Below, piece by piece: positions 1-38,563 of a stretch of DNA of 38,563 nt. Within the stretch, counting starts at the first letter, position 1. Each line of letters starts with the position of its first letter. This stretch comes from a virus. The stretch lies in the IMG/VR virus record IMGVR_UViG_3300012964_000025, positions 1 to 38,563 of that record, one strand, 5' to 3'. Both the position numbers and the translations under genes were made by a program. The notes under the pieces were generated by a model. It saw nothing but the letters and a program-made list of their open reading frames with translations. It did no database searches and had not been told where the DNA came from.

Positions 1-1582
1 CAACTGCGCTATTAATAGCATAGCCTGAATTAGATGCCAGATAAGCACCGTCAATATGCCCTCCTATGTGGCTTGTCCCTGTGAAATATATGGCATCAGT
101 AGCGGAATCAATATTGAGATTGGATAACCAGGCGTCATTACAGGAGTCATGTAGGTGTATGCCATATTTAGGTATGCCTGATGTCAGAGAATAAGGAGGA
201 ACTATATTGCCCGTGATGTCAATCTTCTCAATTTTGGCGAAATAGCTTTGCGTCAGTTTGATGCCCTCACCTGTTCCGGTCGCAGATGTTCCCCCTCGAA
301 GATAGAGATTAGACAATTCCAGATTATCTGCCGCCTCTCCGACAATCGCCTTGCCACTTCCCGAACCTCCGAGAACAGACATATTATGTATGCGTATGCC
401 CTTTCTTCTTGTGCTGCCACCTGTTGATTTTGCCAGGTGAATAGCATCTGTATCTGCCGTTGCCTGATAAATTACGCTGGATATGCCCTTACCCTCAAGC
501 TGAACAAAATCAGCGTCGATATTTATTGGAGTAGTGATTTTATAACATTTATTGTCAAATTCTATTTTCCCCTTATTTGCTGGCAGTGAGGTAATAGCTG
601 TTGTTATGGCTGATATATCATCAGTTGAACAGTCTCCTGCTGCGCCGAACCATTCAGGATAGATGTCGCCAGATGATATTGGAACCGATGTAAATCCATC
701 GAGAAATTGAAACCTTCCTGCCCGGAGCGGGCCATTAATTTCAAGCGAAAACCCGTTGGCCGTGATCATGCATCCCTTCAGTATTGTCAACGCGATATTT
801 GCCGGCACAACTGCGTCGGCGGTTAATGTTGTCGCCTGGTTGCAGACAAGTTCCTGCGCTCCTCCGCCTATGTCCGTGATTGCCTGATTCAGCGAGTCCT
901 GATGATTTGCCAGCGTGTCGATGCTCGCAGAGTAAACCGCGGTTGTCGGGTATGTTGTCAATTCTGTGCCCAGTGCGTCCCATCCGAGCGCCCTGCCGGC
1001 CGATACCGGGATCTCCAGATCGAGCAAGCCGCTCGTCCGGCTGAACTTCGGCGCACGGCGTAAGCCCTCCCCCAGCTGCTGGATCTGCATGATCGCCCGG
1101 TCAAAATCATTATTGAGCACAGCCGCGCGGAGATCTCCATTGTTGGTGTAATTCGTCACGCGGTTAAACGGGATATCCCGTGCGATCCGGACTGCCCCCG
1201 TCGGCGCTGTTACAAAAACCACGTTGCCGCCTCCTGTCTCTCCCTCACCTGTCACTGTGTAGTCTGTCGTCAGCACCTTCGTCACGCCGTCCACGGTAAC
1301 AAGCAAATCCGCCTCCTGCTGTATCTTGAACGTATAAGGGAACGTCGTCACTACTCCGGCCCCGGTATAATCGACATAGATAGTCTGGTCCGATACAGAC
1401 GCGGATGCCGGCATTACGGTAAACAGCATCACCAGAGACAGGATAGCCAGGGCGCAATAAATTACGCCCCTACCGAAGAAGGAATTCAGGAAGCGTCCCG
1501 GGTTTCCTGTAGGGGCGTGGTTTACCGCGCCCGGGTTTACCGCGCCCTGCCTGCCCGCTTTACGACATAACATTTTGATCAT
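1..1582 (-). CDS. Tailspike/tail fibre, N-terminal part (runs off left end)
   Basis: An open frame starts at ATG 1582, after GGAGG with good spacing, and continues past base 1 with 527 codons and one base visible. The order is a 40-residue leader made largely from dispersed repeats, a hydrophobic signal-like stretch (ALAILSLVMLFTVMPASA), then a domain starting SVSDQTIYVDYTGAG that matches the T7 gp17 N-terminal tail-attachment domain in pattern (FPYTFKI, TVDGV, LTTDYTV, DIPFNR). A parallel beta-helix follows, introduced by the tailspike motif IYPEWFGA. In known podoviruses the N-domain docks on the tail and the helix binds or cleaves surface glycans. A Sec signal in front of a tail-docking domain is unexpected. 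The C-terminal part is probably the partial gene at 37457-38563. The tailspike call is firm; the enzyme activity is unknown. Confidence 0.85.
   Translation of the reverse strand, partial: MIKMLCRKAGRQGAVNPGAVNHAPTGNPGRFLNSFFGRGVIYCALAILSLVMLFTVMPASASVSDQTIYVDYTGAGVVTTFPYTFKIQQEADLLVTVDGVTKVLTTDYTVTGEGETGGGNVVFVTAPTGAVRIARDIPFNRVTNYTNNGDLRAAVLNNDFDRAIMQIQQLGEGLRRAPKFSRTSGLLDLEIPVSAGRALGWDALGTELTTYPTTAVYSASIDTLANHQDSLNQAITDIGGGAQELVCNQATTLTADAVVPANIALTILKGCMITANGFSLEINGPLRAGRFQFLDGFTSVPISSGDIYPEWFGAAGDCSTDDISAITTAITSLPANKGKIEFDNKCYKITTPINIDADFVQLEGKGISSVIYQATADTDAIHLAKSTGGSTRRKGIRIHNMSVLGGSGSGKAIVGEAADNLELSNLYLRGGTSATGTGEGIKLTQSYFAKIEKIDITGNIVPPYSLTSGIPKYGIHLHDSCNDAWLSNLNIDSATDAIYFTGTSHIGGHIDGAYLASNSGYAINSAV
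1448..1548. repeat. Two or three copies of palindromic repeat family A inside the tailspike leader
   Basis: Positions 1509-1548 and 1448-1474 carry the motif GTAGGGGCG...CGCGCCC, in one case with a tandem half copy (TTTACCGCGCCC twice). Related copies occur at 5842-5865, 6423-6446, 6473-6496, 28334-28357, 28380-28424 and, decayed, at 34926-34950. All are translated here in the frame of the tailspike and supply its N-terminal leader. Position 1491 also shows half of family B (GGAAGCGTCCC). Confidence 0.8.
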
Positions 1583-1604
1583 TCCCGATACCTCCATTTT
1601 TTTA

Positions 1605-3233
1605 TTAATATTCAACTTCAACCTCGTATTGCTCCATGTTCGGCCGCCATTCGTTCCGCGCCTGCGGCAGCGCAGCGTGTACCACCTTCCCGATCTTGAC
1701 GGGCAGGTTTCTGATGCATCCGGCTCCGGAGTCAATCAGATCATCCTGCTGCGCCTGCCTCGAGGGGATCCATGAATTCATCTGCTGCGCGAGGCCGCTT
1801 TCCAGGACGGACCTGTGCACATGCAGAAACTGCCCTGACAAAGGCACTTCGTATGCGTCCAGAATATACGCCGTCTTGTTCTGTGATCTGTTCACTTCCG
1901 TCACTCCGCACTGCAGCCGCGCCTCCTTCAGGGCCTTCCTGAGGATCGGTGGCAAAAAGCCTCCTATGCCGTTTGTCTCGATCATCACCGACGGCAGCTG
2001 ATATTGCCTGACAAGCGGTATGATGCCGTCGCACTGCTCGAAAACTTCACCCTTCTGCACTTCAAGGATATGCCAGTAGAGATGTCCCCTGTCGTCCTGG
2101 AACATCACGGAAAACGTGCTGTCGTCGCTGTCTGCCTTGCCTTTTGACGGGTCCCAGTAGGCCCTGCAGCCGGTAAGCTGTACACCATTCAGGTACATAC
2201 TGAGGGCGTTATTCGCCACAACGATTTCCGGCTGTTCTTCATATACAATCAGCCTGTCGGGATTCAGCCGGATATTGTGCACCGGCCGGGCCTTCAGCAT
2301 GTACTGACTGTCCCAGGCATTGAACGTGTTGCACTCCTCGCGCTTGAATTTGATCTCTGCCCTGTCGAACCGCGACGGCCAGGCATTGCCTGTTGCCAGA
2401 TCAATGATGTTGCCCTCCTGAAGCGTCTCGTGGAGTTTTACCATGCCGCCGGTCTCAGTCCGCGCCAGTTCATATTCTCCGGTTTCCAGCACCCGCGCCG
2501 CCTGGCCGATGTTTATCATCACATAGAAATCCAGCGGGTCCGTAACCGGGAAATGAAACTCGAATATCCTGCCTTTACCGTCCGCCTCGTGCCTGACGCT
2601 CTGCGAAAATAGAGGGATGATAAGGCTTTCATAGCCCGCCTTGATCTTCTCATCATAGATCGAGTCAACCGTGTGGTCTGTGCCGATATATAGGATCTTC
2701 CCGCCGGGAATGAGGATGTGGACTTCTTCCTGCAGCTTGTCTCTGAGCTTTTGCCTCAGCATCGGCGTCTCGATGTTTTTCGGGACTTCGGTGTCGTCAT
2801 TGATGATCTCATTCGCCCTGGAGGATGTCGCGTTTGAAAGGATGCCGTAGGCCGTGCACGAGGCGTTTCTTGCCGCCTCGGGGTTGCCTTCAACTGAAAA
2901 ACGTTCGACGCCTGCCTTGCCTTTGATCATCCCCCTGCAGAGAGGATGCTGCAGTATGTTGGCGGCGGTGTCGGCAGACAACTTTGTGGCAGTCGCGTCG
3001 TCGGCTGAGCGGTTAATGAAAAGCCATGTCGGGTCATTGCGAAGCACCCAGGCCTCATATGCCGCGACGATCGTGCTTTTTGCGGCGCCCCTGAAAACCT
3101 TCAGGACGCCCTTTCTTCCCCTGTGCTCCATGAAGTGGCAGATCCGGTAATGTATTTCCGGGACATCCCAGCCGCGAAGCTGGGCCTTTATCGCGTAGAA
3201 CGCGGCAAAGGATATGTACGGCCGTTTCTTCAT
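1605..3233 (-). CDS. Terminase large subunit (T7 gp19-like)
   Basis: This 542-residue protein is the ATPase and nuclease that packages DNA into the prohead through the portal. A Walker A-like loop, VFRGAAKSTI, lies near residue 45, with a Walker B-like segment NEIINDDTE about 100 residues later. The C-terminal RNase H-type nuclease domain shows AYWDPSKGKAD, VMIETNGIGG and QQDDLIDSGAG, which would give the acidic metal-binding residues. Length and order match T7 gp19 relatives. It starts one base after the stop of the upstream 863-residue virion protein, so the two are translationally coupled. The position of the large terminase after the internal virion proteins, far from the small subunit, is as in T7-like podoviruses. 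Confidence 0.92.
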   Translation of the reverse strand: MKKRPYISFAAFYAIKAQLRGWDVPEIHYRICHFMEHRGRKGVLKVFRGAAKSTIVAAYEAWVLRNDPTWLFINRSADDATATKLSADTAANILQHPLCRGMIKGKAGVERFSVEGNPEAARNASCTAYGILSNATSSRANEIINDDTEVPKNIETPMLRQKLRDKLQEEVHILIPGGKILYIGTDHTVDSIYDEKIKAGYESLIIPLFSQSVRHEADGKGRIFEFHFPVTDPLDFYVMINIGQAARVLETGEYELARTETGGMVKLHETLQEGNIIDLATGNAWPSRFDRAEIKFKREECNTFNAWDSQYMLKARPVHNIRLNPDRLIVYEEQPEIVVANNALSMYLNGVQLTGCRAYWDPSKGKADSDDSTFSVMFQDDRGHLYWHILEVQKGEVFEQCDGIIPLVRQYQLPSVMIETNGIGGFLPPILRKALKEARLQCGVTEVNRSQNKTAYILDAYEVPLSGQFLHVHRSVLESGLAQQMNSWIPSRQAQQDDLIDSGAGCIRNLPVKIGKVVHAALPQARNEWRPNMEQYEVEVEY

Positions 3234-5825
3234 CTATTCCCTGCTCCCTCCGAACATATAACCGAGATCGGGCGCTTCCTGAGGCAGCGTGTCCTGCGGG
3301 TCCCAGTAATACGTTTGATTGTTTTCGTTCTCTGTCCGCCTTCTCATGCGCCTGAGATATCCGGGATTCATCGCCTCCTGGACGTGGAACAAAAGCAGGT
3401 GATCGAGCGCGGCCCGGGTGTACCAGAGATTTACCAGCGGCGTGTAGTTTTTCACGAACTGGAACGCCTCGGCACCGAAATGCGTGTCCTTGCCCATAAG
3501 CGCCTGCCGTGCATTGCCAATCGTCAGCTTTGTCGCGTCACTCATAAACCCGCCGACGGGCCCCGCGATCGTCGAGGTGATGTCTCCGCCAAAGCGGTTG
3601 TAATCCGCGAAAAGAAAATCCCCGAATATCCCGAGGCCTCCGGACTGTGCCGCTGCCGCCATCCAGAAGGAAGGCGTCGTGATGTCGCGCGGGTTCCTGC
3701 CGAACGCCAGGGACTTGAGCTGATACGACACGCCGCCGGCGATGATCATGCTCAGCGCAAACTGTGCCGCGAGGCCTGCCCTGAAGCCTGCGGTCCCTTC
3801 CGCACCGAACACCCTCGGCAGCACCTTTGTCGAAAGCGATAGCGTGAACGTCTTGAATAAAGCCGTCGTCCTCATCACCTCTCCTGAGAGCGTGCCGGGC
3901 TTTGTGCTGTTTCTGATCAAGGCCCTTTCCCGTGCACCGGGAGAGACAACCGCGATGTCCGCCTCCTCTGAAAGCATCGCCGCGTATTTGATCGCTGCCT
4001 CGCGTATCTCCGGCGACTCCCCGAGCGACTTGATGCTCATAGGCGTAATCATCTTTTGCCCGCTGTAATCTGCCTGAGGCGCTTTTTTGATGATCTCCCA
4101 GTCGGCATCGGTGATGCCGTAACGCTCGAGCATCCGTTTGAAATGCGGGTCTGTGATGCCGCTGGTTGCAGCGTCCGCCGTATGAAACGCCGTCAGCAGT
4201 TCAAAGGACCGCTTCATGCTCTCTGTCCACCATTCCATGCCTGCAAGCCGCACCGTGCCGTTAGCAAACCTGCTCGACAGCTTGGTGCCCTGGACAGCCT
4301 CACCGTAGCGTGTGGCGACGTCATTAATCATCGCCTGCGACGCGATCCCCAGCTGTGCGGCCTGCTTTCTGCCTTCCGCGCCGAGCGGAATCAATTCCTG
4401 GACTGCCAGCTTCAGCGCCTTGCCGATCCCCAGCCCGTCACTCCGCGCGATCGCCGTATATGTCGCGACATCGTTCACCTGTGAAAGCAGGACGCTTCCC
4501 ATTTTTGCGGCTACCATCCACTGCCTGAGTCCGAGCGAGGCGTTAGCGAACAGCTCCCCCCGGTCTGATACCGGAATGTTCGCAGTGCCGGCGATCTCGT
4601 CAAAGTAGAGCTGCGCCTTCCATGCCCCTTTATCGGAGCGGTCATAGTGTTTTGCCTGCGTCAAGGCAGTCTCGAAGCCTTTCACCGGGTTTGGCCCGAA
4701 CACCTCCAGCAGCGCCGTATCCCTGCTGTTCTGGATGATCGCCTTCTGCATGATCCCGAGGACATCCCTTGTGCCGGTGGCCTTGTTGAATTCCAGCCAG
4801 TCAACCGCTGTCTTGAAGTGCAGCGTCCTGTGCTCCGCGAGCTTCTGGGCAAGCGACTTGCTGCCTGACATTCCGACGATCTCCCCGGCCTCGTTGTATT
4901 TCAGCGGGGATGACAGCCCCTTGGTCGTAATGATATCGAATGTCTTTGAAAGCACATCATGCAGCTCCTCGTCGTTGAACTGCGTGCCATCGTCGTTTTT
5001 GTACTTGTCCCGGTTCATCCGGGGAAACGCCTCCTGAATCCACGCCTCACGCGCCTTTTTATAGAGCGCCTTCTTTTCCGCGTCCTTTGTCGTAGGCAGC
5101 AGCAGCTGTGCCCTTTCCGTATTGTCCAGCCCGAATTTCTTGGTCTCTGACGGGTCCCAGGCCTGCGGCAGGCGCCAGTCCTCAAGGTGTCCGATGTTCG
5201 CGCCGAGTTCGTTTTTCCGGGCCTTTGCCAGCAATGCCCACTTGTCCCAGGACTTTACGAGCTTTGCCGCTGCCTTGTCGCCGGTGCTGCCGCTGGCGTC
5301 CATCTCCTTCGCGATATTCATCGCCTGCTGATCGGTGAACTTAAAGCCGAAGAATTTGCTGTACTCCTCGAATGCGTCGTTCATCTCAGCCATATCAATC
5401 TTCAGGATGCCGTTCTTCCGGCCTTCGAGCGTCAGTGTGTCCTGCCTGCCGCGCATGTCTCCGACAAGGAGATTGATCAAGGCCTTCATGTGCGAGGGCG
5501 TCTTGCCGTTCGTCACCTGTTTGCGCATGTACTTGTCCGTCCAGATGTTCTTTTCCACCTGCGCATATATCTTTTTCAGCTTGTCCCTCTGCTGCTCCAG
5601 AATGTTATCGAACAGTCGCTGCGCCATTTCCTGCGTGCGTCTCTCCGGTGAGAGTTGTCTGATTTTTTCCTGATAGTCGGCAAAGTCTGCTTCACCGACC
5701 TTCAGAATGTCCTCGCCGCCTGAAGGCGTGAACGCCTTTTCAACCCGGCTGAAGATCTTCTCCACCTCTCCCCTGGTCATCACCCCGGACAGTTCCTTTA
5801 TAATCTGCTCCCTGCATTCAGCCAT
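3234..5825 (-). CDS. Large internal virion protein (863 aa)
   Basis: The size, mostly helical and charged sequence, and place between other internal virion genes and the large terminase fit a T7 gp16-like ejection protein, which enters the cell with the DNA and forms the conduit across the envelope. The N-terminal third is charged and coiled-coil-like. The C-terminal quarter holds hydrophobic glycine- and alanine-rich stretches (LAAQFALSMIIAGGVSY, WMAAAAQSGGLGIFGDF) that could insert in a membrane. I see no peptidoglycan hydrolase motif. The start at ATG 5825 has GGAG at good distance. A family A repeat lies directly upstream. Assignment rests on context and composition rather than a catalytic motif. 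Confidence 0.75.
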   Translation of the reverse strand: MAECREQIIKELSGVMTRGEVEKIFSRVEKAFTPSGGEDILKVGEADFADYQEKIRQLSPERRTQEMAQRLFDNILEQQRDKLKKIYAQVEKNIWTDKYMRKQVTNGKTPSHMKALINLLVGDMRGRQDTLTLEGRKNGILKIDMAEMNDAFEEYSKFFGFKFTDQQAMNIAKEMDASGSTGDKAAAKLVKSWDKWALLAKARKNELGANIGHLEDWRLPQAWDPSETKKFGLDNTERAQLLLPTTKDAEKKALYKKAREAWIQEAFPRMNRDKYKNDDGTQFNDEELHDVLSKTFDIITTKGLSSPLKYNEAGEIVGMSGSKSLAQKLAEHRTLHFKTAVDWLEFNKATGTRDVLGIMQKAIIQNSRDTALLEVFGPNPVKGFETALTQAKHYDRSDKGAWKAQLYFDEIAGTANIPVSDRGELFANASLGLRQWMVAAKMGSVLLSQVNDVATYTAIARSDGLGIGKALKLAVQELIPLGAEGRKQAAQLGIASQAMINDVATRYGEAVQGTKLSSRFANGTVRLAGMEWWTESMKRSFELLTAFHTADAATSGITDPHFKRMLERYGITDADWEIIKKAPQADYSGQKMITPMSIKSLGESPEIREAAIKYAAMLSEEADIAVVSPGARERALIRNSTKPGTLSGEVMRTTALFKTFTLSLSTKVLPRVFGAEGTAGFRAGLAAQFALSMIIAGGVSYQLKSLAFGRNPRDITTPSFWMAAAAQSGGLGIFGDFLFADYNRFGGDITSTIAGPVGGFMSDATKLTIGNARQALMGKDTHFGAEAFQFVKNYTPLVNLWYTRAALDHLLLFHVQEAMNPGYLRRMRRRTENENNQTYYWDPQDTLPQEAPDLGYMFGGSRE

Positions 5826-5841
5826 TATGAAGCTCCGATCC

Positions 5842-5865
5842 GGGCGCGGTGAACCACGCCCCTAC
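5842..5865. repeat. Palindromic repeat family A between two virion genes
   Basis: One copy of GGGCGCGGTGAACCACGCCC followed by CTAC fills the gap between the 968- and 863-residue genes. It is a non-coding copy and can fold into a hairpin in the late transcript. Confidence 0.8.
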
Positions 5866-5893
5866 AAAACCCTTGACCCCTGTTTTTTTTCAT

Positions 5894-8800
5894 CTATCCT
5901 CCCTGCCTCACGCATAAGCCTATGCGGTCGAATGTTCCTTTGTGCTGCTCCATCGCCTCCAGGTCTGCCCGTGTCCTGTCGAGGATGTCCTTTGCGGTTC
6001 CGGTAATCGTGTTGCCGTCCTTGTCCATATAATCCAGCGTGCCGGGCAGATCGCCCGCGTCCGCCAGGAAGTCCTCTACGACAATTTCTGACGTATCATC
6101 CTCGAGCATCCGCTTCCGTTCCTGATATGCCTCATACTCCGTTGCGAAGTCCCTGCCCTCTGCGGATTCCGGATGCAGCCGGTTTTCCCTGACCGCCTCT
6201 AACAGCGCGTCCGGAGTCGCTTCCTTGATCCAGCCCTCGTCCTTCGCCATGAGAGCCAGCTGATCAAGAGTCTGCCCCGCGCCTTTTTTCCTCAGGATCT
6301 TGCCGACCTTCGGATTGTCTTCGATCACAGCGTCAATCTCGCCCTTCAGCTTTTCGACCTTGTAATTGATCCCGCCCTTGTTGTCGATCCATTTAAGGAT
6401 CGTGTCGCCGGATTTCTTCCCCGTAGGGGCGCCGCTTGCCGCGCCCTTCTTCGTCGTTGGTTCGGCGATACCGGGCGTGGCAAGCCTCGCCCCTACATCG
6501 GAATCCTTCTTCAACGGCTTCCCCGTATAATCGAACTGATCAGGGATCTCCATCGGCGGCACCTTCAATGTGCGCTCCTCCGGCCATTTGTCCGCCTCCA
6601 CATTCGGCCAGAACTTTTCCCAGGCGTCTACAATCTTTTTCTGAATGCCGGCATCCGCCTTTTCGATCAGCCTCAGCTGCTCCCCTGTCTTCCTGTCATG
6701 GACGACAAACCACGCCTCCTGAGCGCCTGAGATCATCAGCTGATGCTGCACCTGTGCGCGGTAATGTTCGGCAATCTTCCCCTCTGCTGCTTCCTTCCAC
6801 GTCTTTGAATTCTTGCCTTCATAGGGCACCTTCACTTCGAGGATCGTTTTGCCGTCCGGGCTTAGGCCGTCGAGCGACGCGCCGAATTCGCCCTTCATCA
6901 TCACCGACGGCTTGAATTCCACGCCGTAGGTTTTATTTACCGCTTCACGCGCCGGACCTTCCATCTGTGAGCCCATCGCCATGCGTTTGTTAATTTCAAA
7001 CTGTTTCCTGCCCGTCTTCAGCTCCCACAGGTCGCGCGGCTTGGTCCACGGGCTCAGGCCGAGCACAGCCGCCGACTCCGACGCCATGCGCTTGCCCATG
7101 CGCAGCTCCAGCCATTCCGGAGTGCCCTGCTCCATGTCCACGATCTGCGGCTCCATATCGTTCATCCTGGCAACTTCGTCAATCTCGTCTTCAGCCCTCA
7201 GCACTTCGTCGCTGATGATCTTCCGGACTTCCAGCTTTTCGATCGCCGCCGGTCCCTCAACCTCTGCGAACATCCGGTCGAACACCTGCCGGATCTCCGG
7301 CGACATCTTCACGTTCCACAGCTCCCCGCTCCTGAGCCTGCGGTAGATGTCCACAATCCACGTTTTCAGCTTCTCGAATACCGGCTGCAGCTCCTTCGAG
7401 GGTGCCTTGCCCTCTCCGATGTACCGCTCGAACGCCTTCGCGAATTGTTCATGGTGCCGCGTCTGCCACTCCATGCCGTCCTTCACTCCCAGCCAGTTGT
7501 TTGTGATATCGAGATCCGGGCCGGTCAAGTCCCGCTGCCAGATATGCGCGAATTCGTGGATGGCACTGGACAGGTCCGCTTTCTGAAACGCGTGGATAAC
7601 CGCCCGCCCGTCCTTCAGGAACTGGACCGCCGCCTTCGGCGCTTCGCCTTCAGGGGAAAGCTGATACATCAACCCTTCCTGCTCCATGCCAGGCACGACG
7701 CCTGCCACGCGCTTGCCGAGATGTTCGTCCACTGTTTCCCCGAGCATCTTCGCACGGGCCTCGATCAATCCCATTACCGCGTTTGTCTCATCGTCACCGA
7801 GGCCGAATTGTTCCTTGAGCCCCCTTATCAGCTCCGGCCGTGTGAACTTCGCGGGGATCTCCTTCATAATGTCCCGGACTTCCGACGTGATATTTACCGG
7901 CATGTCCTTTGAGAGGTCCGCCAGCGCCTTGTCCATCGCGTCGAGATGCTGCCTGATCTGGGCCGGCGCCTTTGAGTCAAACGGCGTCTCCCTGATTTTC
8001 TGCTGATGCTGCCGGATGATATTTAACGCGTCCTCCGCCTCAATCGGCAGTGTCTTCAGATAATCGTTGTACTCCGCGTTATTGATAACACTGTCCAGGT
8101 TCGCCACTGCTTCGGCCTTGCCCTTTTCGAATGCTTTTTTTGACCGCCTGATGCCTGCGTGATGCATCGCCCCGAACGCCAGCCCCATAGCGAAATCGAC
8201 GGACCGGCCTATCGGATCAAACGGATCGTACTGCTCCGCCTGCTTTTCATAGCCCTCGCTCTCCAGCAATTCCCTTGTCAGCGCTGTCTGGCCTGCGCCC
8301 AGGAGCGGGTTCGCTGTTACGAGTCCGAGCGTCCTGGCGATTGATTTACTTGCCGCCGGGATCTTCACCATGCCGTACATCGAGAGTCCCGCCAGCATCG
8401 CGCCTTTTCTGGATGTGCGTTCGTCCACGCCCTGATCGATAAGGTCCGCGCCGGTGTTTATGACGCTCTCTCCGATCATCACCGGCGCTGCTGCAGGCCC
8501 GAACATGAGCGGAATCCCGATCTGCGCTATGCCGTGGAATATCTGCCCTGCCTGCGACGTGGTGTTCGGGTCGATGCTCCAGTACTTTTCAGCGGGCTTG
8601 ATATAATCCTCGTAAAAGTTATAGATCATGTCCCTGCTGCCTTCGGTATTGCCTCCGTGTCCATACGCGAGGATCGTCGCGGCCTTGGCGACATTCACCC
8701 CGCCCTTCATAAAGCCCATTCCAGCGGCCTTCAGAAAGCCCGTCGGCTTGCCGGTGAGGATGTCCCGCTCGGGTAAATCTTCTTCGAATAAGTTGATCAC
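5894..8800 (-). CDS. Polyvalent internal virion protein with zinc-peptidase and YqaJ-type nuclease domains
   Basis: This is a 968-residue protein, starting GTG 8800 with upstream GAGGTGAT. A zinc-peptidase motif HEFAHIW lies near residue 415, and HHEQFAKAFERY about 40 residues on could supply the third ligand. Residues about 555-700 match the YqaJ/lambda exonuclease fold: QGTPEWLELRMGKRMASES, then MEGPAREA, ASLDGLSPDG with ILEVKVP (the D...ExK centre), then YRAQVQHQLMISG. The N-terminal 200 residues have glycine- and alanine-rich hydrophobic stretches. Known polyvalent proteins of phages and conjugative elements join such domains and enter the recipient cell. Location among internal virion genes suggests ejection with the DNA. 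Roles in ends processing, recombination or disabling host defence are inference. Two family A repeats lie in frame near residues 768-792. Confidence 0.78.
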   Translation of the reverse strand: MINLFEEDLPERDILTGKPTGFLKAAGMGFMKGGVNVAKAATILAYGHGGNTEGSRDMIYNFYEDYIKPAEKYWSIDPNTTSQAGQIFHGIAQIGIPLMFGPAAAPVMIGESVINTGADLIDQGVDERTSRKGAMLAGLSMYGMVKIPAASKSIARTLGLVTANPLLGAGQTALTRELLESEGYEKQAEQYDPFDPIGRSVDFAMGLAFGAMHHAGIRRSKKAFEKGKAEAVANLDSVINNAEYNDYLKTLPIEAEDALNIIRQHQQKIRETPFDSKAPAQIRQHLDAMDKALADLSKDMPVNITSEVRDIMKEIPAKFTRPELIRGLKEQFGLGDDETNAVMGLIEARAKMLGETVDEHLGKRVAGVVPGMEQEGLMYQLSPEGEAPKAAVQFLKDGRAVIHAFQKADLSSAIHEFAHIWQRDLTGPDLDITNNWLGVKDGMEWQTRHHEQFAKAFERYIGEGKAPSKELQPVFEKLKTWIVDIYRRLRSGELWNVKMSPEIRQVFDRMFAEVEGPAAIEKLEVRKIISDEVLRAEDEIDEVARMNDMEPQIVDMEQGTPEWLELRMGKRMASESAAVLGLSPWTKPRDLWELKTGRKQFEINKRMAMGSQMEGPAREAVNKTYGVEFKPSVMMKGEFGASLDGLSPDGKTILEVKVPYEGKNSKTWKEAAEGKIAEHYRAQVQHQLMISGAQEAWFVVHDRKTGEQLRLIEKADAGIQKKIVDAWEKFWPNVEADKWPEERTLKVPPMEIPDQFDYTGKPLKKDSDVGARLATPGIAEPTTKKGAASGAPTGKKSGDTILKWIDNKGGINYKVEKLKGEIDAVIEDNPKVGKILRKKGAGQTLDQLALMAKDEGWIKEATPDALLEAVRENRLHPESAEGRDFATEYEAYQERKRMLEDDTSEIVVEDFLADAGDLPGTLDYMDKDGNTITGTAKDILDRTRADLEAMEQHKGTFDRIGLCVRQGG
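6423..6496. repeat. Two opposed family A repeats inside the polyvalent gene
   Basis: GTAGGGGCG...CGCGCCC at 6423-6446 and GGGCGTGG...CGCCCCTAC at 6473-6496 face each other. They are translated as a flexible linker of Gly, Ala, Pro, Thr and Lys residues after the nuclease domain, without breaking the frame. Confidence 0.8.
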
Positions 8801-10731
8801 TTGAACATCACCTCTAAGATGGTCCCGTCCTTCTTCAGGAGATAGCGGCCGTCCACTTCCGGCCGGTAGGTGTTCGGCCGTGACGTAACGTGCCAGCGTG
8901 CGTCATCCCTGATCACTTCGGCCGCGTCCTCGTTCGTCATGCCCTGGACGCCGCCGCCTGAGAGTTTTCCGATAAAGCCCGCGTCAATCTGCTTCACTGA
9001 ATTTATGAATTTGCCTTCGGTGTAGCCTTCCGGCAATACGAGCTTCTTGCCGTTTATCCTGGCAATATCCCCGACGATCGCAGTGAAAGCCGACTCCGCC
9101 CGCTTCCTGTCCACACTCTCCCCCAGGGTGTCGCCTTTTCTGCCGGCCAGCGCCGCGTAGTAACTTTGAAACGCCTTATAGTGCGTCTCCTGATTCTGCG
9201 GCATTCCCAGCAGCGCGTCGCCGATCATGCCGTCAAACTGGCTTCTCATGTCGGTTTCCTTCGGGAGCCTGACCGCCTTTTCCTTCAGATACCGGGTGCC
9301 TTCCGCGAGCATCTTGGCTGTGGCTGTTTTGCCTGCGGCAAAGAGGCCGATGAACATACCTGCCTGGTCATCTTCTGTTGTTATCTGCTGCGCGATTGAC
9401 ATCATGCCGTCCTTGCCGACGCTCTCTTGGAGTTTATTGAGCAATTGCGTCCCGCCATCCTTTTCCGTTTTCATCATCCCTGCCAGCCCTGCCGCTTCTG
9501 CAGGCTTCAATATCGGCGTGTAGGGCATGTTGTACGCCGCCTTGATCTGCTTGCCTATCTCGGCGCGGTTCTGGAGCTGCTTCGTCAGCAGCGCCGGATC
9601 CTGCATGTTCAGCGGCTCGATCTCGATGCCCAGTGTTCCAGCGCCGAATGTGAGCGGGTCCTTCGCAAACTGCTCTGTTCTGAAGGCGAGGCTTTCGCCT
9701 TTTTGCTTGATGCCCTTGAATTTCTCCGCAAGCGCCGGGAATTCCCTCACTGCCTTGGCGATCATCACTTCATCCTTCGGGTTGATCGGCATGCCCGCCA
9801 GCTTTTTCTGTTCATACACATCCAGAAAGTCCCTGATATTGTCCTTGCGCTCTGCCTTCGCCGCCTTTGCTGCCGCCTCCCGCTGCCGCTTTTCCTGTTC
9901 GATAGCGTTTTCAATCGCGCCGATGTAATGCTCCCGGCTCTTCGGATCCATGTCCGGCAGATACAGCGGATTACCGTCCTTGCTTTTTGCCTTCAGGTCC
10001 TTGAGCACGCCGTTCAGATCGTTCTTGTTGATCCGGTTGTCGATCTCTATCGTTGCCGTGCGCTCTTTGAATTCCTGTGCATATTTCTCTTTTTCCTGCT
10101 CGTTAAAACCTGTCCAGTCGATACTGTTAAGGATTCGTACCGCTTCGGCCCTGTCCTTCGGGGATATCGCGGCCCTGCGTTCCAGGTCCTGAAGTACGGT
10201 CAATGTCGACGCCCTGGCCGTATCGATCGCCTGCTTCTCCTGCAGGTTATAGATGCTGTGCTTCGCGTTCAGCAGCGCCTCGGTATGTACCGGCTCCAGG
10301 AGATAGGCCTTATCCCCGAAATCCTCTGTGTAGAGGCCCTTCATCTTTTCCGCCGCTTCGTTCAGCTTTTCCAGCTTCTCATCACCGGGGATGTTTTTGT
10401 CCTGCCAGATCGTATCAGCCATCTCAGCCATTGCGCCCTTATAGCTGAGAATCGTGTTCTGCATCTGGGCGTGCTGTTTTTCTTTTTCCGCCTGCTCCGC
10501 CTTCGCCTTCGCCTCGCGCTCAATGCGGTCCCGTTCGGCCTTCAGCTCACGCCGGGCGGTCAACACTTCCTCCGTCTCCCTGGCCATCTCCTGATTGGCG
10601 ATGTGCGTGAAACCAGCGCTCAGGTCCTGAAGGCCCTGACCGATATAATCAGGGCCCTCAGGCAGCGCCGTAGCCGGCGTTACCTCCGCTACACGGTTGC
10701 CGAATATGTCCGCCGCTTGCGGGATTCTCAC
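8797..10731 (-). CDS. Internal virion protein, coiled-coil rich (644 aa)
   Basis: A GTG start at 10731 follows GAGGGCC. Residues about 45-130 are a long charged coiled coil (many Glu, Lys and Ala; KAEQAEKEKQHAQ), and further helical segments follow (EQEKRQREAAAKAAKAERK). The order next to two other giant virion genes and the soluble helical composition fit a T7 gp15-like internal core protein, which forms the periplasmic part of the ejection conduit. No enzymatic motif is seen. Its stop overlaps the start of the next gene as GTGA, which indicates coupled translation. Confidence 0.68.
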   Translation of the reverse strand: MRIPQAADIFGNRVAEVTPATALPEGPDYIGQGLQDLSAGFTHIANQEMARETEEVLTARRELKAERDRIEREAKAKAEQAEKEKQHAQMQNTILSYKGAMAEMADTIWQDKNIPGDEKLEKLNEAAEKMKGLYTEDFGDKAYLLEPVHTEALLNAKHSIYNLQEKQAIDTARASTLTVLQDLERRAAISPKDRAEAVRILNSIDWTGFNEQEKEKYAQEFKERTATIEIDNRINKNDLNGVLKDLKAKSKDGNPLYLPDMDPKSREHYIGAIENAIEQEKRQREAAAKAAKAERKDNIRDFLDVYEQKKLAGMPINPKDEVMIAKAVREFPALAEKFKGIKQKGESLAFRTEQFAKDPLTFGAGTLGIEIEPLNMQDPALLTKQLQNRAEIGKQIKAAYNMPYTPILKPAEAAGLAGMMKTEKDGGTQLLNKLQESVGKDGMMSIAQQITTEDDQAGMFIGLFAAGKTATAKMLAEGTRYLKEKAVRLPKETDMRSQFDGMIGDALLGMPQNQETHYKAFQSYYAALAGRKGDTLGESVDRKRAESAFTAIVGDIARINGKKLVLPEGYTEGKFINSVKQIDAGFIGKLSGGGVQGMTNEDAAEVIRDDARWHVTSRPNTYRPEVDGRYLLKKDGTILEVMFK

Positions 10732-11033
10732 TCGGAGGCCCTCAAATCAACGATATTAGTTACTGTGTTGCCTTGTTCGCCGGTTAATGGAAACGCGATC
10801 GAGGACGCCGCGTCGATGATCTGCGAGATCGGCGCTGCTATCGCCTGCCAGGTTGCCGCCTGTCCACCGGTCGAGACGGATTGCACGCCACCGATGATCG
10901 TCTGTGCCGCTGCCATCACGAGGTCCTTTTTTTGCTGGCCCGACTTCGGGACACTTGAAAACGCCCGCTCGGCGATGCCCATAAGCCCGAGAATCGACGG
11001 CAGCAGGGTAGTTAATAGCGTAAGTATCTGCAT
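10728..11033 (-). CDS. Small alanine-rich late protein (101 aa)
   Basis: The start at ATG 11033 follows AGGAGGTG. The N-terminus is hydrophobic (ILTLLTTLLPSILGLMGIAE) and the middle is an alanine-, glycine- and serine-rich helix. Such small proteins sit next to lysis or internal core genes in BPP-1-like podoviruses. It could be a holin component or a minor virion protein; the sequence does not decide. It overlaps the next gene by four bases. Confidence 0.6.
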   Translation of the reverse strand: MQILTLLTTLLPSILGLMGIAERAFSSVPKSGQQKKDLVMAAAQTIIGGVQSVSTGGQAATWQAIAAPISQIIDAASSIAFPLTGEQGNTVTNIVDLRASE

Positions 11034-11218
11034 TATTGATTCACCTCCTTTCTTGATAAGGCCTGTCCTGTTGCAAAGCCGAAAAGGCCGGAATAGGCCA
11101 GTTCAGCAAGGCGTTGTGTTTCGGGTTTCGGCCAAATAGCTGTTACGGTATAAATTGCAACGACTGCGATGATGACCTGTGTTTTATCGTTGTCAAGGAT
11201 TTCAAATATCTTTTCCAT
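11033..11218 (-). CDS. Small membrane protein, holin candidate (61 aa)
   Basis: The protein begins with a charged segment (MEKIFEILDNDKTQ), then one membrane span (VIIAVVAIYTVTAIW), then a weaker hydrophobic stretch and a basic tail. It lies 132 bases downstream of the endolysin gene in the same transcript. Size and topology fit a small holin, but the 109-residue gene at 11865 is an equal candidate; phages often carry two. SD AAGGAG lies about 10 bases from ATG 11218. Confidence 0.6.
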   Translation of the reverse strand: MEKIFEILDNDKTQVIIAVVAIYTVTAIWPKPETQRLAELAYSGLFGFATGQALSRKEVNQ

Positions 11219-11250
11219 CGTTCATTGTCTCCTTTTCCCTTTCAAATCCC

Positions 11251-11335
11251 GGGCAACCACAAGGGATTGCCCCTACATTCATACCACTCCCCGCCTTGAT
11301 AAGGAGGGGTGGCCGCAGGCCGGGGTGGTTATCCT
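11251..11335. repeat. Dispersed repeats between endolysin and holin-like gene
   Basis: GGGCAACCACAAGGGATTGC with CCCTAC (11251-11276) is followed by a second palindromic type, CCACTCCCCGCCTTGATAAG to GGCCGGGGTGG (about 11285-11333). Both look like genomic REP-type elements rather than phage sequence. They fill nearly the whole 132-base gap and would form strong hairpins in the late mRNA. Confidence 0.65.
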
Positions 11336-11350
11336 CGTACCCTGCCGTTA

Positions 11351-11707
11351 TCAATACGTCCATATCACCCGCTGCGGCTTTTCTGTATCGATGTCCAGGT
11401 GTATGAAATTCTTTGCTATGCCGATCCGGTTGAACAGCTTCGTCTGGAATATAACGCCGAGCAGTTCATATTTCTCCGGACTGCCGGCGGTAACGTCCAC
11501 GGCGATCCCGTGCATGTGCGCTGAATCATTCACACCGCCGACTTCCGCGTTATGTTTTGAACAACGGTATCCGGAGGTTATATGCAGCGGCTTGCCGTAG
11601 AATTCCCTCAGCGCGTCCAGCCGGTTGATCAACTCCACATTGACATCCACCGCCCCGCAGCACTTGCAAGCGAGCTCCTTGTCATCGAAATATTTCCCTA
11701 TCTTCAT
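11351..11707 (-). CDS. Endolysin, M15 family peptidase (118 aa)
   Basis: The domain is a short peptidase M15A fold that cleaves the peptide cross-links of peptidoglycan. Motifs seen are ITSGYRCSKHNAEVGG, SAHMHGIAVDV (His and Asp zinc ligands) and HLDID near the C-terminus (third ligand). The length is typical of the minimal M15 phage endolysin and no signal peptide is present, so release needs a holin. ATG 11707 is chosen over an in-frame upstream ATG because it overlaps the stop of the previous small gene as ATGA and has AAAGG upstream. Confidence 0.9.
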   Translation of the reverse strand: MKIGKYFDDKELACKCCGAVDVNVELINRLDALREFYGKPLHITSGYRCSKHNAEVGGVNDSAHMHGIAVDVTAGSPEKYELLGVIFQTKLFNRIGIAKNFIHLDIDTEKPQRVIWTY

Positions 11708-11868
11708 GCCTTGCCTTTCTTTTTGAGATAACATCCTTCACAGCTTTTGTTGAACACTGACGGCCCGGACAGCTCAAGATATATATGACAATTCGCACAG
11801 GAACCGTCCGCCAGACAGCGGTTCAGGAAATCCGCCAGCGCAACGTAATCCACGCGCCGGTCGGTCAT
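11704..11868 (-). CDS. Small four-cysteine protein in the lysis cluster (54 aa)
   Basis: A 54-residue frame starts at ATG 11868, overlapping the preceding stop as ATGA, and ends overlapping the endolysin start as ATGA. It contains SCANCH and SCEGCYLKKK, two CxxC pairs that could bind zinc. There is no signal peptide or membrane span, so it does not resemble a spanin. The tight overlap on both sides argues that it is a real gene. Function unknown. Confidence 0.6.
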   Translation of the reverse strand: MTDRRVDYVALADFLNRCLADGSCANCHIYLELSGPSVFNKSCEGCYLKKKGKA

Positions 11869-12194
11869 GGCCGGGACCGCCTGATCTCGCTAAGAATCTC
11901 CTGTTTGAACTCCCTGAAATCCTCTTTAGTCAGCAGCCGCTGTTGATCGTCACCTATGCTTTTGCTGTATAGATACGCCCCAGTTATCAGGGTGAACAGC
12001 AGTCCGACGATACTCCAGAACACAATCCATGTCGGCCGGTCGTTAATGCGGCTATGAGTTTCGGAAAAACCGCCGTTTATCTTTTCATGCATCCTCGACA
12101 GCGCCCCGGTTTCCGGCTTTGTGATGTTGCATACGTCCTCTTCGAGTGTCGTGATGCGCCTGTCACATTGCTGATACTGGATATCATGTTCCAT
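11865..12194 (-). CDS. XhlA-like membrane protein, holin or lysis accessory (109 aa)
   Basis: The first 55 residues form a coiled coil with two cysteines (ITTLEEDVCNITKPETGALS). One membrane span follows (WIVFWSIVGLLFTLITGAYLY), then a charged cytoplasmic-type helix (EDFREFKQEILSEIRRSRP). This resembles haemolysin XhlA-type lysis proteins. Position directly before the endolysin supports a lysis role; whether it makes the hole itself or assists is not clear. Confidence 0.65.
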   Translation of the reverse strand: MEHDIQYQQCDRRITTLEEDVCNITKPETGALSRMHEKINGGFSETHSRINDRPTWIVFWSIVGLLFTLITGAYLYSKSIGDDQQRLLTKEDFREFKQEILSEIRRSRP

Positions 12195-12218
12195 GTGTCG
12201 CCCCGCTCCTCCCGTTAT

Positions 12219-13679
12219 TTAGTTCGTCAAGGCCCGTGAATATTTGATATTGATTCCTGCAACGTCAAAGTCTTGGGCATACGTGTCGAAAACTTCTTTT
12301 ACCGACGCATTATCAATCGAACCAATGAAGGGGCCTGCTGTAGATACAAATGACAACCCGTAGTCTGCTGCAGCAGTAAACTGTTCAGTATATGTTCCCG
12401 GGGCGGTTCTCCCCGTCAAAAATACATCACCTATTGTTGCAGCAACAGTTCCTTGTGTAATGGCGGTAATAGTATAGGTCACCTCATACCGCTTGCCTGT
12501 TGTTATTCCATTGGCAGATGTAGCCCATCCGCCCCCACTGCCTGAATATGACAAAACACCATCGGCAACGCTCCAGCCCGAGCCAAGCGTCCAACTCGAA
12601 GAATCAGCAAAGGCTGTATTTGCATTTATTTCTGCGCCTAACTCTGCCAGTCTGGTAAGCGAACATACAACCGTCTCCCCTGCTGCAATGGACCCAGCCG
12701 GTGTTATTGCGGAGGAATAGGTCGTTGCAAGCCTGTCGTACTGGAGATATGTTGCGTCTGCCGTGAGACTTGATGTCTGGGCAGTGCCGACGGCCGTGCT
12801 CAGGATCTCGCTGTTGCCCTGCGATACGCAGGCGAGGCTGAAGTCAACGATCTCGTTTTCAGCCGGGGCCGTGGCGTTGGAGATATAGCCGACGACATTA
12901 AAGGTGATTGTGCTGCCGGTGAAATCAAACGGGACCTGCCAGGTGAACTGGACGTCTTCGTTTGATGCGCCGTCGAACGCACGCGTGTTGATCTTGTTGG
13001 TGCTCGTGAGTGCTGCGAGGATTGCAGGCGCGGCAGCTCCGTCAATTGCGTTGCCTATTGGAAGAAAATCAGACCCTTTGATTGTCGGTAAATCCCCTGT
13101 AGCGATAGTATCCCATGCTGGCGCTGCTCCATTTGAGCCGTCGCCTGTTTGCCGGAAAAACTTCTTCGTTGTCGTTGTGTTCGGACTGAGCAGTGTCGTG
13201 GTGTCTGTATTGGATTGATACGGCATTGAACCGAGCAGTGTCGTACCGTTGCCGCCAGTAAGGTTTGTGCTTTTGGTGGCCGTTGCCGCATTTCCTGTGG
13301 TGCTTCCTGATGATCCCGAACAATTACCTGTCAGATTTGCCGTAATCGTTCCTGCTGCGAAGTCGCCGTTTGCGTCCCTTACGACGACCTTACTTGGAGT
13401 ATTGGTTGATACTGCCCCGTGCGCGGTTGTGGTGTTCCCGGTGTGCGTGTCCATCTCCGATTGAGTGGTCACGTCATAACAGCCCTCCACTTCACCGGCC
13501 GCGTCAACTCCCAGGGGCGCCTGTCCTGCAGCGCAGTTCGCCCCGTTCGCCGCCAGCTGTGCGACGCTTACCGTAGGCCCTCCGCATGTGACAGTCGTGC
13601 TGTATGCCGGGATTGCCGACAGAATAATGAGGAGAACAACTAATATACTTTTGACTTCTGACTTATGACTGTTTTTCAT
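12219..13679 (-). CDS. Tail fibre-like protein with signal peptide and inserted CBM-like module (486 aa)
   Basis: ATG 13679 follows GGGAGGGAATTA and gives a clear Sec signal peptide (SILVVLLIILSAIPAYS). A region typical of phage fibres follows (NTPSKVVVRDANGDFAAG, TITANLTGN, poly-Thr stretches). The C-terminal beta-sandwich is interrupted between SLTRLAELG and DTYAQDFDVAGINIKYSRAL by about 115 residues that look like a CBM4/9-type carbohydrate-binding domain (WTLGSGWSVADGVLSYSGSG to FIGSIDNASVKEV). The same type of module occurs in the partial gene at 37457. Likely a receptor-binding or accessory fibre. Export before assembly would be unusual. Confidence 0.72.
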   Translation of the reverse strand: MKNSHKSEVKSILVVLLIILSAIPAYSTTVTCGGPTVSVAQLAANGANCAAGQAPLGVDAAGEVEGCYDVTTQSEMDTHTGNTTTAHGAVSTNTPSKVVVRDANGDFAAGTITANLTGNCSGSSGSTTGNAATATKSTNLTGGNGTTLLGSMPYQSNTDTTTLLSPNTTTTKKFFRQTGDGSNGAAPAWDTIATGDLPTIKGSDFLPIGNAIDGAAAPAILAALTSTNKINTRAFDGASNEDVQFTWQVPFDFTGSTITFNVVGYISNATAPAENEIVDFSLACVSQGNSEILSTAVGTAQTSSLTADATYLQYDRLATTYSSAITPAGSIAAGETVVCSLTRLAELGAEINANTAFADSSSWTLGSGWSVADGVLSYSGSGGGWATSANGITTGKRYEVTYTITAITQGTVAATIGDVFLTGRTAPGTYTEQFTAAADYGLSFVSTAGPFIGSIDNASVKEVFDTYAQDFDVAGINIKYSRALTN

Positions 13680-14122
13680 TAATTCCCTCCCGAGGTGCAC
13701 GTTATTGTGATGCTGGTTGTCGCGTCTCCGTCTGACTTCGAAACGTAATTGCCCCTGATGTATCTGACCGGCTTGTTGACGACATGCGTCATCACCGGCG
13801 TTGCGGTCATGGTTGCGCTGTAGAGCGCCTCAAACGTGCTGTTGTCGATAGAGCCCTCGACGTTAAAGGTTAGATCCGTCGGCGCCGTCCCTCCCCAGGC
13901 TGCCAGGCAGGTGTGCTGGCTGGTCGTAAAGCCCAGGTCCTTTGCCGTGCCGGCCCCGGTGACTATAACCGCGCTCAGCAGCGTATTGTTTGCCTCCGGC
14001 CTGACTGCTGATGGTATGCCGTTATCATCCAGCGGGATAACCTTCGGGACATCGACCTCCGTCGCCATTGCAGGCAGACAAAATAGACAAATCAGAAAAA
14101 TTGCAAAAAGCCATTTGTTCAT
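13679..14122 (-). CDS. Exported beta-rich virion-region protein (147 aa)
   Basis: A textbook Sec signal peptide opens the protein (NKWLFAIFLICLFCLPAMA, cleavage after AMA). The mature part is beta-rich with a sandwich-like pattern (DLTFNVEGSIDNSTFEALYS, PVRYIRGNYVSKSDGDATTS) as in small fibre or decoration proteins. Its stop overlaps the start of the downstream fibre gene as TAATG. SD GGAGG precedes ATG 14122. Function unknown; fibre assembly or base attachment is a guess from context. Confidence 0.6.
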   Translation of the reverse strand: MNKWLFAIFLICLFCLPAMATEVDVPKVIPLDDNGIPSAVRPEANNTLLSAVIVTGAGTAKDLGFTTSQHTCLAAWGGTAPTDLTFNVEGSIDNSTFEALYSATMTATPVMTHVVNKPVRYIRGNYVSKSDGDATTSITITCTSGGN

Positions 14123-14138
14123 TTGCGTCCTCCTTTCT

Positions 14139-14663
14139 TTAGTGCCAGAGCATTGATTCGGATTCGGAAGGGGTTTCGCTGAAATTAAAACCCGATCCTC
14201 CGCCGACTGTTTTTTTATAGTTGGAATAGTTGTATCCCATATTCGCGAGGTTGCCGCCGAGCGACAGGAACGATCCGACGGCGTAGCTGTCCGCCCTGTC
14301 CTGCGCCATTGCGCCCTTCGAGCGGTAATAGCCCGCCTTGTTCTTGCTCCCCTTCAGCGCGGCCAGCGCATCGAGCTCGCTCAGATAACTGGTTTCCCCG
14401 AGTATGAAATCCGGCGTCCCTTCGTCGCTCAGCAGCACGCCCGAGCCTGCCATTGACGCTTCCTGCTGTTTCTTCATGCGGAGCGCCTGCCGGCGGATGT
14501 TCTCCGCTTCCGACTTTCCCGCCTCCAGTTCGTCCGCGGCCATCTGCTTCATCAGTTTTTCTTCTTTGTCCGCCGCGTCCTGTTGAGCTTCAATCGAATA
14601 GACGGTGCCGGCTACTGCTGCTACTGCCGCTATGCCCAGGGCGATACTTGTTAGTGCCGGCAT
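14139..14663 (-). CDS. Internal virion protein, gp14-like (174 aa)
   Basis: ATG 14663 is chosen because of GGAGGGTC upstream and the TAATG overlap with the GNAT stop. The N-terminus has one hydrophobic helix (LTSIALGIAAVAAVAGTVY), followed by a long charged coiled coil (EAQQDAADKEEKLMKQMAAD and onwards). The C-terminal part has ALKGSKNKAGYYRSKG and a glycine-rich tail. The pattern and size match T7 gp14-type internal proteins, which form the outer-membrane part of the ejection pore. Confidence 0.7.
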   Translation of the reverse strand: MPALTSIALGIAAVAAVAGTVYSIEAQQDAADKEEKLMKQMAADELEAGKSEAENIRRQALRMKKQQEASMAGSGVLLSDEGTPDFILGETSYLSELDALAALKGSKNKAGYYRSKGAMAQDRADSYAVGSFLSLGGNLANMGYNYSNYKKTVGGGSGFNFSETPSESESMLWH

Positions 14664-15205
14664 TATTTGACCCTCCTCATGTGATGTTCTTCGAGACATT
14701 CATATCCGAGATGTTGATATGCTTTTGTGACTCCTTCGTAGTTAAGCGATTTCATGACTGCGAGTGCATCCACCTCAGCGCCTTTTTCCTTGGCCCATTG
14801 CTGATATGCCCTCAGAAGCCTCAGCGCCGTTGTTCCTCCCCTGTGCTCTGCCGTGATGAACCAGAACATTTCCTGCGAAACTACGACATCGAAATTCCAC
14901 GGAGATAGCGACAACACGCCGCCAATGCCGCCGATGACCCGGTCTCCTTTTTCGGCGATAAAAATAACGGCGCCGTCGCCCTCGATCATGCGCTTCAGTG
15001 TTACTGCAGTGCTGGTCGCCTTGAACGGTATATATTTGGATATGACGGTAGACAAGAAAAATTCCTCCGCAAGCGGCAGCGCCCCGGGGATGTCCTCGAA
15101 CCTCGCTTCACGGATTCTGATAGATGTTTGTAGAAAATTCGGGACGCTTTCTGAAGGCCGTTCGGAAGTGTCCCTGGAATTTTCTATCTTCATTTGATTA
15201 TTCAT
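14663..15205 (-). CDS. GNAT-family N-acetyltransferase (180 aa)
   Basis: The GNAT fold is seen from IRIREARFEDIPGALPLAEE onwards. The acetyl-CoA loop lies around WFITAEHRGGTTALRLLRAY (beta4 then a basic Gly-rich turn), and KAYQHLGYECLEEHHMRR closes the fold. GNAT genes at this place between tail tube B and internal virion genes occur in BPP-1-like podoviruses; the substrate is unknown. The first 28 residues, up to NFLQTS, are encoded by a family B repeat inserted just after the start. ATG 15205 has AGGTG inside the end of the upstream gene. Confidence 0.82.
   Translation of the reverse strand: MNNQMKIENSRDTSERPSESVPNFLQTSIRIREARFEDIPGALPLAEEFFLSTVISKYIPFKATSTAVTLKRMIEGDGAVIFIAEKGDRVIGGIGGVLSLSPWNFDVVVSQEMFWFITAEHRGGTTALRLLRAYQQWAKEKGAEVDALAVMKSLNYEGVTKAYQHLGYECLEEHHMRRVK
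15133..15184. repeat. Palindromic repeat family B inside the GNAT 5' end
   Basis: GGGACGCTTTCTG...CGGAAGTGTCCC flanked by GAAAATTC and GGAATTTTC makes a near-perfect 50-base hairpin. Copies lie at 18735-18784, 20394-20440 and 30015-30061. This copy is in frame and extends the GNAT N-terminus. Confidence 0.85.
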
Positions 15206-18020
15206 TTATCGTCACCTGCTTTATCACCGCCAGCACGCGCAGCGGCAGCGGTTGTGTTTGTTTGATCTCCGCGGTGCCGGCATCCCATCCGGTATTGGTC
15301 ATCTCCTTATCTCCTGTGAACGGTGGCACAGCCTCATTCAGCACGCCGTCTCCTACCTGGACAAACGGCAGCTCCTCTCCATTGAGCGTGCAGCCGACGG
15401 TTTCATGCAGCCTCGCAATCATCTTGTTCACCGACATCGCCCGGCCGACTGATATGCCGTCAGGCAACTGCAGCGCCGGCGGCAGGTCCTTTGTCGTGCT
15501 GTCGTAGTGGATTCCTATTTCCACTGCAGTAGCTGTGCGGTCGGTCACACCGTCCGCCTCCTTCAGCGTAATCTGTCCGCTGCTGACAACATACTGCGGC
15601 TGAGGTATGCCGTCAGCGAGTACGTCAACCGTCTTCCCTGCGAGGTGTCCGAGACCTGTCCAGGTCGCCTTTCCCGTGCCGTCCGTCCCTGTGATGCAGG
15701 AATGCGTTTGTCTGCCTTCCTCGATCACCTCGATGTATGTATGTGCGACGCCGCCGATCGTCCGTTGCACTGCCAGCCATACCTGATCGGTATTGCCGTA
15801 GGGAATTACAGACACCCATTTGTAGAGTCCATCCGTCGTGTTCTTTGTCCAGCCCAGCACCATCTCCGTGCCCTGGCGTTCATACGTGATCGCCAGCAGC
15901 TTCCCGCTTGCCGTAATCGCGTATATGATCGGGTCCGGATATGAGGTTTGTGCCATACTGATGATCTGCTCGCCTGCCAGATGCTCCGCAAACACACTCA
16001 GATCAGTCGCGCGGTAGGAGTCCGTCTCCCATTCGTAGGCTATCGCCCTGAGTTGTTTCCCGTGTTTGGTGACGAAAAGCGCCTCATCCCCGACAATGAG
16101 CGGTCGGGTCATCGAGCAGCCGTATGCTGTCCTTTTTTTCGCCTGGATATTTGTCGGCGTCAGCGCCTTTTCACTGCTGCCGGAGATGGTGTGTTCCCCC
16201 GAGGATTCCAGCGCGATGATCTGCTTTGTTGCGCAGAGGTGTCTGATGAGGCCCTTTGCGGCAGCGAGGCCATAGCTGCAAGCGTCGCTGTCACCTGAGC
16301 CGATTTCAAAATTCTCCGGCTCTCCGATCTTGGATTTCCATATCTGCAGCGGCCAGGTTGCTGAGCCTCCCATGATCATGCTCTGTTCAAAGAACGTCCC
16401 CGCCCCCGGGTATCCTGATTGACTCGACCAGTAAGTTGTTGTTTTTCGATACGCCGTTATCGTCCCGGTTGCCGGAGTTGCAGGTGTTCCGGTTACCGTA
16501 TAGGTGAATTTTGTTGGTTCGTTTGTAACAAGGGATATTTTGAATATGCCGTTATAGTCCGCTTGGTTCGCTCCGCTTATCTGGACAAAGGATTGGTCCT
16601 TGAATTTGTGGGCTGTCCCCATAGTGACCGTTGCCGTGCTGCCTGACCTCGTAATTGACACTACGTGCTGGACCGCCTGGATCGTGCCGGTTGCCGGCGT
16701 TATAATGGTATTGGATTTCGACAGGCTGGCTGTGGAAAGGTCGTTTAATGTTATATGGAAATTGCCGTTATAATTTGGCTCAGTCGCGCCCTCTACGGTC
16801 ACATACTGCCCATCTGTTAAGCCATGCGCCTGGAAAAACGTAAACAGGTTGTTCCAGCCTAATTTCGTACCGGATACGACGGCCTGGACTATGGTTATGT
16901 CCCCGGTTGCCGGTGTTGCCGGAGTGCCGCTTACCTGGTAGGTAAAGATATAATCGTCAACCTTTGTGAGCTGAAATGTGCCGTTATATTCAGCTTGATC
17001 CGCGTCGCTTATGCGTACATAATTGCCAGTGACCCAGCCGTGCGGCTGAAACATGGTTACCGTCGCTGTCGAGCCCGTCCTGGTTATCGAACTGGAAACT
17101 TTTTTGTACGTTATCGTACCGGTTGCGGGGATCGCAGGTGAATTCGCCACGGTGTAGGTAAAGGAGTTTGCTGAGATAACTGTTATGATAAATACGCCGT
17201 TGTAATCCGCTTGATCGGCCCCCTGGATTTTCACATAGTCAGCCGATACCATGCCGTGTGGACCAGATGTCGTAACGTATGCTGTAGCGCCTACACGTGT
17301 AATTGATATGATCATGTTTGTTAGTATCAAATTCCCGGGTATGGGCCCCGACAGATTTGTATTGACCTGATAGGTGAAGGCCATATCATCAGTGACCGTG
17401 ATCTGGTATAACCCGTTGTAGTCCGCCTGCTCCGCTCCAGACATCCTTATAAGCATGCCGCTTTCAAAGTGGTGAGGGAGTTTCATCACGACGGTGACAA
17501 TGTTGTCCTTGTAGGTTGCTTCTTGCACTGCCTTTGACTCTGTTGTACTGAAGCTGATCTCCTCCAGTGTCCAGCTCGTGTCCGTCGTCCGCTTCAGTCT
17601 CCTGGGTGCGTAATCCCCATGCCAGAAATACAGCTCGTTGCTGTTTTGCTCCCATGTGACGTTCGGCAGCTTCGCCGTAGCGTAGGGATGGCTGATTTCG
17701 TAGGGCACGAGTGGATTCCCGGTTTTTATGAGCGCGTTTGCTGTGTAAAATCTGATTTTCCCGTCCGAACGAAATTCAATCTGATATCCGGTGAGTTCCG
17801 GCGTGATCGTCAGCGGCATGAGATACGCCGTGACGCCAGCTCCGGCATCGTAGATAAAGCGCGTCCCCGGCGTCCGCTCTGCATAGCCGACAAGCGCCAC
17901 GCGGACATTTGTCAGATTCTCAGCGCCGTTTTGATATTTTGGCGCATCCAGTCTGCCGAGCATCTTCGGTGATATTTCTCCTGCGGAGAAATTTGTCTGG
18001 ATGGTATGCAGCTTAGGCAC
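15198..18020 (-). CDS. Tail tubular protein B (T7 gp12-like), 940 aa, with inserted beta repeats
   Basis: The N-terminus (TIQTNFSAGEISPKMLGRLD, then NGAENLTNVRV) is the classic start of podoviral tail nozzle protein gp12. Residues about 185-530 hold five tandem repeats of about 65 residues, each with SITRxGSTATVT, a QADYNG-like turn and FTYTVxGTPATPATG. They resemble the FCCH-type beta module and enlarge this protein well beyond T7 gp12. After the repeats the canonical nozzle fold resumes (GAGTFFEQSMIMGGS, IIALESSGEHTISG). It forms the tail end that carries the fibres. The start overlaps the tube A stop. Confidence 0.9.
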   Translation of the reverse strand: MPKLHTIQTNFSAGEISPKMLGRLDAPKYQNGAENLTNVRVALVGYAERTPGTRFIYDAGAGVTAYLMPLTITPELTGYQIEFRSDGKIRFYTANALIKTGNPLVPYEISHPYATAKLPNVTWEQNSNELYFWHGDYAPRRLKRTTDTSWTLEEISFSTTESKAVQEATYKDNIVTVVMKLPHHFESGMLIRMSGAEQADYNGLYQITVTDDMAFTYQVNTNLSGPIPGNLILTNMIISITRVGATAYVTTSGPHGMVSADYVKIQGADQADYNGVFIITVISANSFTYTVANSPAIPATGTITYKKVSSSITRTGSTATVTMFQPHGWVTGNYVRISDADQAEYNGTFQLTKVDDYIFTYQVSGTPATPATGDITIVQAVVSGTKLGWNNLFTFFQAHGLTDGQYVTVEGATEPNYNGNFHITLNDLSTASLSKSNTIITPATGTIQAVQHVVSITRSGSTATVTMGTAHKFKDQSFVQISGANQADYNGIFKISLVTNEPTKFTYTVTGTPATPATGTITAYRKTTTYWSSQSGYPGAGTFFEQSMIMGGSATWPLQIWKSKIGEPENFEIGSGDSDACSYGLAAAKGLIRHLCATKQIIALESSGEHTISGSSEKALTPTNIQAKKRTAYGCSMTRPLIVGDEALFVTKHGKQLRAIAYEWETDSYRATDLSVFAEHLAGEQIISMAQTSYPDPIIYAITASGKLLAITYERQGTEMVLGWTKNTTDGLYKWVSVIPYGNTDQVWLAVQRTIGGVAHTYIEVIEEGRQTHSCITGTDGTGKATWTGLGHLAGKTVDVLADGIPQPQYVVSSGQITLKEADGVTDRTATAVEIGIHYDSTTKDLPPALQLPDGISVGRAMSVNKMIARLHETVGCTLNGEELPFVQVGDGVLNEAVPPFTGDKEMTNTGWDAGTAEIKQTQPLPLRVLAVIKQVTINE

Positions 18021-18588
18021 GTATGCTCCGCGCGTCGAGCAACGGAAAGTCTCCGAATGTGTCCCCCGGTTCTTCCTGTGCGTCCACAGCTCGGGCGATT
18101 TTCAGCATCTCAGTGAGCAGTTTCTGCATCTCTTGACGTGTTGAGTTTGATTTTGTGATCGGGTAGGCCAGCAGCATCGCCATATACGCCTTCATTGATT
18201 CGACAAGGAGCGCGTCCCAGGTTTCATAATTCACGTTGCGGTAGATGTATCTGAGATAGATGGTGCTTTCATCGCAGAGGATCTGCCGTGCTTCGACCTT
18301 ATAATCAGTCACCCCTTCGACTTCGAGGATCCTCAAACATTCCGGCGGTATGGTGTATGCATAGGCGTAGGTATTGACCGGCGCCGTTGCTATCGGATCT
18401 AGCGCCAGGCGTTTGACAGCGCAATTCCAGGGATGCATCCGGAGCACCGCGTCCCGGCTCGTTGCAAACAACCCGGTTGCCAGCTTCCGGCGCTTTGTGT
18501 TTTCATCGAGGGATACAATCGGATCGTCTCCCAGCATCAGGAGCGCCCCGTTCATGATGATCAACTCTGATACAGCCTCGTCCGCCAT
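18013..18588 (-). CDS. Tail tubular protein A (T7 gp11-like)
   Basis: This 191-residue protein shows the gp11 gatekeeper pattern: a small N-terminal helix with NGALLMLGDDPIVSLDE, then RDAVLRMHPWNCAVKRLAL, then YAYTIPPECLRILEV and STIYLRYIYRNVNYETWDA. It forms the ring below the portal that receives the nozzle. It overlaps the start of tail tube B, and lies directly downstream of the head genes, as in T7. The start codon follows AAGGAGATGAA. Confidence 0.9.
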   Translation of the reverse strand: MADEAVSELIIMNGALLMLGDDPIVSLDENTKRRKLATGLFATSRDAVLRMHPWNCAVKRLALDPIATAPVNTYAYAYTIPPECLRILEVEGVTDYKVEARQILCDESTIYLRYIYRNVNYETWDALLVESMKAYMAMLLAYPITKSNSTRQEMQKLLTEMLKIARAVDAQEEPGDTFGDFPLLDARSIRA

Positions 18589-18784
18589 TTCATCTCCTTG
18601 TTAAGGGGTCTGTCCCAGATTTACGGACGGTTTTATCGTCGTAGAATCGGGATTGTCCCCGGCTTTCCGGCACAACTTAAAGGAGTGCCCTCCCCGGGTG
18701 CCGACGCCGGAGAGGGCGGAGAGAAAGCTTTTTCAAAATCCGGGACGCTTCCTGTAGTCCGTTGGAAGTGTCCCGGCGATTTTC
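18589..18784. repeat. 196-base gap filled with repeats, including family B
   Basis: No gene is seen here. 18735-18784 is a full family B hairpin (GGGACGCTTCC / GGAAGTGTCCC) ending one base before the preceding gene's stop codon. The rest (AAGGGGTCTGTCCCAG, GGGATTGTCCCC, and a GTGCCCTCCCC/GGAGAGGGCGGAG pair) looks like decayed copies of other dispersed repeats. It may attenuate transcription between the head and tail genes. Confidence 0.65.
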
Positions 18785-19279
18785 TTAATCCGTCACGTAC
18801 TTGAAATAGCCCTTTATCGTGGCGCCTGCCGGTATTGTTCCGCCGGCTACCGTGGCGTAGAGCTTTACGCCTTCTCTGCTGTCGAAAAGTATCGTGGGAT
18901 CAGTTCCCAGGGCTCCGGTTCCTGCCCCGCATTCGAGTTTTGCTGCTGCGCTGACATCTGCGTCATCAAGGATGGCGTTTGCTGACAGGGGGACAGCCGT
19001 GCCGTCCGCGTTGGTGTGCGCGGCATAGCCGATGTCCAGCGTCCTGCTTGATCCGAACGCAGAACAGACGAACTTAGAATCGGTTTTTATAAGCCTGACG
19101 ATCCCCGGCGGTAATGTTACGAGATCCTGCGTTGATGTTGCGTCCCCAGCAGCCGCGCCCTGGTTAAATGCAAAATAAGCGGTTCTTACCCTTCCGTGTT
19201 CGTTATAGGAAGGATTTTTGACAGGCGGTGTTGCCGTCCTGTTCGTTTCCTGAGTCGATTTTTCTGTGGTAACTCCCAT
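18785..19279 (-). CDS. Minor head or decoration protein (164 aa)
   Basis: The gene follows the capsid gene and precedes the tail tube genes. The sequence starts with a polar tail (Gly, Thr, Glu, Asn), then a conserved-looking segment (HGRVRTAYFAFNQGAAAGD), and a beta-rich C-terminus ending GTIPAGATIKGYFKYVTD. This pattern occurs in BPP-1-type podoviruses at the same position as a head-associated structural protein. It is likely a capsid decoration or head completion protein. No catalytic motif is present. Confidence 0.65.
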   Translation of the reverse strand: MGVTTEKSTQETNRTATPPVKNPSYNEHGRVRTAYFAFNQGAAAGDATSTQDLVTLPPGIVRLIKTDSKFVCSAFGSSRTLDIGYAAHTNADGTAVPLSANAILDDADVSAAAKLECGAGTGALGTDPTILFDSREGVKLYATVAGGTIPAGATIKGYFKYVTD

Positions 19280-19349
19280 TTGAGTTGCCCTCCTTGTTTT
19301 CTATTTCTGCGGGGGCGTCTCCGCCCCCTGGGTTATTACGTTTCAGCCG

Positions 19350-20252
19350 TTACTCAGTGGTGAGCACTACGCAATCGACCTCTACAACCTTTTCCTCTTC
19401 AACCCTGACGGCCCCGAGTGACTCCTTCGCGTAGGGCTGTACCGCCATTGACTTGTCAATCCTGACATCGAGCCTCGTTTCCAGATTTGCTCCGGTCCCC
19501 AGCGCCATGCCCGACTTTGCCCAGGCATACGTGTACCTGTGTGTAGTGTCTGCCTTGGGGAGCCTTTCGGAATGCAGCCAGTAGAAGCCCATCCAGTACA
19601 CGATCTTGCCGTCCTGCAGCGGCCGCACGGTGTTGTAATCCGCACTGACTGCTTCAGTGATTCCCAGAAGGTCGGCGATCTGCGCCGCGGTGATTGCCCA
19701 GAAAAGCGCGTCGTCGGGATTGTCCCCGTCAATCGCCTCATTCGCCAGGAATATCTGCCTGCACTGGATGATCTTTGTCTTTGTGAGTCTGGCGGATCCG
19801 TGAGCGATCTTCTGGGTGCTCGGCAATGCGGTATTCGAAAGTGCGACTGCGGAGCTGCCTTCAGCACCGGTCACCGTAACCGCGTTGCCCCTGAGCGCGG
19901 CGATAACAACATCGTCCTTGGACCTGTTCATCGCGCCGACTCCGGCCGTGATGATAGAGCTCGTGGGATCGTTCATCTTGTCGATGTCCTGAGGGTCGAT
20001 GAGATCAGCCCATTCGTAATCAGTAAGGAACATTCTCCGTCTGTCGAACGGGGTTTTGATAAGTGGGGTGTCCGAGTTTCTTGAGGTCTTCGCCCGCGCC
20101 GTGGTCTGTCCTACGCGGTCGACGTCCTTTGATGTTCCGACGATTCCCGGATGTGGCATGCAAGCCGCCTCCAGCCTGCTCTTTAACTGCTGTGATCTTA
20201 CAACGAAGTTGTCGGCGAATGCCCGACGCATTACATCTGTGATTTCTCCCAT
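19350..20252 (-). CDS. Major capsid protein
   Basis: This 300-residue protein fits the Phage_capsid_2-type HK97-fold shell proteins of BPP-1-like podoviruses. Features include the N-terminal TDVMRRAFADNFVVRSQQLK, then the E-loop-like RTSRNSDTPLIKTPFDRRR (here written from KTSRNSD), the DYEWADLIDPQDIDKMND segment and a C-terminal domain ending EEEKVVEVDCVV. It lies directly downstream of scaffold. SD GGAGG sits about 10 bases before ATG 20252. A separate 200-base leader with a hairpin precedes it, which may raise its expression. Confidence 0.88.
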   Translation of the reverse strand: MGEITDVMRRAFADNFVVRSQQLKSRLEAACMPHPGIVGTSKDVDRVGQTTARAKTSRNSDTPLIKTPFDRRRMFLTDYEWADLIDPQDIDKMNDPTSSIITAGVGAMNRSKDDVVIAALRGNAVTVTGAEGSSAVALSNTALPSTQKIAHGSARLTKTKIIQCRQIFLANEAIDGDNPDDALFWAITAAQIADLLGITEAVSADYNTVRPLQDGKIVYWMGFYWLHSERLPKADTTHRYTYAWAKSGMALGTGANLETRLDVRIDKSMAVQPYAKESLGAVRVEEEKVVEVDCVVLTTE

Positions 20253-20453
20253 GATCGGTGTTCCTCCATAAAAATTAGTTTTGGTTTCTAACTCTTAGGT
20301 TCTCCACCGCCTTGGGTCCCTTGCGGGATTATCCTACCAAGTGGGCCTGCTCTGTCCTGTGCTACATTACTGCGTTCGTTCGGGGTCCGTTCTGAAAAAT
20401 GGGGACGCTTCCGTCTGTTTGTGAAGTGTCCCTATTTTTCAGGGCTGTGCGGA
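20253..20453. repeat. 200-base gap between scaffold and capsid with family B repeat
   Basis: 20394-20440 is a full family B palindrome (GGGGACGCTTCC / GAAGTGTCCC, flanked by AAAAAT and ATTTTT), which could terminate or attenuate minus-strand transcription because of its T-rich flank. The remaining 140 bases up to the capsid SD hold no gene and no convincing promoter. Confidence 0.6.
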
Positions 20454-21308
20454 TTATCCCTTCTTGCTGTACTTCCTTTCCCTGTATTGCGCCGCCTTCT
20501 TCACGGCGATATCATGCTCGGCATGGCCTGAATTCAGATAGGCCTCCGAGCGGATAAGCTTGTCATATTCCGTCTCATCAATCGCTGCGGCCTGATTCGG
20601 TGCCGGCGGATTATCTTCCACAAGGTCCGCTCCTACTTTCGACAGCACCCTCAGCAGCGCCTTATACGTTGCCTTTAGATCCTTGCCAATCAGCTCGGGC
20701 TGGTCTTCAGCCTCAAAAAACGTTTTTGCTGCCACTCTGAGCGCGTTCACGCTCGCATCTTTTTTGTCTCCCCAAGCCGTTGCCAGCTCCCCTTCAACTT
20801 CCTTCTTCAGCCCCGCCAACTGCGTCTGCTGCAGGGTGAGGGATTCCGATATATGTTCTCCGAATTTCTCTATGATCCCCTGTGCCTGTTTCTTGCTGAT
20901 ACCCATGCCGTGCATGGATTTCAGAAATATCTTTTCTCTCTCCGGGTCGATCTTCATGCCCTCGGGGAATTTTGAGTAATCGAGCTTATACCCCGTCTCA
21001 TCTGCCGGAATATCCGCGATCAGCTCCTTCAGCTTCGGAGTGTCTTTGAGTAAGGCCTTCAGCGTCTGTGCGTCCGCCGTCCCGAACATCTTTTCGGCTT
21101 CCGAGTACGATCCGAGCACCTTCTTCAGCGTCGCCTCATGATTGATCGTCTTCCCGTCTTCTCCCATCACGCGGAATTTCTCCGGTATCTCGATCGTGTT
21201 ATTCTCTCCTGGCAAAAACTCTCCGGCCGGTGGCTGATTGCCCTCGGGCGGACTTCCTGCAGGCGGCTGGTTCCCTGCTGCTGCTGCGATTTCTTCAGGT
21301 GTCGGCAT
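20454..21308 (-). CDS. Capsid assembly scaffolding protein (T7 gp9-like)
   Basis: This 284-residue protein is highly charged and helical, with a Pro/Gly-rich N-terminus (QPPAGSPPEGNQPPAG), a middle with EMSKF-like and HISESLTLQQTQLAGLKKEV coiled coils, and a basic C-terminal tail (YRERKYSKKG) as expected for binding capsid subunits. It lies between portal and capsid, the T7 gp9 position. It acts during prohead assembly and leaves before maturation. Its start overlaps the stop of the 68-residue gene by one base. Confidence 0.82.
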   Translation of the reverse strand: MPTPEEIAAAAGNQPPAGSPPEGNQPPAGEFLPGENNTIEIPEKFRVMGEDGKTINHEATLKKVLGSYSEAEKMFGTADAQTLKALLKDTPKLKELIADIPADETGYKLDYSKFPEGMKIDPEREKIFLKSMHGMGISKKQAQGIIEKFGEHISESLTLQQTQLAGLKKEVEGELATAWGDKKDASVNALRVAAKTFFEAEDQPELIGKDLKATYKALLRVLSKVGADLVEDNPPAPNQAAAIDETEYDKLIRSEAYLNSGHAEHDIAVKKAAQYRERKYSKKG

Positions 21309-21514
21309 TATTTCTCTCCCTTTCCTTTTTTGGTTTTCTCCTGAGCTTCTTCCATCACCTGTTTTGCCTTCATCGGGTCAACTTCTGAAAAAAGCTCCTT
21401 CGATTCGGTCTGCTCTGTCATTCCGGCTTGTCCGGAATCCTTCTTCTCTGTTTTTTCTACCACTGACACGCGGTCCCAGCCTTTCTCCGTCAACTGCCAT
21501 TCCTTATTCGGCAT
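21308..21514 (-). CDS. Small charged protein (68 aa)
   Basis: The protein is polar with a lysine-rich C-terminus (EEAQEKTKKGKGEK). The N-terminal MPNKEWQLTEKGWDRVSV resembles small head-region proteins of unknown role. Residues about 23-33 (EKKDSGQAGMTEQ) are encoded by a family C repeat inserted in frame. It lies between Bbp19-like and scaffold genes with its own start and SD (AGGAGAG). Confidence 0.55.
   Translation of the reverse strand: MPNKEWQLTEKGWDRVSVVEKTEKKDSGQAGMTEQTESKELFSEVDPMKAKQVMEEAQEKTKKGKGEK
21417..21445. repeat. Palindromic repeat family C inside the 68-residue gene
   Basis: GTCATTCCGGCTTGTCCGGA with ATCCTTCTT. A second copy at 23858-23886 differs at one base. This ATTCCGG/CCGGAAT element is a common dispersed repeat in environmental bacteria. 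Here it is translated in frame. Confidence 0.85.
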
Positions 21515-21532
21515 AACCTTCTCTCCTTTCCT

Positions 21533-21775
21533 CTACTGCTGCGCCTCAGCGCATTTCTTTGCGATAAATAAAAGCACGGCCCTCTGCCCCTCCTGGAAAG
21601 CCGTCGAGTGCGAATCACCCGGCACGTGGCTCGTCCTGTCGGCAAAATTCAACCATAACTCCTCAAACACAAGCAGCCCTGACGGGTTCCGCTGAAACAC
21701 ATCGAAGTAATGCTCAGGCAGTACCTTCGTCTGAAGTGTCCCAAGGTTTTTCCTGTCTTTTTTCTTACCCGGCAT
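21533..21775 (-). CDS. Bbp19-like structural protein (80 aa)
   Basis: The conserved pattern FQRNPSGLLVFEELWLNFAD, then HSTAFQEGQRAVLLFIAKKC matches the small Bbp19-type proteins found next to the portal in BPP-1-like podoviruses. The role is unknown but it is linked to head assembly by position. It overlaps the portal stop by about 11 bases, which suggests coupling. Confidence 0.68.
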   Translation of the reverse strand: MPGKKKDRKNLGTLQTKVLPEHYFDVFQRNPSGLLVFEELWLNFADRTSHVPGDSHSTAFQEGQRAVLLFIAKKCAEAQQ

Positions 21776-23375
21776 TTTCCTGTGCTCCTCTCGCCACTAC
21801 CGGCGCAACTGATTTCATCATCTCCGCTTTTTGCTGCTCTTTCTGCATCGCCATCATTTCCTCTGCCCTTTTCTCCCTAAGCTGCTGCACTGCCTTACTG
21901 TCCTTGATCAATTTCGCGGGCACATTCAGGAGCGTTGCCTGTTCTCTTTTTCCTTCTTCCCAATCGTAGACATCGACAACATCGGGCTTCACTTTTGCGC
22001 TGTTTATCAGTCCCGCTTCAAAGCGTTCAATCGCCATCACGTCCTGGTTGCGCTGGCTCTGCGACAGCGGCGCTTTGTACGTGATCTTGTTAACCCGGCC
22101 TCTGATGGATTCCGGCATCACGCCGCCCATGCCGCGCCTCAGGGCGATCCCCGCGCACCGCTTGATCATCCCGCTGATGTGTTCCGACTGCAGGCGTGAA
22201 AGCATCGGTCCAAACAACTGCCGGACTTTGTCGTATCGCCGCGCCACTTCATACGCCGTCATCTGCGGCCCGTCCTCCGGGTGCAGCTCGTCCGACATCA
22301 TCGTTTCCTTCACATTGCCCTGCAGCTTCTCCTTGGCCAAAAAACCAACGTTAAAATCCCCGCCCGGCTTCAGCGGAAAAAAGCTGTCCTTCGAGGCCAT
22401 CGCGATAATCTTCCGCGCCCCGACCTTGATCGTCTTCGCATTGACCACTCCGTCATCCACCGCGCCCCACATGCCCGCAATCGCCATGTCAGCATTGGAA
22501 AGCACCAGCTTCACCACTTCATTCAAAGTTTTATGATCAGGCAAAGCATCATCTGCAGGCCCCAGCGAATAAACCGAATCCGGAATCAGCACCGAGCGCC
22601 CCACAGTAAACGGCTGCTCGTGATAGCCGGACACCCTCACCAGCTTCTTTGTCTTCAGCTCCGTATGTTCCGAGGCCCAGGGCAGCTCCGTCTTTTTGCG
22701 TTTCTTCCCGCGTGGATAAATCGCATGCACAAAATCAAACATCTGGTCCGGCTTTTCCTTCGCCGCCTTCGTCACTTCATCGCTCAGCGGATATCTTTTG
22801 TCTGTGAACGTCGCCACCGCCTGCTCCGCCGTCAGTGAATACGGCCGGTACAGCGTGTCGATCTTGCCCTTGCCCGTGCTGTCCGCGAAATAACAGGAAT
22901 GCAACGGCCAGGTATGAAACACATACAGGTTCTCCGCCTCCGGATCGGTCTCCAGCGCATCCTCCACATAGCAGACAGCCATCGCGCAAACATAATCGAT
23001 CGCGAATTCAAACGAAGCCGAATCGTAATTGCTCCCGTGGATCTCCGCGTGCAGGTCCTTTGAAAACTGCTCCAGCCATTTCATCCCGGCCGAGTCCTTC
23101 ACACCCGTAGCCTCCAGCAGAAACCACTGCATCGCCGAGGGCGTCAGGCCGCTGACCAACTGGGCCGCCAGTTTCCTCACTGAATTCTTCAGCGTCCCGT
23201 CATAGATCCGCGCCGATTTTTCAAACGAAGCCGACAGCGCATCCGCGCCGTCATTGCCGATCTTCGCCCCTCTCAGCGGATACGTCGAATTGTAGGCGTC
23301 CCTCCAGAACTGCTCAACCGTCAACCGCTTCGGCTTCAGCGCCTCAAGGCGTTTTATATGCTGCTGCCCGTTCAT
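21765..23375 (-). CDS. Portal (head-tail connector, T7 gp8-like)
   Basis: This 536-residue protein has LTVEQFWRDAYNSTYPLRG at the N-terminus, then LTPSAMQWFLLE, VCYVEDALETDPEAENLYVF and the segment AYEVARRYDKVRQLFGPMLSRLQSE, the hallmark of the head-to-tail connector family. It forms the dodecameric ring through which DNA passes. ATG 23375 is preferred over upstream in-frame starts, which would run into the small terminase gene; it has GAGGATATC upstream. The C-terminus is a charged coiled coil (LREKRAEEMMAMQKEQQKAE), as in family members. Confidence 0.92.
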   Translation of the reverse strand: MNGQQHIKRLEALKPKRLTVEQFWRDAYNSTYPLRGAKIGNDGADALSASFEKSARIYDGTLKNSVRKLAAQLVSGLTPSAMQWFLLEATGVKDSAGMKWLEQFSKDLHAEIHGSNYDSASFEFAIDYVCAMAVCYVEDALETDPEAENLYVFHTWPLHSCYFADSTGKGKIDTLYRPYSLTAEQAVATFTDKRYPLSDEVTKAAKEKPDQMFDFVHAIYPRGKKRKKTELPWASEHTELKTKKLVRVSGYHEQPFTVGRSVLIPDSVYSLGPADDALPDHKTLNEVVKLVLSNADMAIAGMWGAVDDGVVNAKTIKVGARKIIAMASKDSFFPLKPGGDFNVGFLAKEKLQGNVKETMMSDELHPEDGPQMTAYEVARRYDKVRQLFGPMLSRLQSEHISGMIKRCAGIALRRGMGGVMPESIRGRVNKITYKAPLSQSQRNQDVMAIERFEAGLINSAKVKPDVVDVYDWEEGKREQATLLNVPAKLIKDSKAVQQLREKRAEEMMAMQKEQQKAEMMKSVAPVVARGAQENAG

Positions 23376-23385
23376 CCCGATATCC

Positions 23386-23712
23386 TCATTGCGTCTGCGT
23401 CGTCCTTTCCATCTCACGCACCTGCTTTTCAGCCGCCATAATCATCGCCCGCTCTTCAGCGTCATTGAACAAATCGCCCTGGCCGACATCTTCCTGCTTC
23501 TTCGCAATCGTCATCACCAGCATCACAAAATTCTTCTGAGGATTCGTCCTCGAAGAGAAATCCCTGAACTGCCTCAACCGATTGATCCGCTCCTCCTTCG
23601 AAAGCTCAAACAAAACCGTCTCGATCTCCTGTAAAAGTATCGGCGTTTTGTTCTTCGAGCCTTTCTTCCGACCCTTCGCGTGCTTATAGATTTCAGGGTT
23701 ACCTCTGGCCAT
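23386..23712 (-). CDS. Terminase small subunit candidate (108 aa)
   Basis: The N-terminus MARGNPEIYKHAKGRKKGSKNKT is an Arg/Lys-rich AT-hook-like segment seen in small DNA-packaging proteins. A helical middle (LQEIETVLFELSKEERINRL) and an acidic helical C-terminus follow. It is the first late gene, directly upstream of the portal and overlapping the Mor-controlled leader. Recognition of packaging sites is inferred from position and size. ATG 23712 has AAGGT upstream; TTG 23724 is an alternative. Confidence 0.65.
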   Translation of the reverse strand: MARGNPEIYKHAKGRKKGSKNKTPILLQEIETVLFELSKEERINRLRQFRDFSSRTNPQKNFVMLVMTIAKKQEDVGQGDLFNDAEERAMIMAAEKQVREMERTTQTQ

Positions 23713-23839
23713 TGATACCTTCAATCAGATTTTCATTAGATTTTTGCAATGCAGCGTTTATGCGGGTAGTCTTGAACATTCTGGTTTTAACCATAGCACG
23801 GCGGGTAGTGAAACTTTTAGGGGGAAAGTTGCAAAATCT
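23713..23839 (-). promoter_or_regulatory. Candidate late-operon control region
   Basis: This 127-base gap between the Mor-like activator and the first late gene holds a symmetric arrangement. GCGGGTAGT occurs at 23762-23770 and again at 23801-23809, and between them lies the perfect dyad TGGTTTTAACCA at 23782-23793. That is a plausible binding site for the adjacent activator. I cannot pick a -10 box with confidence. Confidence 0.45.
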
Positions 23840-24160
23840 TTACATAAAGCCTTTAACGTCATTCCGGCTTGACCGGAATCCTTCTTTCCCATCACTCAGC
23901 AGATACTCCCTGCCTGCCGGTGATATCAGCCTGCCCTCGATGATCTTCCACTTGTCGTAATTCCTCACCGTCCTGACCGACAAGCCATATTTCCCGGCAA
24001 TATCAGCATAATTGCCAGTCTTCAGCTCAGCCTTCACCTTCATCACAATCACATACACCGGCATCCTGGACGGGATCTCGATCCGCTCCCCTGCAAACCG
24101 CTGCCTGATTCGCTCCGCCAGCTCCTCGTTCCCGATCATCGCCGCCAGTTCATGCCACAT
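23840..24160 (-). CDS. Mor-like transcription activator, candidate late-gene regulator (106 aa)
   Basis: The pattern LAERIRQRFAGERIEIPSRM followed by a helix-turn-helix (NYADIAGKYGLSVRTVRNYD) matches the Mor/C family of Mu-type middle and late activators, which dimerise and turn on promoters just downstream. It is the last gene before the late operon and overlaps the replication gene start region by 11 bases. The last ten residues (EGFRSSRNDVKGFM) are encoded by a family C repeat that has altered the natural C-terminus. Confidence 0.65.
   Translation of the reverse strand: MWHELAAMIGNEELAERIRQRFAGERIEIPSRMPVYVIVMKVKAELKTGNYADIAGKYGLSVRTVRNYDKWKIIEGRLISPAGREYLLSDGKEGFRSSRNDVKGFM
23858..23886. 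repeat. Palindromic repeat family C at the activator C-terminus
   Basis: GTCATTCCGGCTTGACCGGA with ATCCTTCTT. It matches the copy at 21417-21445 except at one base. It is translated as the tail of the Mor-like protein. Confidence 0.85.
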
Positions 24161-25013
24161 TCAGCGTTCCCTCCAAGAAACTTATTTTCCGCTGCAGCTT
24201 TGTGATCTCCTCAATCCAGCCAGGGCGCCGGGCATCATCGTCGTCAGTGTGATCGAGATACCCCTGCTTCCGGGTCTTCATCTCATACGCCCGCCTCAAT
24301 TCTTCCTTCAGCCGCTCCCGCTTCTCATCACTGCCCGCCGCTGCCTTTTCCGGTTCCCTGTGATTGATCCACTCCCTCCAGCTGTTAAACCATGTGCTGC
24401 CCTGTTGCGGATGCTTCCAGGTGTTTGCCTTCAGATGCTTCAGATAGTTCTCCAGCGCGGTCTGGATGTCTTGTCTGTCTTTCTCACCCTTAACAGAGTC
24501 TTTGAAGGCCTTTAAGGCTTTGGTGCGTCCGAGTTTTGAAGGATACCGCTTCCATAATTTCTCGAACAAAGCAAGCGGATCATCTGCAGGATGATCTATA
24601 TTCTTTTTTATATTGGTATATAATGATAAATCCGACATCACATTTTTGTGATCTCGGCTCGTATTTTTTCCCTCCGACATCACATTTTTGTGATCTCGGC
24701 TCGTGTTATCAACAGGGTTATTAACACGGGTTTTTCCCGTTACTGGATAGATCCTTCGCTCGCTGCCTCCAGCCGCAAACCTCTTCATTTCGATCTCGAT
24801 AAACCCCTTTTTCCCGAGCCTGTTGATCATCCTGCTGATACTCCCCGGACGCCGGCCGTACAGCTTCGCAAAGTAATCATTGCCCGCAAAACAACAGCCC
24901 TGCGGCCCACATAGCGCCGTAATTTCAGAAAACAGGATCTTCTCCATCGGTGACAGCTCCGCGTCATACCTCACCCCCGCCGTAAGCACCGAAAAATACG
25001 CCGGATCAGCCAT
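24150..25013 (-). CDS. Replication initiator, lambda O-like (287 aa)
   Basis: The N-terminal winged helix has FSVLTAGVRYDAELSPMEKI, LFSEITALC, then FAKLYGRRPGSISRMINRLG and KKGFIEIEMKR, the helix-turn-helix pattern of phage replication proteins of the O/DnaD kind. Residues about 105-130 contain a 14-residue tandem duplication (NTSRDHKNVMS twice) made by the origin-like repeats. The C-terminal half resembles the conserved region (FEKLWKRYPSKLGRTKALKA, STWFNSWREWIN) that in such proteins recruits the helicase loader or helicase. No helicase gene is seen, so host DnaB is probably used. It overlaps both neighbours. Confidence 0.75.
   Translation of the reverse strand: MADPAYFSVLTAGVRYDAELSPMEKILFSEITALCGPQGCCFAGNDYFAKLYGRRPGSISRMINRLGKKGFIEIEMKRFAAGGSERRIYPVTGKTRVNNPVDNTSRDHKNVMSEGKNTSRDHKNVMSDLSLYTNIKKNIDHPADDPLALFEKLWKRYPSKLGRTKALKAFKDSVKGEKDRQDIQTALENYLKHLKANTWKHPQQGSTWFNSWREWINHREPEKAAAGSDEKRERLKEELRRAYEMKTRKQGYLDHTDDDDARRPGWIEEITKLQRKISFLEGTLNVA
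24595..24726. other. Predicted replication origin inside the initiator gene
   Basis: Two identical 32-base direct repeats lie at 24631-24662 and 24673-24704, 42 bases apart (four helical turns), each containing the dyad ATCACATTTTTGTGAT. An AT-rich tract (TTCTTTTTTATATTGGTATA, 24601-24620, continuing to 24630) adjoins them on one side. TTATCAACA at 24706-24714 and TTATTAACA at 24718-24726 resemble DnaA boxes on the other. In lambda, iterons and an AT-rich segment lie in the same way inside gene O. The call is by analogy. Confidence 0.6.
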
Positions 25014-25281
25014 TTATTTCCATCTGTCCGCTCCCCTTCCTCTTCATCTCCTTCGCCCTCTCCCTGGCCTTCCCGATCCCCGCCAGCGCCTCATTCAGCC
25101 GCGCGTCATTGTCCGGCCCGCAGCCGAAGCGCAAGCCCTGGTCCGTCGGCACCTTCTGCTTTTTTTTCGTCAAAATAAACACACGCAGATCCACAAAAAA
25201 TTTATCGTGTACCTCGATCAGCGTCACACGCAAAAACGTATCCGTGTTTTTCTTCATTTCAGTGATGATCTCAGACCGCAT
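25006..25281 (-). CDS. PC4-like single-stranded DNA-binding protein (91 aa)
   Basis: The sequence FLRVTLIEVHDKFFVDLRVF followed by KVPTDQGLRFGCG and a C-terminal helix (LNEALAGIGKARE) fits the PC4/p15 fold: beta sheet with a conserved VDLR edge, then PTxxGL, then helix. Such proteins bind single-stranded DNA and some act in transcription or replication. It is encoded directly upstream of the initiator and overlaps it by eight bases. The phage shows no other obvious SSB, so it may serve that role. The tail KEMKRKGSGQM is basic. Confidence 0.65.
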   Translation of the reverse strand: MRSEIITEMKKNTDTFLRVTLIEVHDKFFVDLRVFILTKKKQKVPTDQGLRFGCGPDNDARLNEALAGIGKARERAKEMKRKGSGQMEING

Positions 25282-25582
25282 GCACCCTCAGAAATGCCAT
25301 CCTGATTTTTTCCACTACCCGCGACCAGCCTATGCGCTCGCTATTGGTCCGCTTGATCACCGTGCCGTCCACGATCATTTCATAGCTGTCGATCCTGTTC
25401 GATTTATGCAACTCAATGACCTCCCTGACATACCCAAAATCAAAATCCTCGATGGTGACGCGCCGCCGGAGATCCGGGATCGGCAGGGGCGCATCCGGCG
25501 CCGGTCCCTCCCCTATCTGCCGCAGCCTTGCCGCCCGCATGGCATTATATTTTTTACTGCCCTTTATCCGCTTCCTGTACAT
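25271..25582 (-). CDS. Unknown early protein (103 aa)
   Basis: ATG 25582 follows GGGGGTGAAA and is preferred over upstream in-frame codons that would enter the cassette array. The N-terminus is basic (MYRKRIKGSKKYNAMRAARL), and the rest is mixed alpha and beta (RRVTIEDFDFGYVREVIELH, DSYEMIVDGTVIKRTNSERI). No family recognised. It lies just downstream of the cassette array and overlaps the PC4 gene, so cassette transcripts probably continue into it. A role in replication or DNA binding is possible but not shown. Confidence 0.6.
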   Translation of the reverse strand: MYRKRIKGSKKYNAMRAARLRQIGEGPAPDAPLPIPDLRRRVTIEDFDFGYVREVIELHKSNRIDSYEMIVDGTVIKRTNSERIGWSRVVEKIRMAFLRVHAV

Positions 25583-25616
25583 TTTCACCCCCTTGCACGG
25601 TCGGCATAATAAGTTG

Positions 25617-26177
25617 TTATAAATCCGTGGGCGAACAGCCGAACAGCCTCGGTTCAGCAATCGCCTTTCTCTCTGCAAGGCATATCGTGTCATGTTGCCT
25701 CCTCCCATGCGAAACTAAAAGCAAATCAATTATTTCATAGCCTTTTACCTCAGACATGCACGTTGAAGACCATCCAAACGAAAGCACTATTCCTCCGGGC
25801 CTCAGTATTCCGTCAATCAAGTCTCGTTCTGTTTTATAGCCTAAAGACTGTGCATCCTTTTCCGTAAACTCCATTCCTATGCCCGCGTAGCATTCTTTCA
25901 GTTGTGTCACGCTGTATGGTGGGTCAAAAAGCACCAAGTCAGCTTGCACTCCCTTGTCTTGTAGCAGCTTCAAAAATTCATGCGCGGGCAAGTGGTATTC
26001 AGCTTCCGTTTCGGGGTTCAGGTCGTTTGTGTATGTCGCCCATCTCTTGTTACGGGCGAAAGGGTCAACCGACAGTTCCGACTTTATCAGGTACTTTTTC
26101 ACAAAATACGCTATGTCCTGAATGTCGAACGTATCCGCATTCGGAAAGCTCCACACCCTCTGAAAAGGAATAATCAC
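25617..26177 (-). CDS. Cassette 1: adenine-type DNA methyltransferase (186 aa)
   Basis: DPFARNKRWATYTNDLN provides the SAM-binding region (an F/D-containing substitute of motif I, as in this phage family), and VLFDPPYSVTQLKECYAGIG contains the catalytic DPPY of amino-methyltransferases. A C-terminal beta segment (GGIVLSFGWSST) completes the fold. Likely substrate: adenine N6, although DPPY enzymes can also modify cytosine N4. Start is GTG 26177 in the cassette end, with no strong SD. The stop TAA is the reverse complement of the cassette-boundary TTA at 25617. It is the leftmost of three cassettes and ends FGCSPTDL, encoded by cassette-end sequence. Likely protects phage DNA from restriction. 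Confidence 0.82.
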   Translation of the reverse strand: MIIPFQRVWSFPNADTFDIQDIAYFVKKYLIKSELSVDPFARNKRWATYTNDLNPETEAEYHLPAHEFLKLLQDKGVQADLVLFDPPYSVTQLKECYAGIGMEFTEKDAQSLGYKTERDLIDGILRPGGIVLSFGWSSTCMSEVKGYEIIDLLLVSHGRRQHDTICLAERKAIAEPRLFGCSPTDL

Positions 26178-26198
26178 AGCAACAGCCCGCCCACGGAT

Positions 26199-26276
26199 TT
26201 ATAACAAGTCATTCAACTTCGCTCCCTTCGGTCGCCCGACGCGGAGGAACCGCGCGGGTTAATTCCAGCGTTATAA
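26199..26276 (+). other. attC site of cassette 1
   Basis: The boxes are R'' TTATAAC (26199-26205) and R' GTTATAA (26270-26276), L'' ATTCAAC and L' GTTAATT with an extrahelical C, and a 78-base imperfect palindrome overall. The pairing extends beyond the boxes: in the excised circle, CGCCCACGGATTTATAAC would pair perfectly with GTTATAAATCCGTGGGCG from the cassette start at 25616. Canonical top strand is plus. Recombination point is expected between G 26270 and T 26271. Confidence 0.9.
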
Positions 26277-27035
26277 AACTTTGCGCGAACAGCCAACAGC
26301 CTCGGTGTTCTCGTCCGCTTCTTTGAACATTCTTCTGATCTTCGGAATATTACGGTATTCTTCGCAATCTTCATTTTCAAGGTGTCCTTTCAGTCCTATA
26401 TCGTCAAAATCATCTTCGTTACAAAACGGGCATTTCATAATTTGTTCTCCTATCCATTCCGTATAGGCGGGCGGGATTGCCAGTCCTAATTCAAACTGAG
26501 TCATCCAGTCTATACCCATCGCCTCTTTGCCCTTCTCGTGGCAGGAAGGCCCGCGCATGTCTCCAATCCGGCGGCAGGATTTTGTTAGCACAGTCACAAG
26601 GTCGCCGGAATGGTCACAGGTGCCAGGCGTCATAAAAAACATATTGGATTCAAATAGCCGGTGCCTTGCGACTTTTAGGCCGAACATCGTGCCGCAAAGC
26701 ATAAATGGGCTTATCAGCGGCGCACCGGCTACGTTTTCGATTACATACGGCTTGCCGCTTGCAATCAGCGCATTACGGGTTTCCGGTATCAAGTCCTTAT
26801 GCTCCCTTGTACTTGTCAGCTTTGTCAGCGAAGAATGCGCCTGGCAGGGCGGGGAAGCGTGTATCACATCGTATTCGTGCCCGTGTGCGCGCAGATAGTC
26901 CAGCGCGTCGGCTTCGATGAAGGCGAAAGGATATCGGGGCTGTGGCTTAATGTCCACGCCTGTCACCTCAAACCCGGCCCGGTGGTAGCCCATTCCCGCG
27001 CCGCCAGCCCCTGAATATAAATCTAATAACTTCAT
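26271..27035 (-). CDS. Cassette 2: C5-cytosine DNA methyltransferase with zinc-finger tail (254 aa)
   Basis: Motif I is LLDLYSGAGGAGMG, motif IV with the catalytic cysteine is ASPPCQAHS, motif VI is VIENVAG, and motif VIII is ARHRLFES. AIPPAYTEWIGEQI is the C-terminal SAM motif. A tail with CPFCNEDDFDDIGLKGHLEN and EDC looks like a zinc finger fused after the normal end of the enzyme. ATG 27035 follows GGGCTGTTGCC. The last residues, AVGCSRKVL, and the TAA stop come from the cassette boundary at 26271. This enzyme would methylate cytosine in phage or host DNA; the recognition site is unknown. Confidence 0.9.
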   Translation of the reverse strand: MKLLDLYSGAGGAGMGYHRAGFEVTGVDIKPQPRYPFAFIEADALDYLRAHGHEYDVIHASPPCQAHSSLTKLTSTREHKDLIPETRNALIASGKPYVIENVAGAPLISPFMLCGTMFGLKVARHRLFESNMFFMTPGTCDHSGDLVTVLTKSCRRIGDMRGPSCHEKGKEAMGIDWMTQFELGLAIPPAYTEWIGEQIMKCPFCNEDDFDDIGLKGHLENEDCEEYRNIPKIRRMFKEADENTEAVGCSRKVL

Positions 27036-27059
27036 AGAGGCAACAGCCCGCGCACAGTT

Positions 27060-27137
27060 TTATAACAAGTCATTCAACTACGCTCCCTTCGGTCGCCCGA
27101 CGCGGAGAAACCGCGCGGGTTAATTCCAGCGTTATAT
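27060..27137 (+). other. attC site of cassette 2
   Basis: R'' TTATAAC 27060-27066 and R' GTTATAT 27131-27137 enclose a 78-base site nearly identical to attC1 (two substitutions seen). Its extended arms, CGCGCACAGTTTTATAAC and GTTATAAAACTTTGCGCG at 26270, pair with one mismatch in the excised circle. Such attC similarity inside an array is typical of a single chromosomal integron source. Confidence 0.9.
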
Positions 27138-27731
27138 TTTTGCGGGGGAACAGCCAACAGCCATTTGGCCCCACTGTTCCGCCATCGCTTTTGCAATTCC
27201 ATCATATGTTTTACTCCTTAATTTCGCCCTGTCCGGAGAAGGCGGCAATTTGTGTAATCTCTGTTCTCTGCCTTGGTCAATCACCGTTGACATTAAAGGT
27301 GGCAATCCCTTCAGCCAGAGGCATGTTGCTTTTGTCTCTCCGTGTCCGAAAAACCACGGCTGAATCACTTGGTCATATTTGCGCCCTATTATTTCAAGGG
27401 CGTATTTGTGCGGTATTGGATTCTCAACCGCAATCATCGGAATCGGCGCATCCAGAAACAGCCGGAAGAACTCCGCACCTTTCCTCATGTCATCCCAAAG
27501 GTTCCGCTTCTCAAGCCAGCACACGCCAGAGTTACAAAGTCTGGTGCAAGGCGGGTGTGCTATCAGCATGTCCCAATCGCTGCAAAGAATGTCTCTCACA
27601 TCTCCTTGGTAGTGGTTGCCTGGCGTGTCTGAAGGCAAAATATCACAGGACCAGGCTTCGTGTCCTTTCGCTGTGAAGGCATCTCTCACGGTTCCGCTGT
27701 ATTCGCAAGCAACTAAAATTTTCAACGGCAA
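27132..27731 (-). CDS. Cassette 3: C5-methyltransferase-like protein (199 aa)
   Basis: The N-terminus KILVACEYSGTVRDAFTAKG is a known phage variant of motif I. AHPPCTRLCNSGVCW holds a PPC with candidate catalytic cysteine, AVENPIPHK resembles motif VI (ENV), and a WFFGHGETKATCLWLKGLPP segment follows. It is a short C5-type methyltransferase family, probably DNA-directed; some members may be inactive. Start is TTG 27731, or the next TTG that gives MKILVACEY. A G-run from the cassette end may serve as SD. C-terminal AVGCSPAKI and TAA come from the boundary at 27132. Confidence 0.78.
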   Translation of the reverse strand: MPLKILVACEYSGTVRDAFTAKGHEAWSCDILPSDTPGNHYQGDVRDILCSDWDMLIAHPPCTRLCNSGVCWLEKRNLWDDMRKGAEFFRLFLDAPIPMIAVENPIPHKYALEIIGRKYDQVIQPWFFGHGETKATCLWLKGLPPLMSTVIDQGREQRLHKLPPSPDRAKLRSKTYDGIAKAMAEQWGQMAVGCSPAKI

Positions 27732-27747
27732 CAGCCCCCCCGCAAAA

Positions 27748-27836
27748 ATATAACAAAGCCTTCAACGCCCGACGCTGAATAAGCGTCAGTGGTTTCGGCA
27801 TTTGTGGTCTCAGCGCGGGTTAAGGCCACGTTATGA
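27748..27836 (+). other. attC site of cassette 3
   Basis: R'' ATATAAC 27748-27754 and R' GTTATGA 27830-27836, with L'' CTTCAAC and L' GGTTAAG. The central part is longer (89 bases in all) with its own stem GACGCT/AGCGTC. The outer extension (CCCCCGCAAAAATATAAC against GTTATATTTTTGCGGGGG at 27131) is perfect. Sequence otherwise differs from attC1 and attC2, so this cassette has another origin. Confidence 0.85.
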
Positions 27837-27840
27837 TTCT

Positions 27841-28041
27841 TCAGAATACCCACTCAGGCAGTCCTTCTATCTCAACCGCCAGCCAGCCCGTAGGCACGAT
27901 CACCTTTCGGCCATCCTTCAGATTTAGCCTGTGCGTACCGCTTGGCCTCACGCATATTTCTTCAATCTCATCGAAGGTCACGCGGTCATTGTTCGGGAAA
28001 ATGTACGTCCTTTTCTTTTCATTCACTGTTTTGAAATCCAT
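27841..28041 (-). CDS. Small early protein (66 aa), right flank of the cassettes
   Basis: ATG 28041 is preferred because GGAGG lies seven bases upstream; ATG 28047 is too close. The protein has the pattern YIFPNNDRVTFDEIEEICVR, then GWLAVEIEGLPEWV, a small beta-rich fold resembling short phage proteins that bind a partner. No attC is found on its 5' side, so it appears to be phage sequence next to the array and not a fourth cassette. Function unknown. Confidence 0.5.
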   Translation of the reverse strand: MDFKTVNEKKRTYIFPNNDRVTFDEIEEICVRPSGTHRLNLKDGRKVIVPTGWLAVEIEGLPEWVF

Positions 28042-28210
28042 TGCCATCCTCCTTGTATTCGAGAATTAATAAGTCTCTTTTTTTCGTGCGTCCGGCCTCG
28101 TGCCATCCGGCTTTTTTAAAGCAACAGCCGGGGTTTGTTGAACGAATCTTTCGCGGGTTTATGTATGTATATAGGCGTTCTCCGGGCCATCGTTGCCCAG
28201 CTCTCGCCAT
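28019..28210 (-). pseudogene. C-terminal remnant of a conserved phage protein
   Basis: The 63 residues ERLYTYINPRKIRSTNPGCC, then FKKAGWHEAGRTKKRDLLIL match the C-terminal end of a larger phage family of about 180 residues (INP-KIRSTNPG motif), but no N-terminal part is in frame upstream beyond SALIREAMARA. The upstream region instead encodes a 33-residue frame. The rest was probably lost by a deletion. It overlaps the start of the next gene by 23 bases. It may still be expressed as a short protein. Confidence 0.5.
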
Positions 28211-28217
28211 TGCTTCC

Positions 28218-28319
28218 CTAATGAGGGCGGATGTCCCAAAACGTTTTCTTTTTAAACGCCAGCCGCGTGCCCACCCTCGCTGTCGTGATCGTCTCCTTCC
28301 TGACTAACGTCGTGATCAT
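28218..28319 (-). CDS. Small basic peptide (33 aa)
   Basis: ATG 28319 has an excellent SD (AAGGAG, seven bases). The peptide is rich in Arg, Lys and Thr (RKETITTARVGTRLAF, KKKTFW). It lies between a family A repeat and the protein remnant. Function unknown; coding support is start context only. Confidence 0.4.
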   Translation of the reverse strand: MITTLVRKETITTARVGTRLAFKKKTFWDIRPH

Positions 28320-28333
28320 TCTTTCTCTCCTTA

Positions 28334-28424
28334 GAGGGCGCGATGAATCACGCCCCTACAGTATTACCGTTTTGCTTTTGTAGGGGCCTGCCTGTCCGGT
28401 AGGCAGGCGTGGTTTACCGCGCCC
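28334..28424. repeat. Two family A repeats, one with a nested insertion
   Basis: 28334-28357 is a complete copy (GGGCGCGATGAATCACGCCC, CTAC). 28380-28424 is an opposed copy broken by an inserted palindrome, CCTGCCTGTCCGGTAGGCAG. The nested copy is in frame as the C-terminus (GAVNHACLPDRQAPTKAK) of the 72-residue gene at 28364. Confidence 0.75.
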
Positions 28425-28582
28425 GGTATTGCCTTATCTTTCATCTTCACCGGAACTCGGCCAGTAAAGATTTCCCATATCTCGATCATCATACAAACCA
28501 CAAACCGTCCCGTCCCGCACCGCCGCTGGTCCTTATCGCAATAATGAATTCCCTGCCTGCAGGTCCTCTCCAGACAGATCAT
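28364..28582 (-). CDS. Small cysteine-containing protein with repeat-derived tail (72 aa)
   Basis: ATG 28582 has GGAAGG upstream and overlaps the previous stop as TAATG. The sequence starts with five cysteines in RTCRQGIHYCDKDQRRCGTG and then a short helix (CMMIEIWEIFTGRVPVKMK). From residue 53 onward it is encoded by a family A repeat with an internal insertion. Function unknown. Confidence 0.45.
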   Translation of the reverse strand: MICLERTCRQGIHYCDKDQRRCGTGRFVVCMMIEIWEIFTGRVPVKMKDKAIPGAVNHACLPDRQAPTKAKR

Positions 28583-28860
28583 TATTGTCCTTCCCCGGTT
28601 TTCGCCACCTGGACTTCATCCTCCGCGCGCGGCATGAATTTGATGTTGATATTCTTGAGCCTGAAATCATGCCCCTCTGCAGCGGCCTCCTCGATCGCGT
28701 GCTCGATGTTCTTCTCCGTGAAAAACTGCCCTGCATCAAAGCCGTGTATCCTGCCTGCCGTATAACTCACCAGACACGCCAGAAACACAAACAGAATCGC
28801 CGCCGACAAACAGACATCCCTGTTAAGCACCGCCCGTCTGATCCTCTGATAATTCGTCAT
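28582..28860 (-). CDS. Single-span membrane protein (92 aa)
   Basis: One clear membrane helix (LSAAILFVFLACLVSYTAG) is preceded by a basic segment (NYQRIRRAVLNRD), and the C-terminal domain lies outside the cytoplasm by the positive-inside rule. ATG 28860 is chosen because GGGG lies eight bases upstream; an in-frame ATG at 28866 is too close to it. Possible roles are exclusion or membrane anchoring of replication. No family recognised. Confidence 0.55.
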   Translation of the reverse strand: MTNYQRIRRAVLNRDVCLSAAILFVFLACLVSYTAGRIHGFDAGQFFTEKNIEHAIEEAAAEGHDFRLKNINIKFMPRAEDEVQVAKTGEGQ

Positions 28861-28876
28861 GAGCATATCCCCTTTC

Positions 28877-29509
28877 TCATTTCCTTTTCGGCATCACCAG
28901 TAAATAAGCGCCCGGCCCTTTGAAATGCAGCGGGCTATATTCCCCATTCGGCCCTGCCTGGCACCATTGCCAGATTCCCGGCAGCGTCTTCATCACCGCC
29001 GCGACCTTCACCAGATACGTCAATGCGACATAGATGCCGTTGAAATCAATGGACCGGTGATATTTGCGGGAATACTCATCCGTGTCGCAATATTTCAACG
29101 AGCGTGTTCCATCGCAATCATCGCACCCGTCAACGCAGTACGGGCATTCCACCTCACTCTCTCCATCAAAAGCCCTGAACCGCTCGAAATTGACATACGA
29201 TGAATACGATGAACCCTTCCTGTGCGGCCTCAATATCTTTTCGATATCTCCGACACACTGCCAGTCCGCGCCCTCTCCCTCGGATATCATGACTTCGATT
29301 TTATCCTCCGGATACCGTACTCGGTTATACAGATCAGGATTGTTATCTTCGGTGGCGTCAATGTGTAATTCAGAAAGGTCCAGCCTCAGCATGATTTTTC
29401 CATCACAGGCATACACATAATTGCGGCTGATCAGGGGAATTGACAGATCAGTTCTAGGGTTATGGCTTTCACCGCAAAACCATTGCAGATCTACGCCGCC
29501 GACGTTCAC
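28877..29509 (-). CDS. Unknown early protein, possible sliding-clamp relative (210 aa)
   Basis: The C-terminal end (NGIYVALTYLVKVAAVMKTL, then EYSPLHFKGPGAYLLVMPKR) resembles the last strands of DnaN-type beta clamps, where a helix with F-N-x-x-YL is followed by SPL and then YLIMPMR. A cysteine cluster (CPYCVDGCDDCDG) near residue 125 looks like a zinc knuckle inserted in a loop. The rest (IMLRLDLSELHIDATEDNNP) is beta-rich. It is in the replication side of the early operon. If real, it would be a divergent phage clamp. The similarity is weak. Confidence 0.4.
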   Translation of the reverse strand: MNVGGVDLQWFCGESHNPRTDLSIPLISRNYVYACDGKIMLRLDLSELHIDATEDNNPDLYNRVRYPEDKIEVMISEGEGADWQCVGDIEKILRPHRKGSSYSSYVNFERFRAFDGESEVECPYCVDGCDDCDGTRSLKYCDTDEYSRKYHRSIDFNGIYVALTYLVKVAAVMKTLPGIWQWCQAGPNGEYSPLHFKGPGAYLLVMPKRK

Positions 29510-30195
29510 GCCTTCTCCTCCATCTCCGCCAGGCTGTGCCTGAGCATATACAAAAGCTGATCCCCCGGCGTCCTGATCTCCTCCTCCGCGATTCTCTTTA
29601 GATTTCCATGCAGCTTCGGCAACCTGCTGAAATCCACGGCCACGGTATAGGTCTCCGGCATGATAATATCCGGCAACACGGCCACGGCGGGCGCGGCAAG
29701 CCCCACTACACTGGGATCCTCGACCCCTTGAATCCTGGAACCCTGTTTCTCAGCTAACTTCTCAGGCTCGGTCATCCCCGGACCTTCCGGCCCTCCGTCC
29801 CTTTTCGTTGAAACCGATGGTTTTCGACGGGACACCTGAGAATTGTTATCCTTTGCGGCCTTGCCAAACGGCGGCTTGCCGTGTTTCTTCGTGTAGCATG
29901 CATAGCACAGCCCCTCTTTCTGAACAGGCCTGCCGCACTTCTTGCCCTCAATCTCCTTCGTACATTCATTTGTTGCCATTTTCTTCTCTCCTCTCTCCTT
30001 TTCGGGCGTGATGGGAAAAACAGGGACGCTTCCTGCTGTTGGTGAAGTGTCCCTGCTTTTCTTTTCACTGTCCTCCGGCCGCTTCGCGATCATCGCCACA
30101 AACTGGACGCACACAGAGCAATATCCCGAGGCATTCGGCGTCTGCCTCCCGCAACCGTTCCTGCAGAGCTGCCTGACCGGAGCGGTCTCCATCAC
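29506..30195 (-). CDS. Zinc-ribbon protein, probably two genes fused by a repeat (229 aa)
   Basis: The first 35 residues hold CRNGCGRQTPNASGYCSVC, a zinc ribbon. Residues about 45-73 come from a family B repeat and its flank (SRDTSPTAGSVPVFPITPEK). A second zinc ribbon follows (ECTKEIEGKKCGRPVQ, GLCYACYTKK), then a linker and a C-terminal domain (YTVAVDFSRLPKLHGNLKRI, PGDQLLYMLRHSLAEM). MATNE at ATG 29979 has its own SD (GGAGAG), so the second half is probably still translated alone as 157 residues. DNA binding likely; role unknown. Confidence 0.5.
   Translation of the reverse strand: MMETAPVRQLCRNGCGRQTPNASGYCSVCVQFVAMIAKRPEDSEKKSRDTSPTAGSVPVFPITPEKERGEKKMATNECTKEIEGKKCGRPVQKEGLCYACYTKKHGKPPFGKAAKDNNSQVSRRKPSVSTKRDGGPEGPGMTEPEKLAEKQGSRIQGVEDPSVVGLAAPAVAVLPDIIMPETYTVAVDFSRLPKLHGNLKRIAEEEIRTPGDQLLYMLRHSLAEMEEKA
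30015..30061. repeat. Palindromic repeat family B inside the zinc-ribbon gene
   Basis: AAAAACAGGGACGCTTCC and GAAGTGTCCCTGCTTTT form the hairpin. It lies between the two zinc-ribbon parts and keeps the frame open. Confidence 0.85.
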
Positions 30196-30575
30196 CGCTT
30201 CCCTCCTTTCTTTTTCTTCATCGCCTTTAGGCTGATCACATTGCTGCCGCTGTCATGCAGGCTGCAGATCTCCTGAAACAGGTCCTCGATCGCCGCCGCG
30301 TGGGTCGCCTGCTTTTCCCTGCCTGCTCCGGCCTTTGCCTTCGCCTGCTCCGCAAGGCCCTCCAGATAATCGATCACGTTCTGATATATGTAATTTCGCG
30401 GCCTGCCGAACGCTCCCATGCGTGAGGCGTGGCGCTTTAGAAATGCGAGTGACAGGCCCAGGGTATTAACAAGATAACTGTCCTGAACAATGTAAGGATG
30501 GGGGGTGGCCGCCTGCGGGGAGGTGCCGCAGGCGGCCTGAGAAGGAGAGCGGCCCTTCATGACTCCTGATTTCAT
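30192..30575 (-). CDS. Excisionase- or MerR-type DNA-binding protein (127 aa)
   Basis: ATG 30575 overlaps the previous stop as ATGA. The middle reads GLSLAFLKRHASRMGAFGRP followed by RNYIYQNVIDYLEGL, a small winged-helix pattern common in excisionases and Alp-type regulators (sRsFLkRra-xMGAFGkPRkY). The C-terminal part is a helix and a basic tail (MKKKKGGKR). It could be the excisionase that pairs with the integrase. A perfect hairpin at 30507-30537 lies inside the coding part for the N-terminus. Confidence 0.5.
   Translation of the reverse strand: MKSGVMKGRSPSQAACGTSPQAATPHPYIVQDSYLVNTLGLSLAFLKRHASRMGAFGRPRNYIYQNVIDYLEGLAEQAKAKAGAGREKQATHAAAIEDLFQEICSLHDSGSNVISLKAMKKKKGGKR
30507..30537. repeat. 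Perfect 12-base inverted repeat inside a gene
   Basis: GGCCGCCTGCGG (30507-30518) and CCGCAGGCGGCC (30526-30537) are separated by seven bases. They encode AACGTSPQAA near the protein N-terminus. It resembles a further dispersed palindrome rather than phage sequence. Confidence 0.7.
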
Positions 30576-30802
30576 GAGGCCTGCTCTCCCTGGGAAACGC
30601 ACTTTTCCATAATCTTGTTCCTGATTCTCTCCAGCATCCAGTCAAACCGGCTCTGGAAATCAGACGGGTCCATCAATTCCATTGCCGTGATCTCCTCTTC
30701 ACCGGCAACCCTCACAGTGACCTTTGCCGTCCGCACCATGCAGTCTATCGTTTGCGTGAAATGCGCCTGAATCGTCACCTGGATAAACTCGATATGCTTC
30801 AT
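30572..30802 (-). CDS. Unknown early protein (76 aa)
   Basis: The sequence has HIEFIQVTIQAHFTQTIDCM, then RTAKVTVRVAGEEEI and an amphipathic helix (FQSRFDWMLERIRNKIME), so a small alpha/beta fold. It overlaps both neighbouring genes by a few bases, which supports an operon. No family recognised. Confidence 0.5.
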   Translation of the reverse strand: MKHIEFIQVTIQAHFTQTIDCMVRTAKVTVRVAGEEEITAMELMDPSDFQSRFDWMLERIRNKIMEKCVSQGEQAS

Positions 30803-30978
30803 TTCCTGCGGCCTTCGAGGATTTCATTGAGGACTGTATGTTCGAGTTCTTCAACACAACAGCGTATGGCACGACATGCAGGATCTTCTTTCCCATAAAC
30901 CCTTTCCATGCCATTTGCCAGTAAAACCCAATTTTCCTTCAGAGAATACAATTTGGCTAACAACTCTTCAGCTTCCAT
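30799..30978 (-). CDS. Small helical protein (59 aa)
   Basis: ATG 30978 has GGAG upstream and lies within the overlap with the previous gene. The protein is one helical segment (MEAEELLAKLYSLKENWVLL) followed by two cysteines (CRAIRCCVEELEHTV). It could be a small regulator or anti-repressor. Function unknown. Confidence 0.45.
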   Translation of the reverse strand: MEAEELLAKLYSLKENWVLLANGMERVYGKEDPACRAIRCCVEELEHTVLNEILEGRRK

Positions 30979-31159
30979 AACCCTGCTCCTCCTCACCCGA
31001 ATACATCCCGGGCTTAAACTGCGCCTCGTGGACAAACTTCTCCATCAGCAGCCGCAATTCCTTATTCATTCTTTTCTTCAGTTCAGGGGGTAAATCTTCG
31101 ATGTGGTGCTTCAGAGGGTGCTGAATCTTGATAGAGTATACGTCAGTAAACTTTTCCAT
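30968..31159 (-). CDS. First gene of the early operon (63 aa)
   Basis: ATG 31159 follows GGGGAGG. It is the first gene after the early promoter region. The protein is charged and helical (HIEDLPPELKKRMNKELRLL MEKFV region). This size and position suit a small early regulator or host-takeover peptide. No family recognised. Confidence 0.5.
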   Translation of the reverse strand: MEKFTDVYSIKIQHPLKHHIEDLPPELKKRMNKELRLLMEKFVHEAQFKPGMYSGEEEQGYGS

Positions 31160-31179
31160 CTACAAAACCTCCCCGGTAT

Positions 31180-31243
31180 ACTTTGTTGACAAAGTAAACA
31201 TTTCGACCCAAAAAAATATAAAGCACACTATATTCATGGACAA
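31180..31243 (-). promoter_or_regulatory. Early promoter with downstream 16-base palindrome
   Basis: On the minus strand TTGTCC (31243-31238) and TATATT (31220-31215) are spaced by 17 bases, a good sigma70 promoter for the leftward early operon. Downstream, between the start site and the first SD, lies the perfect palindrome ACTTTGTTGACAAAGT (31180-31195), a candidate operator. Confidence 0.55.
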
Positions 31244-31250
31244 AATAATA

Positions 31251-31352
31251 AGGCCCGGTACAGCCGTGGAGCTGATGACATGGCGTTCATTTCGCTCACT
31301 TGGTCTGTCCGGGCCTCCCGTTGAGGGTTCTTTAATGATCTGCCATGTCATC
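31251..31352. repeat. Two interleaved inverted repeats upstream of the early promoter
   Basis: Arms AGGCCCGG 31251-31258 and CCGGGCCT 31309-31316 interleave with arms GATGACATGGC 31274-31284 and GCCATGTCATC 31342-31352 (A-B-A'-B'). They could form a pseudoknot in RNA or mark protein binding or a recombination scar. No gene is seen here. Confidence 0.5.
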
Positions 31353-31360
31353 ATGTTTAA

Positions 31361-31495
31361 CAGTATGCGCATTTATATTGCGTATGTCAAGCTGTTCGTT
31401 TTGCGCTTTTTCAGCAGTATCAGGCGAATACGCTCTTTAAAATGCGTTTATCTCGCATTTTCTAAACCGGATTGATAAATTTGCGCATTTACCGT
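31361..31495. promoter_or_regulatory. Repressor operator cluster
   Basis: Between the early promoter and the repressor gene lie several GCG-centred sites: GTATGCGC with TGCGTATG (about 31363-31386), TTTTGCGCTTTTT (about 31399-31411), and the perfect dyad AAAATGCG-7-CGCATTTT at 31439-31461. A last TTTGCGCATTTAC lies at about 31480-31493. The same core repeated four or five times fits an XRE repressor. The repressor's own promoter is not resolved. Confidence 0.5.
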
Positions 31496-31515
31496 AAAAA
31501 AGGAGAATGACTTTT

Positions 31516-31899
31516 ATGGAACGCCTAGATAAAACCATCAAGGAACTCGGTCTCACCAACTATAGAGTTGCCCGGGATCTTCAGGTCCGCGAGTCAACAG
31601 TCCGCAGCTGGCGGACCGGCGTTGCCATGCCCCGCAAGCACCATCTGGACGCCCTCGCTCATTACCTCAATGTTCATCCCGCCTGGCTTCTCTATGGTGA
31701 AAAACACTATGCGCCGACGGCTGAAGATCATGCCGGAAGGATAGTTCAAAAAATCGCTGATTACGGAAAGAAACATCCGGAGGAACTTAAAAAAATAGAA
31801 CAAATGATAGACGTGCTTGTGGGAGATACTGAGGGGCTTGAAAGTTATACCGATCGGAAGGAAAAAGAAAAAAAAGGCAGGCGAAAACAGACAGCTTAA
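31516..31899 (+). CDS. XRE-family repressor (127 aa)
   Basis: The N-terminal helix-turn-helix reads LTNYRVARDLQVRESTVRSW, with RTGVAMPRKHHLDALAHYLN completing the Cro/C1 fold. The short C-terminal part is helical and basic (KIEQMIDVLVGD, KEKEKKGRRKQ) with no LexA-type peptidase, so it would not be inactivated by RecA self-cleavage; another way to induce is needed. ATG 31516 is preferred because AGGAG is too close to ATG 31507. It lies divergent from the early operon behind several GCG-centred dyads, the usual arrangement for a lysogeny repressor. Confidence 0.75.
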   Translation: MERLDKTIKELGLTNYRVARDLQVRESTVRSWRTGVAMPRKHHLDALAHYLNVHPAWLLYGEKHYAPTAEDHAGRIVQKIADYGKKHPEELKKIEQMIDVLVGDTEGLESYTDRKEKEKKGRRKQTA

Positions 31900-31986
31900 A
31901 CTGCCCTTTGCCGCCTGCGACAAGTGCCTTTACAAGCAGCGCCTTTTGAAATTAAAGGCCATGACATATATACTCCTGGAGGGGAT

Positions 31987-32388
31987 ATGAAAATATTTCT
32001 TTTTAGTTTGTTTTGCCTCCTTATCTTATTTAAACCTGCCGGAGAGGCATTCACATCTGATATGCTTTGCGAAGAAAAAAGCATAATGCTTAAAGCTAAG
32101 CATGATCGCTTATCGGCTATCTATGAACGTCTCATAGAGATGCAAATGAAGCTTGATGCAAAATCGTTAAGCTACAGCTTTTGTAAAAATGATGTTACTG
32201 AACGCTGCTCTATATTATACGGTGATCTATCAGACGATGCGTTTCTATACACCAATTATAAAAAAGAATTCACGTGGCTTTTACGCGAAATCGCTGAATT
32301 AATTAAAGCTGTCGATAGCAATTGCACAAAGCAGATGGAAGAACAATCAGAGAAAATGCGCAAAAAGTTATCTGAACGGTTTAAGTGA
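31987..32388 (+). CDS. Exported protein of unknown function (133 aa)
   Basis: ATG 31987 has GGAGGGGAT upstream and gives a Sec signal peptide (MKIFLFSLFCLLILFKPAGE). The mature domain is helical with two or three pairs of cysteines (DMLCEEKSIMLKAK, SFCKNDVTERCSIL, DSNCTKQM), which fits a disulfide-containing periplasmic protein. It lies between repressor and exported HNH gene on the same strand, so it is likely expressed in the lysogen. Its stop overlaps the next start as GTGA. Function unknown. Confidence 0.6.
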   Translation: MKIFLFSLFCLLILFKPAGEAFTSDMLCEEKSIMLKAKHDRLSAIYERLIEMQMKLDAKSLSYSFCKNDVTERCSILYGDLSDDAFLYTNYKKEFTWLLREIAELIKAVDSNCTKQMEEQSEKMRKKLSERFK

Positions 32389-32654
32389 AACTCCTTTCAC
32401 TTTTCCTGCTTATAATATTACAAACACACCTGATAATCGTGCCGCCTGTCGACGCGGGGAAAGTCCGCTCCACAAAGGCCCGCAACCATTTCATGAAGCT
32501 TAATCCCTGCCCTTCCACCGGCCTGACAAAAGGCAAGTGTCCCGGATACATCATCGATCACATCATCCCGATAAAGCGCGGCGGCCGGGACTGTCCTCTC
32601 AACATGCAATGGCAAACACTCGAGGACTCCCGTGCAAAGGACCGGGCCGAATAA
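32385..32654 (+). CDS. Exported HNH endonuclease (89 aa)
   Basis: GTG 32385 starts a signal peptide (LLSLFLLIILQTHLIIVPPVDA). The mature part shows KARNHFMKLNPCPSTGLTKG, GYIIDHIIPIKRGG and CPLNMQWQTLEDSRAKDRAE, the complete core of the small secreted HNH family, with the catalytic His in DH. Two cysteines likely form a disulfide. The enzyme would cleave DNA in the periplasm. Expression from the lysogeny side suggests destruction of incoming DNA or nutrient use of DNA. Both are inference. Confidence 0.8.
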   Translation: MKLLSLFLLIILQTHLIIVPPVDAGKVRSTKARNHFMKLNPCPSTGLTKGKCPGYIIDHIIPIKRGGRDCPLNMQWQTLEDSRAKDRAE

Positions 32655-32684
32655 ATGCCTGTCTACCTCCTTGATTTATTTTCC

Positions 32685-32710
32685 TTGACTTATCATAACG
32701 GCTTATGATA
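32685..32710 (+). promoter_or_regulatory. Promoter with 20-base palindromic operator
   Basis: TTGACT at 32685-32690 serves as -35. It is followed directly by the palindrome TATCATAACGGCTTATGATA (32691-32710), whose right half contains TATGAT, a -10 candidate with short spacing. The promoter would serve the two small genes and the integrase. The operator may bind the 67-residue-type regulator or the repressor. Confidence 0.5.
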
Positions 32711-32756
32711 TGGTTAAGTCATGGAAACAAGAAATCATAAGATGGAGGAAAAGGAA

Positions 32757-32960
32757 ATGACTAAAATTAAAGCAGTTTGGACAGCAAAAAAAAACGGCAT
32801 ACTGTTGACGGATGAACAAGACAATATCATTGCATCCATTCACGGGGATGCACTCCGGCAGCACGCAGCGGGGATTGACGTGTACGACATAAATGGCATC
32901 GTAGCGACACTGTGGCATGAGATTGATACAATACAGCTAACTGAAGAGGTTGCAGCATGA
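32757..32960 (+). CDS. Small protein before integrase (67 aa)
   Basis: ATG 32757 has GGAAAAGGAA upstream and is preferred over ATG 32721 without SD. The protein reads TKIKAVWTAKKNGILLTDEQ, then IASIHGDALRQHAAGIDVYD, a small alpha/beta fold without recognised family. It overlaps the next gene as ATGA. Its position between an autoregulated-looking promoter and the integrase suggests a role in integration control. Confidence 0.45.
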   Translation: MTKIKAVWTAKKNGILLTDEQDNIIASIHGDALRQHAAGIDVYDINGIVATLWHEIDTIQLTEEVAA

Positions 32961-33121
32961 AGTGTCCTCACTGCAGAAAGAACATTTCCGAAAAAGTGAT
33001 CAGTAGGCATTTCGCTTCAAAGGGCGGGAAGTTGTCGAAACGGACACTGACACCAGAACAAGCAAGAGGCATGGTTGAAGCAAGGGAAAAGAAAAAAAGG
33101 GCAAAGGACAGGCTCGAATAA
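32957..33121 (+). CDS. Zinc-finger-like small protein (54 aa)
   Basis: The N-terminus MKCPHCRKNISEKVISRHFA has CxxC plus His, followed by SKGGKLSKRTLTPEQARGMV and a basic tail. This small family recurs in phages and plasmids as a hypothetical protein, probably nucleic-acid binding. It overlaps the previous stop as ATGA and ends immediately before the integrase ATG (TAA then ATG), so the two are coupled. Confidence 0.6.
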   Translation: MKCPHCRKNISEKVISRHFASKGGKLSKRTLTPEQARGMVEAREKKKRAKDRLE

Positions 33122-34207
33122 ATGGCGCTCTATCTTCGCGGCAAAGTATGGTGGATGGATATAACCCTGGGCGGCGTGCGTCTCCAGGAGCCGTTAAAGC
33201 AGGCAAAGAACCGCTCTCAGGCGCTCCGGATACAGGAAGATCTCCGCTCGAAATTCCGCAACAAGCAGCTGCACATCGAAGATCTCCACCCCCTGCCGCT
33301 GGCCTTCGCCGCAAAGCACTACCTCGAGTACTGCAAGGCAGTCAAAAGCGAACGAACGTACGAGCTTGAATTTACCGACTATAAAAAGCACCTTCACCCT
33401 GCCCTGGGCTCCGCGCTGATGCCGCTCTCTGCCGATATCCTGAAACGCTATCAGACACAAAAGAAAAAACAGGGCTATGCAAACAGGACCGTAAACATCC
33501 ATATCGGCCTGGTCCGGAAGATCCTCCACTATGCGAAAGAAAAAAAGTATATCCATGAAATCAACTTCAAATTCCCCATGCTGCCCGAGTCGCAGAAAAC
33601 AGCGGCCTTCCTGTCACCCAAGGAACTTCCGGCCTTCCTGCGGCAGCTCAGCTACTCTATGGCCTATAGGCGGAGCCTGTTCGGGATCTGCACCGGACTG
33701 CGGCCTGCGGAGCTGGCATATCTCTCCTGGGATGATATCGACCTTGCGATGCGGACCGCGCGGATCCGCTCGAAGCCTCCGGCCTGGACCATCAAGACAA
33801 AACAGGAGCGCGTCGTCCCGCTCAACAATACGGCGCTCCGGATCCTCCGGGATCTCCGCAAGGAAAGGAAAGGCCCCTGGGTGTTCTCCACCGGCCCGAA
33901 GCCGGTCAAGTCCATCAGGAAGGCGCTCGATACCGCCGCCACAAATGCAGGGATCAAACGCAGGATCACCCCGAACATGCTCCGGCATACCTTCGCCACT
34001 CACGCCCTGATGCGCGGCGCCGACATCAAAAGCGTCTCAGAGATCCTCGGTCACAGCAGCATCGAGACAACCATGAAATATCTGCACGCCATCAAGGAGC
34101 AGCTGCAGCGGACCGTCGGCCTCATGGACCTGCCCGGGCTCAAAACCCCTACATTTCCCCTACATTCCAAAAAGAAGGACCTACGGAAAAGCTCCGTAAG
34201 TCCTTGA
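33122..34207 (+). CDS. Tyrosine integrase (361 aa)
   Basis: A tyrosine recombinase with arm-binding N-terminus (YLRGKVWWMDITLGG), core-binding domain and catalytic domain. Catalytic residues are Arg in GICTGLRPAELAYLSW, Lys in KTKQERVVPL, Arg in NMLRHTFATHAL, His in EILGHSSIETT, and Tyr in TTMKYLHAI. The usual His of HxxR is Asn here (PNMLRH). It lacks the extra IntI helix, so it is a phage integrase and not an integron integrase. Its C-terminal tail is encoded by the attP arm repeats. It is next to the tRNA-Pro core. Confidence 0.92.
   Translation: MALYLRGKVWWMDITLGGVRLQEPLKQAKNRSQALRIQEDLRSKFRNKQLHIEDLHPLPLAFAAKHYLEYCKAVKSERTYELEFTDYKKHLHPALGSALMPLSADILKRYQTQKKKQGYANRTVNIHIGLVRKILHYAKEKKYIHEINFKFPMLPESQKTAAFLSPKELPAFLRQLSYSMAYRRSLFGICTGLRPAELAYLSWDDIDLAMRTARIRSKPPAWTIKTKQERVVPLNNTALRILRDLRKERKGPWVFSTGPKPVKSIRKALDTAATNAGIKRRITPNMLRHTFATHALMRGADIKSVSEILGHSSIETTMKYLHAIKEQLQRTVGLMDLPGLKTPTFPLHSKKKDLRKSSVSP
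34175..34205 (+). terminator. Hairpin at the end of the integrase gene
   Basis: AAGGAC and TACGGA pair with TCCGTA and GTCCTT with a five-base loop, overlapping the last integrase codons. It is followed by GATTT only, so it may be a weak terminator. Confidence 0.5.
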
Positions 34208-34213
34208 TTTAAT

Positions 34214-34275
34214 TGGTCGGGGCGAACCGATTTGAACGGTCGACCACTCGCACCCCAAGCAGATGAGCTATACCA
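34214..34275 (-). other. tRNA-Pro 3' fragment (att core)
   Basis: On the minus strand the sequence has D-loop remains (GGTATAGCTC), an anticodon loop TTGGGGT with anticodon GGG, a T-arm (CCGTTCAAATCGG), acceptor strand CGCCCCG and ACCA. The 5' acceptor strand is missing, so it is not a functional tRNA. It would restore the host tRNA's 3' end on integration. Confidence 0.7.
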
Positions 34276-34363
34276 AAATGCTTATTTTTCAATAGCTTAT
34301 CTTCCCGAAAAAGGGCTATTTTCCCCTATGTTTTTATAAAAACCCCTACAATTCCCCTACAGT

Positions 34364-34969
34364 TTAATTCGGCGTCCCTTTGCTGAGCTGGATCGTGGGC
34401 GTCACCGAATAAGCGTCCCCGTTGGCGTTCGGCGTATAGGTCGCCGGCATCTTCTCTGCCAGGATCAGCGTTGTCCCTGCATTATTGGTGATATAGTATC
34501 CACAGACTATCGGATTGTCTGTCAGGCTGCCGGTGAATGTCCACGTTTTTGTTGCATATGCGGCCTGTACGATATTGCTGACAGTGCTGACTGTCCAGCT
34601 GCCGTTTGTAAGAGTTTTCTCGGCACACTCTCCAGTTCCGCTGCCGGTGCAGCAGGCGCGCGGGTCCTCTGAGGCAGTGCAATCTGCGTTTGAGTAGCCT
34701 CCGCCAGCGGCCTCGGTATAGGTCGCAACCGTATCCGTGTCGGCAGGGGTACTGCAGCTGGTTGCTGTTACCCACAAATGTATTTTATGATTTGCCAGGG
34801 CCGGTGAACTGTTGAAAAATGTTCCCCATATTTCCGTCGCTCCTGTGTCTACCACAACCATTGCGGCCTGTGCCTGCCCCGGCAGGTAAACCTGAACCGC
34901 AAAAAACATCACCAACGCTAATACCAGGGCGCAATAAATTGAGCTCCTACCAATCATTTTTCTGTCCAT
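34364..34969 (-). CDS. Exported virion-region protein (201 aa)
   Basis: ATG 34969 has GGAGG at seven bases, and is preferred over a longer frame. A signal peptide follows (IYCALVLALVMFFAVQVYLP, cleavage near AQA). The mature part is beta-rich with a cysteine-rich stretch (CTASEDPRACCTGSGTGECA) of a type often seen in phage structural proteins of environmental phages. The DNA for the signal peptide overlaps a decayed family A repeat and resembles the tailspike leader (YCALAILSLVMLF). It is the last gene of this operon before attP. Function unknown; minor fibre component suggested. Confidence 0.6.
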   Translation of the reverse strand: MDRKMIGRSSIYCALVLALVMFFAVQVYLPGQAQAAMVVVDTGATEIWGTFFNSSPALANHKIHLWVTATSCSTPADTDTVATYTEAAGGGYSNADCTASEDPRACCTGSGTGECAEKTLTNGSWTVSTVSNIVQAAYATKTWTFTGSLTDNPIVCGYYITNNAGTTLILAEKMPATYTPNANGDAYSVTPTIQLSKGTPN

Positions 34970-35064
34970 GTGCAGCCTCCTTTGTACTTTTTTGTTGTTT
35001 CTAAAATGTTGCGGATACTGTTCTGTATCCTTGCCCGCAACTCTCCGGCGAGCTTTTCTGTGTC

Positions 35065-36657
35065 TCACCATATGACCATGCCAGAATTTTTGTGTTGTAG
35101 TGTTATGCTCGCTGCACCTCCTTCAAATGTGGAATATGGCGAGGTGCCGCCCGCGACGGCCCCGCCCGTGGAAACGTTAAGCTTTGCAGTGTTACCCGGC
35201 GATGTGCCGCCCGCGATCGCGCCGCCTGTGCCTGTCGCGGCATAGCTTGTGTTAGAAGCGTCGATGTCATAGAACGTATACGGTGAAGTCCCGCCCGCGA
35301 CAGCTCCGCCTGCAGGGATATTCTGTTTCGTGCGTATGACCGGCGACGTGCCGCCCGCGATCGCTCCGCCTGTGCCAGGCGCGGCATAATCCGCATTGCC
35401 GACAAAATAAGGTGATGTCCCGCCCGCGATAGCTCCGCCTGTGGGGATATTCTGCTTCGTGCGGACGACCGGCGATGTGCCGCCTGCGATAGCGCCGCCG
35501 TCTGGAATATTCAGCAGGACCTGATTTGATGGTCCGCTTCGCGCGCCGGTAGCCCTTACCCCTTCGACAACACAATAATATACGCCGGACGCAAATGTAA
35601 CAGGCATTGATGCCGATACGATTGCCGGGGTATACGTCATGCCTGAAGGCGATACCGTTGCTGTGCTGTAGAAATAGAGACGGTCCTCCGCATCTGACCA
35701 GTACCAGACATAATAATTAGATCCCAGTTGCGTTTTGCTGTCGTATGCCTGTCGCCATTGAACAGCGCCGGACCTTTCTATCCATGCCGGTGCAGTTGCC
35801 AGCGTCGCATGATAACGATTCGTCCCTGCTCCGTCAGATGTCCAGCCTGTCAGGGCAATATTTTCATATAACGCTGCGCTCAGGGTTTGCTGCAGTGTGT
35901 ACGGCCCGCCATCTGTTTGCCCGCAAAGCAACTCCCATCTGTCAAGATCCGTTGTCGGAGGATTCGGCTCGTATACTCCGCACTCCGTAACGGTGCTGCA
36001 TGTTTGCGTCGTGCTGGTAAATTGCGTGACCGATATCTCAGCCGCGCTCGTCCATGCAGCGTTATTGATTTCTCCTGTGGCCTTCAGTCGAACATAGCGC
36101 CCCGATATCGGGGTAAAGGTAATTGTTTTTTCTGTCATGCCCGAGGAGAATGTCCCTGTGGATACGGCGCTGCCCCAGGCTGATGTGCTGCTGCTCACAT
36201 AAAACTCATAGGTCGTGATCGTCCCGTTTACGCTGCCATCTTGCCGGGGGAGATATTTAAAGCCGTTTATGTTGTACGTTGTGCCGAGATCTATCTGGAT
36301 CTCATGAGGCCGCTGGTCGGTCGTCGGCGAGTATTTTGTATGCCAGAATGTTGCATTGTTGCCGTCAAAGGCCTTGATCGCCATGTTATCCGGCGCTGTT
36401 GTCTGCTCGCTGTCCACATACACAAGCGCCCAGCCGGACTTTGATATATCAGCCGTTGCCTCGACTGTCCTGCTGTGTGTCTCGCAGAAATCAGATGCCA
36501 TCGAAAACCAATAGGTCCCGCTGCAGATGAGATAATTCCAGTCCATCCCAACATATGTCATCGGCTGCGGCCACGAGAAGGTGACCGTTCTGCTGGTCGC
36601 ATATGCTGACGACAACATCAACACCCAGAGGATCACTATATGCAATATCCGTTTCAT
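35065..36657 (-). CDS. Exported receptor-binding-type protein with discoidin domain and decapeptide repeats (530 aa)
   Basis: A signal peptide (LHIVILWVLMLSSAYA) is followed by an F5/8 type C (discoidin) domain from about residue 80 to 210 (NMAIKAFDGNNATFWHTKYS, HEIQIDLGTTYNINGFKYLP, GRYVRLKATGEI), which in other proteins binds sugars or lipids. A fibronectin-like middle follows. The C-terminal 150 residues hold six copies of GGA(I/V)AGGTSP. It is likely a host-surface or fibre protein. Its start overlaps the lipoprotein stop by four bases. Confidence 0.68.
   Translation of the reverse strand: MKRILHIVILWVLMLSSAYATSRTVTFSWPQPMTYVGMDWNYLICSGTYWFSMASDFCETHSRTVEATADISKSGWALVYVDSEQTTAPDNMAIKAFDGNNATFWHTKYSPTTDQRPHEIQIDLGTTYNINGFKYLPRQDGSVNGTITTYEFYVSSSTSAWGSAVSTGTFSSGMTEKTITFTPISGRYVRLKATGEINNAAWTSAAEISVTQFTSTTQTCSTVTECGVYEPNPPTTDLDRWELLCGQTDGGPYTLQQTLSAALYENIALTGWTSDGAGTNRYHATLATAPAWIERSGAVQWRQAYDSKTQLGSNYYVWYWSDAEDRLYFYSTATVSPSGMTYTPAIVSASMPVTFASGVYYCVVEGVRATGARSGPSNQVLLNIPDGGAIAGGTSPVVRTKQNIPTGGAIAGGTSPYFVGNADYAAPGTGGAIAGGTSPVIRTKQNIPAGGAVAGGTSPYTFYDIDASNTSYAATGTGGAIAGGTSPGNTAKLNVSTGGAVAGGTSPYSTFEGGAASITLQHKNSGMVIW
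35120..35505. repeat. Six in-frame repeats encoding GGA(I/V)AGGTSP
   Basis: Repeats of a 30-base unit (core GCGATCGCGCCGCCTG in the plus-strand reading, with variations) separated by alternating short linkers, RTKQNIP or longer ones. The repeats would vary in number by slippage or recombination. Confidence 0.75.
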
Positions 36658-37037
36658 AGCAACCGCCCCTTCTCTTTCATCTCAACATAGATATCTGTGC
36701 TATCTTCATTATTGTTCAGTGTCTGCCCGCCCTCACCGTAACTCACAACCTTTCCCTGCATGTTTTTCCCTGTGATTTTTACTCCGAATTTGATAGCGGC
36801 TCCCTTTGGGATATTTACATCATAAGCAATGATGAGCGAGGTTGATCCTGTTGCTTCAATTTTGTCGGTAAGGTTGCCATTTTTGATTTCAGGCTCGGTT
36901 TCCTTTTCTACTTTGAGAGAATAAATGCCTGATAAATTATGGACGTGGACATTTACCTTGACGTTGCGGATATCATCACCGGCATAAGCGCTGCTGCATC
37001 CAAACAATATCAGGGCAATCAGTATTATTTTTTTCAT
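36654..37037 (-). CDS. Lipoprotein or exported protein (127 aa)
   Basis: The N-terminus MKKIILIALILFGCSSAYAG has a lipobox-like LFGC followed by AYA, so it could be a lipoprotein or a normally cleaved protein. The mature domain is a small beta fold (NVKVNVHVHNLSGIYSLKVE, SLIIAYDVNIPKGAAIKFGV). It overlaps both neighbours by a few bases. Function unknown; superinfection exclusion or fibre chaperone are both possible. Confidence 0.55.
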   Translation of the reverse strand: MKKIILIALILFGCSSAYAGDDIRNVKVNVHVHNLSGIYSLKVEKETEPEIKNGNLTDKIEATGSTSLIIAYDVNIPKGAAIKFGVKITGKNMQGKVVSYGEGGQTLNNNEDSTDIYVEMKEKGRLL

Positions 37038-37255
37038 ATGTTCCTCCTGAGTTTTTTTAAGGCCCGCGACGTGGTTTCTCTTGCCATGCCTATGAATTCA
37101 GCCAGTTCGTAATGACTGTATTCCTCCCGGTTCCGGAGTTCCGGGAAATGCCGGAATGCTGCCTCGATCCTTTTTGTAGCGGGCCAAAGGCCCATTACCT
37201 CGATCCGCAATTCCATCTCCGGCAATGTCAATTCCCTGCGAAACTTTTTCTTCAT
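37034..37255 (-). CDS. Small Crp-type helix-turn-helix protein (73 aa)
   Basis: The C-terminal half YSHYELAEFIGMARETTSRA followed by LKKLRRN is the recognition helix pattern of Crp/Fnr proteins, but the cyclic-nucleotide domain is absent. The N-terminal half is basic. It overlaps its neighbours as ATGA. A regulator inside the fibre cluster is odd; it may control these host-interaction genes. Confidence 0.6.
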   Translation of the reverse strand: MKKKFRRELTLPEMELRIEVMGLWPATKRIEAAFRHFPELRNREEYSHYELAEFIGMARETTSRALKKLRRNI

Positions 37256-37455
37256 CGTTTTTTCTGAAATCCCATCTGCGGTTTCTTCCCGTTCCGGTGT
37301 ATGATTTTGTCGATTTCAGCCTCCAGAATTTTCCTCATGGCAAGCAGCATCGCCAGCTTTACATTAACCTCTGTCTGAACAACAAACTCGGTAGTAAACA
37401 CAAGCCTTTCGATTGTGCCTGTCCGCTCGTTGCCATATACCTTACACACCTTCAT
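37252..37455 (-). CDS. Unknown small protein (67 aa)
   Basis: The protein is an alpha/beta mix (KVYGNERTGTIERLVFTTEF, NVKLAMLLAMRKILEAEIDK) with a basic tail. It lies between tailspike and the helix-turn-helix gene and overlaps the latter as ATGA. Ribbon-helix-helix or clamp-like binding is possible, but no family is recognised. Confidence 0.45.
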   Translation of the reverse strand: MKVCKVYGNERTGTIERLVFTTEFVVQTEVNVKLAMLLAMRKILEAEIDKIIHRNGKKPQMGFQKKR

Positions 37456-37456
37456 A

Positions 37457-38563
37457 TCAGTTCGTATCCGTCAGCGTGCCATTGAGTCCCATAACGGACC
37501 AGATGCCGGCCTCCTGGCATGCTATGGAAACGTATTTCCCGACAGCATCGCAGGTGAGCGTTACGCTGTCTCCTCCGGAATTGACATAGCCCTCGAACAA
37601 TTCCGTCCCGTATGGCTCCAGTTTGATGTTCTGCAGCGCCTTGCAATAGAACATCGCCGAATCGCCGACCCGGGCGACCTCTGTGAATGTAAAGGTAATT
37701 GCGCCTGTTGCTGATTTATTATTGTAGACATTTTTTCTCAGCATGTTAGAAGTCAGATTCTGAGATGATGAAAAAGATGATATGTGAGCTTTCCCCGTAT
37801 CAACTGTCTCGCCATTTAACTGTAATACAGCCACAACCTCCTTCAACGAGAATGAATCCAGCGTAAAGGCTTGCCCTGCTGCCAGAGTAGTTGCGATTGA
37901 AAAAGAACTAGTGCTTTGGGCTGTAAAATAGAGAGTATGTGTTCCTGCTGTCAAATCTAACGCGGTCATATTGGCATCAAGGGCATATGCGATCCGAGCT
38001 GTCGGACTGCCTGAAACTCCCGAAACCGTGTATACAAATTTATATCGTGCATTCTCTGCAGGGGGAATAGCCATATCCACGCTATTTTGATATATTTCTG
38101 CTGCTGCTCCAGCAGAATAGGTGCACGTAGCGGCATTGGCAGCTAATGCGCAATCACCTCCGGGTGTCGCTGTCCAGCTTGTTCCACTAGTCAAATTGGG
38201 ATTTGTCAATGATTCTGCTGACGCTAAAGATGTCTCTTCGGAGAAAACTATCTGTGCCCCTGTTGAGGCATCCTCAATGGTTGGTGTGAGCCAGTAAGTA
38301 TCTTTCCAAACGACTACTGGAGGCCATACCGAACCATCATTGAGGTTAATCCAGTGGCTACCTGTTGATGAGGACGTGTCAGGTGATGCCGTACCAGACT
38401 GCTGGACATTTTGCCATGTGTTATAATACCCATGATCTGCAAAAGCTCCTGCGGCCATATATGAATTATTTATGACGTTGTTGAATCGGCTGCTTGTTGA
38501 CAGAATAACTCTGCACCCACTATCGAGGATGGTTGACGTATTCAGGTTATACCCGTATATATC
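37457..38563 (-). CDS. Tailspike, C-terminal part (runs off right end)
   Basis: An open frame continues past base 38563; 369 codons including the stop are visible. It starts with beta-helix coils (YGYNLNTSTILDSGCRVILS, SSRFNNVINNSYM), then WINLNDGSVWPPVVVW. A CBM4/9-like module from about residue 110 to 235 (LTNPNLTSGTSWTATPGGD to DSFSLKEVV) is similar in type to that at 12219. A beta-sandwich (GAITFTFTEVARVGDSAMFY, VTLTCDAVGKYVSIACQE) ends the protein. It is probably the C-terminal half of the gene starting at 1582, with at least two bases missing between the window ends. Confidence 0.72.
   Translation of the reverse strand, partial: DIYGYNLNTSTILDSGCRVILSTSSRFNNVINNSYMAAGAFADHGYYNTWQNVQQSGTASPDTSSSTGSHWINLNDGSVWPPVVVWKDTYWLTPTIEDASTGAQIVFSEETSLASAESLTNPNLTSGTSWTATPGGDCALAANAATCTYSAGAAAEIYQNSVDMAIPPAENARYKFVYTVSGVSGSPTARIAYALDANMTALDLTAGTHTLYFTAQSTSSFSIATTLAAGQAFTLDSFSLKEVVAVLQLNGETVDTGKAHISSFSSSQNLTSNMLRKNVYNNKSATGAITFTFTEVARVGDSAMFYCKALQNIKLEPYGTELFEGYVNSGGDSVTLTCDAVGKYVSIACQEAGIWSVMGLNGTLTDTN

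Follow-up and report, generated by a model that had tools for sequence, protein, structure and literature searches.

The viral record IMGVR_UViG_3300012964_000025 (38,563 nucleotides, analysed over its full length and referred to here as the window) carries, within a phage operon, a tandem array of three integron cassettes, each holding one predicted DNA methyltransferase gene that is encoded antisense to the attC sites. We favour, with a probability of about 0.78, an explanation in which this array is a CALIN in a phage, its reversed methyltransferase cassettes being swapped by a host integrase, expressed from a phage promoter and protective against restriction. During the time that phage DNA spends in the cell, the host's integrase would act on the attC sites, so that cassettes are gained, lost or exchanged. 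Given their reversed orientation, the genes (assumed to be promoterless) would be read from the phage early promoter and not from the integron Pc, and reversed polarity would make the cassettes useful in phage operons. Methylation of the phage DNA by these enzymes would then shield it from cleavage by host restriction enzymes, with adjacent enzymes of several specificities giving broader protection. Bacteria capture genes by means of integrons, and they hold off phages to a large extent by restriction-modification; if phages do trade anti-restriction cassettes via a host integrase, the very machinery with which the host captures genes would aid the phage against host defence.

A preliminary description of the sequence had proposed three attC sites with R''/R' and L''/L' boxes and a bulged base, to be checked with a covariance model. 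We used a calibrated model trained on 32 attC sites from other viral and bacterial loci, with no window sequence in the training set, and searched the window with filters off. All three sites were matched as proposed (Table 1). They are the only matches in the 38.6-kb record, all on the plus strand, and no further attC was found on either strand up to E = 10. A purpose-written motif detector picked the same three sites, and the RNAalifold consensus of the 32 training sites recovered the R''/R' and L''/L' helices and the bulged base unguided. Both box pairs, the extrahelical base, an AAC...GTT core and a foldable bottom strand are present in the window sites; in attC3, the final site of the array, R' comes from the non-cassette flank. 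In 299 kb of other loci the model gave a single match (27.8 bits, L090) that, judged by eye, is plausibly a genuine attC in a relative of the window phage. This one attC-like site (L090:5459-5508) lies between two genes that both oppose it and holds a stop codon in its R' box; the portal protein of that contig is ∼ 41% identical to that of the window phage. Rfam models at their gathering scores gave no match to the attC regions.

Table 1. Features of the cassette array and its surroundings in the window, and cassettes common to pairs of other viral contigs.
Feature	Position or contigs	Strand	Length	Evidence and remarks
Cassette 1	25617-26270		654 bp	Own ends complementary 18/18, inverted repeat
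Cassette 2	26271-27131		861 bp	Own ends complementary 17/18, inverted repeat
Cassette 3	27132-27830		699 bp	Own ends complementary 18/18, inverted repeat
Array left edge	25616..25617			Sequence; cut point G/TT of cassette 1
attC1	26199-26276	+ (top strand)		Covariance model, 41.9 bits, E 8.1e-9
attC2	27060-27137	+ (top strand)		Covariance model, 41.3 bits, E 1.2e-8
attC3	27748-27836	+ (top strand)		Covariance model, 33.0 bits, E 1.9e-6
AACAGCC direct repeats, cassette inner flanks	25633-27737	+		Motif positions
Predicted methyltransferase 1, DPPY (N6/N4) type	25617-26177	-	186 aa	ORF; phrog_11619, E 6e-36
Predicted methyltransferase 2, C5 type	26271-27035	-	254 aa	PF00145, E 3e-5; phrog_363, E 5e-44
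Predicted methyltransferase 3, C5-like phage family	27132-27731	-	about 197-199 aa	phrog_757, E 1e-60
Phage replication initiation gene	24150-25013	-		phrog_270, E 1e-34
Shared cassette	L205/L219		332 bp	100% identity
Shared cassette	L149/L219		341 bp	97% identity
Shared cassette, Mom	L171/L181		651 bp	94.5% identity
Shared cassette, Lar	L100/L110		224 bp	100% identity

When a cassette circularises, its two ends together make one attC, so that its end should pair with its own start and not with that of the next cassette. The complementarity over about 18 bases that had been proposed was borne out in exactly this form (Table 1), whereas the ends pair with the starts of the other cassettes at only 8-15 of 18 bases. 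The three cassettes are thus discrete units running from G/TT to G/TT. At the left edge of the array the flank AATAAGTTG is not an attC and gave no covariance match, and inspection of the sequence recognised no attI there. The stop codon of each methyltransferase gene sits inside an R' box (TAA for methyltransferase 1). A candidate decayed fourth cassette at 27832-28160, with a further GCAACAGCC at 28121, was rejected for want of a covariance match.

Just inside both ends of each cassette lies the motif AACAGCC (at 25634, 25642, 26181, 26288, 26295, 27042, 27149, 27156 and 27730). These flanks are common to the three unrelated window genes and to a cassette in another phage (L097:1129-1803), which argues that payloads vary within a constant shell; the shared flanks also account for a GCS motif at the C-termini of all three window proteins. 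The pattern looks as if genes had been swapped within a fixed AACAGCC shell.

As had been described, each cassette holds one methyltransferase gene, one of the DPPY type and two of the C5 type. The three products are predicted to be DNA methyltransferases from family matches together with SAM-binding and catalytic motifs: GAGG, PPCQ and ENV in methyltransferase 2, and PPCT and ENP in methyltransferase 3, which has at least 80 relatives on viral contigs. An anti-restriction role of the cassette enzymes is a reasonable inference. The predicted start codons of methyltransferases 1, 2 and 3 (26177, 27035 and 27731) are GTG, ATG and TTG. No obvious Shine-Dalgarno sequence precedes the three cassette genes; a strong one, AAGGAGG, stands before the neighbouring phage gene (start 28047).

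The placement of the array in a podovirus operon also stands. One minus-strand operon contains the array and, downstream of it, the replication initiation gene, and the record encodes terminase (phrog_38), head-tail connector (PF12236, the podovirus type) and capsid (PF19821) of a tailed phage. The phage is probably temperate, since it encodes a phage-type tyrosine integrase and a Cro/C1-type regulator. Minus-strand frames overrun both ends of the record (1-1735 and 37457-38563), and a check for exact repeats of 20-299 bases at the two ends gave none; the record may represent a complete genome in circularly permuted form, or may have been cut within the tail genes.

A complete integron consists of intI, attI and a Pc promoter. 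On the integron-integrase model TIGR02249 the sole tyrosine recombinase noted in the window (33122-34207) reaches 74 bits, against a cut-off of 265, and neither the window nor nine further viral records contain an integrase above that cut-off. With no intI over the cut-off and no attI recognised at the left edge, the locus falls short of a complete integron. Because it has tandem attC sites (three within 1.7 kb) and no intI, we class it as a CALIN, as the preliminary description had done.

A comparison with related phages, which that description had also called for, was informative in part. L097, a different phage, has an attC ∼ 91% like those of the window and exactly the first 25 bases of cassette 2, and its cassette carries another methyltransferase-like gene than those of the window. 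In L086, the nearest relative with the locus, the neighbouring genes are kept and the array is missing at the equivalent place. The neighbouring proteins of L086 are only 33-60% identical to those of the window, too distant for it to demonstrate an exact empty site. The replication initiation gene used as a query returned no relatives, and the attC1 region had no match among 50,697 named phages. A search of the viral and genome collections with the shared inner-flank pattern gave L097 as the only genuine match and no bacterial donor; matches to L115-L133, including two in genome contigs, were put down to chance. Neither a donor integron nor an empty site for the window array was found among the collections searched.

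These negative results, and the lack of intI, would also be expected if the array had entered the phage once by ordinary recombination, its genes being retained and its attC sites lying idle; Qi et al. (PMC9892861) suggest entry by homologous or illegitimate recombination. The R' of attC3, which matches R'' only in the core bases of the outer flank, points the same way. We nevertheless regard such a fossil as unlikely. The attC boxes and the own-end complementarity are intact in all three cassettes, and other phage cassettes are up to 100% identical, have their edges at the cut site and lie between flanks that are unrelated. Among the matches listed, four cassettes are common to otherwise different viral contigs whose adjoining sequences are unrelated (Table 1). 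Their edges fall at G/TT with one deviation: on the left side of the L100/L110 cassette, the GTT is followed by four bases that are not the same in the two contigs, which makes this junction depart from the ideal product.

Cassette genes usually, though not always, lie on the same strand as their own attC and are read toward it. All three window genes run along the phage operon on the minus strand, antisense to the attC top strand (+), and no window cassette has its gene and attC co-directional. We therefore counted orientations in viral and bacterial arrays. Viral contigs were gathered by attC patterns in IMG/VR, most via one pattern, and control arrays were taken from 526 bacterial genomes (18 arrays, genome G180 contributing many sites). 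The gene adjoining each site was scored in arrays of at least two sites, clustered and de-duplicated; the attC detector, its thresholds and the ORF rule were purpose-written, and unannotated viral ORFs were oriented by ORF length. An earlier orientation count that included chance sites was dropped. Among the matches listed, the unique viral sites were 67 reversed and 19 canonical, with 38 of 124 unclear, and the viral arrays were 26 reversed, four canonical and eight unclear. The ratio of reversed to canonical in the small bacterial control was 0:28 for unique sites and 0:13 for arrays. With the viral counts limited to the matches listed, the difference is significant for sites (Fisher, 2e-14) and for arrays (7e-8).

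The deposited annotation of named phages follows the same trend. Of the four phages that Qi et al. (2023) illustrate, three are reversed: PH101 and MW202573 by deposited CDS strands and covariance-model matches, and P12002L by deposited CDS and an attC read by eye, a site that the covariance model misses. The fourth, TJE1, is canonical by deposited CDS and covariance-model match. A Pfam check found 15 families among the 89 reversed viral ORFs and gave no match among the 46 sense viral ORFs (both among the matches listed), but this zero undercounts canonical cassettes: it omits the methyltransferase of L005, whose frame enters the attC. The L005 array is canonical, and its methyltransferase is 71% identical to methyltransferase 3.

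Could the orientation bias be a by-product of sampling, arising from few cassette lineages, misassigned bacterial DNA and a control drawn from few integrons? The size of the control (18 arrays, many sites from G180) and the single attC pattern that yielded most viral contigs are in keeping with this. We think it quite unlikely, however: many attC types occur among the reversed viral arrays, bacterial sites whose R boxes are of the ATAAC type, as in the window, are canonical too, and PH101 and P12002L are isolated, named phages that are reversed as deposited.

Polarity also bears on where the cassettes came from. The proposal that they were acquired through a host integron was not sustained, as the searches turned up these flanks in no bacterial array. 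Since the polarity is opposite to that of the bacterial arrays examined, a phage-to-phage pool is at least equally indicated, and reversed polarity suggests a phage-adapted pool of exchangeable anti-restriction cassettes. More tentatively, and at somewhat less than even odds, phages may keep a pool of their own, distinct from that of bacteria and enriched for anti-restriction functions, in which inverted cassettes are exchanged between unrelated phages by host integrases and expressed from phage operons, the inversion itself being selected. Selection would act because inversion makes the recombinogenic attC bottom strand coincide with the non-template strand of the transcribed operon, or through orientation to the replication fork. 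The operon of the window phage has this bottom strand as its coding (non-template) strand, an arrangement that may favour hairpin formation or spare transcription. Excision rates change with array orientation relative to replication (PMC8946536). We dropped the idea that attC polarity follows the replication fork by a fixed rule: judged by gene order alone, the window and P12002L would disagree.

Folding the sites as single-stranded DNA, a further check that had been proposed, was of partial help: the bottom strand differs from shuffled sequences (z about -2.2), and is not clearly better than the top strand. We prefer the covariance model because folding is weak and fails to discriminate the strands. 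It is very improbable that the repeats just resemble attC and are in fact regulatory hairpins separating phage genes, as their position between operon genes and folding energies only about two standard deviations past shuffles might allow. Against this stand the 33-42 bits from an externally trained model (bacterial integrons included), the bulged base, both box pairs and self-pairing cassette ends, the last of which would not be expected of a plain operon hairpin.

The cargo of other reversed viral cassettes accords with exchange of anti-restriction genes by a host integrase. Among the matches listed, Pfam identified N6_N4_Mtase (three), D12 (two), Lar (two) and one each of Mom, C5, MT-A70 and Dam, and PHROGs concur; the recognised families are mostly DNA modification or restriction alleviation, while most viral cassette genes in the same matches belong to no Pfam family. 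One reversed phage cassette (L137:7209-7991) encodes a PAPS-reductase-domain protein (PF01507, weak).

Phage CALINs with methyltransferase cassettes are already known. The study of Qi et al. (2023, PMC9892861) describes 17 CALINs among 10,705 phage genomes, with five methyltransferases in cassettes; like the window, these are attC arrays without intI and with methyltransferase cargo. It regards the structure of the TJE1 and PH101 arrays as the most typical and reports that IntI1 recombined attC sites of PH101, TJE1 and P12002L in an assay; reversed polarity goes unmentioned in its text. The statement that attC sites are rarely reported in phages therefore agrees with this literature and fails for metagenomic viruses: one degenerate attC pattern matched at least 119 IMG/VR stretches, and since many of these are real arrays, attC arrays are not rare there. 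The polarity bias and the edge-precise sharing of cassettes are apparently new, as we did not find them described in the literature searched, most subscription journals lying outside its scope. The polarity rule is simple and can be tested on public genomes; it could distinguish phage-derived from bacterial cassettes and inform cassette origins.

The window shares attC architecture, one gene per cassette and head-to-tail tandem sites with bacterial chromosomal and mobile integrons. It differs from them in having no integrase, no recognised attI and antisense genes (3/3 versus 0/28). Its genes belong to the same families as phage orphan methyltransferases, Lar and Mom (phrog_757, 363 and 11619 in the window; Lar and Mom in sister arrays), but unlike orphan anti-restriction genes they are packaged as exchangeable integron cassettes. 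The closest known system is Polaribacter phage P12002L, with two methyltransferases in a CALIN and genes that also run against attC. The window differs from P12002L and the other CALINs of Qi et al. in its three tandem methyltransferase cassettes and near-identical attC1 and attC2. In P12002L (L291), attC-like intergenic hairpins at 37190-39000 also border a Mom-like gene and an additional methyltransferase, which suggests that this phage holds more cassettes than its two reported methyltransferases (near 29-32 kb).
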